A stretch of DNA of 64,000 nucleotides from Basidiobolus meristosporus CBS 931.73 (taxonomy: Eukaryota; Basidiobolomycota; Basidiobolomycetes; Basidiobolales; Basidiobolaceae). The stretch covers positions 43,096 to 107,095 of the forward strand of contig MCFE01000269.1 of assembly GCA_002104905.1 (NCBI GenBank). Direction: 5' to 3'. This document shows, one piece after another, positions 1 through 64,000 of the stretch (positions are counted from its first letter, which is position 1; every line of letters begins with the position of its first letter). The translations under genes were made by a program, and so were the position numbers. The notes under the pieces were generated by a model that searched no databases, was not told the DNA's origin, and saw nothing but the letters and a program-made list of their open reading frames with translations.

Positions 1-996
1 CGAATCACATGACATGCCACAGATAATCTAGGTCATTTTGGTGGAATATTTGTTTGTGCCTGAAGCCTTGGAGTGTCAAGAAAATTTGCATGCATTGCTA
101 GACCATCACTAACAAATAAATCATTTACCATATTATTGGTGGATAATCCATAAGAGCGTTATATCCATCTCAAGAACGTCTTGTGTACAGAACTTACCGT
201 AGCACAAACACCTGCTGAGAAAGCGAAGAATGCCCTTATCTTGTTTGACTATATTCAACCTCCAACTATTCTAACCGGCTGTACAAGAGTCCAATTCATT
301 GAGCAGCAACTAACCAAATACGCAGGCCAGAGTATCCGAACTGTATCTATAATCGAACCATCGCGCGATTGTTGATAAGTGGACTTCTAAGTTGCTCACA
401 TGATTCGTAAAATCATTACTCTAGAATAGGATAGAGTCAATCCATCACGACAGCCACTGGGAACCTTAAATTGGGGACATTTCCATAAATGAGCTAATCA
501 GAGTTCTTGATGCTGTTTGACTACGGCTGCCATATATGGGCATCAGTATAATTCTTCACATTACTAATTCACGGAAGAGAGGGAGAGGACATGAAAGCGG
601 CACACTCCAAGAGATTGCGTGTTTCCTTCAAGATGCATACTATCCTAGTGTAACGACGTCTTTCGCACCACAGAATATTACCCCAGGGGAAGCTTATTTC
701 ACGCACTCTGATGAATATGGCGTGATATGATGTTCGTATTTGGGAAATGACTTGAAATTGATAAATGTGCTTGCGAATTTTCGGGGGCTTTTATTGGTGA
801 ATGCGGCGGATATACATGGCAGGTGGAACTGATACGCTGTGATCTTGGCTCTGGTGGTCATACGTTTTTGGAAATTTCATTAGATTTAGTCCGTGATTTG
901 TTTAGTTGGTCCGAAGAAAATTTCCACCGACTCTATAAAACGCATTTCTCGCGCCAACGTAGATTCACACAACCTGTCCCATACACTCTCTCCCCC
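1..996. other. Left margin, no convincing gene
   Basis: Only short open frames are present (65 codons or fewer before 730). None shows a recognisable domain, signal peptide or plausible splice partner. The last 150 bases probably hold the promoter and 5' leader of the permease at 997: a TATA-like element (CTATAAAA) lies at about 932-939, some 60 bases before its ATG. Decayed gene remnants cannot be excluded. Confidence 0.4.
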
Positions 997-2494
997 ATGA
1001 CAGACAAAGCCTCTGCCAACGACTTCGAGCATCAATACAATATCGCCAAAAAGGGTGATGAGTTGGGAGAGGTGACCATCCAAGGCACAAGAACCGCCTC
1101 CAGCACCTCTGCATACTGGCATCTGCTTTGTATTTTGGCTGGTAGTGGATCAGTATCCTTTAGCATTTGAGCCAGTTGATTACTTGAAACCGATGTGTAT
1201 CTTGCTCTACTATCCTTAATTCCAATTCTATAGTTATCATTGCCATATGTCTTGGGAACCACTGGTTGGATCGGTGTCATAATCATCGTCCTCTGCACCC
1301 TCTTCGCCATCTATAACAACATCCTGCTCGTGAGATGCCTCTATGCTAACCCGTAAGTAGAGCAGTATCTGACCATCCATAGACGACTCGTGCTGATGTA
1401 TTGCTTAGTGAGAAGCGCATGAATACCTATACCGATATTGGACAAGCCTCCTTTGGCATTGTTGGCAAAGTGGCAGTATGGTTCTTCCACAACTCCATCG
1501 TCATCGGTGGCCCTATTGTATATATGATCTTGGCTGGAGGAAATATCCAACAGCTTGTGTCGCAGCTTGGGGTGACGCTCAAGAAGGAGTATTGGATTAT
1601 GATCTGTGCTGCAACTGTGTTCGTCCCATTCGTCACCTTCAAGAACATCCGCGAAGTTACCGTTCTCTCCTTTTTCGGAACCTTCACCACCGTCTTTGCC
1701 ATCATTGTCGTGGTCGTCGTCAGTTTCGTTGGCACTAACCACCCCGTACCTGAAACCGAGCCTACCCATACATTTGTTAGCTGGAGCCATGTCCCGCTTG
1801 CTCTCGGATCCATTGGGTTTTCTTTCGGTGGAAACGTCGTCTTTCCCCACGTTGAAGCTACCATGAAAAACCCCAAGGCCTGGAACAAAGTGATGTCTTT
1901 GTCGATCGGCTCGGTGTCTATCCTCTACCTCTTGATTGCTATCTGTGGCTACTATGTCTTCGGTTCCAGCGTCAAGGCACCAATCTTCGAGAGTCTTTCT
2001 ACCAAGGACCCAGCCACCATTGCAGCAATGATCTTGATCACCCTTCACGTGCTTCTGGCTTCCCCTATCTTCTTGTTCGGTTTCGTCAACGAGTTGGAAC
2101 ATAGCTTCAACATCAACCAAGAGCGCTTCTCCAAGATCACGTATTACTCTATCCGTACCGTGATCCGTACTGCCACGATTTTCTTCGTTGGGTTGATTGC
2201 GGTGGTTGTACCCTTCTTTGGTAACGTAATGTCTCTGATCGGGGCGCTTTCAGAGTGTATGACAGTTTTCGTAAGTGTAACTTCATTTCCATCAAATCCG
2301 AACCGATTTAGTAACTCGATCATCCTTAGGTTCTACCTGTTGTCTGCTATGTCAAACTCTTCGGATGGAGAAGATGCAATGTCGTACAACTGATCTGGTT
2401 TGCCATCACCATCGCCGTCGGTCTAGTAGGTTGTGTCTGGGGATCCATTGATGCTATCATTGCACTCAAGAACGATTTCCAAGGCAAAAATTAA
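997..2494 (+). CDS. Amino-acid/auxin permease family transporter (vacuolar AVT-like)
   Basis: Multi-pass secondary transporter of the Aa_trans/AAAP family, which in fungi usually exports or imports neutral amino acids across the vacuolar membrane. The ATG at 997 gives a hydrophilic N-terminus, then a first membrane helix with the typical GSG...LPYVLGTTGW segment. Four exons join in frame across introns 1153-1233, 1353-1408 and 2271-2329, all GT-AG. About ten hydrophobic segments follow. Typical family features include FFHNSIVIGGPIVYMI, the Gly-rich GSIGFSFGGNVVFPHVE helix and a loop with M-NP-W. The protein of about 430 residues has normal family length and appears intact. A long open frame on the opposite strand (1341-2120) is a shadow. 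Substrate and membrane location are inferred from the family only. Confidence 0.88.
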
Positions 2495-2852
2495 TGTACA
2501 TTAGTATGCACGAGTTTTCTTTTCAAGGACAATATTTAGAGTTTTTTTAGTTAAACGGACATTTTTTTTATTTGTTTAATTTTCCCATGGACAATCACGG
2601 ACAATCTTCACACTTTCTTCATCTCTAGTAACCTGTTTGATACCAAATAAATCCACCCTCCCGAATACCACTTAATTTCGGAACGGTACTCATTTCCACT
2701 GCACGTGATCTCAACTCTAGATTTCACTTCATGGCTGTAGTTACGCGCATATCATATAGATAACATGTCAGATTCTTTTTTTCTCGGCAGTTTTTTGATA
2801 TCTGAGTGATCCGTGGAATGTAGCTGTGTTTGAGACTTCAAGCGCCACCGAA
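2495..2852. other. Intergenic region between permease and DPH6
   Basis: Contains the permease 3' region and the DPH6 promoter. Short AT-rich tracts are seen at 2535-2580. No RNA gene or repeat was recognised. Confidence 0.4.
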
Positions 2853-5800
2853 ATGAAAGTAGTCGCCTTAGTGAGGTAGCTCTTTGGAAACAGTAGAAGC
2901 AATGTCGCCTCGAAAATAACCCCGGTTTTGTTTCAAATAAACGTTCAAGCGGTGGAAAGGACAGTTGCTTCAATATGATGCAGTGCGTTGCCAACGGTCA
3001 CGAAATCGTGGCGTTGGCAAACCTAAGACCTCCACCAGAATCTGGAAAAGGTACTCGATTGGTTTTTTAAGATAGAACATCTACGTACATGTATATCCGT
3101 ACTTATTCCCTCTAAGATGAGCTCGATAGTTTCATGTTTCAGACCGTAGGTCATGATATTATAGATTTCTATTCAGAGTGTATGCAACTCCCACTGTATC
3201 GACACTCCATTACCGGTTCCTCGGTTCTACAGACAATGGACTACACCGTGACTTTAAATGATGAAACCGAGGATCTCCTAGCTTTGTTGAGTGAAGTCAA
3301 GGTGGATATATGGGTCTGGTTTTTTTTCTGAAGGCTTGGTTGCTAACATCAAGCGAGTTACTTAGTCCAAACATCCTGAAGTTGAAGGGGTTTCTGTCGG
3401 TGCCATTCTGTCGAACTATCAAAGGATTCGTGTGGAGCACGTGTAAATCCCTTTTAGCTTGCATGTACTTGTCGTATTAGTTTTTCAACTTTTATTCAGT
3501 TGCTCTAGACTTGGCCTAACCTCCCTGGCTTATTTATGGAGACAAGATCAGCATGCTCTTCTTGAAGCTATGATTAGGGCAAATGTTAATGCTGTCTTGA
3601 TCAAAGTGGCGGCAATCGGTAAGCTTGTTCGGAGCTCTCACCATTGGTACCACAGCTCAGTAATTTCAAAATTTCAAGGGTTGAAGCCTACCCATCTCGG
3701 AAAATCCATCGGCCAACTCTACGATTATTTGAATAAGATGGTATGAGCGCTCTGTACAAACCACCATGGCTCACGCAAGCATTCAACAAGTGTACGTGAC
3801 ATAGAACAACTTGTATGACCTCCATGTCTGTGGCGAGGGAGGTGAATACGAAACATTTACCTTGGATTGTCCATTGTTCAAAAAACGAATTGTGCTGTAA
3901 GCTAGCTCTCTTTTCAAGGACATTAGAGAACACCTCTAAATATTCACCGATATAGGGATGAAGTCGAAACGATTATTCATTCTGATGATGCATTTGCTAC
4001 TGTTGCGTATCTTCGAGTCAAGAAAGCACATGTGGAAGACAAGGACGAGGAGGAAATATATACTCCAACGGAAAAAATTGTTTCCAGTATTGTTCATGGG
4101 GAAGACGAAGATTTGTTGATGAGTCTCCAATCACTGGTATGGAGTTTCCCTCCACTCTAGTGTTTCTCTTTAAACTCACATAGCCCGGGTAGAGTGCACC
4201 CTCGTACAAAGACTCGCCTAAAGTGCGCTTTGAGAGCGGCTCCGAATCAGCGGACAACCATATTTCAAGTAAGCGCTACCCGTATTTACGGTTACATTTT
4301 CAATTTTTAAACAGCGCAATACACATAACGACAGGCTCCGAAAACCCACCTTTCTATGCTTTCGGTAATTCAAATGCATATCGTCAATCAATTCAATCGA
4401 ACCCTCCAAGTACAATCGAAGAAGAGACGGAATTGTGTATGAAGGATATTCAAGGTACAATTCCGCATGTATATAGATGTCAAAAGACAGCCCTAATCAT
4501 CCCAATAGAGCAACTTGTGTCGAGAAAGTTAAGCTTGGGCGATATCGCGACTGTGAATGTTTATGTTGATGACATGGCAAGTTTTGCGCAAGTGAATCAA
4601 GCATACAAGAGATACTTTGGAATCAATCCTCCATCGAGGTATGGTGTTTAAACTAGAGACGAGACTTGCATTACCATAACTAATCAAACCATTGCACATT
4701 CACCATAGAGCCTGCGTTCAATTGAATCTCCCTTCTCCTCATCGTGTTCAAATCGATTGCATTGCTGCAAAAAGAATGTGCACGGCTGGGGAGGCTCAGG
4801 CAGCTCAAGTTGAAAGAGATACTCTGCACGTCCAAGGGCTTTCTTATTGGGCCCCGGCCAATATTGGCCCATATTCTCAGGCAGTGGTTGTGCGTATCAC
4901 CCTTTTCATCAAGCCTGCTCGAGTCACCAAACTAACTCGAACCTTTATTCACCTGCAATAGGTCCAGAACCAGATATATGTTGCAGGGCAGATCGGTCTA
5001 ATTCCCTCGTCCTTGTCACTGCCTGGCGGATCAGATGACAGCGAAAGTTTCTTCACTGAAGCAGTTCTTTCCTTGAGACACATCAGTCAAATCGCCGAGA
5101 TATTCGCATGTAACATAGAGAAACGAGCGGCCCTTTGTATCTGCTATGTATCCGAAAAGCGTTGGCTGCCTTTGTGTCAGCAGATCTGGGAGTCTAGGTT
5201 AAAGGTAAAGACATACAGCCGGTGGTCACACCTGCTCCAGAGGATTTATTCACATTCGGTATTTGTCGATAGTTGAAGGAAGACTGTGTGTTGCCGCCTT
5301 TCTGTGCTGTTGTTGTGCCCGCATTACCACGTAGCGCAAAGATAGAATGGCAAACCATACTGTTCAACGGAGTTCCCAAGATTTGTGACCCAGATTCTGA
5401 CTCCGATTCCGAGTCGGGCACCCATTATGTGGAACACAATGCCTGCCCAATTCTTTCGGAAAGTATGTCACCAGCTATGCCCAGTTCAAGAACCAACACT
5501 AAATGACCATTGCCACAGGGGAAATTACTAACGAATACAAGGAGACTGGTTTAATGTGTAGGGTCAAGGCAAGGCAGTGGACCTTTATGAATTTGTGTAC
5601 CGCTGTGGCCACTCTTCATCTGGCTTCAGGTAACGAGAGCATTTGTGATTTCCCCTGATCACCTTCTGATATGGCTCCAACACGATAGAAGCCGAGGAGA
5701 TCGCACTATCAAGCCCCGACCGACTGATTCAGCAACTTATGCAAGAAATCTATGTTCCTATTGATCGATTTGAGAAGATCGGCTGGAAGGCGGTGCTTCA

Positions 5801-6031
5801 GCTACGCATTTTCCATTTGGATTGTATGTCTGGAGAGAGTCTACGAACAGGTAACGTGCAAACTGGAGTCTCTATAGGTGTCTTCATCACCGCTAATATC
5901 GTTGGATAGCTATGGCCCGGTATCTAACGGCGAAACATGTCGAGGAATTGCCGGTGATCCACCTTATCCCAGTCGCCGCACTCCCCGATGGTGGGTACAT
6001 ATCGGTGTGCGTGCAAGCCACCGTAGAATAA
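2853..6031 (+). CDS. DPH6: Diphthine-ammonia ligase (Dph6), with C-terminal RidA-like domains
   Basis: Catalyses the last, ATP-dependent amidation step of diphthamide synthesis on elongation factor 2 in the cytosol. The first exon (2853-2875) encodes MKVVALVS. After an intron (2876-2949) the PP-loop motif SGGKDS is completed, followed by residues typical of the ATP-pyrophosphatase domain: the [13 protein letters not shown] region, the [20 protein letters not shown] segment and [17 protein letters not shown]. Further frame-checked introns are 3051-3116, 3302-3365, 3443-3499 and 3619-3678. The C-terminal half carries two YjgF/RidA-type domains; one contains [17 protein letters not shown] followed by YVAGQIGL. 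This matches the fused architecture of yeast Dph6 rather than the short archaeal form. The gene has many short exons and ends with VCVQATVE. A start at 2853 is favoured because it directly precedes the PP-loop. Confidence 0.92.
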
Positions 6032-6260
6032 ACACCGCAGTTTGGAAAGATCGCACATGTAGGAGGGATTTATTGGCCAGAAAAATACAGACAGTCTATG
6101 AAGGGAAACTCGAGTTATACTAGATTACATTTAAGTACATGATTAGGTGGTTGCTCCAGACTTGTGGATCAAGAGTTTGTTGGGTTGGTTCCAGGGAGAG
6201 AAAGAAATCGTTAACAAGAAGGATTTCATATTGGGGGAAGTGAGATAAATGCAAATCTGG

Positions 6261-8165
6261 TTACTTTTTGTGGGGGCGGGAGTTGGGACGACTTCGTTTG
6301 GGCTGCACCCAAGACTCCTCGTCGCTGCTCAGGGTGAGATCGATGATTTGCGAGCTACGCTTGGCACCATGTTCGGGTGTGGGATGGGGGGAGTCAAGGT
6401 CCGATTCCGAGTCGGATGTCGTGTGGATGATGATATCTTCGCGCTTGATGACAACCGGCTCCTCCTTGTCCTGTTCTTTGTCAGGTATTCTCCAGCTCCC
6501 GTCCACCTCCACAACCACTCTATCGACGTCGGCATCTACCTTGTCTAGGATGTCTTCGAAATACCTAACGGTGAGTCGGGAGGTGAGTACAACACGCATC
6601 AATGGTCAAATGAATGAGGCCGCGTTACCCATCTAGTACAAGTTCGTTCCAATTGTTCAACACCCGGTTGCAGATGGGACACGTCCACGAGGGTGTTCGC
6701 TCGTTCAGTTTGAGGAATGTAACCCCGTCGAAGCATTGGATGTGATTGCAATACGAGGATCGGCAAGGGAATTGGATTCGCTGATAGCCTAGCTGTTTGG
6801 TGGAGGAAGCACGGGTTAATCAAGGGATGCAACGGGTGCTTGGTGGATGCCACGAACCGGACACTTGAGAGAGACCAAGCTGGAGGTGGCCTCTATGTCG
6901 GCGTCGTTGGAGGATCGATTGACTACAATGCAAGTTGTCAATAAAGGAGCGGGTCAGCCATCGATCGGCACAAATGGTCCGTACTTTTTTCCAGCACCGT
7001 GGCCTTCTCCATTTTCTTGTGGGTCTTGATCTTTTCAACGATCTCCTCGACCGTCGAGATCTTCACCAGATACAGGGCCATTATGTAAGCCTGGAAGGCA
7101 AAGTCGGGTTCAGCGATCTGGGAGAGGAGGACGCCCGTTGCTGGGTTGCAAGAATACCTTGGGACACGCAGGGTAGACGAACTGGATGCTGTTCGCTCTG
7201 TCGATTATGTGGATACATAGGTCGGAGATGTCGGCGGGGTTGGTGGTCCCGGGTTTCCTTTTACTTCCTTGCAGGTTCTGATCGGCTAAGGTTAGATGAG
7301 GGGGAGTGTGTGAGGGGCAGAAAAGGTCAACTAACACCCGTGAATTGCTGTTGATTGACATCGAGATTGGCGATGAGTGGGAACTCTATCAGTTTCTCTT
7401 TCAGGCTACCAGGATCAAGATGATCCAGATCTACGTCGGTGCTGAAGAGCATAGCCCTATAGAGATCAGGCCTACTGAGGAAAACTTAGCACACCCCTGG
7501 CTTGACGATCCACACACACAAAGCATCTACTGACGTTTTGAGCTGCATTATATGCTGGGAGCGAAGTCGAAACCCTATCGTGACCCTGGCTACACTATTC
7601 TGCGCTGCTCGGAATCATTAGAGGGTGCGGGGTTCGATGGGGTCAACAGACGAGCCTACCTTCGCACAGTTTGTATGGGCTAATTCTTTCGATTATCGTG
7701 TAGAAGGGGCTGGACTTGAAGGTCAGCGGGGACCAGTCGTATGTAGAGCCTTTCGACTTGTCCGCTGGGCTGGTTGGGTTTGGTAGGGAAAGGAGAGGGA
7801 AATTCGGTGAGTTCACGCTGACCAACTCCAGCTTGCGGGGACAAAATACCTCTCGCACTCGGCTAGCACAATCGTTTTCGCTGTTTTTCTCGCGGCGGAA
7901 TTGGGGGACTGTTCGGCCTTCAAGAGGTACGTCTGAAGCCTCTTGACCAGCTCCGCCTTGTTCCCGCTGAGTTTTATGAAGTAGAACTGGGAGGGGCCGT
8001 TTCTGTTGAGCGTGCGAATCATCTTCTTGAGCGTGGCAACGGGAAGGGTGGGAACTTTCTTCTCTATGAAAGCCTGGTTGAAGCCAAAGGTTAGTGCGCG
8101 GAAGGAAGGAAAGCGAGCTGCCCCTCAAAGATCACCCTAAACTCCGGATCCTGGTTTTCAGCCAT
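6261..8165 (-). CDS. Siz/PIAS-type SUMO E3 ligase (SP-RING protein)
   Basis: Nuclear E3 ligase that promotes transfer of SUMO from Ubc9 to substrates. The start at 8165 gives MAENQDPEFRV. An early segment (about 7810-8030) looks like a SAP-type DNA-binding motif (KAELVKRLQTYLLKAE). A PINIT-like middle region is spread over several exons (about 7100-7720). The SP-RING is clear at about 6640-6790: C...CNHIQCFDGVTFLKLN, then TPSWTCPICN (the TPSWTC join spans an uncertain exon edge). The C-terminal tail (6261-6600) is acidic and holds IIDLTLSSDEE, which fits the SUMO-interacting motif found in this family. Exon boundaries in the middle are approximate. It is convergent with DPH6, with 3' ends about 230 bases apart. 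Confidence 0.85.
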
Positions 8166-8440
8166 CTTCACTGGGACAGAGGGAGCTCTCGAAAAAAGAG
8201 ACTTGGGTCACGGTGTGTGTTTATCGGCCACACTTAATCGCCATAGGCCCGTTTGGCTAATTGTTGATGTGGATTTAAACAAGGAATGGATTTTTCTGGG
8301 AATCCACCTGGATCCTGTAGGACTGATTTGGCAGGAAGGGATTTATTTATTTACTTTCATGTAGGGCATATATAGTTCCCATCGGTGGTGCTGTCCGCAC
8401 CACACCACTTTGCCTCCTTTCTTTTGTCCACTTGAACCCC

Positions 8441-9896
8441 ATGCCAAAGTACGTCAAGAAAAGACCTCTGTCAGAGCGCGTGAAGAGTGCTCCCCAAGAT
8501 TGGTTTCTACAGCTGATGGAGGAGTATGAGACGTTCGACTGGGAAGGACTTCAGCTCGCTTTAAGGTTAGTCATATCACTGTGTCCCTTAGTTTCCCCCT
8601 ATTCACTCGTCTATCCAGCTGGCCTACCGCCCTGGCGCTGAACGGGATTTACGTTCTTGTGAAAGCCATCCGGTCGATCGATTCCACTCCCGACGTGTCG
8701 ACACTAAAGCCAGTCCGGGACAGTGCGTTCATTCGGCGCACGCGGGACACTTGGCTTGGAGACAGTGTCCATTTCTGGGTTCGTACGAAGCTTTGGGAAA
8801 CCCTAGTGGCCTTGACCTTTCTGATCAGGTGGTTTTTTTTAGCTGGACGTCTTCGAGTTCCTCCTCATTGCCGTCAGTCTCTGCAATACGGCATATCTGT
8901 TCTCGCAACGCAAGACATATCAACTGATGCACACCGATCCTAAGGTACTTGGCTTGCGCGGCAGCTCTGCTCGGACGTATCGCTAATCGACCCCTGCCTC
9001 GCAACTACAGGACCCCTGACCAGCCCAAACCTTCGTCGTACCGACCTCGACTACGAAGCCCCCCTGTGGTCGTTGAGATTCCCAGGAAAATTCTTGTAAG
9101 CATTTCCGGCCTTTCACTAATTCCTGCTCTCGCTGATCCGGTACGTTCCTAGATGGCCTATCTGGAGACGATTTGGTAAGGGCGGAAGACGCGCCAATCG
9201 GGAGATCTACGAGATGAGCATGTGGGATCCATACGTGTTCTCGCTCAACATTTTCTGGTAAGAATCGGCCTCGTCCTTGGGTCGACTGTGGTAGTGTACT
9301 CAGATCCCTTTCCAGTTGGTTCTCCCCTCCTCAGGTTGCTATCATGTGGGCTATGGATGGACACAACTTCCACTATTTCCTCCCGATCGCATTCCTCGTC
9401 GGTGTTCAGGTAGGCGCGGACGCTTCAACCGTACGCGAACTGCCCTAACGGCGCCCACTTCCTAGATCCAATACGTCAGCAACGCCTATACCACCCTGTT
9501 GAAGGACAAGCAGATCCTCTTTGGCCAGGTCTATCACGAATACAATACAAAATTCGTGAACCGCCGTGTCTTCGTGAAGAAGTTCGATCAATGCACATCC
9601 ACGGAAACCCAAGCCGACTTCCCCTTCGAGGAGGAGATCGACGAGGATTACCAAGAGATTGTGTCTTCATCCAGGTATGTAGGGGAGTGGGAATGTCTGA
9701 TCATGCCGTATTCTAACGAGTTGGGACTTTGCTAGTGACAGCGACGAAGAAGTGATCAACAACCCAGGTTAGTGGCAAAGGCAAGGTACGCGAGACTGCC
9801 CGCAGGTCACTGATCCTCATTCTAGGCGAGTTCTCACCCGCCGACAAGCCGAGCGCGTTCAAGTCCAGCGAGAACCCTTTCCAGAGATCCCGTTAG
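8441..9896 (+). CDS. NUR1: Nuclear rim protein Nur1/Mug154-like
   Basis: Inner nuclear membrane protein; in yeasts Nur1 partners with Lem2 in perinuclear tethering of silent chromatin and rDNA. The N-terminus MPKYVKKRPLSERVKSAPQD followed by WFLQLMEEYETFDWEGLQ is the hallmark of the family (KKPLSERL...DFLL...EE-ES-DW). Hydrophobic membrane segments follow in exons to about 8940 and again around 9220-9420, after EIYEMSMWDPYVFSLNIF. A cytosolic or nucleoplasmic tail with QIQYVSNAYTTLLKDKQ and acidic stretches (EEEIDEDYQEI) ends in NPFQRSR. Introns are short and several; exact joins were not all resolved. Length is comparable to fungal homologues. Identification rests on motif recall, not on a search. 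Confidence 0.8.
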
Positions 9897-10315
9897 GGGG
9901 GGGACCGGTGAGAGGGAAAGATGTCAGTTAGAGTTTGCATAGAGTAAAAGATTTCCGAGATTGTCTTCACTTTCTACCACGGCTTCGCAGTATATTTGAG
10001 GTTTCCTAGTGCATTCAGTGAATTGTATTTTTCGATTAAAATTTGGCCAAGCATTGCGGGCTTATCCACCAAACCAGAATCGGTGTCGATTGTTGATGGA
10101 AATCCGATCGTTTTTTTTCTGGGCCAAGCTCGGTCTATATTTTCGAGGGGGAGGGGGGGCGGCCATGGTGTAGTGGTTAGGCTCGGATATGGAAGAAGGC
10201 CCTCGCAAAAAATTGAAGCTCTCTTCAGAAGGAATGGAAGGTGCTCCTCTCATGTACTTCACCGTAGACAATAGTTCAGCTCTAATGCATCCTTGCCCCT
10301 CAATTCCTTAGAAGC
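9897..10315. other. Intergenic region upstream of PUS10
   Basis: Holds a G-rich run (10145-10160) followed by a stretch resembling a Pol III A-box (TGGTGTAGTGGTTAGG at about 10167-10182). No B-box or cloverleaf follows, so it is not called as a tRNA. An upstream first exon of PUS10 may lie near 10230-10270 but could not be joined in frame. Confidence 0.4.
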
Positions 10316-12438
10316 GCGCGCTTTGTTGGTCGATCATTGCAAAGGAGCACTTGTAAACTTAATCGAGCCGCTCTTTTCTATCCATTGTTGTAGTAGATGT
10401 GTATTGAGATACCTTGGCGTGAAGGACTTCAAAGTGTACAAGTACAGTCTCGAGGTAAGCTGACCGCTGGACCAATGGGTGGGGACCAACTTTACGAATT
10501 CTTTTCGTGTAGACCCTTGAGACAGCGCTTCGAAGCTTCGTGAAAGAGGAAAGCCCCGAGCAACAGGAGGTAGCCACCGAAGATGTCGCTAAAAAGGTGT
10601 GCGTTTCCTGCCTGGGCACCCTCCAATATGCCGACCGTGAAGAATTCGTATCCGACATCATCAAGAAGGTGAAGGAAGAAAATTACGAAGCGACCCGATT
10701 CACCCTGAACGTGACCGTACCAAGCAGCATCTTGGTCAGAACCCAGTCGATTTTTGTTTACCTTTCGAACATCTTGAAGTACGTACACAGTTATGTAAGC
10801 AACGGAACCTCGCTCGTCCCTAACACCCGTGCCTCATCCCCAGAGAATCGAATAGCACCATGGTCTACACGGCGGATAGCATAGCAGACATCAAAGAAAC
10901 TTTCAAGCTGGTATTGTGCTGGGAGGTTGCTCGGATTACTCAGATGGAGTTGGATTTCAATGTAAGTTGGTGTTCTCGGGGCGGTGAGACCTCCAGGTTG
11001 TACTGATTGGGATACTTTCCAGAGTCCATTGAAGATCACCGTGGTGTCCGAACATCCCGAAACCGAAAACGACCACATCTTCTTGACACAAATCTCCACG
11101 GCCAACCTGAACATTCGCAAAGTTTACGAGCGGGTAGGCATCCACTTACTACGTATAGATGATTCATCGGTAGCTCACATCAGCCCCTACCACAGGGCCA
11201 ATGCAAATTCATCGGCGCCTCTCGTGCCAACATCGCCACAGCACTACGCTCAGTGTCCAACGAGGAGTTCTTACGGTAGGTGGATCATGGATTGACGGCG
11301 GATGTTGTCAGGTGACTGACCATATACTTGCAGCCTTGGCCAATGCCCGCCAGGATCAGTAGAGAATATGGCGCGCGTCCAGTCGGTTGAAATGCTTCAC
11401 GAGCCCATCTATATCGGAGGTATGTCGAGGTATGGAGCGAGCATGCTATTTTGTCACTAACATCCGGGATCACAGGGCGTTACTTCAAACTGACCCGTGG
11501 AATCAGCCAGACCCCATGGATTATCAACAACCGTAGAATGACGGAGAACTCGGTCTCCGAATCCATTGGCGACGTCTTGAAGCCGAGCGTTCGGGCGGAC
11601 GGTATTTATGGATCGCTCTCCGGTCAAGCAGATCCCACCACCACTAACACCTTGTCACGTAGACTACAAATTCGTCTCGGCCGGAAGAGAGGATGCGGAC
11701 GTACGTATGATCGGGACCGGAAGACCATTCTACCTGGAGTTCCTCAACCCTCGTCGAATCACATTCACCCCCGAGGAGATCCTCGAGTTCGAGAACACAG
11801 TGAACAAGAACGCCGACGTGAAAGTCAAGGAGATGCAGTCGATCCTACCGTAAGCATGCCATCCCTTCCCAGTAAAATCAGTTCCGTCATGGCCTAACGA
11901 CAGCATCTTAGCGATCAAACCTCGATCATCAAGGAGGGGGAGGAGACCAAAACCAAATCTTACAGGTAGAGCCCATGCTTATGATACTCTTAGCCAGGCC
12001 ACCAACTCATGGAATTCTTCGTCAGCTGTCTGGTGTGGGTCTCGAACGAAGTCACCGAAGAGCTTCTTCAACAAGCCAACCAATTCAACAACACCGAATT
12101 CGTTATCCATCAAAGAACCCCCATCCGGGTCCTCCACAGGTACTGACTGACCACCTGCCACTGGCGCGAACCACCACCTAACATACTCTCTCCCATCTAG
12201 ACGTGCTCAGATGGTTCGAGACAAAACCATTCATACCCTTTGTGCTGAGAAGCTTGGGGATCACCTGATGCGACTGAAGCTGAAAACCGAGGCCGGTACA
12301 TACATCAAAGAATTCGTACACGGCGATCTTGGCCGCACATATCCCAATTTCGGGAGCATCGTCAACTGCACAGCCGATCTTTTGGCTCTGGATGTGGACG
12401 CGGTGGATCTCCCCTGGCCACCGGTCCGATCCGAGTAA
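10316..12438 (+). CDS. PUS10: tRNA pseudouridine synthase Pus10
   Basis: Pus10 family enzyme, which isomerises uridine to pseudouridine at positions 54/55 of the tRNA T-arm in archaea and many eukaryotes. The N-terminal region shows a cysteine cluster, CCSRCVLRYLGV, matching the family zinc/THUMP module. The catalytic region reads SAGREDADVRMIGTGRPF; the Asp in GREDxDVR is the family catalytic residue. Upstream, HEPIYIGGRYFKLTRGISQT and the PW segment after it are diagnostic. The C-terminus contains RTPIRVLHRRA, then TEAGTYIKEFVHGDLGRT and ends PWPPVRSE. Several short introns are visible (for example after KYSLE at about 10455 and after SILP at about 11850). The start codon is unresolved: the frame is open from about 10316 without an ATG, so a first exon is probably further upstream. 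Yeasts such as S. cerevisiae lack Pus10, so its presence supports a basal fungal lineage. Confidence 0.9.
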
Positions 12439-12530
12439 CGGGAGCGGGGGGAGAGGATTTAGAGATGACTTCCAGCAGCACACTCACTTAGATTGTTTAT
12501 TCAAATTCATTAAATCCAAAATAAATCCAC

Positions 12531-14017
12531 TTAAAGACGAGCTTTTTTCTTCAACTCGGGGACTCGTTGCAGCTCCATCTTGGCGATCTGCATGAGATGC
12601 ACGGCGTCCGGCCCGTCGGCAATTCGGAGGGTTCGCATGTTGGCGTACAGGTCGGCGAGGGAGGTGTCAGGCCCCACACCAGCTGCCCCGTGGATTTGGA
12701 TGGCTCTGTCCAAGACACGCAAGCAGATACTGGGCACAGCCACCTTGGCCAGGGCGATCTCCTTTAAGGCTTTCTTGGCACCGATCTTGTCGATCATGTC
12801 TGCTGCCCTGAAAACCAACAGACGGCCCTGCTCAATCTCAATTCTGGAGACTGCGATATCTTGCATGGCAATCTGGTGCTCAGAGATGTATTTCCCGAAT
12901 GTTCTACGCTCCGATGCTCTGGTGATCAGAGTGTCGAGGGCTCTCTCGGCAACGCCGATGGCTCTCATGCAGTGGTGAATGCGGCCTATCAGAGACACGA
13001 GGTGAATAATGACGACAGCCAATCTACAGTTAATTAGCAAACCTACCAGGGCCCAATCTGCCTTGCACAATCTCGAACCCTCTGCCTTCGCCAAGAAGCA
13101 AGTTCTCTTTGGGGACCTTGACGTTCTCGAAACTGACCTCGCAGTGTCCGTGAGGGGCGTGGTCGTAACCAAACACCGTCAAAGGTCTGACAACCGTCAC
13201 TCCTGGGGTGTCAGCTGGGACAATGATGATTGTTTGCTGCTTGTGTTTGGGTTGTGTGGTGTCAGTCTTGCCCATGACCAAAAAGACCTTGCAGCGAGGA
13301 TCGCCAGCCCCACTGATCCACCATTTACGGCCATTGATAATGTAGTCGTCCCCTTGACGCTTAATGGATGTCTCAATGTTCGTGGCATCCGAGGAGGCTA
13401 CTGCTGGCTCGGTCATGGCGAATGCTGATCTTATTTTCCCTTCAAGGAGTGGCTTGAGCCATTTTTCCTTCTGTTCTTTGTTGCCGTATTTTAGGAACAC
13501 CTCCATATTTCCGGTGTCTGGGGCACCACAGTTGCAAGCCTGTCGAGTTGACGTTAGCCGTTTTCCATTAGGGTTTAGGTTCCTTTCTACTGTTGCCTAC
13601 CTCGGGTGCAATTCGCACCGACCTTCCCATGATCTCGCATAGATAAGCATATTCCAAATTAGTCAGGCCAGGGCCTTCTTCGTGACCCTTGGGGATGAAC
13701 AGGTTCCAAAGTCCGAGCTTACGGGCCTTTTCTTTCAGCTCTTCCATGACCGGAGGGATGACCTACGGAGGGAAACGAAGCTGTTTAGTACCGGTTAGCT
13801 AATTAAGGGTGCGCAATAGCCACACGCACCTTCCACCGGTCGTCCCCTTTGCCTATTTGTTCTTCATATATTTGCTCAGCAGGTATGCATTCGTTCTAGA
13901 GAGTAGGATCAGTATCGGTTGTGGCGGTCAGAATAGTAAGGTGCCGCATACTTCGACAAAGTTTGTGAGCACTCTGGCAAGTTCCTGGACTCTGGGAGAT
14001 AGATCGGTAATATTCAT
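12531..14017 (-). CDS. Acyl-CoA dehydrogenase (ACAD10/11-like)
   Basis: FAD enzyme that introduces a trans-2 double bond into acyl-CoA, probably in mitochondria or peroxisomes. The start at 14017 gives [20 protein letters not shown]. Canonical segments follow in order: [11 protein letters not shown] (about 13640), [40 protein letters not shown] (FAD/substrate signature), [20 protein letters not shown] and GRLGPGR. The C-terminal exon (12531-12985) contains [29 protein letters not shown] and [19 protein letters not shown]. The loop wording around [14 protein letters not shown] and the C-terminal end resemble the ACAD10/11 subgroup and fungal homologues acting on long or hydroxylated acyl-CoAs; that subgroup assignment is inference. 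It lacks the N-terminal kinase-like domain of animal ACAD10/11. It is convergent with PUS10, with 92 bases between stops. Confidence 0.9.
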
Positions 14018-14468
14018 GGTATTTTACAGTAATGCAGCAGAGTCGCCCATTTCGTCTGTTATATGTGCAATCCCTTTGGCCTTCACGTGGATAGGTGCGG
14101 ACTGTTGTATGCAATTTGAGACATGCCTGATATAACTAATGTGAAACAGCAATCGGCAAATTCCACCTCATGGTTGGCTCGAGGTATTTTTCATGACTAA
14201 ACTGCCCTTCCGAGATTCCTGATCGTGTGAAGTTGGCGACTGGATTCCTGAGCTCCAAACTAAACCCAACTCCTAAACCCAAAGATCCGAAGTTTGATCA
14301 AGATACTCAACATGTTGCAGCGTTGCTGTAAGGTGAACTTATCTGCACAATCAAAACCCATCATTGATATCGATCTCAAATCAGAATGAAAAAAGATCCG
14401 CGGAAGGAAAATACCTTAAATATAGGCGCTAGCCATTTTAACAGTCAACAGTACCACTACTAACAACG
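14018..14468. other. Divergent promoter region, acyl-CoA dehydrogenase / ferroportin
   Basis: About 450 bases between two divergent starts. An AT-rich segment with TTAAATATAGG (14415-14425) lies about 50 bases before the ferroportin ATG and could be its TATA element. No other structure was recognised. Confidence 0.35.
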
Positions 14469-16172
14469 ATGGCCAAACCAGCTCGTTTACTCCAAAGTGA
14501 GGCCCCTGCTGAACCAGATTCTCCGGAAGAAAATGCCCCGCGCTCCTTCGGAAAAGGAAGATTATACACCTCCCACTTTCTGAAGTATGCATTTTGTATT
14601 TAGTCTTCCACGAAGAGCCATATTCTGATGGGATCTTGCCTTGCTTTAGTGTATGGGGAGACAGACTATACGAATTCGCTAGTTTTCTGTTCATTATGGA
14701 GGTCTTTCAAGACACCTTGCTTCCTTCCTCTTTGTTCGGCTTTCTTATGACTTTCTCGGCAATTGTGGCCGGCGGCGCTATTGGAAACTGGGTAGACAGG
14801 AGCGACCGACTAAAAGGTATGTATCCCCTAAAGACTGGTATCCTTCCAACTTTCAGTAACGCAAGCCTTAAGTTGTAAGAACGTCCATCATCTTACAGAA
14901 GTTTTCCATTGCCCTGAGCTCGATCTGCTTTTATCTGCTATTTACCACTTTCGGCCCGAGATCCTCCGACAACCACACTATATACTTTGCCTATGCCCTC
15001 TTTGGGGTGATATTGGTTCTAGGCATGGTGCTGAAGGTGATGCTAATGGCCACAAATATCGCCGTCGAGAAAGACTGGGTAGTGATCATCGCGAACAAAG
15101 ACGAGGAGTTGTTAACTCGTAAGTTTACTAAATGGAGTGTGATCCAAAAGAAAAGCGACCTTTCTAATAACCTTTCGTAGAACTGAACACCTCAATGCGG
15201 AGAATCGATCTGATTTGTAAGCTCGTCGCGCCTTTGTTGGTTGCCTGTTTAACCGCCGTTGGCACCACGATATTCGCCGTGATATTTATCGGTGTTTGGA
15301 ATGTCATTTCCATGGTGCTCGAATATGTTCTGATCTACAAAGTATACCAGTTGGTACCGGAGTTATCCGTGCCCAAAGGAGCCAGAGTGGAGAGCACAGA
15401 GGACGAGGCTCTGGTAGACTCCGATGTCTCTAAGCCAACCTATGGCACAGTTCCGGCCAAGCCCGTCGTGGCCGCTACCGTCGAGCAAACCAGCTACATT
15501 CGGCAACAAATCGACGATTGGGTGTTTTTCGCCAAACATCCGGTCTTTTTGGCCAGCTTGTCGGTCGCCATGTTGTATTTAACCGTTCTGTCATTCAACG
15601 GTATCATGGTTTCCTTCTTGAAGTGGCAAGGGTACTCGGATTCGTTGATTGCTGCCATGAGAGCCATGTCCGCATTTACCGGTGTACTGGCCACATATCT
15701 GATGCCGATTCTGGCCAGACACATCGGTATCGTCCGGACGGGGACCTGGTCGATATGGTCACAGGTGATTACCTTGATCCCAGTTGTGGCGGCATTCCTT
15801 GGCCCCCCTACACTTCTCGCCAAGGTGATGCTCTTCGGAGGCATGGCTCTATCTAGGATAGGGCTCTGGTCGTTTGATTTGTCCCAAGTCCATATCGTCC
15901 AGAGCCAAGTTGCAAACGAAGACGCTGGTCGGATCAACGGGCTCCAACATAGCCTCTGCAACGTGTTTGACCTTGCCCAATTTGGCCTGACCATCATCTT
16001 TTACAATCCCGAGGATTTCATCATACCTGTGACGACCTCGTTTGTCATGGTCTTGCTTGCAGCATGCACCTTCTCGTATTATACCCACCGTCAGAGAGGG
16101 CATCTGTTTCATTTTGAGAAGCTTCCTTCATTCGGTATTACACCGTGTGTTCATTCCAACCATCTGGTATAA
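14469..16172 (+). CDS. Ferroportin-like (SLC40A1 family) iron/metal exporter
   Basis: Predicted multi-pass exporter of ferrous iron or related metals at the plasma or an organelle membrane. Four exons: start MAKPARLLQSEAPAEP, then after the first intron VWGDRLYEFASFLFIMEVFQ, matching the ferroportin first helix (WGDRMW-FA). The conserved loop GNWVDRSDRLK follows, then AIEK-like NIAVEKDWVVIIA and STMRRIDLICKLVAPL, which carries the RRID segment typical of the family. The largest exon is 15181-16172, holding a central hydrophilic loop (EDEALVDSDVSKPTYG) and six further helices. RIGLWSFDLSQVHIVQ and GRINGLQHSLCN are diagnostic. Length is about 510 residues, normal for the family. The final dozen residues after HFEKLPSFG may be read from intron sequence. 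It meets the next gene tail to tail 67 bases away. Confidence 0.9.
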
Positions 16173-16239
16173 ATTTTTTCTGTATTCATTGATTACTGGT
16201 AATAAAGAATACATCAAAAGTGGCTGTTGAATCCATGGG

Positions 16240-19200
16240 TCATGTGGCTACTCTATGGTCTATGGCGAGTTGGTCAATTTTCAGTGACAGAACTTGCTTC
16301 TGGGAAACATGGGGGATACGCTCTATGGCTGAGCTCAGTTGATCCCGTTGCTCACGGGAGAACGTATGTCCTGGTAGACTGGAGGAGTCCTCCAGCAGTT
16401 GAGTGATCAGAATGAAAATGGGTTCACTCTGATGCTCTACAGGGATGCTCTCTAATCCTTGACATAGTAGAATCATGGTGGACAGCAGAAATGGGTAGTC
16501 TTGAAGAAACGGCTCGATCGCTCTCTGCAAAATCCATGCAAACAATCAGAGCGGGTTCGGTGGGGTTACCGTGTTCCAGCTTACCTTCAGGATGATCGAT
16601 ATGAAGTTGTAGCTGCTGAAAGCGATCTTCGGCGCCTGATCTCGAGTGGCTACGCGGTGGGCCCAGTATAGTATCTGCATATTCCAGGCTATAATGGCAA
16701 GCTCTGGAAGATCTGGCAATCGGGGGATTTTGGTGGTTCTCTCGGTCAGTTGAGTTCCGACAGAATTTAAGATCCCCTTACAAACCTTGTGCAGAAATGT
16801 CCTTGGTGACTGGGGCTATGGCCTGAAGCACCCTCTCCGGCTTTAAAAGCTGATTCTCAGTTAAATGCTTCGGGAGAAGGTAACACAACCGTTGATGCTC
16901 ATCAAGAGTACTATCTGATAGTGTGTAAACCATGGCGAGAAGTAAGGATCTTTCGAATACATTCAGGCCCACCATGATTAGGTCTGGATTGATGTGCTAC
17001 ATAGCTTCGGTTAGCGTACGACGAAACAACAAGGGAAATTGTTGTAAGACATACTCGAGCAAAGTAAAGAAGCCACTCGTCAGAAATTCTGCACGCCTCC
17101 AGTATCCCAAACAAAAGAAGTAGGTGATCTTTGTAGCAGAAAGGGCTCGTCGGAGTTTGGGTGTTGTCCGGTGAGGTGTATTCGAAGAACCTAAACTGGT
17201 CCAAAGGTGGGTCCCCTTTGAATAATGCTTGGAAGTTCGAAGGAAGTGGCAGAGGGACAAGAGTCACATAATTGCGCAGATCCAGCGCTTGGAAAAATCG
17301 GTGCACAAAAAGTTGCGTGGTCCAATCTAGAATAAGGGGGGGGGCGGTTAGCAACGTTGAGTAGCCAGTGCCGGTGACTCTTTACCTAGCTTGGATGCCA
17401 GCCTATAGAGTTTCCGTAGATTCGACCCTATTGGAGACCGGAATAAATCTACGTGAAGCAGAAAAGAAATACATATCCAAAAATACCATAACCGGAGACC
17501 GTGCTGTAGAGTTCATCAATGTGGCGTAGAATTAGATCGAACATAGCGTTCAGTGACCGTTTGATGTTCTGGATATCGTGAACGCGGGAATCACGCGAGC
17601 GAGAGCTTAGCTGTTGACACATGGCTGAAACAAGCGATAAGGATTTCGTTCTTGATAACCACCGGATTGTGTTGACATCGTTGCTTCGAAGCTCCAGCAC
17701 CTTGGCAATCGTCTCTAAATGAATGTGTAGCAGTGGGCTTGTATTGGCTACATTCGCTAGCACGGGGGTGGCACAATATGACAGATACTCCGCAATGTCT
17801 AGTATGCGGCCTGATGGGTGGGTCTAATAGTTCCAAGTATTAGACAGAGAATTGCCGACTGCTGGTTGCAAGCACCAACCTCAAGAGCCTCTATTAAAAA
17901 CGAGATGGCGTTCCGTTGTTCGTTTTCGGTTAATTGGCTCGCCTCGGATTCCTGGAGTATGGTCTGTATCTCCGCAACCAACAGAGATGGATCTTTCGGA
18001 CTCGCCCGCAATTCCGCAAGCCCTTGAAGACTACGAAATATCGAAGAAACGAGCTTCGTGTAGCCCTTGTTTTTGATCACAACCCGTAGTAGCTTCGAGA
18101 AGAGAAGTCGAGGTGAAAAGAAGCTATACTTTATAGGGATAAGACAGGGTGTTGTCACATTGGTAAACTTGTTATCGCTTACATCAAGTAGAGTATCAAT
18201 GAAGCACTCGTCTATGGAATGCGCGACTGCAGTATCACTCGAAGTGATTTGGTTAAAAGTGGTGGTCAATTCTTCATTGAGCATCCGCAAGCCCGAGGAT
18301 TCTTGCGTGTTGACATTGTCTATTGACCAGGGCGCTCTAAGAGAGTGTGAATAGGGATTCAGTAGAAGGGGTGTATAAGCAAATACCTTTGCTGGAAAGC
18401 GTATCTAACAAATACACTCTTACGTTCTATTGGGAGACGTTTTAAAATCTCCAAGAAGGAAAAGAAATGTTGCTGTCAAGCAAACGGGTTAGTGTTATAT
18501 CTAAGTAAATAGTTGAGGAATTTCTACCTCATAATACGTTTGCATGGTGTCCTTGTTTTCCAGAGCTAGACGCCAGAATCTCGTATATGCATGGCCCAGT
18601 AGCCCCGATGAATAGATTTCATGGAAACAGCTGGGAGAGTACGGAGTAAGATGGTTGTCTAAGTAAGCCAGCTGGACAACTTACTAGTTATCTGGTCTTC
18701 TATAATACCATTCGTCAACCATGCTTTTAAGTAACAAGTAATGTTGCATGCCCTTGTTTCTGATGATCTTACGCATCATACTTTCCTCTGCGTGGGGATA
18801 TGCATCGCAATGCGTCAGTCGATGATGGGCGTCGGCCTTTTGCATCGACATAACCAGAGAATCAATATGCTCGGGGGAAGTAAACAGGGAGATCAATCCG
18901 TGCTTCGATGTTGACGGGCTTGCGTTATGAGGATTTTCGGTATCCGACTTTAAAGAATCCTGGTCCTTTCTTAGTCTTGATAGAGCCGTCTGTTAACATC
19001 AAGTGGATACTTCGAAATCGATTTTGAATTACCTGTCGTTCAATATGCTGTCTAGCTTTCGCTAAACGGGTGTACGTTCTGTTAGTATACAAGCAATCGT
19101 GCCAGGCACTCAGATGGTCGAATGCACATCGACTTACACGTTTAACGGGTTGTGGTGTAGCGTCGTACTGCCTGATCAACATATTGATTTGATGGCGGCA

Positions 19201-20426
19201 TTCCCAGTCTGATATAGAGGCTTTGTGAATATATCGCCTAGGAAACGTTTACGGGGCACTAACCATACTCTTCACTTGCTTTGCTCACGTAGCGCAGTGC
19301 ACTAAGAAGTCTCTGACCTGGCTGGTGAGATTCAGGGGTCATGGGTAGAAGGGACGTGATAAACGGCAACATCTCCCTAATCAATAGGCCGAGGAAACTA
19401 CGCTGGCAGCCTGGAGTCCTACAGGGGCAGCAATCCATTTCACTGAAAAGGAATAGTTAGCCATATGCCATGCCCATATACAACATCAGGGCCCTGAATA
19501 CCTAAACGAAATGGCGATTCTTTGCAGAATTCTGTCACGAGAGAGAGTGTGTACCTTGGCATCCTTGATATGCTTTGGATATTTCACATCAGGAATCACG
19601 CTAGCATACGAGTGAAAGTTAACTTTGGAACTCCATTCCAAAGTCTCACCCTTGCGGCTGCTAAGATTCTCGGCGCTAGTGCACCTGAGTTGTTTAATAA
19701 AGCTTGCCAGGGTATCCAGTATCGATTGAACTACATGCTTCGCTTATGAAAAGGCCAATCCCTCTGTTAGAGTGTGAAAGGTGGGGATCCCAGGTTGGAA
19801 GGTGCTCACCTGCGAAAGCTACAACCAGCGCTCTCAAAGACTCGATCATTGACTCGATTTTCAAGCTGTCATGCTTTTTCCACACCATGGACATAATTTG
19901 CCGGGCTTGAAGATCCACCAGCTTTGGGGTCCACTCAGGCCGTTGCTTCGCTAGCTGCTTCCCTATGTCGAATGCAGCCTTGGCAGGTTATAGCAAAGCT
20001 GAGAACGAAAGAGCAGTCGGGGGAATTACCTCGGTTGGGAGTTGCGAAAGGGTTTGCCATAGGTCTAGCTCCCTGCCCTGCTCTTCGACAAAGCCAATGA
20101 AATCCCGCGCGGAGGAATCTACGACGGGAATCCGGTGAGTACTTGCTGCGTCCGCCATACAAACCACCACCAACCTTGATCTCGTCTCCAATCCAAATAG
20201 AACTGCCCGAAAAGTCGGTTTCTCAGGTCGGTTGACATGAGGTTAAGGCGTTCGTAGATACTGGGCCAACGGAAATTTTCTCGAAGTTCAACTGCGTTGT
20301 GGTGACAAAATTAAACAAAATACTACGCGGTTGCTTACGGACTGCTTTTATTAGATGTTGATTGATCAATTGACGAGCATCGAAATTCCACTTAGGATAC
20401 AAGGCTGCTAGTTGGATTGGAATCAA
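16240..20426 (-). CDS. Large alpha-helical protein, unidentified
   Basis: A multi-exon gene of about 4.2 kb, probably over 1,000 residues. Near the N-terminus a 47-nt intron joins an exon ending INQHLIKAV to one reading LELRENFRWPSIYERLNLMS, then LRNRLFGQFYLDWRRDQ. Later exons give ARDFIGFVEEQGRELDLWQT, QIMSMVWKKHDSLKIESMIE, MMRKIIRNKGMQHYLLLKSM and many amphipathic helices with no membrane segment; this looks like a HEAT/ARM-type scaffold. One exon has a short cysteine cluster (CCPCRTPGC, about 19400-19437). No ATG precedes the first coding exon in frame, so the 5' end is unresolved and may overlap the SEC8 5' leader. I do not recognise the family; Sen1 N-terminal-like domains were considered but no helicase follows. 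Confidence 0.65.
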
Positions 20427-20464
20427 TTTCGAGGCTTTTTGAGGTAGAGTTCAGACTCGTCGTC

Positions 20465-23400
20465 ATGTCGTATTATCGTACAGGTTTTCAGCAGCAGCAG
20501 GCTGCAAATGTCCAGGACGATAACATTGAAGAGAGCATCAGGAGGGTAGAAGGTATGAGAGAGGCAGTGTACATTCCACTCATCTTCAAGTCCAACCTTT
20601 AATTTCCCGCCAAGATGTACTTAGTGAGGTTCAGCTCGAGTGGCGGTACTTGACATCCGAAGATGTATGTTCATGAGCTTCAGCGATTTAAAGGGCACTC
20701 TGTCTAATCCCCCGCAGTTCAATCCTGTCATATTGGCGTTGAGCCTGTTAGACAAAAGTTCCTTAGGAAAGGACATCAATGCATTTAAAGCTTTGCTGCT
20801 CAAACTGGAGACAGCTATGGACGCCGTAGTTAATGGCAAGTGAAATCCGACTTACCCGCTTACCCAAAAGCCTAACACTGTATCCTGCCGCTAGATTATT
20901 ATCAAGGATTCAATAATTCCACCACAACCTATAGCGCAGTGAAAGAAAAGATTAAAGGTATTGTGTGGCGGTGGTTTACTTGCTGAGCCGTTGGTAACCT
21001 ACTGACTCTGAATAGAAACGCAGATTCATGTGAAGAAGATGAAGAACACCATTCAACAATGCAAGGAATTACTTCACGTGCAGCGCTCAGACCTGGAGAA
21101 GCTATGGGCACGTAGCAACACCTACAAAGAGATGATACGGATACTCGATGTTGTGTAAGAACGATCCATAACCACCCTTCGACGCAGCCTTCATGATAAC
21201 GAATACGGTTGGATGGATGTAGGGAAGATCTGAGGAAAGTCCCGGACGAGATCGAGGAGTTGATCCAACATAAGCATTACTACACTGCGACCACCCGACT
21301 TCTGAAGTCCCTCGAGATTGCCAATGAAGAAGACTTGCTCAAAATCAACGCCCTGGAGGATCTAAGACAGTATCTTCAGAATATGAAAAACGTAAGCCCC
21401 ATCTTACTCACGTTCACTGGGATCCCAAGATTCACGCATCGTTCGAATAGACTTTGCACGAAGTCTTGACAGAGGAGCTCCACAAACACATCTACTTGAA
21501 GAGCTCGCAAAATCAGGTCAAGCCCATCAATGGAGGTAGCCTATTTTATGAATCCCCTGATGTTTGCTGCTCAACTAACCTGTCTTATGTCTGAAGTGTA
21601 AGCATTGCCAGTACTTCTTTCATCGAGCGTTGTAGTCACCTTTTTGCTCCAGCGTTGACACCGTGAAGCTACCCAACAAGCAGCGTGAACAGAATGGCAT
21701 CAACAAGGAGGAGAGTGAGCAAACCGACGAGTATCATGTAAAGTAGCCTTTTCCAACTTGCCCCAGAAAGACTGTTCACTTATTTCACGGCTCACTAGGC
21801 GGTGGACGACGTACGTGTCGACCCAGAAACAGACTCGCTCAGCTACACCGAAACCTTGCTCGAGACGCTGTACGTATTAGGAAAACTCCCAAGTGCACTA
21901 GAGGTTGGCAGAGATAAAAATCACGTTGGAATGGCCCGGGGTTAATTAGCATGATTTGTAGTCAATCCAGCAACGCGTCCCCATTGAGCTGTATCAGCTG
22001 GTGGATCGGATCGTCGAGGAGGTGGACAGCAGGTAGCGTCTCAAAATCATGCCACCAATCGCTCCACCTTACCAACCGTAATCATGGGTTTTCAGAGCCA
22101 AGAGAGAGATGTCGCTCTTCAACCCTGAGAAAAGATACACGTTGCTCGCTAGCGGTGGCCTTCAAGCTATCCAGCAAGCAGAAAACGAGATGTCTAACGA
22201 GATCTTGCGCGATTTCACCACAACCCTCTATTCGAAACTCGAAACCATGCTGGAGCATCATAAGTTTGTGTTGGATGTTTCGACCAAGATCCAGAAGGTA
22301 AGTTGCTTCAACAGCCCGGTCTCGCCTACTCAACGTAACCTTTTCACCCTTCCCTTCAGAGGAACAAAGCCACCGAAGGTTAGTTATCCTGCCTCTGGGC
22401 TTTTGGCTCTAGTCTAACTTCAGGCCATATCAGGAGAGCCAAATCCCTACACGTTTAAGGAAGTGTGGATGTCAGTTCAGAGCGAGGTACGGACTGAACT
22501 GATGGCTGCTCCAGTCAGCGCGACACTAATCTTTTTGCAGGTCAAGTCCATGCTGTATGACTATCTGATAGACACGCAGAAAGGCACATCCATCCACAAG
22601 TCCATCCCTTCCGTCCGAGATATGCTCAGGAATGGGACGCAAGTGCGTGACCGCAACAAGGTATTTCCTGGATGACCTCGATGGAATCAACCCACGTCTA
22701 ACGCACGCCGCCAGCAACTCTTCCAACTCGGAGAATCCGTGGCCAAAATCTCGGCCGCCACCCTATACGAGCACTTCGAGACCAACCTGTTGAAAAAGCT
22801 CAGCTCCACAGGGAGGGTGAACGCTGCGGACGGGACCGATTCAATTAGCTTTACTTCCATCATCAATGACAAGTTTGCCAACTCTGGGGTCGCTACTGGC
22901 CATCGTCTGCTGGTGAAGCCGGATGTTTACCACATATCTATAGTGATTAAGCCGACCCTAAGCTTCCTCAATCGACTCAAAGAGGTGCTTCCCACTGGGT
23001 AACGAAGGCCTCTATATCTCGTTGATCATTCATCACCCGCTGACGACGACTTTAGAATTAGCGAGGCTTCCGATTTCAACGAGTTCCTCGATGACTTCAT
23101 CGTGACGGTGTTTTTGCCTAGGATGCAAGAACGGGTGATGGAGAGCTTCTCGAACTTTGCAGATGGTACATCGAAAAGACTATATGACAAGAGCAAGCGT
23201 GGTTACTAACATGTCTTACAGTCAGCGATAGTTTCCATGTTGACCCGGACTTCCGAGACTATTCAGAGTATCCGCTGTTTAAAGTAGGTATGCCTCGGCG
23301 GGGATCTAGAATTCAACTCTAATCTCCTGGACTCTAGAGCGCCACTACGCTGGTTTCAACCGTCGACAGTCTTTGCGAGGTGCTCCACGATATGCCTCTT

Positions 23401-25003
23401 CATCAGAAGGAATACATCACGGTGATTGAGGGGTTGCTCAAGAAGTACCGAGAGAAATGCTTCACCCGATTCAAAGGTAAACTCAGTTGCGATATTCCCA
23501 ACTAAAGCCACATTAACACCCCATTGCATAGCTACTGTTACAAATGGTTCAAACCATATCGATGAGGCCGATCGCTCAGTCCTTCTCAGTGCAATGTGGG
23601 CCGAGAACGAGGAGATCGTGTCGCTCCTTAAGCAAAGCCGCACGCTAAACAAATCAAAGGTACTACCCGTCGCAAACTCACCCCCTTACTGTCGGTATTC
23701 ATCACGCACTTGATCCAGGATCAGGAATCCCCAGTCGACGAGAACCTCCTTCTCCAGGTAAACGCGTCTCGTAAGCACCATCCCATGACAAGACCGCTTA
23801 CATGATTACTCACAGGAAATCACCCTGGAAACCAAACTCAAAAAAGAAAGATCTCTGCATCCGAGCGAGCTGGTTGTCGATAGCAAGAAGCTCAAGTTTT
23901 TGGCGACCCTGCATCACACTTTGGTAATACGGATCTCGTTTCGGAACTTTCTTTTGGCCCAATCTTTCTGACTCCGTTCTTTGGTGTGGCACAGATGTGG
24001 CTGGTGAGCAAAATCCGCACGTTGAAAGACCAGAATCATGCCGCATGTATACCGCTTGAAGAATCAATTGATGTATGTTTGTGACTTCTAACGGAGATTA
24101 CCTGACCTAACCAGATATTTCAATAGAGCGTCCCGAGGAAATCCCCCCTCGCCGACGAGCCATTCAGGTAAGTGCGCCTACCAATCCTCTTACCTTCTCA
24201 CGCCATTCAACAATCCACTGCTCAGGAATTTCGACTCTATTCTGGCTGAATTCCAGCAACTGGCCGACACCTGCTTGTTCATGCTACATATCGAATTCCG
24301 TTGCCAATCCATGTACTATCTAGACCTTGCCACCAGAGAGGTTGGTTTGCACCTTATCCATCCCCCAGGATCTCCTCCCTAAACTTCTCTCAGGGAAATT
24401 ATTATTTAACCGAGGCTGCACAAGAGCCAGACTCGTACATAGTTACGCTAAACACCACATTGGTCAACTTTGAGGAGTGCATGACCGAAACGCTGCCTGT
24501 GAACGAGCTCAGGTAACCCACCCTCCCCTACGCCTTACCAGACCAAATATCACTCGCTTACCCCACCGCCTTCTAGCTTTGTATTCAGCGGATTGTCGTA
24601 CCTGATGAGCCACGTGCTGATCACCAACATCAGATATATCAAGCAAATGAATCCAGCCGGAATCAGCAAGATGGTGCGAAACATTCTAGCCCTGAAGCAG
24701 AATCTGGCCAACATCGCGGTGCCCCAACTGCACGGAAACGGTTTGGATGAGGCCAAGACATACTACTCATTGGTCGCGCTCTCACCTCAGGTTTGTGGTC
24801 TTGCCTACGCGAGGATTAATTGCTTGACTCATCCGGATTCCCCCTTCGTTTAGGAGCTTGTGCAGTACGCTGGTGAACACATCAATTCCTTCACATTTGA
24901 GCAGTACAAGTATCTATTGAGCTTGATCCAAGAGAGCACCGAGGAGACCTCGGATACTCGAAACTACGTGCGTGAGCTGTATGATTGTACCCTCTCCAAA
25001 TGA
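20465..25003 (+). CDS. SEC8: Exocyst complex subunit Sec8 (EXOC4)
   Basis: Subunit of the octameric exocyst that tethers secretory vesicles to the plasma membrane before SNARE fusion. The start at 20465 gives MSYYRTGFQQQQAANVQ. The N-terminal coiled-coil region is typical of Sec8: NPVILALSLLDKSSLGKDIN, EKIKETQIHVKKMKNTIQQC, DLEKLWARSNTYKEMIRILD and DLRKVPDEIEELIQHKHYYT, a strongly conserved Sec8 segment, then ATRLLKSLEIANEEDLLKI. Later exons include YTETLLETLY...ALEVGR, PIELYQLVDRIVEEVDSR and the C-terminal helical bundle ending in YVRELYDCTLSK. Roughly 20 exons with 50-70 nt introns give about 1,000 residues, the usual length. Its start is separated from the upstream divergent gene's first readable exon by only about 40 bases. 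Confidence 0.92.
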
Positions 25004-25068
25004 GCCATCCATTTTATTTGAGGCAAAGGGGAAATAAACGATTTTTGGGATATGGTTGAGCATGTGGT

Positions 25069-28000
25069 TTAGTCTAGTATTGAGAGCATCACCGTCGCCG
25101 ACACGAATTGGAATGCGAGCCACATCACTTCGTACAGATAGCGGGGTGAAAACACGGTCCATATGAATAGATGGGTTCGCAGAATGGTCACCGCTAGTGA
25201 GAGTGCGAACGAAGAAACCAGTTGGAAAGCACAGTGCGAGAAGAGTATCACCAAAACACTAGAGTGCTTGATGCTTCTATTGGTCTCCTGGCTCTTACCA
25301 ATGTCCATTCGATAACGAACCCCATCCAACGCGACAAAGATTCCGGCCATGCACCACCACAGTGGCCCAGCACAGGTGCTCAAAAATGTTAATAGCCCTA
25401 CTAGCACCATATTGTAGCTCTCCAAGCCGACATAAGAATTGCTCAGGTCCACTGAAGCAAGCGAATTCGAGTTTCCTAGCGCAAAGAAGGCCATCCGCCC
25501 TAAGGCCAACAGCACTAGGCCGTCCATCCAGAAATTTTCGAGGCCAACATTTCGGCTATACTTCGCTCTCCAGCAACGATACAGTGACAGCTGGAGGTAA
25601 AAGAGGAGATAGAGTGGCGCATTATGAGAGCGTGATAGCAGGATGAGCAGCAAAGACCAAGTAATCTGTATCATACGGGGATAAAACACTACGTCGATTT
25701 CACGTTAGTACTTCCACTTGAGTGGGTGATGGGCAAAAGATGATGTACCACGCGTAGAGTTTAGCAGCAAGGAAACTGGCCTTAGACGATAGAGCACACA
25801 CGAAACAAGAGTGATCAGCAATACTAGGAAGTATGCTATCCGCGCTAGGGAATTGGGACCCATGTCGGGTAGAAACGGGCTTATCTCTTTCAGTATAGTT
25901 GAGCATATTTCGGAGCTCTCGTTGACCCGGAGTTTGTACAAACCAACCGTAAGTGAGATGACCGAGATACTTATCAGGATGCATACTCGTACGCAGGAGT
26001 TGATAAAGCCAGCCTGAGGATCTTTCGTTCGCGAATAACGGGTCAAGACAAATTCCCGAATCGCCAGGATATTAAATGTAAGCAGTGTAGCTCCGAAGAG
26101 CGCCCACGATACCCCTTCGTAGTCCCTCGTCAGGTGATACCTCAGATCAATGTTTGCCGCGTACTTCTGACCTGGATTCGCAAAAAACGCCATTAGGAGT
26201 CGAGCGAGTGGTGGACGAACAATCTACCTCTACCCTACCAGTCTGATTCCAGAATCGAATCACCCGAATCAAGGCCATCTGGCACAGGGACAAGACCGGC
26301 AACATCTTCATGTTTGCCGTTGTGGAGCCGCTTGTAGCCAAGGCAAATAGGCTGATGCATTATATCAGTGCTTGGTTCGGAAAGATGCGACAACATTTGT
26401 TACCTTTTCAGCATTTGAAGAAGCCATATGGAGTTCAGCATGAAGTACCAAAACTGATGCTCCTCCTCCACAAAACTACTCGCGAACATGGTGGCTGCGT
26501 AAGCCACTACCATGGCTAATAAGAAGGCCTTCTCCACTGGCCACCCGGACTCTGTGTGCAATTTCATAAAGTGAACCTTAAATAGAGATATCTGAGGAAA
26601 CTTGATCCCCCAGATTTGAATCCCCACCACGAGTATGATGGGAATTGCCATGAATCCAAGCCCTGCGCACATCGAAAACAGGTCGTAATTGCTGAATATG
26701 GAGGAGAGCGACGAAGTAGCTACGTTGAGGAACTAAAGAACACAATTACCAAGCTGACTCCAGCCACATACGATGTGCTAGATTACCTCGTAATATGCAT
26801 CCAATGCACGCTGCTGATCAGGCAAAGTGGTCGAACTTCGGTGCTGGATCGTTGCTCGAGAATACAAGCATTCCAAGCGAGATTGTACATCGCCGTCACA
26901 CACTCCTGGCAAGGCATCGTAGATTCTGAATGACGGCCAAACGGACTGAAGGATCTTCTGGACTTGTTGTGCATTGATTTGCAGTAAGCGAAGAAGTTCA
27001 AGCGCTGATGGACCAGAAGTGGTATTAACGGGCGAATGTGGATGCTAATATGACTGAGGCTTACCACTAGCATCGTTGAAGAGGTCCGGGATCATTTTCC
27101 CTAAGCTATTTTTGGGAATAGGAACACCAAACAACATAGCCAGCGTAGGCACAAGGTCAACTTGATTGATGCGACGGTAGAATTGGAACGGCTCAGTTTC
27201 TACAGCGCTCGCTTCATCGTGCTGAAAATTGAGCTGTGGGCTCATAAACGCCATGGCCTGTGGAAGAGAATTAATCCAGTGGTCTCAAGTAAGCAGCAAG
27301 GGGCCGTACCGCCGATGTCTCGCCTGCTGAAGAGCCGCCGTGATTTCCCATCTAGAATTGGTCAACTGAGTTCCCTGTTGAATGGCATAGTTGATGTGGA
27401 AATGTCTACCTCATTCATGCCGTGATCACCACACAACACAAACAGAGTGCGCGTTGAAAATTTGGCGTCCATGTCAACGATCCCGGTATATATTCTCTTG
27501 ACAACCTCATCCATCTCCTGTTGTTTGAGAGCCATCAAAGGACTAAGCAGCAAATGGAAATAAGATATCTGCTGCGAGAAACCAATCCAATGAGCGGAAA
27601 TACCTCTCAGGGCCACTGGAATGCCCTATATGGTCTAAACCCAGGTAATGTAGAATGAGCGTATCCCATTCCGCACTCTCTAATTCGGGCCCCACATGTC
27701 TAGTAACATTTACATCAACCTCAACCGTATCCTGCACATCTCACAGCGTTACGTACAGCGTCTTGGCAGATGTTATCAAATGGACAACTTACCGAAACAA
27801 AGAAAGATGATGTCCCTTCACTTCGAGCGAACATCCCAGGGAAAAGTCTAATCCATGTATCATCGCCGTAAAAATGGATCTTCTTGTTTCTGGACACCTT
27901 TAGTTGAGCTAGCCAACTGTCTTGATTGGAAAGCGAAGAGCTGTCCGATTCGGCAATGTTGAACACGGCATCCAAGAAATTTGGGACGGTTCCTGAATCT

Positions 28001-28537
28001 CAGGGCTAAGTATTTTCGGCCGAGTGCGGTGAAGTATTAGACGATGGAAAGAAGTACCAGTAGTCAGCGCTTTTAATCGTGGGAGCGTAACTGTGGGTGC
28101 AGTTGCTATGGCTGTATAAGGCAATGCTTTACCCGCTCTTATTAGCCTGATTGTGTGGTTAAGGGTCAGGAGGCTTTATTCAGTCGGATCACTTCTATTC
28201 CATGGACTTACTCTTGGGTAAACTTCATTTGAGAGGCTTCTGAAAAAACAAAGTCACTAGAGGATCATCAATACATGTTCAGTCAACCAAGAGTACTCAG
28301 CTTTTCTCACCTGCGCAACGCATCTACCACCATGAACACAAGCTTGTCAAATTTAGGTTCAGGTAATATACCCGTTTCTTGTTGCCCATTGACTGTGAAC
28401 AGTGGAGGTAGATCATGAAGCTCGGTAAATCCGGTTAGACTCGCTTTAAAAGGAAAGAAACCTTGAATGAAAAAATAGAACCCAGTTGCGAGGATCGCGT
28501 AAAGCGTCACAAAAAATGGGAGCTTTTGAAGTAGCAT
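25069..28537 (-). CDS. GPI13: GPI ethanolamine phosphate transferase 3 (Gpi13/PIG-O)
   Basis: ER membrane enzyme that adds phosphoethanolamine to the third mannose of the GPI precursor, the group later linked to protein. The start at 28537 gives a signal-anchor (KLPFFVTLYAILATGFYFFI) and the luminal FDKLVFMVVDALRR motif of the alkaline-phosphatase superfamily, with the metal-binding Asp. Then come the TAPTVTLPRLKALTTG active-site Thr region, FYGDDTWIRLFPGMF, LILHYLGLDHIGHSSGP and LFVLCGDHGMNE, supplying further metal ligands. The C-terminal half (25069-26700) is a series of membrane helices. There are about 15 short exons and roughly 950 residues, as expected. It converges on SEC8 with 65 bases between stops. 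Confidence 0.92.
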
Positions 28538-28740
28538 GCTCCAACTGATTAAAGAGGCGCTTGCTTTCGAACCGATATTCTAGCATATCTCCGTCATTAA
28601 TAAATCGCATTCAGTAATTTGATCCCATCATAAACACATGTATTTATTGCTTTATTCATTTGGACGATTGAGGTGGTATTGGCTCTGACAAAGGAGAGTT
28701 TTATTTACGCAAAGTCGTTGTTGTATGCCCGCTCAAACAA

Positions 28741-29913
28741 TCATTGAGTCGAGTCCAACTCAACCATCTCTATTTGGGTCGATGCTAGGTCCGCCGGTGG
28801 CATTACACTGACCACCCAGTTGGGATCACTAAGTAGAGAGATGTCGTCTTTTTTCCACACCGGGATTTTCTACGTACGGCAAATGTTAACCATGGGTACA
28901 AAGCTGACAGAAATAAGCACTCTTCACCTTTCGAATGTTGATATATGGCTCTTCTCTGAATGTATACTCCTTAATCAGATATGATGTGTCGAAGGCATGA
29001 TATAACCTAGTGTCGTTGACACGGAAAAGAACATCATCCACACGAAGGAAAAAACGTTGAAGAATGAAGAATCCAGTAGGCATCACACGCTTCATTCCCT
29101 CAGTTAGAATTGGCGCAGGGAGAAGTATTGCATTTCTGTGAAGATCTTACTATTTTTATGCTCAGGATGGCACTCCCATTATCGGCCAGCTCATCCTCGT
29201 ATAGCACAATGTGGTCGTAAAACAGTATAGGCTCAGGGAGCTTCAATCTCTCGATATCGATGGTTTGGGTTGTGCTGTTAAATGGAAACTTGATTATTTG
29301 CTGTTCAGACAGCTACTCTGGAGAAGAATGGCAGTGGCCAAAACTCACACTAGGAGAACAAAGTGTCCCACGATAATCTGTAGTGTATGTCCAATCGTAG
29401 GGGTTGATAACACGCTTGACATCTTGTGTTTTGTCTCTTCAGAAAGAATCAGAATGCTGTCCTCCGCAACCAAATAATTCAGTTCAAGAAACCTTTTTTC
29501 CGCCCAATGCTTGGCGTATGAGACACTTATGCCTCCGGCACTTTCAGCCGAGTTTCCAACTCTCTTGAGGGCCTCAAAGGCTTCGAACGTGTAAGAGAAC
29601 CCCTTTGAATGCTCAAATCGCAAATAATTATTTCCGAACATCATTTCGGGTAAGGGTATTCCGAGAACGGCCGACATGCTGAATACATGAATAAAGTCAA
29701 CGGGATTGAAAACCAGCAATCGTTGTGACAAGGCAGAAAATGAGCTATGCTTTACCGAGAAATCTCAGCCGAGTCTGATATAGGTTGCTTTCGTGAAGTA
29801 ATGACCCAATCTGAAATCTTTATCCCATGAACATCTTCCTCTTCAATCAATTCAAAGGCAGGCCCATTGTTTGCCTTGAATGCAGAGTTTGTTGGAGCTG
29901 GCTCTGTTTCCAT
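28741..29913 (-). CDS. TIP41: TIP41-like regulator of PP2A-type phosphatases
   Basis: Cytosolic TIP41/TIPRL protein, which binds PP2A-family catalytic subunits and, in yeast, acts in TOR signalling with Tap42. The start at 29913 gives METEPAPTNSAFKANNG. The family core follows in order: GIKISDWVITSRKQPISDS, LGIPLPEMMFGNNYLRFEHS, the YDWTYTTDYRGTL-type segment (about 29365-29400), HIVLYEDELADNGSAILSIK (about 29165-29210), MPTGFFILQRFFLRVDDVLF and REEPYINI. It ends DPNWVVSVMPPADLASTQIE plus eight residues. Five or so exons, about 290 residues, normal length and intact. Confidence 0.92.
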
Positions 29914-30045
29914 TTCTTTCAAAGAAATATATGAATCGTACTAAAACAAGCAACTTGCAAATTATCTGGTATGGATTTTCAATATAGAGGATATCATGTG
30001 ACTTGTGGCTTGGTATTTTCTCAATCAATCTGATAGGCAGAACCC

Positions 30046-30065
30046 ATATATATATATATATATAT
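30046..30065. repeat. (TA)n microsatellite
   Basis: A pure AT dinucleotide run of about 20 bases in the gap between TIP41 and the next gene. Probably a simple repeat without function. Confidence 0.8.
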
Positions 30066-30172
30066 TTGCGAAGTTAATCAGTTAACACACATGGCATATA
30101 TTTTTTATATACATTCACAGTTGGATATTTTCAGGTACATTTCAAGACAAGACAAGACAATGTTGTGTTAAC

Positions 30173-31909
30173 TTAGACCACCACGAGCCAGGGATTACCA
30201 GTCAAGCCCAATATGCCACATGAAAATGCAGCAATCCCAAGGCCTGTCCAAGCAACATACGGGCCAAACTCACGGGTGTTGGGATTTTCAGTCGTACTAA
30301 GTACTGTTCCACCGATGACTGTAGCAAAGAGAACGTGAAGCAGGATACTTGGATAGCCGCCCATTTCCATAAGTCCCAGGAGTATTAATGCGATCGGCAT
30401 GGTCGAAGTGAAATGGTTTAGGTTGGTAACAGAGCGGCGTAGCTCCAGTAACGGTTGTTCTGGTCTATAAGACTCATAGCTTGATTTTTCACTTCTGTCA
30501 ATAACGGTGCTTTTGGATAACTCTGCCGAGCCATCACCAGAGAATGTGATGGTTCTCTTTCGGTTGAGCCAGGTTCGACGAGAGAGTACAATGAAGTGAA
30601 TGGCGATAATAGAGGCATAGAAAGTAGACAGCTGTGGATAACTTGGTACAACCCCGGCCGTGGGACCCTCAATCGCTTCGACAGGTGTGCTATGAGCTCC
30701 ATTCCCGCCTTGATTTGCTGGGTATGTGACGGTTGGTATGTTGTTTTTCAATTTATCAATCGATGTAGCGGCTTGATTCTTCAAATCCTCGGCCTTCTCG
30801 GTGACACTTACGACATTCTCAGAGCCTTTACGCCATTTGTCTTTGACATAATCATTAGCTTCATTCCAAGCAGATTGACCTTGATCTACAAAATCGTCAA
30901 CATATTGCTCCCCTTGATTTTTGTATTCCTCCGCAGTGTCCTTGACGTTGCCTGCTGTATCCTTCAGCTTATGTTTGGCTTCATCATAATATTCCTTGAA
31001 AGTATTTCGGACGTTCTCACCCTTCTTTGCTGCTTCATCCTTAAGCTCATCGGCGGATAGTTTGACATAGTTATTAACGTAATTGTAATAATTTTCTCCT
31101 TCGTTCTTCGCCCTGTCGTAATAATTCTGGGCCTTTCGGGATGCTTCTTGGGAGTCATCCGCCACTCTTGAACTCACAGACTCAGCATACTGGCCTGCTG
31201 CACCGGTGGCTCCATCCTTCCATTTCAGGGCATCATGAATGAACTGAGAAGCGCCCTGAGCAGCCTTGTATTTAGCATTCTCCCAAGCGTCACCAGCTTT
31301 TTCCGTTGCCTGTGAACCTAGTGACGTTGCACTAGAGTATATATCACCAGCTTTGTATTTTCCATCCTCGTATTGATCCTTGAGTCGATCGTAGTGATCA
31401 TTTACGTAGTTCTGGCCTTCTGCTACTTTATCATTGGCTTGTCTGTAACCATAGTAGGCGCCTTCTTTGGCTTCGTTAGCAACATGACTTGCTTCATTCT
31501 TTGCTTTTTTGTACATGTATTCGGCATCGTTTTTCCAGTTTTCGAATTTGTGATTCCCCTCATTTTTAATGGAATCGTATTGATAATTAGCCTCATTTTT
31601 CAAGTAATCGTATCCATGTCCAGCCCTGTCCTTCAGTTCATCGTACTGGTTCTTCGCACCATTGGCAGCCTCTTCCCATCCTGACTGGACAGCTTGAGCA
31701 GCATGCTTAGCTTTGTCTGAAGGGGTATCATGGTGAAACATCGAGTGTACTCTATCGGTAATATCGGCAAATCCGTTGTTAGGCATATCGTGGTAATGGA
31801 ATTCGAGAAACTGAGGGTTGTATCGATACTTGCCAAGGTTAAATACTTCGGCAGATCCGAGTCGTAATCCATGTAGCCAAAGTTGAGAAGCCATTAGGTG
31901 ATGAATCAT
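30173..31909 (-). CDS. LEA-like repeat protein fused to a C-terminal MAPEG-type membrane domain
   Basis: One uninterrupted frame of 578 codons. Residues of about 60-400 are highly hydrophilic 11-mer-like repeats rich in Ala, Lys, Glu, Asp and Tyr (for example KNEASHVANEAKEGAYYGYR and DSIKNEGNHKFENWKNDAEY), the pattern of group-3 LEA or apolipoprotein-like amphipathic helices. Residues of about 430-578 form four hydrophobic segments: LSTFYASIIAIHFIVLSRR, then the MAPEG-like ELRRSVTNLNHFTSTMPIAL, LLHVLFATVIGGTVL and YVAWTGLGIAAFSCGILGL. Family members with this fold include glutathione-dependent membrane enzymes, but activity here is unproven. The start is uncertain: 31909 is the first ATG, and MPNNGFADITDRV at 31786 is an alternative. 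The fusion could serve membrane protection during drying or cold; that is inference. Confidence 0.75.
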   Translation of the reverse strand: MIHHLMASQLWLHGLRLGSAEVFNLGKYRYNPQFLEFHYHDMPNNGFADITDRVHSMFHHDTPSDKAKHAAQAVQSGWEEAANGAKNQYDELKDRAGHGYDYLKNEANYQYDSIKNEGNHKFENWKNDAEYMYKKAKNEASHVANEAKEGAYYGYRQANDKVAEGQNYVNDHYDRLKDQYEDGKYKAGDIYSSATSLGSQATEKAGDAWENAKYKAAQGASQFIHDALKWKDGATGAAGQYAESVSSRVADDSQEASRKAQNYYDRAKNEGENYYNYVNNYVKLSADELKDEAAKKGENVRNTFKEYYDEAKHKLKDTAGNVKDTAEEYKNQGEQYVDDFVDQGQSAWNEANDYVKDKWRKGSENVVSVTEKAEDLKNQAATSIDKLKNNIPTVTYPANQGGNGAHSTPVEAIEGPTAGVVPSYPQLSTFYASIIAIHFIVLSRRTWLNRKRTITFSGDGSAELSKSTVIDRSEKSSYESYRPEQPLLELRRSVTNLNHFTSTMPIALILLGLMEMGGYPSILLHVLFATVIGGTVLSTTENPNTREFGPYVAWTGLGIAAFSCGILGLTGNPWLVVV

Positions 31910-32410
31910 TGCTACAAAGTCGTGACGTGTGGTTTAGCTTGATGAGATTTATGAAAAAAATGAGTACAGTCATTGAATGCGCCAAAGCTGACCAATGGCT
32001 TGCTGGATTTCGAGCATTCCTGAGCATGAGTTATGAATGACATACATAATTGCGTCGGTCATATCTGGAGTGAGATAGCCTGAATTTTGAGTTGGAGTCA
32101 ACTGACGTCAGAGCTTTTATGGTCTAGCTGAATATGCGATGAGAAAAGAGTGATGTGACCAACATTCAGCGATTTTCTTTATAATGTTAGGTGCGCGCAC
32201 TCCGAAATGCACAGAAGGTTTATGTCGCATGCAAGCGATAGTGCTTGGCAAGGGATCCAAATTCAATAGAAATCAAATGTTGTGATTCCTTAAGATTCCG
32301 TACTGCGGCGTGGGATTGAATTGGTAGATATTTTCTTGGCAGCATGCTCCTCATTAAATAAGCAATATATAAACGCTTTGATGTTTCCCTAATCAGTCAT
32401 CCAACTAACT
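31910..32410. promoter_or_regulatory. Divergent promoter region with TATA box
   Basis: Lies between two divergent genes. A clear TATA element (TATATAAA) at about 32366-32373 is 38 bases before the ATG of the BRI3-like gene, preceded by an AT-rich stretch. No gene was seen in the interval. Confidence 0.5.
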
Positions 32411-32899
32411 ATGTCTGCTAAGTCGAACGATAAAGAATCTCAGGAAGTCCAGGAAGCCCTGCTTTCTCACACTTCTCCCCCTTCCTACCAGCAAAGTACT
32501 TCTGCACAAATCAGTAACCAGCCAGGTCCTTCCCACTCGCTCTACCCTTCTCTTCCTGTGTCGCCACCGTTCAATGCTGCAAACGAGCAATACTCTTACC
32601 AAAGAGTAGAGAATTTCTCTACAATGCCACAGCCGGGATACCCACAGTATATCATCATTCAGGAGCCTAAGAATAACTCACCCTTCTACCCATTTAATGT
32701 TCCTGCTAATCCTATACCGCCTACAACTGATTTCCGCTTGGCTAGTCAACGCTGTGGTGCTGGCGGTGAACATCAATTCGACAAAGAGTATACACTCGGT
32801 GGAGTATTCCTTGCAGTATTCTTCTTTCCCTTAGGAATTCTCCCTTGTCTATGCATGACTGACAAGCGTTGTAAAAAATGTGGTGGTCGCTTTGATTAA
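32411..32899 (+). CDS. BRI3 (brain protein I3)-like small membrane protein
   Basis: Intronless 162-residue protein. The first 110 residues are Pro/Ser/Tyr/Gln-rich and disordered (PSYQQSTSAQ, PQPGYPQYIIIQEP), as in the proline-rich N-terminus of BRI3. The C-terminus has a cysteine/histidine segment (RCGAGGEHQFDKEYTLGG), one hydrophobic helix (VFLAVFFFPLGILPCLCM) and a terminal CKKCGGRFD. This C-H...FFPLG...C-C-KCG-F pattern matches BRI3, an endosomal/lysosomal membrane protein of unclear biochemical role in animals. Function in fungi is unknown. Confidence 0.75.
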   Translation: MSAKSNDKESQEVQEALLSHTSPPSYQQSTSAQISNQPGPSHSLYPSLPVSPPFNAANEQYSYQRVENFSTMPQPGYPQYIIIQEPKNNSPFYPFNVPANPIPPTTDFRLASQRCGAGGEHQFDKEYTLGGVFLAVFFFPLGILPCLCMTDKRCKKCGGRFD

Positions 32900-33171
32900 C
32901 TTTCTGAATCAAGCTACATATGTTCCCTATCACGCCTGAATATCCCTGGGAGATTGGCTACTGTACACTAGTACTTCAACCACTAAAGAGCCACCCTATA
33001 ATACACGGTACCTAATATATTTCGAACCAAATACCCCAATATGACTTCCCACCTGATATTAGTTATTGTTAGATAGTAATAAAGCCAATGATTTATTTAA
33101 TGTGCGTGACGATGACCCAAAACTTTGACTGCGCTAGATTGGCAATTATTGCTTTGAACACGTCGTTTGAC

Positions 33172-34121
33172 TTATGTTCTTACTTGTTTTAATGCGTTAG
33201 CGCAGCTGGAGATGGCATCACAGATATCCTTGATTAAGCGAGGATCACTTGTGTCCTCGAGGTATTTACGAAGTTGTTCCATTTTTTCCTGTAAAGTGGT
33301 TATCATGGGAGTATTACTTTGAGAAATTCCGACGATGGTGCTAGCTTCATGGTTTTGTGACTCCACTGGTTGCTATTCGAGTAAGAAACGATTAAGCAAC
33401 TAGATTATCATATTCCAGGTGTAATGAGCTCATATTTACCACAACAGGGGTGTGCTCCTGGACGCTAGCAACTGCTAGTCTGGCTAACAGGTTGTGCTTG
33501 AGTAATTTCCTCGGAATCGGAAGGGTTGGCTTTTTGGAGAGTTTCATTTTTCAAATCAGCATCTTCTTCCTTGATATAATTTCGCTGACAAATAACGCAA
33601 TAAAGGTGCTTCTCGCGCTTATTACGAATCAAGGGAACCTAGAGAAGCGTAAGAAGAGTTATTTCGGTTATTCCACTTGAGTTCTAAACTTTTGTCAATC
33701 GTGTCACGCTCATACCCCGTAACAAGTTTCATTTGGGCAGATATCATTCAGCATAGCCCAACCTTGCAGTAATTTTTCTCCAATTAGCTTCGAAGCAGTC
33801 TGAGATTGTGCTCTTTTCTTCTCGACCTCCTCGAGTTCGACTGTACTGTTTGTATTTTCGGGACTTTGTATAACGGGTTCTTGGGTTTGCTTTCTTTCGG
33901 GATCGTCACATAGGACACAAAATTGAATCTTTTTGTCTTTGGAGCGCATAAGGGGAACCGAACATGAAGGATTCGGGCAAACAGCGTCCATTAGAACCTA
34001 ACGGAACGGTTGATCAGCATTAGCAATATCGTTTCGGTGAGTTGAACTGGCAAGAGGGGATTACCCATCCTTTGAGTAAATAATTTCCAATGAGGTTAGC
34101 AGCGTGATCGGTTCTATCCAT
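33172..34121 (-). CDS. Tandem SSSCA1/ZNRD2-type zinc-ribbon protein
   Basis: Two copies of the Sjogren/scleroderma autoantigen 1 (UPF0148) domain are encoded in series. Domain 1 reads AANLIGNYLLKGWVLMDAVC followed by CxxxxC (CPNPSC), SVPLMRS and CVLC. Domain 2 reads ASKLIGEKLLQGWAMLNDIC, CPNETC, VPLIRN and CVIC. Each has the L-G-xLL-GWxM helix, then a CX4C...CX2C zinc ribbon. The frame-checked join between the GW and V-L-M-D of domain 1 uses an intron at about 34007-34064. A C-terminal helical segment (EKMEQLRKYLEDTSDPRLIK) follows. The start at 34121 (MDRTDHAANLIG) is favoured, though an upstream frame also exists. Role unknown; human ZNRD2 has been linked to tankyrase and mitotic functions. 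Confidence 0.75.
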
Positions 34122-34278
34122 GCTGTTATATTTGAGGAATACAACGTCGAAGATGGTATCTATGCTAGCTATTGCGGTTATGTCGGATATTCTTCTGTGA
34201 AGCACATCTTATTGTAAAACTGAATCGAGTTTTTTTTTATTTTTTAATATAGTTTTCATTGCCCGATTGTGTGATCAG

Positions 34279-37200
34279 TTATTGTAACTTCGGCTTAGTA
34301 GGATTAGCCTCTCGAATCAATCTGAGGAAAACTTCTTCAAGCGTGGTCTGTGATATTCCCCATGCTTGCACTAAACGCTCGTTCAAGCGTTTGGCATCTT
34401 CTTCCAAGTATCTAACAAATACAGGAATGTAGCTCATGCATTGCGAAGGAAATTGATATATAAGTGACCCAGCAGAGTCATCCTCAAGCTTAGCCCCAGG
34501 TACCATTTTGGCAACGACGTCTCGGACTTGGGCATTCTGTTCAGCACGAACGACCATAGATATCCGATAGCCAGTGCCAAATTTGTTTTTCAGTTGTGTT
34601 GAATTGCCTAGCGCGCTGTAATAAGCAAAGTTGTGAGAAATAGGGGCGGATTAGCTGGGTGTTGAGTACTTACCATAGGCGGCCAAGAGCCATAATAGCA
34701 ATACGGTCACCTAAAACATCAGCTTCTTCCATCGAGTGCGTCGTCTGGTAGAATATCGTTAGTATCTTGCTTTTACTAGCTACGGAAATGTATGTTCATA
34801 CAAGAATGATCACTCGATTTTCCTTGAATTGTTCAATAAATGACCACACATGACGCCTGTTGACGGGGTCCATTCCTAGTACAACGAGAGATTAGCGAGG
34901 GCAGTTTTGGTGAAGAAAAGTACTATTTACCAGTGGTCGGCTCATCCATGAAAACAATCTTAGGGTCGCCAAGAGTAGAGATAACCACGCTTAACCTACG
35001 CTTCATCCTGCAGAAATTTGAATACCACAATCTACGTTGGCATAAAGAACCACAGTAAAGACCAACCCTCCGCTGTAAGCCGCTGAGCATTTGTTTGCGA
35101 CCTTCCATAAGCGAACAGCCTCTAGTCTAGACTTGATCAATTCTGGGATTTCTTTGCGAGGAACACCTTTCAGACAGGCATATAGCTCGATGTGTTCAGC
35201 AGCGGTCAAATCGTCAAACAAGATATCATGCTGCTTGGCATTAGTTGTATATCACGCCACGCCTACAATATAACCGCTTTACCTGGGGACACACTCCTAG
35301 CATTCCTCGAATGATATCGATATCATCGGATCGAGTATAGCCGTAAAACCAAGCATCACCACTCGTGGCTGGCGTCAAGCCCGAGAGAATATTCATTGTA
35401 GTACTGAGTATGAATTTCCACGTTCAGCAACCACCAAAAGTCGATTTGGCATTGAAGATTAAATACCTTTTTCCTGCTCCATTTTGGCCCAATAATGCCA
35501 ACCTAACCATTGTCAATCGTGAGCGAAGAAATTCCGCATGCTCGTTGCAATGGGCTACTTACAGCTTTCCTTCTTCCAAGGTGAGGCAAAGGTCTCTGAC
35601 CGCAACCTTATCAAGCTTTGATTTCTTGAAGATCCTGTTCTTGTAGATTTTTCGAAGATTGACAATTCGGACGGCGGCGGGATATTCTAAAAAACCTGGA
35701 TAAATGTCACAGTCGCTTTTGGCTGCTCAGTACATGGGATACCTGTGTCATATGCAGTATCCCGTTCACGGTAGACATCATCATCCTCATTTTCGGGAGC
35801 CTGGACAAGTAGAGATAGCAGGTTATGTTCACACATCACACTCACGCGATGCCAAAATAGCACACTAACCAGCTTAAGCTGAGAATGATGTTTCTTGATG
35901 GACTGGATCCAGTTCCCAAGGTCATGACCAACCGAACTCCTTGGAATCCAGAACGAAGGCTTCAAGAAAAACCACGGAGGATAGCAGAAGCCAAACTCGT
36001 CAGGTACGATTTTGTCAAAATACCTAGAGTTGCAGAAAGTCAGTTATTGCATTACTAATCTTCAACAAGTGAAAACAAACCATGTGAGAAGGCCATAAAC
36101 ACCAATGTTCATGAGCAGCAGATACCACGACACTACTGGTGGCGGAACCAGTTCAAAGTTCCCTTGAAGGCCACTGACTGGTTGGTCAAACGCCTTGATA
36201 AATAAATCTTTCCAATGAAATCCTATAAGTGGCGTTAGAGAGCATTTTTGGGCTGACGCATACACGGATTTTACCAGGCCCGGGGATCACAGTGTCCGTC
36301 AATGCATTGAGGCTTCCTGCCGTGAGCAAAGATATATCAAGAATGATTTTGCCAAAATTGAAGAACGGGAAGAACATCAAAACTACAGCAAGGTATCATT
36401 AATGCACAGAGTCTGAATAGGTGACTGCAGCCGAAGATACCTAATCTTCCGGCAGGACTAGTCTTAGGGTCCCACCAAACATAGCCCACGAAGGAGCTGG
36501 AGAATACAAAGGATTCGAACAACAGCCCAATGACAAAGAAAAAGATCCCAATCAAAAGTAGCACCGTTAAGGAAAATAAGTGAACATATTGGCATCGAAT
36601 TCTCTGCTTAGCAAAAGGATATTTGCCACTCTTGTGCGACGGACTAGGGTTGTGATGAAAAATGCCGCCATCATCATCGCAAAGCCAAACAGGACAAAGG
36701 TAATCAACAGCACCTACTTAACGAGGTGAATCATTCACAGCTACCAATTCGCCAGCCCAATGCTGTTCTTACCCTAAAATCAGTTCCCTTGAATGTACTG
36801 AAGCCAAATGCGATTCCAAGCCCGCAAGTGAGAAGTGCACAGATTACCACCAATGCTAGATTCGATATGAGTAGACTAAACCAGTAGGCCTCACTCTATA
36901 GTAATTCAGCATTAGTCCGGTAAGCAACTGTTACACGCTGACCATGGGCTTACACTCATTCCCATCATAATCATGTTGTGCTTCAGCTTCTTCTCTTTCT
37001 CAGCAACGATCGTATTTAACACTGCTATGAAGATGATCATCTCAGTGCAGAAAAAGAAGACTGGCCCTAGTCGACTCACTACTTCGTCTCCGGCAATTGG
37101 GGATGGGACTTTGGGCCAGTCTTTCAGTTGAACATTCAGCAGTGGAGTGGTCGAGACCGTGGGGTCGTTGACAGAGGCAACTGATACTATGTTAGCAATG

Positions 37201-38103
37201 ATACGCCTTCAATGATATATGCTAATTCTTACTGATAGCTTCGTCTAATCCGCGAACCAAGCTTAGGACTTGGTCACCAAAGACATCAGTTCCGTTGGAC
37301 ATTAGAGTGGAATTAAACCAAACTTGGTATCGGTAATTCGCGGGAGGCCCAGGCTCAGTTGAAAACTCAATTCCTTAATACTTTCTTTCAATACTCTTGG
37401 TTGTTTAAGTGCTACAGTTGCGAGAGAATTTACCAAAAAGAGTCTTGTTTGGATTTTGCAGCGTATAGTTGTATATGAACTCATAGTTGGCAACTGGTAC
37501 CATACCCAGCTTCGTTTTTGGCGGAGTGTGAAGATCTGGGTTCACCAAAAGTAAATAAATCCAGTCGCTGAAACGGTCAATGTGCTATAGATGATGTACC
37601 CAAAGAAATATTTTCTATTTGCAAGTCTACCCCAGTTCTTTGCTTATTTTTTGCAGCGAATGTTTGCAAAAATAAGCGGTTTTGTTCAGTGTCTGGCGTG
37701 TACAATATATTGATGCAACTATCTTGCTGCGTTCGTCCCTAGATGTTGCAATTAAGAAGAGTCCAAATCCAGTGGCACTTTAACTGTATACCTGGCAGCT
37801 TTTTACGCCAGACAGGTCGAAGCTTTGAGGGTGATAATTACTTTGGGTTAACTTTGAATTGTAGATTTTTTGCAAGCAGAATAATAGTAATAAGACAAGA
37901 ACGGGGAAAAATATGGCTTGGGAAAAAGTGGATTTCCATTGACGTATCTAAAAGTGTATGTTGTTAACTTATGAACTTCATGGCTGGTCAATCTTTGAAT
38001 CCCATACTTGTAAAAGAGAGTTTCTTTTCAATAGAATCCTCATTTGCGAAAAAAAACCAGCCCTGTAGGCCTTCTTCCTATGGTGACCAGTAGTAGTGGA
38101 CAT
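34279..38103 (-). CDS. ABCA-subfamily transporter, half-size
   Basis: One membrane domain plus one nucleotide-binding domain of the ABCA type, probably moving lipids. The start at 38103 gives MSTTTGHHRKKAYRAGFFSQ, then MRILLKRNSLLQ, the typical ABCA opening. The first helix (FFPVLVLLLLFCLQKIY) lies in exon 2, followed by an extracellular loop with SCQGRTQQDSCINILYTPD and TGVDLQIENI, then IEFSTEPGPPANYRYQVWFN after a checked intron (about 37368-37434). Membrane helices cover about 36000-37100 (VSRLGPVFFFCTEMIIFIAV). The NBD contains GQNGAGK (Walker A, about 35495), LGVCPQHDILFDDLTAAEHI, signature YSGGMKRRLS and Walker B IVFMDEPTTGMDP. The C-terminal ABCA regulatory region ends TTLEEVFLRLI. Only one TMD-NBD unit is seen, so it would act as a dimer. 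At least 14 short introns. Confidence 0.88.
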
Positions 38104-38827
38104 GCTGAGAGGAAGCCAGTCAAGACGAGTAAGTGAGGATTATGGAGTAGATACGGTATATGTTGGAAGTCGGTAATTGTAGTGGAACCTCGGGTTGCCA
38201 AGCCAGGATCGTATGTATCCGACCTACTTTACTAGAATATGAGGATCAATAAATGGATCTAAGCTTATCTCCACAACTTGAGAATGATTAGGTTACGTGT
38301 CACCTTAACCTTAACTTGGCCTAGAGTTGGCATCGGTACAATGATATCAAGCTCCACAGAATTCCATTATTGCGCTGCCTATTCTAGTGCGTGTCAGTGT
38401 ATTGTGATGTCCGGCATAAGGAGCATGATTAAAAGGGGAACTTCACTTCCCCATTGGGCACTATTGTTAGATATTGGGAGTAGAGATGACCTGATTTGGA
38501 AACATAGCACAAGTAGTAAGCAAAGATCAACGTCCTTCATGAAAGGTCTGCACGAGGTCAGTCACGTTGGAGTGAGTGATCGATGTACCTGCACAAGGGA
38601 GAATCTATGCTGGACAGCAGAAGACTCCTGAATCTTACTGTAATATCAAGCATGAAGATCGCTCTTTTGTTATACAACGATGATATTTAATCCCTCCACT
38701 TGTAGTCTTAGTTTGCTTTTCATCTTCGATAGATGTAAGCTGAACTTGTACACTGTTTTCATTCATCCGTCCTTTTACTGCCCTTTTTCTCCGGTTCCCC
38801 AATCTGGCTACTAATCATCTGACACTT
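38104..38827. other. Divergent intergenic region
   Basis: 724 bases between two divergent starts. One 117-codon frame (38278-38631) has no recognisable domain, weak codon character and no splice partner; it is not called. The interval presumably contains both promoters. Confidence 0.35.
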
Positions 38828-40564
38828 ATGGGTGTAACATCCATAAGACTATGCGTTGCTATCTTTATTTTGGTATTCAACCTTAATGTGGTGAGAAGTG
38901 GTGAAGTATCTGACTTGAATCACTCGATTTGTAGCTATGGTTAACGTGCGATCCGTCCCTAGATTGCTGCTATGTGGTCGTCCCGAAATTGGTTGATGCC
39001 TTCAACTTTTATGTGGCCATCCAGGCCCGCCATCCTGATATTGGCACACACAACAACACGTACCACACTGAAGTCTCTTTCCCCGCACACTATCAAGTAC
39101 GAGAATTCCCGAAAGCCTGCGAAAAGCGGAATAATGCCACAAATATGTTTACTTGCGTTGAGATGGATGATATGTTTGCCGCCAGATTTCTCCTCTTTAC
39201 GCCGGGAAATTCCAACCAAGAGCCGTCGTTGAAGGTCAACATCTACAATGACCTTTGTGCAAAGCAGGACTACTGCCAGAGGCCCACCCCTGTTGATAAA
39301 GGACTGTTGAATCTGGGCCCTCTAGGTGTTTATCCTAAGCCGCTGGCGATTGCCTCTATATGTGGTTTTGCTACTATGTTGATATGTGGAGCTTATCTGA
39401 TATATCGTAGCAATCGAGTCCACCTTCTGACGGATAGTTCGGCCGATCGTGGTTGCTTTCGCATCAGGAATGGAGCAAGTGGTCGAAAAGTTTTGAGTTT
39501 ACCCTTGTTCATGTGCGGATGCTGCCCTAAGGCATCGAAGAGTTCCAACAGAGGGGTGTCCACTGGTATGATCGAAAATGCTCCCCCGGTCACTTTCCCT
39601 GTAAACACAAGTTCTGGTGACAACCATTCCATCCCACCGCTACGCTCCATCTCTATCCAGGACTTGGGGTCTGGGCTTCGGGATGGAGCTGGCTCTAGTC
39701 TTCCAAGGTACTCTCTAATTTTAGACCCAGGCCCGGTGGAATCTCGAGACAAAATTGAGAAGCAATCCAAGAAATCGAAATTAGATGCCAAAGCTGAACT
39801 ATATCGAACCAAAAGCAATGCACAAGAGCATGTAAAAATCTCCGAGACAATGCATATTTCTCGGTCAGCTTCCACAAAAAATAAAAGTCAAGAGCCTCTT
39901 CTGAACCTTGATGAAAAGTCGCTTCCCAAAGTGAAGAATCAAAGCATCTCAAGAAATGCCTCGGTCAAAAAGGGCCCAAGTCGGAATCCCTCTACATCCC
40001 GATCGACGAGAGAAAATATGAAGAGGACACCATCATTGATGAACGATCCAAAGACTAAGCGTCTTGCAAGCCGAAGCTCATCCGTGCGTGATTCGAGTGC
40101 CAAGGAGATCCGCCGAACACATTCGGCAAAATACAAACCTGACATATCTGATGCCATAATGCAAGAGGATATAACAAAATCACAAGGCACTCGTGAATGA
40201 GCGGCATCGAATCTCCAAAGCAGGCGTAGCAATAAGTCGAAATGCATCATTAAGAAAAGCGGAGTCCCGTAGCGAGCTTCAAAGAGGAAGATCCATGAAG
40301 CGTAGACCATCGACTAGAAACTCTTACCTCTCCTCACAGAACCTGGCAGTGCAGTGGCCTTATGTTGACACGGATGGTCATCAAATATTTGGCTATGAGG
40401 AAGAAATCTTGAGGTTAAAACGCAGCAATACATATGGAAACGGTAAAGCTGCGAATAGAAAATCGGTGGAAGGTACACACGGAAAGCATGTCGAACTGGG
40501 TAGCGCCTTGGGAATAGTCTTTCCACAAGAGGCCTCGACATCACGGGGCTATGAGAATATTTAG
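38828..40564 (+). CDS. Secreted-type single-pass membrane protein with Ser/Arg/Lys-rich tail; C-terminal frame break
   Basis: The ATG at 38828 gives a signal peptide (MGVTSIRLCVAIFILVFNLN). A checked intron (38901-38962) joins VVRS to DCCYVVVPKLVDAFNFYVAI. The extracellular domain of about 130 residues has Cys pairs (C-C, KACEK, CVEM, CAKQDYC) and possible N-glycosylation sites. One membrane helix follows (PLAIASICGFATMLICGAYL), then a cytosolic tail rich in SISRNAS/KRTPS-like basic-Ser repeats, likely phosphorylated. The frame stops at 40200, but the same repeat character (AISRNASLRK, RSMKRRPSTRNSYL) continues in another frame from 40193 to 40564. Either a very short intron (about 31-35 nt) or a frameshift explains this. 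The domain was not recognised. Confidence 0.65.
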
Positions 40565-40624
40565 GTATTGATGCGAACTCGTTGCCAAAAATTTTACTTA
40601 ATATGTGCATGCAAAAGAATCTGT

Positions 40625-40689
40625 GATACCTTAATAAATTATACAAGCCATATATATGATACCTAATAAATTATACTAGCCATATATAT
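40625..40689. repeat. 32-33 bp direct repeat, two units
   Basis: Units at 40625-40657 and 40658-40689 read GATACC(T)TAATAAATTATAC then A/T-AGCCATATATAT. They adjoin without a spacer just after the preceding gene's stop. Confidence 0.75.
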
Positions 40690-40829
40690 CATTGCCACGA
40701 TTGGTCCAGGTAAAATGGACTAGGCTTCTGAATTTTGCCAGTCCGACACCTTGGATCACTTGTAATATTCCGGTCAAAAACGCATGGATCGGCATCAGCA
40801 CAATCTCATCCCGTGAATATCTATTGAGA

Positions 40830-41003
40830 CTGGCATACAATCAATCTCCAAGAATATTCGTGGAAATAAGCATACGATCAAAACCCACATAGCTATGGAA
40901 GCTGGCATACAATCAATTTCCAGATATATTAGTGGAAAGCAGCATACAATTAGTTCCCACCAAAGACAGCATACAATTAGTTCCCACCAAAGACAGCATA
41001 CAA
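40830..41003. repeat. Nested direct repeats (GGCATACAATCAAT and 27-bp units)
   Basis: A 45-base motif beginning CTGGCATACAATCAAT occurs at about 40830-40875 and again at 40901-40945. The core CAGCATACAATTAGTTCCCA plus CCAAAGA is then repeated exactly as 27-bp units at 40940-40966 and 40967-40993, with a partial third copy. All share GCATACAA. The array sits in the long gap upstream of the cyclin gene. Confidence 0.8.
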
Positions 41004-41391
41004 AATACAATGAAAGTAGATAGTAATCGCAGAGAAGAACAACTCCACAGCACCTCCAAAAGTCCGAGCATTGTATGACGATTGACTATTGTTTGCTCCA
41101 AGTATATGAAATGTCATTACCTGCACTGTCGCTCACATGGATCCTCATCCAGAGTCCTACGTGCCTATGGCCAGATGATGCCTGTAGCCCTAGTAGACCT
41201 TTTTCAGACTCAGTTTAGCTTGAACTTCGGAATACTGCATCAACAATAACTGTTCTATCCATTGTAGCTTACTGTGTCTGTCTGTGACCCGAATTCTTCA
41301 TGATTCCCCGCTTCTCCATTATCCAATTCGGAATTCATGCGCTAGCCCAGATAATGATCGCCTAGCTTGGAACTTATGCACTATGACCTCT

Positions 41392-41400
41392 GTATATAAG
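41392..41400 (+). promoter_or_regulatory. TATA box upstream of the cyclin gene
   Basis: GTATATAAG lies about 117 bases before the first ATG of the cyclin gene. The preceding 800 bases hold the direct repeats and no other gene. Confidence 0.5.
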
Positions 41401-41516
41401 GCGTCTCTCGGCTACTAACTCAACATCAACTGATACTGGTAACAACTGTTCCCTTTGTGGCCTTATTCTTGGTAGAAGATCACATCTCTTTGGATCCACT
41501 TGAAACCCTCATCCAA

Positions 41517-42152
41517 ATGATCAACCCACGCATATCCATTCCACAAACTCAATCATACCTTGCTTCTTGCACACAAAGCAATATCTCAGTTATTTCTGAG
41601 TTTGTGGCTGATCTAGTGGTCAAGATGTGGTACAAGAACTCTCCCGTCTCTATATGTAGCCCAGTTTTTCATTCTTTCTGCCAGAATGTGATTGCCCGCA
41701 GTCAAGTTGATCCACCCACAATTTTGCTTGCCCTCAAATACATCCAGCGCTTGAAAAAGTACTGCCCGAGAATCACGGGTGAGCAAGGCTCAGAATGCCG
41801 ACTCTTCGTAGTTTCTCTCATCCTGGCTCACAAAATGTTGGAGGATTGCACATATACCAACCAGACTTGGTCTCAAATCACTCGGATACCCTTAGCCGAC
41901 ATTAACCATATGGAGCGAGAGTTTCTTCTATCAATTCAGTTCGATTTACATGTTCCTGAAGAGGAGTATGCCCAATGGCTGTTGTACCTCGAGCAATATC
42001 TCCGTTACAAGGAAGAGGACCCTCTTCTCCATTCCCCTAGGAGACTGCCCTCTCCTACCTCCGCACCCGCCACTTTTGAGTTCCCTATTAATAAGCCGGC
42101 TGCCTTGAATGTCGGCAAGGTTCACGTCCCTGGATACTTCCAGAACGTTTGA
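41517..42152 (+). CDS. Pcl/Pho80-family cyclin (G1 cyclin-like)
   Basis: Single-exon protein of 211 residues with one cyclin box. Key segments are ISEFVADLVVKMWY, FCQNVIARSQVDPPTILLAL followed by KYIQRLKKY, then CRLFVVSLILAHKMLEDCTY, TNQTWSQITRIPLADINHME and REFLLSIQFDLHVPEEEY. This is the pattern of Pcl1/2/9-type partners of the Pho85 kinase: S-TP-LLAL-YI-RL, then R-FV-ALILAHK-L-D-TY-N--WS-I. The C-terminus is a short Pro/Ser tail. The first ATG (41517) was chosen; the frame is open about 60 bases further upstream, without an ATG. Confidence 0.88.
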   Translation: MINPRISIPQTQSYLASCTQSNISVISEFVADLVVKMWYKNSPVSICSPVFHSFCQNVIARSQVDPPTILLALKYIQRLKKYCPRITGEQGSECRLFVVSLILAHKMLEDCTYTNQTWSQITRIPLADINHMEREFLLSIQFDLHVPEEEYAQWLLYLEQYLRYKEEDPLLHSPRRLPSPTSAPATFEFPINKPAALNVGKVHVPGYFQNV

Positions 42153-42636
42153 CTCTATGGGGTATTGCAGCCGTGCAAGATAATCTATTTTAACATATTG
42201 CGTCAGTATCATGTAGAGCCTAGCCTTCCCACTACTCTAGGCTAGCGTACCCAGGCCACCTGCGTATTACGCACTCTCAGGAAAATCCTTGCTATCTTCT
42301 GCTATTTACCATTCTTTAAGTTAATATCTTTTTATTCTGGAAGCTTCGTCCGGTTGGACTGTTGGAAGTTCAGTTGGAAGCTTCTATTATTCGATATAGA
42401 TGTTATGTACTGAGAGAAATTGATTAAAAAACATATATTTAGGTTTAAAATGGGATTTTGATAGGCCGCCAGGTGGTGTTGTGTGTGAATTGGATCCACA
42501 AGAATTTTGGCTCGTCAGCTGGCAGGGAACTGCTAGAGACCTTTATATGGGTTTTTTTTATCTACTCAGCCTTTGGTTGTGTTAAAGCCGGGGTGTTTGT
42601 TTGTGGTCCGTGAAATACTTTCCCCCTTGTCACAAA
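42153..42636. other. Intergenic region
   Basis: Cyclin 3' region and promoter of the next gene. A small direct repeat (GTTGGA...GGAAG.TT) occurs at about 42350-42385, and a T-rich tract at 42550-42560. No gene seen. Confidence 0.35.
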
Positions 42637-43331
42637 ATGGTTCACCTTAATGATGCGTTCGACTTTGCTCAACAGTACTCAGTTACAGACCAAGCCAACA
42701 ACATTCTCACCACTATAGCACTTCCTCCTACTAAGTCCACTCCAAAGCAGCTACAACCTTTGCCTTCCGCCGCCGTAACTCCAAACTCTGTACTGACCAC
42801 AAGCTTTGATGAAATCCAAAGCGAGCTGAAGCGAGCTCTTGACCACATAGAGCAAGGAACCGTCCTCAAAGCTTTCGAGATCCTCACCTCGGTGACCGAT
42901 GCTGTGGTCACTAATTGTGACGCTCTGGGTTAGTCCACTTTTACCTTAGTCCCTCTGTTACGCCGTAGAAAAGTACCAATCTTTTATTAATAGGCCTCAC
43001 TATTGATGAACCACCATACAACGCTTATGACAGAGAGGGCTTTTGGCAGGGCATCAACCACTGTTGGCTATATGCTTTATCACGAAGCTCGTTGGCAAAA
43101 TCCGAGGAGGACCAACTTCGAATGCAGCATCTGTACCAGTTGAGGGATTCGGTTATCGCTTGGTGTGATGTTTTGGAACGCTACGGACTAGTAGACTACG
43201 AGATGGGCTTTTGGGAGCAGGATATTCTGGAAGCTATCGAGGCCACTATGACCGCCAATAATCTTCGACTTGGCACAGTAGTGCCAGCAGAAAGTAACGA
43301 GGTTTCCGAGACGAACTTTATAAACGTATGA
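42637..43331 (+). CDS. Conserved-looking hypothetical protein, two exons
   Basis: The ATG at 42637 (MVHLNDAFDFAQQYSVTDQA) and a checked intron 42929-42993 give a protein of about 209 residues. The first half has a Pro/Thr linker then a helical segment (FDEIQSELKRALDHIEQGTV). The second exon is Trp/Tyr-rich (GFWQGINHCWLYALS, VIAWCDVLERYGLVDYEMGF, WEQDILEAIE). There is no signal peptide or membrane helix. The architecture, helical repeats with conserved Trp, resembles small fungal regulatory proteins, but I cannot name a family. Confidence 0.75.
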
Positions 43332-43765
43332 TGCAAACATACGTCTCGTAGAAGAACCCGCGCTTATGCCGCCGGTCGTTTACCACCCACACCACACTTT
43401 TAATTCTTTCAAGTGCGATTGTTCCTTCTTATGATGATGGTCGTCATCTTTTCATTGTATATTTGTAGTGTTCAGACATGTTAGATCCTTGTTTGGCGTG
43501 CTTTTCATCCGAACTTAGCAACCGTGGCCAACAATAAAATCCATCTTTCCCGGTCAACACCCCTGGCCATTGATTGTTTACTCTGACTTGCGGTAAATTT
43601 ATTCTCATTTATCCAGCGCTTGTGATTGGTCACATGTAGCAGAGTGATATCGGGAGATTCTGGTACTCGGGCTTGTGCTTTGGTGAAGGCATGTACATAT
43701 GGTTGGATGATTAATATTATTCTATGTCTATTTGGTGAATAAAATGGTAGGCCGACTATAATGCA
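43332..43765. other. Convergent intergenic region
   Basis: Contains the 3' ends of two convergent genes. AATAAAA at about 43534-43540 is a plausible polyadenylation signal. No gene seen. Confidence 0.35.
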
Positions 43766-44883
43766 CTATGAACAATAGGCACACGGCTCATTGTTGTATT
43801 CTCGCCAGTGGCAATCCACTGAGCCGCTGCATTGGGTACGGGCCATGGTGGAAAGAAAACTGGCTCTTTCGGCAAGCAACTCATCTCTGCCGCGCTCCCA
43901 AGCCTGTATAGATTGGATCTCAGAGAGGGGCTCTAGTTCCGTGTGGCTTTCATGGCTCAGGCATTGACAAAAGTATTCTTCGTCGGCGCACATCATGTTG
44001 TACAAACTTTGTTTGCTCAACAAGCATTGATGCTGATAGCGGCGGCACGCATAACACTGGAGTTCGCCCGAGTCATTATGAGGATAATGCGTGTGGTTGA
44101 GACGCTTCTGTGTGGCGAGACGGTTAAAGCTTTCGACTTTGTAGTCACTTGTCATACAGTCACCTTCGCCGTCAATGACGATTGGGAAAATCCCTTCAGG
44201 AGAGTCGGTGAAAAAGGAGGAAGTCACGATATCAAGTAGCTCCAGGTCAAGTTGAAAAGTTGGAAGCGAATACACTCCCGGCTCAAACTCGTATTTCAGT
44301 TTCGAAGTCTTCTCGAAAACGTGCTTTAGCTTGAATACTCTTTCGTCCTTCAGGATTCGCATGGCGAATAACTCGACCTGGCCTTGGCCTTGCCGGTTGG
44401 TGAGCAACGCAGCTGGGTCATGTGGATGAGTATGTTCTACGAGAAGGAAACCTAATGAACATCAACTTCGCTAACAAGACTTCAAGCAGACAACCTACCT
44501 ATATATACACCGGGAGCTATGGGTTTGACCCAGCTATCACACTCATTAGGAAGCACCAGCTGGTACACTACGCTCGGATAGTAATACGGGAGCAGAGCCT
44601 CAACCTCAGGACACTCACCCAAATCGGATTGTGGTAGGTTGGGGGTTGATTGATGATAGATATGGAAAGAGTACTCCGAATCCCTCCAACCAAAGAGATC
44701 CTGCAACACAATGTGGAGTTGAAGAAGGGAAAACCTTTCTGGAATCAACACAGTTCTCCAGATGTTCGGCTGGTGTGATAGCGAGGCCCGAACGACATGT
44801 AATCTTTCGTTAGAGTTGGTCATGATATCACGAACGAAATGAAATAAAGAGAGGAGCTGATTCGATGACGGGTGAACGTCCAT
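43766..44883 (-). CDS. pRiA4b ORF-3-like domain protein with C-terminal Cys cluster
   Basis: Two exons (44883-44499 and 44452-43766) join in frame across a 46-nt intron. The N-terminal half matches the plasmid pRiA4b ORF-3-like fold: LHVVRASLSHQPNIWRTVLI, then LLQLHIVLQDLFGWRDSEYS, FHIY. The later part has FKLKHVFEKTSKLKYEFEPG, in the place of the usual YDFGD segment but lacking its acidic pair. The C-terminus has about ten Cys in CX2C-type spacing (CYACRRYQHQC, CQC, CSGSVDCHW, CAYC), suggesting zinc binding similar to MYND-associated versions in fungi. No catalytic function is known for this domain. Confidence 0.75.
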
Positions 44884-45213
44884 AGTATTTATAGGTAGGT
44901 AGTGTATGGCGAATTAAGGGGATGAAATAAATAAACAGGAAAGAACAGGTAGGGGCTCGAAGTGCCGCTTATCAATTAATAGAAATTCCCATTTACTGCC
45001 TGACTTATCATTATGATATACTCACTAGACCGACTTGTTTTCTATGCAGATGGAATTTATCACAGCGACTTGTTTTCTATCACAAAAACCAGAAACCTGG
45101 CTTCTGAGGTCCTCATGGACTGGGGTGTTCAGTCCCAAAAGATGTCTTAGGAAATCTCGGGGATATGTACTGAAGACAACTTGATTCTCCGGTGTGAGGT
45201 TTGACACATTGTA

Positions 45214-45294
45214 TACTTCGCTTGTTTCAAATCTGAAAACCAAGTACAGGCATTGAGTACTTCGCTTGTCTCAAATCTGAAAACCAAGTACAGG
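45214..45294. repeat. 37-bp tandem duplication
   Basis: TACTTCGCTTGTTTCAAATC and the following 17 bases (45214-45250) recur at 45258-45294 with one T/C change, a 44-base period. Confidence 0.85.
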
Positions 45295-45896
45295 GTTCAA
45301 TTCAGGTAGATGGAGGCACCGTCGCAAGCTCTGGTGTGTAGTGGCCAATATGCGGAGAATACCAACCAGCTTTGTAGCCAATAGCTGCCTGCTCAAGGAT
45401 GCACAATAGCTGAGGATGATTAGGCCAGTCCATGGTAATAATGTACATCGATATTTGGCTGCGTATGAAAACCTTTGTTTGTCGCACGAATTGATCCGTA
45501 TTGTACTGAGCATCTATTATAAGGTTCGTTGATGTAACATGTTGTGAGTTACTGATGCGAGTACAATTTCATCAAGTGTGTGCAAATTGCGTATGACATC
45601 AACCGGTACTATGCCAGGGATTTACACCAGTCTTTCCTGATGATTAACGTCCTGATTGTTGCGTGCAAGAGGTTCAATCTATTGCAACGCCACATTGACC
45701 ATATTTGTCCACCACGCTGGTTTGCTGAGCTAATCCCACCGTTGAGGCTGCGCGATACCTGCGAAGATGCGATTTCAACTTTGATGCTGGCAGCTGTAGA
45801 GAGCAATGATCAATGATCTTTATCATTGATTTCGTAGTCTTCCACACATCATCGATGGAGTCTATTGAATGAAAGATGCCTGATAGCGGTAACGTA

Positions 45897-45905
45897 GTAT
45901 ATAAG
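45897..45905 (+). promoter_or_regulatory. TATA box of the Kre9/Knh1-like gene
   Basis: GTATATAAG lies about 55 bases upstream of the ATG at 45959, a typical distance in this window (compare the elements at 32366 and 41392). Confidence 0.5.
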
Positions 45906-45958
45906 CAGCTTCCAGGTGGGACTACTGCATTATCCCAGGTCTTTCCTACAAAATCAAC

Positions 45959-46602
45959 ATGCGCATGATTCTTGTCCTGGCTATCGCAGTAGTGCCCTGT
46001 GTTCTTGGTGAGATCCAGATCACTAGCCCGTTGAACTCTATTTTCCGTGCCGGCACCGACGCACACATTGAATGGTTAGGATGATTCGTTGATTTCTTTG
46101 TGGGCAAACATTGAAACCCCTCCTTTTATCTAGGATTAGCTCAGGCGACGCGAATTCTTTAGGAGGAATAGACATAGTGCTTATGTCGGGGTCGGCTACT
46201 CGCCTTTCGCTGATAGGCACAATTGCCAACAACGTCCCAGTTGATGATGGTCAATACCTTTGGAAGATCCCTGACGCATTCCCTCCCGCCAAAGATTATG
46301 TATTACGACTAGGGGCCAAACAGCAATTTTATTACAGCACCAATTTCGAAATCACTGATGAATCAGGCCCTGTCTACCCCGATGTTTTGAATGCAGGTGG
46401 CAGTAGTCCAAAAAAGCCCACTGCCACCACAACCGGGACCACGGCTTCATCAATTACAAAAACATCAGTTGCGCCGAAACCTAATTCACTCTCCCAGAGT
46501 CAAGACAAACCCCCAGCCAAAGCGAAAAGCTCGGCACAACAGATTTCTCCTGTGAATCTTGGTTTGGCCTTGGTATTTGGTGGAGCTCTCTTGGCGGTTT
46601 AA
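45959..46602 (+). CDS. Ser/Thr-rich GPI-anchored cell-wall protein (Kre9/Knh1-like)
   Basis: Secretory protein: signal peptide MRMILVLAIAVVPCVLG, then EIQITSPLNSIFRAGTDAHI, the opening strand of the Kre9/KNH domain (I--P---------G----I-W). A checked intron (46075-46133) completes the Trp and continues ISSGDANSLGGIDIVLMSG. The domain ends with QYLWKIPDAFPPAKDYVLRL and YSTNFEIT. A Thr/Ser/Lys-rich stalk follows and the protein closes with a hydrophobic tail (VNLGLALVFGGALLAV), typical of a GPI-attachment signal. It probably sits at the cell surface; in yeast, relatives affect beta-1,6-glucan, but this short surface form is more common in fungi with unknown roles. About 195 residues. Confidence 0.88.
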
Positions 46603-46778
46603 GTGGACTCGCGTCGACATTACCATAATATCTCTGCCAATTACCCCTGTTCTTGTGATCTACACCACCATTACCATTGTTGTCGCCATATTTTTTAGGC
46701 CAATTACCTCTATTTCTATAACATATGAATACACATTCTGATACATCTCGTTGGAATATTGCTGTTTATTTCATCTCC

Positions 46779-47075
46779 TTATTTTTGGGGGCAATCTTTA
46801 CATTGGCACTTGTCACCACCACAGCAGCACTGCGATCCGGCAGATTTGCATTTGTTGCAGTCGCATTTGTCACCACAGCAGCAATGGTTTGGTTTTGCCT
46901 TGCAATCTGAGCAGGAGCAATTTTTGCTACAGCCGCAGGTAGTCGTCTTGGCCTTGCATTGACAATCGTTGCAAGTGCATTGGTCCCCACAACAGCAAAT
47001 GCCAGACTTCTGTTGATTAACGTCACACTTGCAATCGGCACACTTGCACTTGCCAGAACAGCAGTCGGTCTTCAT
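46779..47075 (-). CDS. Metallothionein, 98 residues with 30 cysteines
   Basis: Small intronless cysteine-rich protein predicted to bind Cu(I), Zn or Cd as thiolate clusters in the cytosol. It opens MKTDCCSGKCKCADCKC and contains about five related modules of form CCCGGDKCQCKDC, CCCGDQCTCNDCQC, CGCSKNCSCSDC and CCCGDKCDCNKC. There are no aromatic residues and a single His, the classic composition. By count 30 of 98 residues are Cys, more than yeast CUP1 (about 61 residues, 12 Cys). The modular repeats suggest growth by internal duplication. A TATA element on the minus strand (complement of 47142-47150) lies about 70 bases upstream. The 5' end of this gene is duplicated at 49904-49944. Confidence 0.92.
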   Translation of the reverse strand: MKTDCCSGKCKCADCKCDVNQQKSGICCCGDQCTCNDCQCKAKTTTCGCSKNCSCSDCKAKPNHCCCGDKCDCNKCKSAGSQCCCGGDKCQCKDCPQK

Positions 47076-47767
47076 GGTAGATTTAAAGGCAGATATGGGA
47101 GTAGATGGTGATGTGCTGCAAAGACATGGATATAACTAGGCTTTATATCAAAAACCCAATGACTTGACGTAAACTTGCGTATGCAGAGAAGGTGAGCGAC
47201 TTTTGCCTGAAGAACAATACGCTGTACAACTTCATTGTCAGTTGGCTGTTATCCATATATGGCATCTCTAACGACTCCTGAGATTAAAGGGATACGTATG
47301 TTCGCTGATTATAGTAGAGATTGCGAGACCTAGCCAATCACTCGAATGGGAGTCATCTTACGCAAACCATTGATGTAAATGTTGTATTAGTATATAGGGA
47401 GGCGTATGTGTAATTGTTTGGATGTGTGAATAGAAAAGTATATAGGCAAGCGTACGGGTAAGCGTACGGGCAAGCGTATAGGGAATCATGGAAAGTGCTG
47501 TGGTGGATAAAGATTGTGGGCAATTCTTGGCGTTCAAAGGGCTTAGTCATATCTAATACAAGCTTCCGGTGATATGTTTCCCCGTCGTCCGCAGTGATAT
47601 AGGGATGTGTTGATGTATATATAATACAGATATAACTTGGATTTGATTTGATACACCTGATGGGCTCCGGTTATATTAAACGAGAATATTCCACCAAACC
47701 ACAAACCAAACTTCAGTCCCACCTCCACATACTTCTTCGGAAATTGTGACTTGCAAAACAGATTAGG
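47076..47767. promoter_or_regulatory. Divergent promoter between metallothionein and P450, with minisatellite
   Basis: The 692-base interval drives the metallothionein leftward and the P450 rightward. It includes a short tandem array of GCAAGCGTACGG-like units at about 47446-47485 and TATATATAATA at 47616-47626. It is largely duplicated at 49945-50528, minus a block of about 150 bases (47135-47287). Confidence 0.6.
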
Positions 47768-49383
47768 ATGTCGGCCATGATTCTCACGCTACTCGCCATT
47801 GCCCTTGTACCCATATTCGTGATCTATACAAGGATAAAGCTCCCCCCACACCTAAAAAGTGTTCCTGGGCTACCAGCTATCACCGTCTTCAAATGTCTGT
47901 TCGCGAAAAAGGGGTTTGCTCAATCGTTGCGTGAGAAGTTATTCCCGATTTTGGAGGAACACAAGATTGGAAGGGTATAGGCTAGGTCAAATTCTCCCTT
48001 GTGATCACATTACTAATTCTATTTGAACAGTCGTTTTTCGGGACAGGATGGATTGTTTTTCTTTCGGACCCAGAAGATTGCAGGAAGCTTTGTGCCCAAA
48101 CTAGTAAAGAACCGTACGTTGTGCCAATAGCTTGTCGCCATATCTGACCCTCTCTGTTTCTAGCGATCTTCCCAAAACATCGATTACTTGAAAGCAGCCC
48201 AAATCATTTTGTTATCAAATTCCTGGGCGACAATATTGTCAGTACCAATGGCGTTGAATGGAAGAAGCACAGGAAGGTCGCGAGCCCCGCATTCCGTCGG
48301 CACTGGCCTGTAGAGCTTTTCGCTGGCTGTGTACGTGACTTGTTCGATGCCATCGATGCCAACGTAAAGCAAACTCAGGATGCGCACGATCTGTTACAGA
48401 GAATGACCCTGGATGTGTTGGGTAAAGGGTTGTTTGAGTACGACTTCAAGGCACTCAAAAACCGTCATAGTCAGAGGTGCAAAATGTACAACGAGGTGAT
48501 GAAAGGGATCTTCAATCCTTTAAACTTTTTCTTCCCGTTTTTATCCAGTTTGCCAATGGCAAGAAACAGAAGGCTTAAAGGGAAGATGGGGGAGTTCAAC
48601 ACACTGCTATACACAATACTGGAGGAGAAACAGCAGAGATACAAAGAGAACATTGCAGATGGTAGCTTCGATGAACGCACAGCCGATCTGCTGACTCTGA
48701 TGATCCACTCTGCATATGAGGACCAGACTCTATCGGATGAGGAGCTACGGAGCAACTTGCTGATCTTCTTTATTGCCGGCCACGACACCACAGCAAACAG
48801 TCTCTCTTCGATTCTTTGCTACCTGGCTATGTTTCCAAAATGCCAGGAGAAGGCGAGACAGGAAGCACTGTCAGTACTTGGAAATGACCCACTCGTACCA
48901 CCGACATCTGAACAACAGGCAAAGGAGTTACCCTATATCAACGCAATTATCAAGGAGGCGATAAGGTTAGTGCCACCTGTCGGTAACCTCGGTGGTCGTG
49001 TGTGTACGGAGCCTGTAGAGTTCCAAGGAAGACGATTCCCGACTGGGACACGATTCGCACCACACATCTACTGCATGCAACGATCCAAGCATCTATGGAA
49101 GGATCCGGACTCGTTTCGACCAGAGAGGTTTTTGGATGAGGAGAAATTAACGCCACACAGCTGGATACCATTTGGTGCAGGGCCAAGGCAATGCATCGGC
49201 ATGGTCTTCTCGCTCATGGAGCAACGTGTAACATTGTCGATGCTACTTCGGAAGTATCGCTGGTCACTGCCAAAAGCCTCGATTCACGAAAATGGAGTGC
49301 TGAGAATTCGGCCAACAGGTCTGCTGGCCCCAGAATCCTCTGAGCTTTGCTTTGAGCCACTTGTCGACCAGGCACCTAATTAG
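47768..49383 (+). CDS. Cytochrome P450 monooxygenase, proximal intact copy
   Basis: Membrane-anchored haem monooxygenase, probably in the ER. Three exons (47768-47974, 48031-48103, 48164-49383) join in frame to about 499 residues. The N-terminal anchor is MILTLLAIALVPIFVIYTR, then PPHLKSVPGLPAI. Exon 2 gives SFFGTGWIVFLSDPEDCRKL. Exon 3 opens with IFPKHRLLESSPNHFVIKFL and GDNIVSTNGVEWKKHRKVAS (helix C W-K-HRK). Later motifs are the I-helix FIAGHDTTANSLSS, ExxR in KEAIRLVPP, FRPERFL and the haem loop FGAGPRQCIG with the Cys ligand. Substrate unknown. It is divergent from the metallothionein, and both lie in a duplicated block. Confidence 0.93.
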
Positions 49384-49585
49384 TTGGGAGGCACCAGCCA
49401 TAACAATTGGCACTTTGCAGTGTGGGCATTAGCGAAATCATTATCGAATAAAACTGAGATATGCAGCATTTAATATTGGCTATGTAGAGACGTCTAGGTA
49501 CACGGGGCTTCTTTACAAATGTTAGGATGATAGACGTGTGGAAGTACATGAGATATAAACAAGAGTATTTACAAAGATCAACAGA

Positions 49586-49903
49586 CTAGCACCCAATTAT
49601 AAAAACATCAGGATCAAACGATGGTAATGGTGACATGAAGAGTCCTCTAGATGTGCACACAGTTATCTGGTTCATGTCGTTTACGGAAATATCATAGAGC
49701 TCCTCCAGACCAGACTGTTTGCCAAAGTCATATTTGCTTGGGATCGGAATAGCAGCTAGCTTCGTCAGGTTTTCTAAATGATACACCATGATAGTACCAT
49801 CATAGGTTAGGCCTAATAGGCACGATCCATGCACGCAATATGAGCCAAAAACTCCATTTCGGGCCTTCACTTCGACCTGGTATATCCTCTGAGCACGCTG
49901 GGT
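49586..49903 (-). pseudogene. 3' fragment of the F-box/WD-like gene (duplication remnant)
   Basis: About 318 bases nearly identical to 52348-52665, the last 105 codons of the complete gene downstream, including SKYDFGKQSGLEELYDISVN and the shared stop. The homology ends at about 49903 in metallothionein 5' sequence, so no start, F-box or upstream exon exists here. The break is the edge of the tandem duplication. Confidence 0.9.
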
Positions 49904-49944
49904 GCGTCACACTTGCACTTGCCAGAACAGCAGTCGGTCTTCAT
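49904..49944 (-). pseudogene. Metallothionein 5' remnant
   Basis: The complement of 49944 begins with the same ATG and first codons (MKTDCCSGKCKC) as the gene at 47075, then runs into the F-box/WD fragment. Relative to the source a 15-base segment between two ACTTGCA repeats is collapsed. Only the start of the gene and part of its leader were copied. Confidence 0.88.
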
Positions 49945-50528
49945 GGTAGATTTAAAGGCAGATATGGGAGTAGATGGTGATGTGCTGCAAAGACATGGAT
50001 ATATAGGGATACGTATGTTCGCTGGTTGTAGTAGAGACTACGAGACCTAGCCAATCACTCGAATGGGAGTCATCTTACGCAAACCATTGATGTAAATGTT
50101 GTATTAGTATAATATGTATAAGGAAGCATGGGTGGTTTTTTAGGTGAGTGCATTGAAGAATGTATAGGCAAGCGTGCAGGCAAAAGTGTACAAGCAGGCG
50201 GGTGTACAAGCAGGCGTATCAGGGGGAGTGCTCTGGTGGATAACGATTAAGAGTAATACTTGGCGTTCAAAGGGCTTAGTCATATCTGCCACAAGCTTCC
50301 GGTGATATGTTCTCCCGCCGTCCGCAGGGATATAGGGATGTATTGATGAATGGATGATGGGTGAATGGGTGAATGGGTGAATGAATCCAGATACAACTTG
50401 GATCTGATTTGATATGCCTGATGGGCTCCGGTTATATTAAACGAGAATATTCCACCAAACCACAAACCAAACTTCAGTCCCACCTCCACATACTTCTTCG
50501 GAAATTGTGACTTGCAAGACAGATTAGG
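49945..50528. promoter_or_regulatory. Duplicated promoter region of P450 copy 2
   Basis: Homologous to 47076-47767 but lacking about 150 bases that include the metallothionein TATA element. The minisatellite has a different unit series here (GTACAAGCAGGCG-like, 50180-50220), and a GGGTGAAT octamer is repeated three times at about 50358-50383. The P450-proximal 120 bases are almost unchanged. Confidence 0.65.
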
Positions 50529-52145
50529 ATGTCGGCCATGATTCTGACGCTACTCGCCATTGCCCTTGTACCCATATTCGTGATCTATACAAGGATAAAG
50601 CTCCCCCCACACCTAAAAAGTGTTCCTGGGCTACCAGCTATCACCGTCTTCAAATGTCTGTTCGCGAAAAAGGGGTTTGCTCAATCGTTGCGTGAGAAGT
50701 TATTCCCGATTTTGGAGGAACACAAGATTGGAAGGGTATAGGCTAGGTCAAATTCTCCCTTGTGATCACATTACTAATTCTATTTGAACAGTCGTTTCTC
50801 GGGACAGCGATGGATTGTTTTTCTTTCGGACCCAGAAGATTGCAGGAAGCTTTGGTCCCAAACTAGTAAAGAACCGTACGTTGTGCCAATAGCTTGTCGC
50901 CATATCTGACCCTCTCTGTTTCTAGCGATCTTCCCAAAACATCGATTACTCGAAAGCAGCCCAAATCATTTTGTTATCAAATTCCTGGGCGACAATATTA
51001 TCAGTACCAATGGCGTTGAATGGAAGAAGCACAGGAAGGTCGCGAGCCCCGCATTCCGTCGGCACTGGCCTGTAGAGCTTTTCGCTGGCTGTGTACGTGA
51101 CTTGTTCGATGCCATCGATGCCAACGTAAAGCAAACTCAGGATGCGCACGATCTGTTGCAGAGAATGACCCTGGATGTGTTGGGTAAAGGGTTGTTTGAG
51201 TACGACTTCAAGGCACTCAAAAACCGTCATAGTCAGAGGTGCCAAATGTACAACGAGGTGATGAAAGGGATCTTCAATCCTTTAAACTTTTTCTTCCCGT
51301 TTTTATCCAGTTTGCCAATGGCAAGAAACAGACGGCTTAAAGGGCAAGATGGGGGAGTTCAACACACTGCTATACACAATACTGGAGGAGAAACAGCAGA
51401 GATACAAAGAGAACATTGCAGATGGTAGCTTCGATGAACGCACAGCCGATCTGCTGACTCTGATGATCCACTCTGCATATGAGGACCAGACTCTATCGGA
51501 TGAGGAGCTACGGAGCAACTTGCTGGTCTTCTTTATTGCCGGCCACGACACCACAGCCAACAGTCTCTCTTCGATTCTTTGCTACCTGGCTATGTTTCCA
51601 AAATGCCAGGAGAGGCGAGACAGGAAGCACTGTCAGTACTTGGAAATGACCCACTCGTACCACCGACATCTGAACAACAGGCAAAGGAGTTACCCTATAT
51701 CAATGCAATTATCAAGGAGGCGATAAGGTTAGTGCCACCTGTCGGTGTTCTCGGTGATCGTGAGTGTACGGAGCCTGTAGAGTTCCAAGGAAGACAATTT
51801 CCGACTGGCACACGATTCGTACCACACATCTACTGCATGCAACGATCCAAGCATCTATGGAAGGATCCGGACTCGTTTCGACCAGAGAGGTTTTTGGATG
51901 AGGAGAATTTAACGCCACACAGCTGGATACCATTTGGTGCAGGGCCAAGGCAATGCATTGGCATGGTCTTCTCGCTCATGGAGCAACGTGTAACATTGTC
52001 GATGCTACTTCGGAAGTATCGCTGGTCACTGCCAGAAGCCTCGATCCACGAAAATGGAGTGCTGAGAATTCGGCCAACAGGTCTGCTGGCCCCAGAATCC
52101 TCTGAGCTTTGCTTTGAGCCACTTGTCGACCAGGCACCTAATTAG
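50529..52145 (+). pseudogene. Cytochrome P450, distal copy with three frame-breaking indels
   Basis: Near-identical to the gene at 47768, with the same three-exon layout and haem loop FGAGPRQCIG. Compared with the intact copy it has one extra base near 50808 (ACAGCGATGG against ACAGGATGG), one extra base at 51345 (AGGGCAAGAT against AGGGAAGAT) and one missing base near 51613 (GGAGAGGCG against GGAGAAGGCG). The first leads to an in-frame stop in exon 2; the last two cancel each other. Conservative changes elsewhere (for example VGVLGDRECT for VGNLGGRVCT) suggest some independent drift. Uncorrected long-read errors could mimic this, so inactivation is likely but not certain. Confidence 0.85.
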
Positions 52146-52347
52146 TTGGGAGGCACCAGCCATAACAATTGGCACTTTGCAGTGTGGGCATTAGCGAAAT
52201 CATTATCGAATAAAACTGAGATATGCAGCATTTAATATTGGCTTATGTAGAGACGTCTAGGTACACGGGGTTCTTTACAAATGCTAGGATGATGGACGTG
52301 TGGAAGTACATGAGATATAAACAAGAGTATTTACAAAGATCAACAGA

Positions 52348-54100
52348 CTAGCACCCAATTATAAAAACATCAGGATCAAACGATGGTAATGGTGACATGA
52401 AGAGTCCTCTAGATGTGCACACAGTTATCTGGTTCATGTCGTTTACGGAAATATCATAGAGCTCCTCCAGACCAGACTGTTTGCCAAAGTCATATTTGCT
52501 TGGGATCGGAATAGCGGCTAGCTTCGTCAGGTTTTCTAAATGATACACCATAATAGTACCATCATAGGTTAGGCCTAATAGGCACGATCCATGCACGCAA
52601 TAGGAACCAAAAACTCCATCTCGGGCCTTCACTTCGACCTGGTATATCATCTGAGCACGCTGGGTACCATTCTTCTCCTTGAAAAGCTCCCATAAAACAA
52701 GGTAGTTGCTATCGATTTCATTATCACCAACTGTTATTAGCTTGATCGCTTGCTTGTCGACATCATGATCGAACAAAATGGTTGGTTCTGTTCCCCAGGG
52801 GTTGACTGACCCATTAGTCATCATCAGCCAATTTTGATCATTGCGTAGATCCCAGACACGGACCTCTCCGGAGCTGGTCGTCAGAAACAACAAGTGGTCC
52901 GCTTTGCCAGGATGGTAATTCAAAACTTGAATGTCGTGCAAGAAATAGTGCTTGCTGATCAGCTCTCCACTAAGATAGTCGAATCTCATACTGAACATGG
53001 CCGCATTCCTGTTCGACTCGACGCCAAATAAGGTGAACGCGTTCGGGTTGGACTCTCCACTGTATGGGACTTCGAAACCACCATAGTGGAAACTTGCCTG
53101 TACTTGCATACGAAACTCAACAAGTTTACTGGCGCTTTGACCGTTGTCCATACGGTAAATCTGGATCTTGCTCCACTCGCTTCCCAGCTGGCTGTTTCCG
53201 TAGGCTATTACGAACAGCCCTCGTTTAGCGTTGACCGATATCAACTCCACTCGCTGTTCTCCCTCTATGGGAATTTGATAATTGCCAATTGACCTCCAAT
53301 CGTTCTTTGACCAAACAAGAACATTGTATCTTTCTTTGTCGACACATCCCCCGTAACCAACCAATCCATTCGCATGGTCCTCAATCAACCGCCTAGAAAC
53401 ATGGCGAAACTCTTTATGGTTTTCACTCTGCACAAGGTGCTTCCACTGAGGACCGTACAAACTGGAATAAAAGGGCAGCTGAAACAGTATCGATTCAGAA
53501 ATGGATTTGGGAGTGTAGTGGCCCCATGATTGCAACGATTTCCAGTGATCTTGAAACATCTGCTTCCAGGAGGAATCAAGGTAGGACAAAGACTTGTAGG
53601 CAATACCATGCGACAGGTTTGGTGACATGGACTTGAAGGTCAGGAACCAAAGATAGTCTTCCTCACAGTATCTACAACAGCACACTGTTAATTCCGGGTA
53701 CTTCAGCCAAGAGCCAGCGAACTACGAACCTTTTGAATCGTCGAGAAACAAGTCTCAATTGGTTAAGATATTTCGGATGACTCGCTACAAACGTCAACAC
53801 AGTTAGCCACACTTCGTCGGGGATATCGTCTTCGTTGAGCCTGAAGACCGGGCGGTTGGTTGTGAACAGGGAGAATAGGTGCATGTTAAGTGCAAAGACA
53901 GAAAACTTTGAACGATGGATTACAAAAGGTGGACCATAGTCTGGCCAGATACCAGGTTTCCTGACGACACCGAAGCTTCTTTTATATGTCCTCATCATGG
54001 CGCCAGCGGGTTGAATTGATTGGATCTCAGCTATGGCGGGATCAGCCATGGCTAGTGGTGGTAATGTTGACGATGATTTTTCAAGGAATTGCAGATGCAC
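52348..54100 (-). CDS. F-box protein with WD-like C-terminal region
   Basis: Probable substrate adaptor of an SCF ubiquitin ligase. Exon 1 contains IPDEVWLTVLTFVASHPKYL followed by NQLRLVSRRFKR, a recognisable F-box. A checked intron (53672-53729) joins to YCEEDYLWFLTFKSMSPNLS. The long exon 2 (52348-53671) reads as degenerate beta-propeller blades, for example HLLFLTTSSGEVRVWDLRND and GLTYDGTIMVYHLENLTKLA. Total about 540-570 residues. The start is uncertain: 54100, MADPAIAEIQ at 54049 or MMRTYKRSF at 53998. The 3' end was copied into 49586-49903. Target unknown. Confidence 0.78.
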
Positions 54101-55274
54101 TAGTTTCCATGTTTGGTAGCAACCTAGATCCCTACCAATGTGCGAACGATTGTAAATATCGGATTCTCCGCGTACGAAATTGCTCCGGAGGCGATCTATC
54201 GGAGCAACAAACGTGACGGTTTAGCAAGATGACAAATTGGATTTAGCAATGATTACGTGGTGCATGTCTCCCAGTTGCATCACTAATGTTAAGGCAGCAT
54301 TGAACCTGGTTCCGGATCTGGCTCGTGAGGTGATGACTGATTAGTAAGAAACCTGCTTTGCGGTGTGCCCATCCCCATCCGTAGTCAGTGAAACAATCAT
54401 CAAGGGTAATCTTCCTCTCCATAGAGTGCTACGGATGTTTCCTACCCGGGAATGAATGATTTTGTTGACCTTTTCTATAGATTTAGCTTTCCCTGATCGT
54501 TCCATTTTGGCTAATCTTAGGGTCCGGCAGATGATTTACTTAGATTCTCCGTTTTTTCGTTCTTCCGTTCTAGCCAGAATTTGCGGTAGCTAGTCAATAT
54601 ATAGAAATCGGATTACATATGGTCGACAAGAGGATTCGACGCCCTTTGCTTGTTGTCGTTAAGGTTCACGCTTTGGTGTAGAGCATTTGTAGTTGCCTCG
54701 AAATTAAACCGACACTTGCTTGAATAACAAACAAATTTCAGTTAACCCATCAAACGATCGATTAACGATATATTTATTTAAGATTCCTTAAAATGTCTGT
54801 CCTCTGTCACTAGGGGATTTTGTTACGGATAATTGCCGGAGAATTCCGACAAATCCAATTGACAGATTCACGTTTTGATAGTAAATCGGTCCAAGCTCAT
54901 GCTTACCAGTGACTATCGTGGAGTAGATGAAATCCTCTTTTTGAGATCATTTACCCGTGGAACATATTTGAATGGGGGTTTTATTTTTTATCTACATGTA
55001 CAGCATGCTGCAATTGTTTTGCTCAGGAACAAAAGTTTGGAAAAGCCCGTGCTGGATGAGACAAACAACTGAGGACTTGGATATATGTCGGCTAAACTCC
55101 AAGTTACGGCTGTATGGCTGTTGGTGCTTCATATCCCACTGCATGTATATTGTGTATGACAACAACGTGGGGTTGACTTCCAAATGTTGCAAGGGATGAT
55201 GCAGAAATGATAGCATAAGACGCTAGGCGGTCTCTAGAAAGTATCACACGTATTTCTATAACCAAGTAAGGGGT
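54101..55274. other. Gene-free stretch
   Basis: About 1.2 kb with no supportable gene; frames of 65-75 codons at 54875-55216 overlap on both strands. It presumably includes the F-box gene promoter and the 3' region of the zinc-finger gene. Confidence 0.4.
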
Positions 55275-55787
55275 TTAGCGTGTTGGTGAGGCTGAACATC
55301 CTTTTTCTTCGTGCTTAAGCAAGCTATCCCGGCGGGCAAACGGCTTGTCACATGCTGAGCAACGATAGAGTGTAGTGGTTTGGTGTACAGTAGCCAAATG
55401 CCTTCTTAAATCGTGCTTTCGACCAAAGGCCTTTTTGCATTCGAGGCACTGAAAAGGGCGAGCTAATTCAGGATAATGTGTTCGAGTGTGGACGTTCAGG
55501 TTGTACTTTCTAGCAAAGCTTTTAAGGCAACCCGAAAACGTGCAGGAGTAGATCTTTTCTTTTGCAGCAACTAATCGGTCACTCTTCTCGATTGCGCCAC
55601 ATGGGGAATATGAAAGTTGTGTAGGGGTAGGAATGCAACCGCTTTCAGAAGTTTGACTTCCCTCGTTGCTAGATTCATGAGAGCTATCTGTTTCAAAATC
55701 TTTTGGAATCGGGAAACTTAAGACAGTGTCCAGGAAGCTATGTCTGCTTCCAAGCGCTGAGGGATTATGGGGATTCATCAGTTCCAT
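55275..55787 (-). CDS. C2H2 zinc-finger transcription factor, three fingers
   Basis: A protein of 170 residues from MELMNPHNPSALGSRHSFLD; the frame is open upstream to an alternative start at 55982. A Ser-rich N-terminal region (SSHESSNEGSQTSESGC) precedes three adjacent fingers: YSCTFSGCLKSFARKYNLNV then HTRTH, FQCLECKKAFGRKHDLRRHL then ATVH, and YRCSACDKPFARRDSLLKHE then EKGC. The first two are C2H2; the last ends in C, a C2HC form. RKHDLRRH and RRDSLLKH resemble the Crz1/Msn-like fungal group. Nuclear, DNA-binding; targets unknown. Confidence 0.85.
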   Translation of the reverse strand: MELMNPHNPSALGSRHSFLDTVLSFPIPKDFETDSSHESSNEGSQTSESGCIPTPTQLSYSPCGAIEKSDRLVAAKEKIYSCTFSGCLKSFARKYNLNVHTRTHYPELARPFQCLECKKAFGRKHDLRRHLATVHQTTTLYRCSACDKPFARRDSLLKHEEKGCSASPTR

Positions 55788-57375
55788 GAGGGAAAAATAA
55801 AAAGACTTGTAAAAATTGAAGTGTAATCTGGTGAACACGATTAGATGATTTTCCAAAATCAAGTCCCAAAAGTCACGATTTATATCAGAAGAGAAAACCG
55901 AACATCCGAGGCTTTCTCCTCGATATAGGAAGGTCATGCCTGACGCAGGCCATGCCAACCCGCCACTGGGTAATTGCGGCACTCAATAATCCAGCTAACT
56001 GAGAGGTTGTTTCGATCAATTCGGGTGAATTGCGGCAGAAACACACGGTTGTGGAATTTGTAATCGCCGCACCATTGGGGCTGCAGAGACACAAAACTAG
56101 TGAAAGCAAATAGAATATACTGGAATTTTCTATCCCCACCCCAAGGTCATAAACCTGATTCTTGGCATCGAAATGAATGCATAGCACATTAAGATATACA
56201 GTACAATATTTCAGAATAGGGAAATATGACGTAATTTGTTCCGGTTTGCACCTAATACACGGATAGCCGGAATCATTATTCCTTAATCTTGAACCTCTTG
56301 TTTGAGTTTTGCTGCTGGCCCATGTCATTTTATAATGCCAAGGTTCGTTTACTGAGACTATATATATGTATATTATAGTCAGTGTTAGTACCTGAAGAGC
56401 CCCACACCTCGGGAAACTACACTCGGGGATATTTGTGGCTAAGAACTAACATATTCCGGAACCTAAAATCAATTATACTCTAGTATTGTTCTGATTAATT
56501 GTCAATTCCACTTGCTGGAGAACTGAAAGTGTACTTTGGTGCAATCTTTGACTTGCAGATTCAGAGGGGCGAATGGATATTGGTGATGAAAAATTCGCGG
56601 AATTTGGGTATGTAAACAACAGTGCCATTATATATACTGTTATATATAGGATTTATGCAAGAATAATCATTGCTTTTACTGGGTAAGTGTCTCTGTTTAT
56701 TACATGCTAAACATTGATTCTGTTTGAAGTATATTAAGATTAACAGTAATGATACATTTGGAAACATCGGACCTGTAGCAGCTAATAATACCGAGAATAT
56801 TATTACTGAAGATCTTTTGGAGGTTGCTATTCAAGAAGAGGATCAAGAGAAAGATGAAATCGACCTTGCTGCTGCGGATGTCTCAACAACTAGGGAAGTA
56901 TACAATGACCCCCCGTACAAGTGGGTCTGTCAATGGTTTCACCTCCTTGAAAGCTTGGTTAAACATGAGAGCCGTACCATTATTGCTGACTCTTAGTTTG
57001 GTTCCCCAAATACAACAATGATGTTGACTGAGCCTGGTCTACATTCGATTGTGTAAGTGACCAAACGCTGCTGATTGCCATATGGTATGTCTACCACTGA
57101 TATGGCTGTTAGTATTAGCAACTTGTATGATACTTACTTCACTATGAAAAAGACAACAAGGAATGAGTGAATCTTTGTCTGTCTGCCATGATCACAAAAG
57201 CGGTATATCAAAAAAACAAACAATAATCAATAATAGTTCAGAGGCAGTACAATTGTTTTTAACATTTCAAATAAGGTTGTTGAAAACCATGCACATCACT
57301 CATCAACAAAGTGTTAAAGTTTGCCAAAAATTACCACAGTCAAAGTAACTTGAGACAAGATCATTGTAACTGTTC
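55788..57375. other. Gene-poor subtelomeric stretch
   Basis: No coding sequence can be supported. AT-rich simple tracts occur at about 56358-56378 and 56628-56650 (TATATAT runs). Short overlapping frames at 56724-57021 lack domain or splice evidence. The region may consist of decayed repeats. Confidence 0.4.
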
Positions 57376-57524
57376 TGAAAAATCTTGATGCTGTCATGAA
57401 GAGTACACTTCAGAGAGTTCATTCTTTTTAATTGGACTTCATGTTGTGCATCAATATTCAAAACTTAGCCATTTTTACCAAGTTAAAAAATCTAGTACCC
57501 TTACTGATTTTCCCTAACCTAAGT
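57376..57524. repeat. Unidentified interspersed repeat, copy 1
   Basis: Shares GAAAAATCTTGATG at its left end and a roughly 80-base right part (TTGTGCATCAA, AAAACTTAGCCA, AATCTAGTACC, CTGATTTTCCCTAACC) with 58564-58716. The middle has diverged. No open frame. The right end CCCTAACC resembles C-strand telomere sequence. Confidence 0.7.
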
Positions 57525-57924
57525 ACTGTTGTCAGAGTTTTGGAGATATTGGAAGTGATTGGGAGAGCTAGTAGACTATGTGGTTTTTGCCTAATGATTT
57601 ATCAAATGTAAAAGTGGTATTAAAACTTTTACATGTTCTTGGTAAAAAAACCTGCATATTATGTTTGATAAAGCCCCAATAGCATGAGAATAAAGTCTGG
57701 GGTTGCTTGCACAAATTTGAGAAATATCATATTCTGGGTACCTGCTCTTATGGTGCAAATATCCAAAGTAAATCCAAACAAGGAGTTTGGTCAGAATTCT
57801 CAAAGACATGTAGGTAAAGCTCTAAGTGACTAAGCTAGGTGAGTACTTTGATGGAGCTACAAATTCTTACAATACAACCACTCAACTGAGTACTCCAATT
57901 AATTAGTTCCAATTGCAATATGAG

Positions 57925-58146
57925 TTATTCAAATTTGTCTCTTGCTAATGGTTTGGTAAGTATGTCCACAATCATTACATTTGTGGGACAGTAAACTAGG
58001 TTAACTTGGTTATTCTCTATAGCTTGATGTATGAAATAATGTCCAATATCTATGTGCTTAGTTCTGGCATGAAGAGCTGATTCTCTACCTAGTTGTGTAC
58101 ATCCTTGATTATCTTGAAATAATGTAATAGGGGCTGTTGTATCCAA
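57925..58146 (-). pseudogene. Ty1/copia retrotransposon Pol fragment (RNase H end)
   Basis: About 73 codons match the C-terminal RNase H region of copia Pol: ITLFQDNQGCTQLGRESALH, ARTKHIDIGHYFIHQAIENN, then YCPTNVMIVDILTKPLARDK. The HARTKHIDI and DILTKPL motifs are diagnostic. No reverse transcriptase, integrase or LTR pair was found on either side, so it is a relic. Confidence 0.88.
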
Positions 58147-58563
58147 GAGAAAAGTGTAAAATAACTATTGAATGGTTTAACTGAGCCTAAGGGACATTCA
58201 AGTGCAAATCTTAGAAATGTCAGAGAGTGGCAGAAGTATTGGCAGAGAGATTCTGGTCTAATGTTGGTGTTGTATCCCTATGAAAAATAATTTGGTCCTG
58301 CAGGTGGATCTGATCTGGATCAGCCGTCAGGATCCCATTTAGAGACTGTCATAATACCAGCAGCTTGGAATTAGTGACCCTTTTAACAATCTTATGACAG
58401 GATCACAACAGCATTTTGCTAATGTTACTGCCAAATAATGTTATAAATTTGACAGGATTTGACTGGTGCTGTTACAATAATTGCATGGCATTGTTGCGGT
58501 CTTGTTGCACTCTACAACCATTCTAAATGTATTCAACTGGCCTGGACATCCAATTGCCTTATA
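58147..58563. other. Unassigned repeat-like sequence
   Basis: Contains a small imperfect palindrome (GGATCTGATCTGGATCAG, about 58305-58323) and no open frame of note. Probably degraded mobile-element sequence between the copia relic and the next repeat. Confidence 0.35.
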
Positions 58564-58716
58564 TGGAAAAATCTTGATGGTATTTTAACAGCCTCACAGC
58601 AAGATTCTGATGGCTTTATAACAGCAGTATGGCTGTGTTGTGCATCAACATTTAAAACTTAGCCAATTTCACTGCATTAGCAAATCTAGTACCTTAACTG
58701 ATTTTCCCTAACCAAA
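58564..58716. repeat. Unidentified interspersed repeat, copy 2
   Basis: Partner of 57376-57524 in the same orientation, with the same left motif GAAAAATCTTGATG and right part ending GATTTTCCCTAACC. Similarity in the right 80 bases is about 80-85% by eye. Confidence 0.7.
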
Positions 58717-58840
58717 TCATAACTAATCCCTGTTATGGTTTATTTTATCTCTTCTCAGAAGCTATTTTTAGCTGCCACACCCAATCAATTTACAAGTGGT
58801 CATTACATCCTCAAGTGATCTGCTAAGCCTTTCCAAAGGA

Positions 58841-58852
58841 TTAGGGGGGGGG
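58841..58852 (+). repeat. Interstitial telomere-like junction 1
   Basis: TTAGGGGGGGGG directly precedes the LINE 3' end of copy A (GAGACAGTC on the plus strand). One degenerate unit with nine G. Confidence 0.8.
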
Positions 58853-59181
58853 AGACAGTCATCAACAGGTGAAATATTTATTTCAGTTGAAACAAAGAAG
58901 CCAGCGCTACTGTTGTAGCTTTGATACAAGAGTGTGTAGCTGAGGGGAATTTGCAGGTAGGTTAACAAGAAGTGATGATAGTTCTTCAGTGCTTAAGACA
59001 CTGTTTAGTGGGAAGGGGGGTAGCAAGAGGGGTAAGAATGATTTGTGAACAACATTAATGAGGGGAATATGATAAGGATTGATATTCATCACAAAGGGTG
59101 TATGCTGCTTCAGATATTGCTGCCAAAGGTCTGTGAAGTACTTCAGGTAGGCCAGCTTAGGTTTTTCTGACTGCAGAATAG
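58852..59181 (-). mobile_element. Non-LTR retrotransposon copy A, 3' end only
   Basis: About 330 bases homologous to the 3' ends of copies B and C. It encodes the last 85 or so residues of the same ORF (ILQSEKPKLAYLKYFTDLWQ through LHTLVSKLQQ, stop at 58907) plus the 57-base 3' UTR. Homology stops after CTGACTGCAGAATA on the plus strand at about 59181, a severe 5' truncation. It is more diverged than B and C are from each other, so probably older. Confidence 0.9.
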
Positions 59182-59347
59182 ACTTGTTCAATTGTACTAC
59201 GCCAGGGCGCACAATGCAATGCACAGTTGTAAAGAACAATTGGGCACAATATAATAGCTACCAGTAGGCAGGATTGTTCTTGGACAATTTTGCACTATGT
59301 GGGACAATCTTGCACACTATGGCACAATCTGACATGATGAGGTTGGC
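59182..59347. other. Spacer with degenerate ACAATCTTGCAC repeats
   Basis: Not related to the retrotransposon. Several variants of GGCACAAT / GGACAATCTTGCACTATG recur between 59240 and 59335, suggesting a decayed short tandem repeat, perhaps subtelomeric satellite. Confidence 0.5.
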
Positions 59348-59362
59348 TTAGGGGTTAGGGGG
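59348..59362 (+). repeat. Interstitial telomere-like junction 2
   Basis: TTAGGGGTTAGGGGG immediately before the 3' end of copy B; two telomere-type units, one with an extra G, then a five-G run. Confidence 0.85.
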
Positions 59363-61923
59363 AGACAGTCACCAACAGGTGAAATCTTTATTTCAGTTGA
59401 AACAAAGACGCCAGCACTACTGTCGTAGCTTTGATACAAGAGTGTGTAGCTGAGGGGAATTTGTAGGTAAGTTAATAAGAAGTGATGATAGTTCTTCAGT
59501 GCTCAAGACACTGTTCAGTGGGAAGGGGGGTAGCAAGAGAGGTAAGAATGACTTGTGAACAACATTAATGAGGGGAATGTGATAAGGATTGATATTCATC
59601 ATAAAGGGAGTGTGCTGCTGCAGATATTGCTGCCAAAGGTTTGTCAAGTACTTCAGGTAGGCCAGCTTGGGTATTTCTGACTGCAGAATAAATTCAGCAA
59701 ACTTCTTGACTTCAGGATCTCCAAGTATAGTTCTCCAGCAGGAGCCAGGTGTAGTGTGGTGTGTTCTCTTCCAGGCCTTAATCAGTGGGTTGTTGCAGTT
59801 GTGAAGTCTGAGGTATAATCTGGTTCTAAGGTAGAGAAGTCTGATCTTATAGGGCATAAACCCAAAAGCACCAAGAATAGCATGTCTGTAGGGGCATTCA
59901 GGCAAATGAGGCACCAAGGAGGTAATGCACCATACTGCAAACTTGTCAAGCTTAGTGCAGTCTCTAGAAGTAAGAGAGAGAAGTGGTAAGCCAAATTCCA
60001 GGACAGGGAAGACAAACTGCTTGAGTAGAAGGAGGCAGCTGGGAGCTGAAGTTGTAGGAGGAGTAACAGCCAGTAGCTTGTGGAGTGCCTGTCTTGCTAG
60101 AATAATTCTCTTCTTCAGGTGTGCTCCAGAGTCTAGTCCAGTAGAAAGGAAAGGAAAGCCAAGATATGTAGCAGAAACCTGAGCAGGTAGAGTGGAGTTC
60201 TCCAAGTTGATGGGAGAGCCCAAAGGTACTGTCTTTGCAATGGAAAGCTGGAGATTATTCTTCTGCAGATACTGGTGGATGGTCTGGGAGTCTTGTTGCA
60301 CATTGGAGGAGGATATTCTGATGTCATCAGCAAAGAGAGTAACCAGGCAGTCAGCTGAGAGTCTTGGGAAATCATTCAGGAAGATGGCAAACAGTATAGG
60401 ACCAAGCACAGAGCCTTGAACCACTCCATTAGGAACTGAGAACACAGCTGATTGCTCACTTGGGTGCAGAATTCTTGCTTGTGGATCCAGAAACAGAGAT
60501 CTGACAAGGAGGGTGAGAGAGGTACTGGAGAAGCATTGCAACTTGGACCAAAGCAGATTCCTGTCAACTGAATCAAAGGCCTTAGTAATATCAAACAGAA
60601 CAGAGGGATACTTGCACTGGAGAGAGTGATCTTGGCTAAGTATGACTGCATATTCCAAGGAGAGGCCAGGAACAAAGCCAAACTGTGCAGGATGAAACTT
60701 GAGGGAGTCAGAGTAGAGCTCCTGAGCAAGCAGAAGCACAAACACCTTTCTGCAGGTGGGCAGCAGAGATATTGGCCTGTAGGAGCTAGGATCCAGGTGC
60801 TTTCCTTTACCCTTGTACAGTGGCAGAACATTTGCAAAGGACCATTCCTCAGGAGTAGAAAGCTGGGCTGAGCATTGCTGAAACAGTGGAAGCAGAAGTG
60901 CAGACATGGCCTTGGTACTAGTCTTCAGAAGCTCATAGGAGATTGTGTCCACACCTGGAGCAGTAGAGTTGGGAAGCCTCTTGAGCACATTATGGATTCT
61001 CCTTTGATCAAGTGCAAGTGGGATGGGCAGAGTCTTGAAGTCAGGATGAAAGCCAGGGGTTGAGTACTGCTTTGTAGAGAAGAAGATGTTAGCCAGCTGT
61101 TCTGTTGAAGGTAACTTCCTGGAAGAGGGCCTCATTGCCCTGTAGAGTCTTGATACTGTTCTTGTTATAGAGTTGGAAGATTGCAGAGGCAAAGAACTCA
61201 TAATATGATCCCAGAGCTGAGTATGCAGAGTGTGGTGAATTGCCTTGGAGTAGTGTATTGCTGTCAGGAGGAGTTTCTCTGTTTTTGGGTTAGGGAAACT
61301 CAAGTAGCTTTGTTGCAGGGCTGAAACAATGGATTCCCATTTTCTTGAGGTAACAGCAGTAGTCATGCATGGCAGTGAGAGGGAGGCAGACACCAGAATC
61401 AGATGCTTCACAAAGAGCCAGGCATAGTTGAGATCATCTGGCAGAGAAAGTAGCAAACTGGCAAGCTTCAAGTAGTTCCCAAAGTCTTTCTTCTGATTCT
61501 TGGTAGCTTTGTGGGTGAGCACAGTAAGTTTTGGCAGCTTCTTCTTCACAACTGGTTGCATAGACAGGGACCAGGCTGGGTGGTCAGAGGCTCTCAAGGA
61601 TCCTAGCTCAGCTCCAGAGAATTGCTTAACTTCATTCACAAAGTAGAGGGCAGCAGCAGAAGGGCAGATCCAGTCAACACATCTTTTCTCAGATTGAGCA
61701 CCTAGTGCTAGCAGGTGGCTTTCTCTCAGGAAGTTCAGTAGGAATGTAGACCTTGGCTTCATTCTTGCAGTCAGAGTAGTCTTGTTCTCAGGATGGGGAA
61801 TGTTGAGATCTCCAAGCAAGATAACAGGTGTTGATATAGATTGTTAGTATTGCTGAAACTTCCTGCATATAACTTGCACTTCCTGAAGGGCAAGACTTGG
61901 AGGCAGATAGCAGAGCACCAGAC
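59361..61923 (-). mobile_element. Non-LTR retrotransposon copy B, 5'-truncated, longest copy
   Basis: About 2.56 kb on the minus strand with its 3' end toward the centromere. It ends 3' in a short UTR (stop at 59417; 57 bases) and then GACTGTCTC plus a run of C joined to telomere-type repeats. There is no poly(A) tail. At the 5' side the element stops at about 61923 inside the endonuclease domain, directly against TTAGGGTTAGGG. Protein features are given in the coding entry. Confidence 0.92.
59417..61819 (-). CDS. LINE ORF2-type protein: C-terminal part of APE endonuclease plus reverse transcriptase (partial)
   Basis: An 800-codon open frame. Residues 1-85 hold the C-terminal part of an APE-type endonuclease: LGDLNIPH (GDLN motif), VDWICPSAA and ASDHPAWS (SDH motif). 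The RT domain contains LYKGKGKHLDPSSYRPISLL, LFDITKAFDSVDRNLLWSKL (first catalytic Asp), PNGVVQGSVLGPILFAIFLN and LVTLFADDIRISSS (FADD active site). Thumb and a C-terminal domain follow, ending LVSKLRQ. No zinc knuckle or RNase H domain was recognised. The YRPISLL and QGSVLGP wording resembles the Jockey/CR1/L2 side of LINEs; clade is inference. Upstream, the frame continues a short way to a stop at about 61845 and the remainder is missing. Confidence 0.9.
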   Translation of the reverse strand: MLGDLNIPHPENKTTLTARMKPRSTFLLNFLRESHLLALGAQSEKRCVDWICPSAAALYFVNEVKQFSGAELGSLRASDHPAWSLSMQPVVKKKLPKLTVLTHKATKNQKKDFGNYLKLASLLLSLPDDLNYAWLFVKHLILVSASLSLPCMTTAVTSRKWESIVSALQQSYLSFPNPKTEKLLLTAIHYSKAIHHTLHTQLWDHIMSSLPLQSSNSITRTVSRLYRAMRPSSRKLPSTEQLANIFFSTKQYSTPGFHPDFKTLPIPLALDQRRIHNVLKRLPNSTAPGVDTISYELLKTSTKAMSALLLPLFQQCSAQLSTPEEWSFANVLPLYKGKGKHLDPSSYRPISLLPTCRKVFVLLLAQELYSDSLKFHPAQFGFVPGLSLEYAVILSQDHSLQCKYPSVLFDITKAFDSVDRNLLWSKLQCFSSTSLTLLVRSLFLDPQARILHPSEQSAVFSVPNGVVQGSVLGPILFAIFLNDFPRLSADCLVTLFADDIRISSSNVQQDSQTIHQYLQKNNLQLSIAKTVPLGSPINLENSTLPAQVSATYLGFPFLSTGLDSGAHLKKRIILARQALHKLLAVTPPTTSAPSCLLLLKQFVFPVLEFGLPLLSLTSRDCTKLDKFAVWCITSLVPHLPECPYRHAILGAFGFMPYKIRLLYLRTRLYLRLHNCNNPLIKAWKRTHHTTPGSCWRTILGDPEVKKFAEFILQSEIPKLAYLKYLTNLWQQYLQQHTPFMMNINPYHIPLINVVHKSFLPLLLPPFPLNSVLSTEELSSLLINLPTNSPQLHTLVSKLRQ

Positions 61924-61938
61924 TTAGGGTTAGGGGGG
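61924..61938 (+). repeat. Interstitial telomere-like junction 3
   Basis: TTAGGGTTAGGGGGG lies exactly between the truncated 5' end of copy B and the 3' end of copy C: two telomere units ending in six G. Confidence 0.88.
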
Positions 61939-63768
61939 AGACAGTCACCAACAGGTGAAATCTTTATTTCAGTTGAAACAAAGAAGCCAGCGCTACTGTT
62001 GTAGCTTTGATACAAGAGTGTGTAGCTGAGGGGAATTTGTAGGTAAGTTAATAAGAAGTGATGATAGTTCTTCAGTGCTCAAGACACTGTTCAGTGGGAA
62101 GGGGGGTAGCAAGAGAGGTAAGAATGACTTGTGAACAACATTAATGAGGGGAATGTGATAAGGATTGATATTCATCATAAAGGGAGTGTGCTGCTGCAGA
62201 TATTGCTGCCAAAGGTCTGTCAAGTACTTCAGGTAGGCCAGCTTGGGTTTTTCTGACTGCAGAATATAGTGAGCAAACTTCTTGACTTCAGGATCTCCAA
62301 GTATAGTTCTCCAGCAGGAGCCAGGTGTTGTGTGGTGTGTTCTCTTCCAGGCCTTAATCAGTGGGTTGTTGCAGTGGTGAAGTCTGAGATATAATCTGGT
62401 TCTAAGGTAGAGAAGTCTGATCTTATAGGGCATAAACCCAAAAGCACCAAGAATAGCATGTCTGTAGGGGCATTCAGGCAAATGAGGCACCAAGGAGGTA
62501 ATGCACCATACTGCAAACTTGTCAAGCTTAGTGCAGTCTCTAGAAGTAAGAGAGAGAAGTGGTAAGCCAAATTCCAGTACAGGGAAGACAAACTGCTTGA
62601 GTAGAAGAAGGCAGCTGGGAGCTGAAGTTGTAGGAGGAGTAACAGCCAGTAGCTTGTGGAGTGCCTGTCTTGCCAGGATAATTCTCTTCTTCAGGTGTGC
62701 TCCAGAGTCTAGTCCAGTAGGAAGGAAAGGAAAGCCAAGATATGTAGCAGAAACCTGAGCAGGTAGAGTGGAGTTCTCTAAGGTGATGGGAGAGCCCAAA
62801 GGTACTGTCTTTGCAATGGAAAGCTGGAGATTATTCTTCTGCAGATACTGGTGGATGGTCTGGGAGTCTTGTTGCACATTGGAGGAGGATATTCTGATGT
62901 CATCAGCAAAGAGAGTAACCAGGCAGTCAGCTGAGAGTCTTGGGAAATCATTCAGGAAGATGGCAAACAGTATAGGACCAAGCACAGAGCCTTGAACCAC
63001 TCCATTAGGAACTGAGAACACAGCTGATTGCTCACTTGGGTGCAGAATTCTTGCTTGTGGATCCAGAAACAGGGACCTGACAAGGAGGGTGAGAGAGGTA
63101 CTGGAGAAGCATTGCAACTTGGACCAAAGCAGATTTCTGTCAACTGAATCAAAGGCCTTAGTAATATCAAACAGAACTGAGGGATACTTGCACTGGAGAG
63201 AGTGATCTTGGCTAAGTATGACTGCATATTCCAAGGAGAGGCCAGGAACAAAGCCAAACTGTGCAGGATGAAACTTGAGGGAGTCAGAGTAGAGCTCCTG
63301 AGCAAGCAGAAGCTCAAACACCTTTCTGCAGGTGGGCAGCAGAGATATTGGCCTGTAGGAGCTAGGATCCAGGTGCTTTCCTTTACCCTTGTACAGTGGC
63401 AGAACATTTGCAAAGGACCATTCCTCAGGAGTAGAAAGCTGGGCTGAGCATTGCTGAAACAGTGGAAGCAGAAGTGCAGACATGGCCTTAGAACTAGTCT
63501 TCAGAAGCTCATAGGAGATTGTGTCCACACCTGGAGCAGTAGAGTTGGGAAGCCTCTTGAGCACATTATGGATTCTCCTTTGATCAAGTGCAAGTGGGAT
63601 GGGCAGAGTCTTGAAGTCAGGATGAAAGCCAGGAGTTGAGTACTGCTTTGTAGAGAAGAAGATGTTAGCCAGCTGTTCTGTTGAAGGTAACTTCCTGGAA
63701 GAGGGCCTCATTGCCCTGTAGAGTCTTGATACTGTTCTTGTTATAGAGTTGGAAGATTGCAGAGGCAA
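61938..63768 (-). mobile_element. Non-LTR retrotransposon copy C, 5'-truncated, capped by telomere
   Basis: About 1.83 kb, same orientation as B and nearly identical to it. The 3' side has the same UTR and the same junction with telomere repeats. The 5' side breaks at 63768 within RT-upstream coding sequence (GAGGCAA, matching 61193 in copy B) and passes at once into TTAGGG repeats. Confidence 0.93.
61993..63768 (-). CDS. LINE reverse transcriptase, partial (copy C)
   Basis: 591 open codons corresponding to residues of about 210-800 of copy B. It retains SSYRPISLLPTCRKVFELLL, FDITKAFDSVDRN, VVQGSVLGPILF and the FADD catalytic box, and ends LVSKLQQ. By eye about a dozen residues differ from B (for example VFELL for VFVLL and HYILQSEKP for EFILQSEIP), with no stop. 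The endonuclease is lost and the first codons (MPLQSSN) are not a natural start. It is therefore an open but dead fragment, suggesting recent insertion. Confidence 0.9.
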   Translation of the reverse strand: MPLQSSNSITRTVSRLYRAMRPSSRKLPSTEQLANIFFSTKQYSTPGFHPDFKTLPIPLALDQRRIHNVLKRLPNSTAPGVDTISYELLKTSSKAMSALLLPLFQQCSAQLSTPEEWSFANVLPLYKGKGKHLDPSSYRPISLLPTCRKVFELLLAQELYSDSLKFHPAQFGFVPGLSLEYAVILSQDHSLQCKYPSVLFDITKAFDSVDRNLLWSKLQCFSSTSLTLLVRSLFLDPQARILHPSEQSAVFSVPNGVVQGSVLGPILFAIFLNDFPRLSADCLVTLFADDIRISSSNVQQDSQTIHQYLQKNNLQLSIAKTVPLGSPITLENSTLPAQVSATYLGFPFLPTGLDSGAHLKKRIILARQALHKLLAVTPPTTSAPSCLLLLKQFVFPVLEFGLPLLSLTSRDCTKLDKFAVWCITSLVPHLPECPYRHAILGAFGFMPYKIRLLYLRTRLYLRLHHCNNPLIKAWKRTHHTTPGSCWRTILGDPEVKKFAHYILQSEKPKLAYLKYLTDLWQQYLQQHTPFMMNINPYHIPLINVVHKSFLPLLLPPFPLNSVLSTEELSSLLINLPTNSPQLHTLVSKLQQ

Positions 63769-63770
63769 GG

Positions 63771-64000
63771 AGGGTTAGGGTTAGGGTTAGGGTTAGGGTT
63801 AGGGTTAGGGTTAGGGTTAGGGTTAGGGTTAGGGTTAGGGTTAGGGTTAGGGTTAGGGTTAGGGTTAGGGTTAGGGTTAGGGTTAGGGTTAGGGTTAGGG
63901 TTAGGGTTAGGGTTAGGGTTAGGGTTAGGGTTAGGGTTAGGGTTAGGGTTAGGGTTAGGGTTAGGGTTAGGGTTAGGGTTAGGGTTAGGGTTAGGGTAGG
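63771..64000 (+). repeat. Telomere, (TTAGGG)n
   Basis: About 38 head-to-tail TTAGGG units with one irregular unit (TAGG) at the very edge. The G-rich strand runs 5' to 3' toward the window end, as at a chromosome terminus. The array follows GGCAAGGAGGG, the broken 5' end of LINE copy C. Confidence 0.97.

Follow-up and report, generated by a model that had tools for sequence, protein, structure and literature searches.

Nearly every copy that we examined of LINE1, a LINE of Basidiobolus meristosporus CBS 931.73 (NCBI phylum Basidiobolomycota), lies near a contig end with its 5' side outward. The window analyzed here, a stretch of 64 kb that forms the last part of contig C501 (107,095 bases; genome of 89.0 Mb in 1311 contigs), ends in an array of three such copies, and this array is probably a record of repeated LINE addition to chromosome ends. 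The step that we infer from the letters is terminal transposition, which would be primed at the chromosome terminus.

The array in the window

The sequence-only reading had described three copies of one LINE in the same orientation, with their 3' ends inward, TTAGGG-type letters at each of these 3' ends and a true telomere closing the array. All of these features were borne out when the boundaries of the LINE1 pieces were set by blastn against a full-length copy from contig C713 and the letters of the junctions were read (Table 1). Copies A, B and C match at 95-99% identity, all of their 3' ends point to the interior, and the letters at the 3' junctions are ATTAGGGGGGGGG (copy A), CTTAGGGGTTAGGGGG (copy B) and TTAGGGTTAGGGGGG (copy C), each followed directly by AGACAG. 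A perfect TTAGGG tract of 227 nt lies at the contig end, the window closing with the final base (107095) of the contig. ORF2 is open from stop to stop over 808 aa in copy B, where it includes the RT domain and the end of a nuclease-like region, and over 593 aa in copy C.

Table 1. Features of the array, with positions counted from the first base of the window
Feature	Position	Strand	Description
Junction TTAGGGGGGGGG, copy A on interior DNA	58841..58852	+	letters read
LINE1 copy A	58853..59180	-	element positions 4232-4559, 95% identical; interrupted by repeat
Dispersed repeat, left end	59181..59346	+	enters copy A after AATAG; cut where telomeric junction starts
Telomeric junction CTTAGGGGTTAGGGGG, between cut repeat and copy B	59347..59362	+	letters read
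LINE1 copy B	59363..61924	-	element positions 1998-4559, 99%
Telomeric junction TTAGGGTTAGGGGGG, between copies B and C	61924..61938	+	letters read
LINE1 copy C	61939..63771	-	element positions 2727-4559, 99%; telomere directly caps copy C
Terminal telomere (TTAGGG)n, 227 nt	63771..63998	+	37.8 copies, 100% matches; contig end

Copy A is indeed a LINE piece with its 3' end inward, but its outer limit is not a LINE 5' end, since a repeat interrupts it at 59181. The three other copies of this repeat that were read (L108-L110) have the same start and continue, being pairwise similar over 1.08-1.67 kb; the window copy breaks off at 59346, where CTTAGGGGTTAGGGGG and copy B start. A further terminal element was considered between copies A and B and rejected, as this stretch is the truncated start of the dispersed repeat. 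Because copy A is interrupted at 59181 and the repeat is cut at 59346 by CTTAGGGGTTAGGGGG and copy B, an order of events can be proposed: LINE A would have come first, the repeat would have entered A, the end would have been lost within the repeat, and a short joint, LINE B, another joint, LINE C and the telomere would have followed. An allele without the array was sought with the interior flank of the window, and this search returned only the window's own place and dispersed-repeat copies of about 80% identity.

Location and 3' junctions of LINE1 copies

The exact LINE1 3' end occurs 653 times in the genome, and the first 100 listed of these occurrences (contigs C1-C291, 60 contigs) served as the location sample. 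All 100 lie at most 18.3 kb from the contig end towards which their 5' side points. This result means little for the 60 copies in contigs shorter than 100 kb, because those contigs are at most 20 kb long, and 10 of these 60 are closer to the opposite end; for the 40 copies in contigs of at least 100 kb it holds for 40 of 40, with 34 of 40 within 10 kb of the end where 5% would be expected. The blastn search gave 824 candidates, of which the best 40 were scored (99-100% alike) and the best 30 fetched. Among these 30, the end faced is no more than 10.7 kb away for 28; the two exceptions, in C558 (96 kb) and the minus copy of C726 (57 kb), both retain a TTAGGG-type 3' joint. Thus the test of location and orientation that the sequence-only reading had called for upholds a position near contig ends, 5' outward, in nearly all copies examined, whereas the strict form of the claim, that all copies are terminal, is rejected on account of these two internal copies. 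C291 was considered as a telomere-to-telomere contig and rejected: an element lies near each end, but the first 300 bp beyond the minus copy are not telomeric.

TTAGGG is found within 9 nt of the LINE1 3' end at 593 pattern places in the genome, some of them counted twice, and at 84 of the first 100 listed 3' ends; a genome search for the same junction pattern with its letters reversed returned 0 places. The 97 junctions that we tabulated are a non-random sample, since they were taken at the 30 blastn loci fetched above and in 60 short regions chosen among the listed places. Since 94 distinct 60-nt contexts were present among the 97, the junctions are mostly separate events; the only context common to different contigs was a full-length SINE end. 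TA followed by at least three G was found in 85 of the 94 distinct junctions (TTA and a G-run in 73, TA and a G-run in 12), and the modal G-run was six G (46/94). Of the remaining 9, four contain TTAGGG or TAGGG a few bases more to the interior, and no such sequence lies near the other five (L025, L030, L051, L086, L099). The interior side of the 94 junctions was LINE1 in 23, SINE in 19, another element reference in 16 and none of these in 36. The telomere-like tract before the G-run had a median length of 6 nt and a maximum of 41 nt, as compared with 101-235 nt at 12 termini, and many copies attach to non-telomeric DNA via one or two repeats. The joint tested in contig C125 adjoins single-copy DNA (one match); an allele without the array was sought there and none was found, and because this flank is single copy there is no C125 allele to compare.

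Pieces of LINE1 and SINE were counted in 30 stretches if they were at least 92% identical and at least 60 bp long and if their interior boundary was in hand. Of the 66 counted pieces, 56 have an intact 3' end as their starting point and the other 10 represent additional tandem 5' units; none is an element piece that resumes beyond another telomeric element. As a positive control for such a split, LINE1 lies on both sides of a repeat of ~350 bp in C62. Four pieces of at least 100 bp were excluded from the count for an identity below 92%: the SINE piece in L025 has its 3' end, that in L026 is 9 nt short at its 3' end, and the LINE pieces in L024 and L027, which match the inside of the element at 67-72%, are probably from another family.

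A further sample started from telomere tracts, defined as at least five TTAGGG after a non-G base (111 places), every fifth of 100 listed tracts being read. Of these 20 tracts, 19 are terminal (within 261 bases of the contig end), and the one at C337:9643 is 0.8 kb inside. Fifteen lie directly on an element, namely LINE1 (9), SINE (2, one of only 26 bp) and LINE3 or the C1190 element with 101-bp repeats (4); the other five lie on no reference element, one of them on tRNA-Lys sequence. Within this sample the LINE1 copies are truncated at points scattered between 119 and 4246.

LINE1 and its companion elements

Five full or near-full LINE1 copies were read (C824, C713, C516, C370 and C1190). With one 5' unit of ~99 bp, the complete element measures 4,559 bp (4,561 in C370), and full-length copies carry between 0 and 7 extra units of this kind (seven in C370, two and a fragment in C516, one in C427). 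On the telomere-ward strand the 5' UTR contains TTAGGGTTAGGG. ORF1, one stop codon and ORF2, with an APE-like nuclease and an RT, follow in the same frame, and both ORFs are open in three of the five copies (C824, C713, C516). The stop between them in C824 is TGA followed by CTA, a context that would favour read-through. ORF1 has 502 aa from its first Met, contains the cysteine pairs CPNC..CKC and shows Pfam coiled-coil and zinc-ribbon matches that are all below cut-off; its relative P0123 occurs in B. ranarum. At the 3' end, a small hairpin and a C-run are joined to the G-rich telomere strand at the G-run.

ORF2 has 922 aa, the first Met not occurring before residue 142, and matches RVT_1 with an E of 2.6e-25; the best solved-structure match is human L1 ORF2p (E 5.3e-13), with 8gh6 at E 0.096. 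The matches to Exo_endo_phos are weak and below the Pfam cut-off (18.2 vs 27.4; 16 vs 24.5), the relative P0006 scoring 27.5 against the cut-off of 27.4. The nuclease region keeps the GDLN and SDH motifs. The column of the catalytic Glu is Asp in LINE1, P0002 and P0004, which are all three family members that cover it; all 40 of the other sequences that have a residue in this column show Glu (gap in 4 more). The C-terminal pattern of an REL nuclease (C..C..H..C..RHD/N) was sought in ORF2 of L021 and is absent. Silent and replacing codon differences among the ORF2s of C824, C713 and C516 stand at 16:9, 6:4 and 18:11; together with the open ORFs in three copies, these counts suggest that LINE1 has been active recently. 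Against window copies B and C the corresponding counts are 11:11 and 6:4.

The SINE-like element is 521 bp long and has TTAGGG before its 3' end at 414 places, some of them counted twice. As in tRNA-derived SINEs, it shows matches to the consensus of the pol III A box (7/9) and B box (10/10), a score reached by 3 of 20,000 shuffles, and has a LINE-like 3' tail, its last 31 bp being 91-97% like the ends of LINE2 and LINE3. A search of its head for a tRNA gave no Rfam or ARAGORN match. All five 3' ends (LINE1, the SINE-like element, LINE2, LINE3 and element 4) have a hairpin of 5-6 bp with differing loops, and AAATAAAG precedes it in all five element types; because the stem hardly varies, there is no covariation to count. 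By direct reading of the letters, LINE2 in L016 and L021 corresponds to the first part of P0005, parts of whose positions 1-178 match C946, C536 and C591 at 91-98%. LINE1 appears to belong to a telomeric guild, in which it has a 3' hairpin in common with at least two further families of LINE-like elements and with the SINE-like one.

Formation of the arrays and comparison with known telomeric elements

Addition to chromosome ends might proceed as follows. A chromosome end would be broken or eroded to few repeats, and the 3' C-run of the element RNA, together with any CCCUAA read-through, would pair with the GGG of the chromosome 3' end, a possible primer for ORF2p on the element RNA being the GGGTTAGGG 3' end. 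ORF2p would recognise the 3' hairpin and copy the RNA outward from the chromosome end, usually incompletely, and telomerase would then re-cap the new end with TTAGGG. Through the common 3' hairpin, the same route could be open to the SINE-like element and to the remaining LINE families. A TERT RNA-binding domain (PF12009) was found above the Pfam cut-off, as two parts on C880, one of them containing a TAG, and it is accompanied by long perfect TTAGGG tracts; because of this telomerase domain, the elements do not replace telomerase. The sequence-only reading took the layout to match that expected of element RNA reverse-transcribed onto a chromosome terminus, and location, orientation and junctions agree with this proposal, of which the terminal step itself is what we infer. 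The grammar of the arrays (nearly always a G-run after TA, short inner tracts, no resumed piece, a cut repeat) fits the prediction for elements added to eroded or broken ends, but does not prove such addition. The short inner tracts could instead be survivors of breakage; longer interstitial telomeric tracts break, as is argued for MoTeR in the available part of PMC7367193. Nuclease action near the telomere base would look similar, and ORF2p may still cut telomeric DNA, because GDLN and SDH are kept.

Such cutting is the core of an alternative that we consider unlikely, namely that ORF2p nicks the telomeric array near its base and that target-primed reverse transcription leaves telomere repeats on both sides, in the manner described for silkworm TRAS/SART. 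The weak APE-like region with its two retained motifs, the fixed phase of the junctions and the many copies flanked on both sides by telomeric sequence would all fit it, but several observations count against it: ahead of the G-run the inner tracts have a median length of 6 nt, against 101-235 nt at the 12 termini, many copies meet non-telomeric DNA after one or two repeats, and in three family members Asp replaces an otherwise invariant catalytic Glu. The diversity of the junctions bears on two further readings. If the arrays had spread between ends mainly through recombination or break-induced replication, and transposition had been rare, the 99-100% likeness of the best 40 of the 824 blastn candidates would be accounted for, and recombination is argued for part of the MoTeR arrays (available text of PMC7367193); the scattered truncation points and the 94 distinct contexts among 97 junctions, with only a full-length SINE end common to contigs, make this very improbable. 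That repeats were wrongly joined to telomeric reads during assembly is barely credible, even though many of the 1311 contigs are of 10-20 kb and end in such arrays and telomeric 18-mers number 8002 on the plus strand against 103 on the minus strand, for an artefact would have to produce one grammar across 94 distinct joints, intact reading frames in three copies and the C125 joint on single-copy DNA. Within the preferred reading of LINE addition to chromosome ends, we tentatively raise the possibility of a second RNA-templated form of end healing beside telomerase, in which the common 3' tail of a LINE/SINE guild would prime on GGG ends with little or no need for a nuclease (Glu to Asp), so that broken ends would routinely be capped by LINE or SINE cDNA and then by TTAGGG.

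MoTeR is a known case of telomeric LINE arrays with the 5' side outward, and FoTeR and Cnl1 have been described as arrays or copies at chromosome ends. The comparisons that follow draw on the available portions of the cited papers. The presence of MoTeR at Magnaporthe telomeres, invoked in the sequence-only reading, is confirmed by PMC7367193: like LINE1, MoTeR1/2 of Magnaporthe oryzae are telomeric with the 5' end nearest the chromosome end, short interstitial TTAGGG and truncated copies, and as in the Basidiobolus set a second element has 5' and 3' sequence in common. However, a putative REL nuclease is described for MoTeR1, whose 5' end bears TTCGGG(TTTGGG)n (PMC7367193), whereas LINE1 has an APE-like nuclease, two ORFs and no REL match. 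FoTeR of Fusarium oxysporum resembles LINE1 in its position at chromosome ends, the mostly 3-7 TAACCC after its 3' side and its upstream tandem repeats, but differs in its REL nuclease and zinc fingers, and its authors group it with MoTeR1, Cnl1, SLACS and CRE (PMC12857005). Cnl1 of Cryptococcus shares with LINE1 full-length copies arrayed at chromosome ends with telomeric repeats externally; unlike LINE1, it is closest to MoTeR and also inserts in a reporter gene (PMC12810828). The likeness to HeT-A/TART drawn in the sequence-only reading holds for the layout, as HeT-A, TART and TAHRE of Drosophila form terminal tandem arrays by assumed insertion at the chromosome-end 3' OH (PMC4700185), but it is an analogy only, because their host is without telomerase and Basidiobolus has the TERT domain. 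TRAS and SART of silkworm, like LINE1, have two ORFs, nuclease and RT in ORF2 and telomeric repeats, but the review mentions only full-length elements at telomeres (PMC4700185), while truncated copies of LINE1 are common, and the long telomere arrays around TRAS and SART contrast with the inner tracts found here, which measure no more than 41 nt ahead of the G-run.

No description of these Basidiobolus elements was found in a search of the open-licence literature, nor are they described in the available parts of PMC11258239 and PMC10234402, in which Basidiobolus and telomere both occur, or of the Entomophthora genome preprint PMC10515909. What is new is the element type (two ORFs, a weakly detected APE-like nuclease, Glu replaced by Asp, no REL), the phylum, and the guild with a SINE-like partner. 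According to the available text of the papers cited above, MoTeR, FoTeR and Cnl1 are placed in one group, and MoTeR1 and FoTeR carry REL nucleases. An APE-like type in another phylum, accompanied by a SINE and sister families with a 3' hairpin in common, would suggest that the telomere-bound lifestyle arose more than once, and the hundreds of natural junctions are a resource for asking how the RT of a LINE selects its chromosome end alongside telomerase.

Telomeric sequence and its neighbours

Across all contigs of the whole genome assembly, telomeric 18-mers were counted 8002 times on the + strand versus 103 times on the − strand, and most telomeres therefore lie at the right end of their contigs. 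This right-end excess perhaps reflects the way in which the assembler oriented the contigs. In stretches L043 (1288-1983), L121, L133 and L135, tandem 5' units adjoin the telomere, of ~99 bp in the telomeric LINE (LINE1) and of 101 bp in the other element, and the LINE1 copy on contig C370 carries a total of eight such units. Elsewhere, on contig C249, the 5' end of a tRNA-Lys(CTT) sequence (12614-12686; stretch L119, 164-236) is joined directly to a telomere tract. The joint may mark a break that has since been healed; alternatively, the sequence may be a second SINE.

Reading frame and interruption of LINE1

In the LINE1 copy of stretch L013 (around 4338-4350), ORF1 ends in a TGA stop codon followed by CTA. 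The frame does not change from there into ORF2, which has no Met near its start. Read-through of the stop codon between the two is possible. On contig C62, LINE1 contains a repeat of ~350 bp (stretch L142, 278-627) that starts with TGTTGTAA, finishes with TTACAACA and is flanked on each side by CATAG. A 77% relative lies on the opposite strand at window positions 57527-57875. The repeat looks like a solo LTR.

Genes and ORFs of the window

The window also carries ordinary host genes; its 578-aa ORF additionally gave an apolipoprotein-like match with a score under the cut-off.

Host genes and ORF in the window
Feature	Position	Strand	Basis
Amino-acid transporter	1401-2393		Pfam; ordinary host gene
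Ferroportin	15195-16172		Pfam; ordinary host gene
ORF, 578 aa	30173-31909	−	YtxH-like match, score 40 (cut-off 37.5)
Cytochrome P450	48340-49383		Pfam; ordinary host gene
C2H2 zinc finger	55275-55982		Pfam; ordinary host gene
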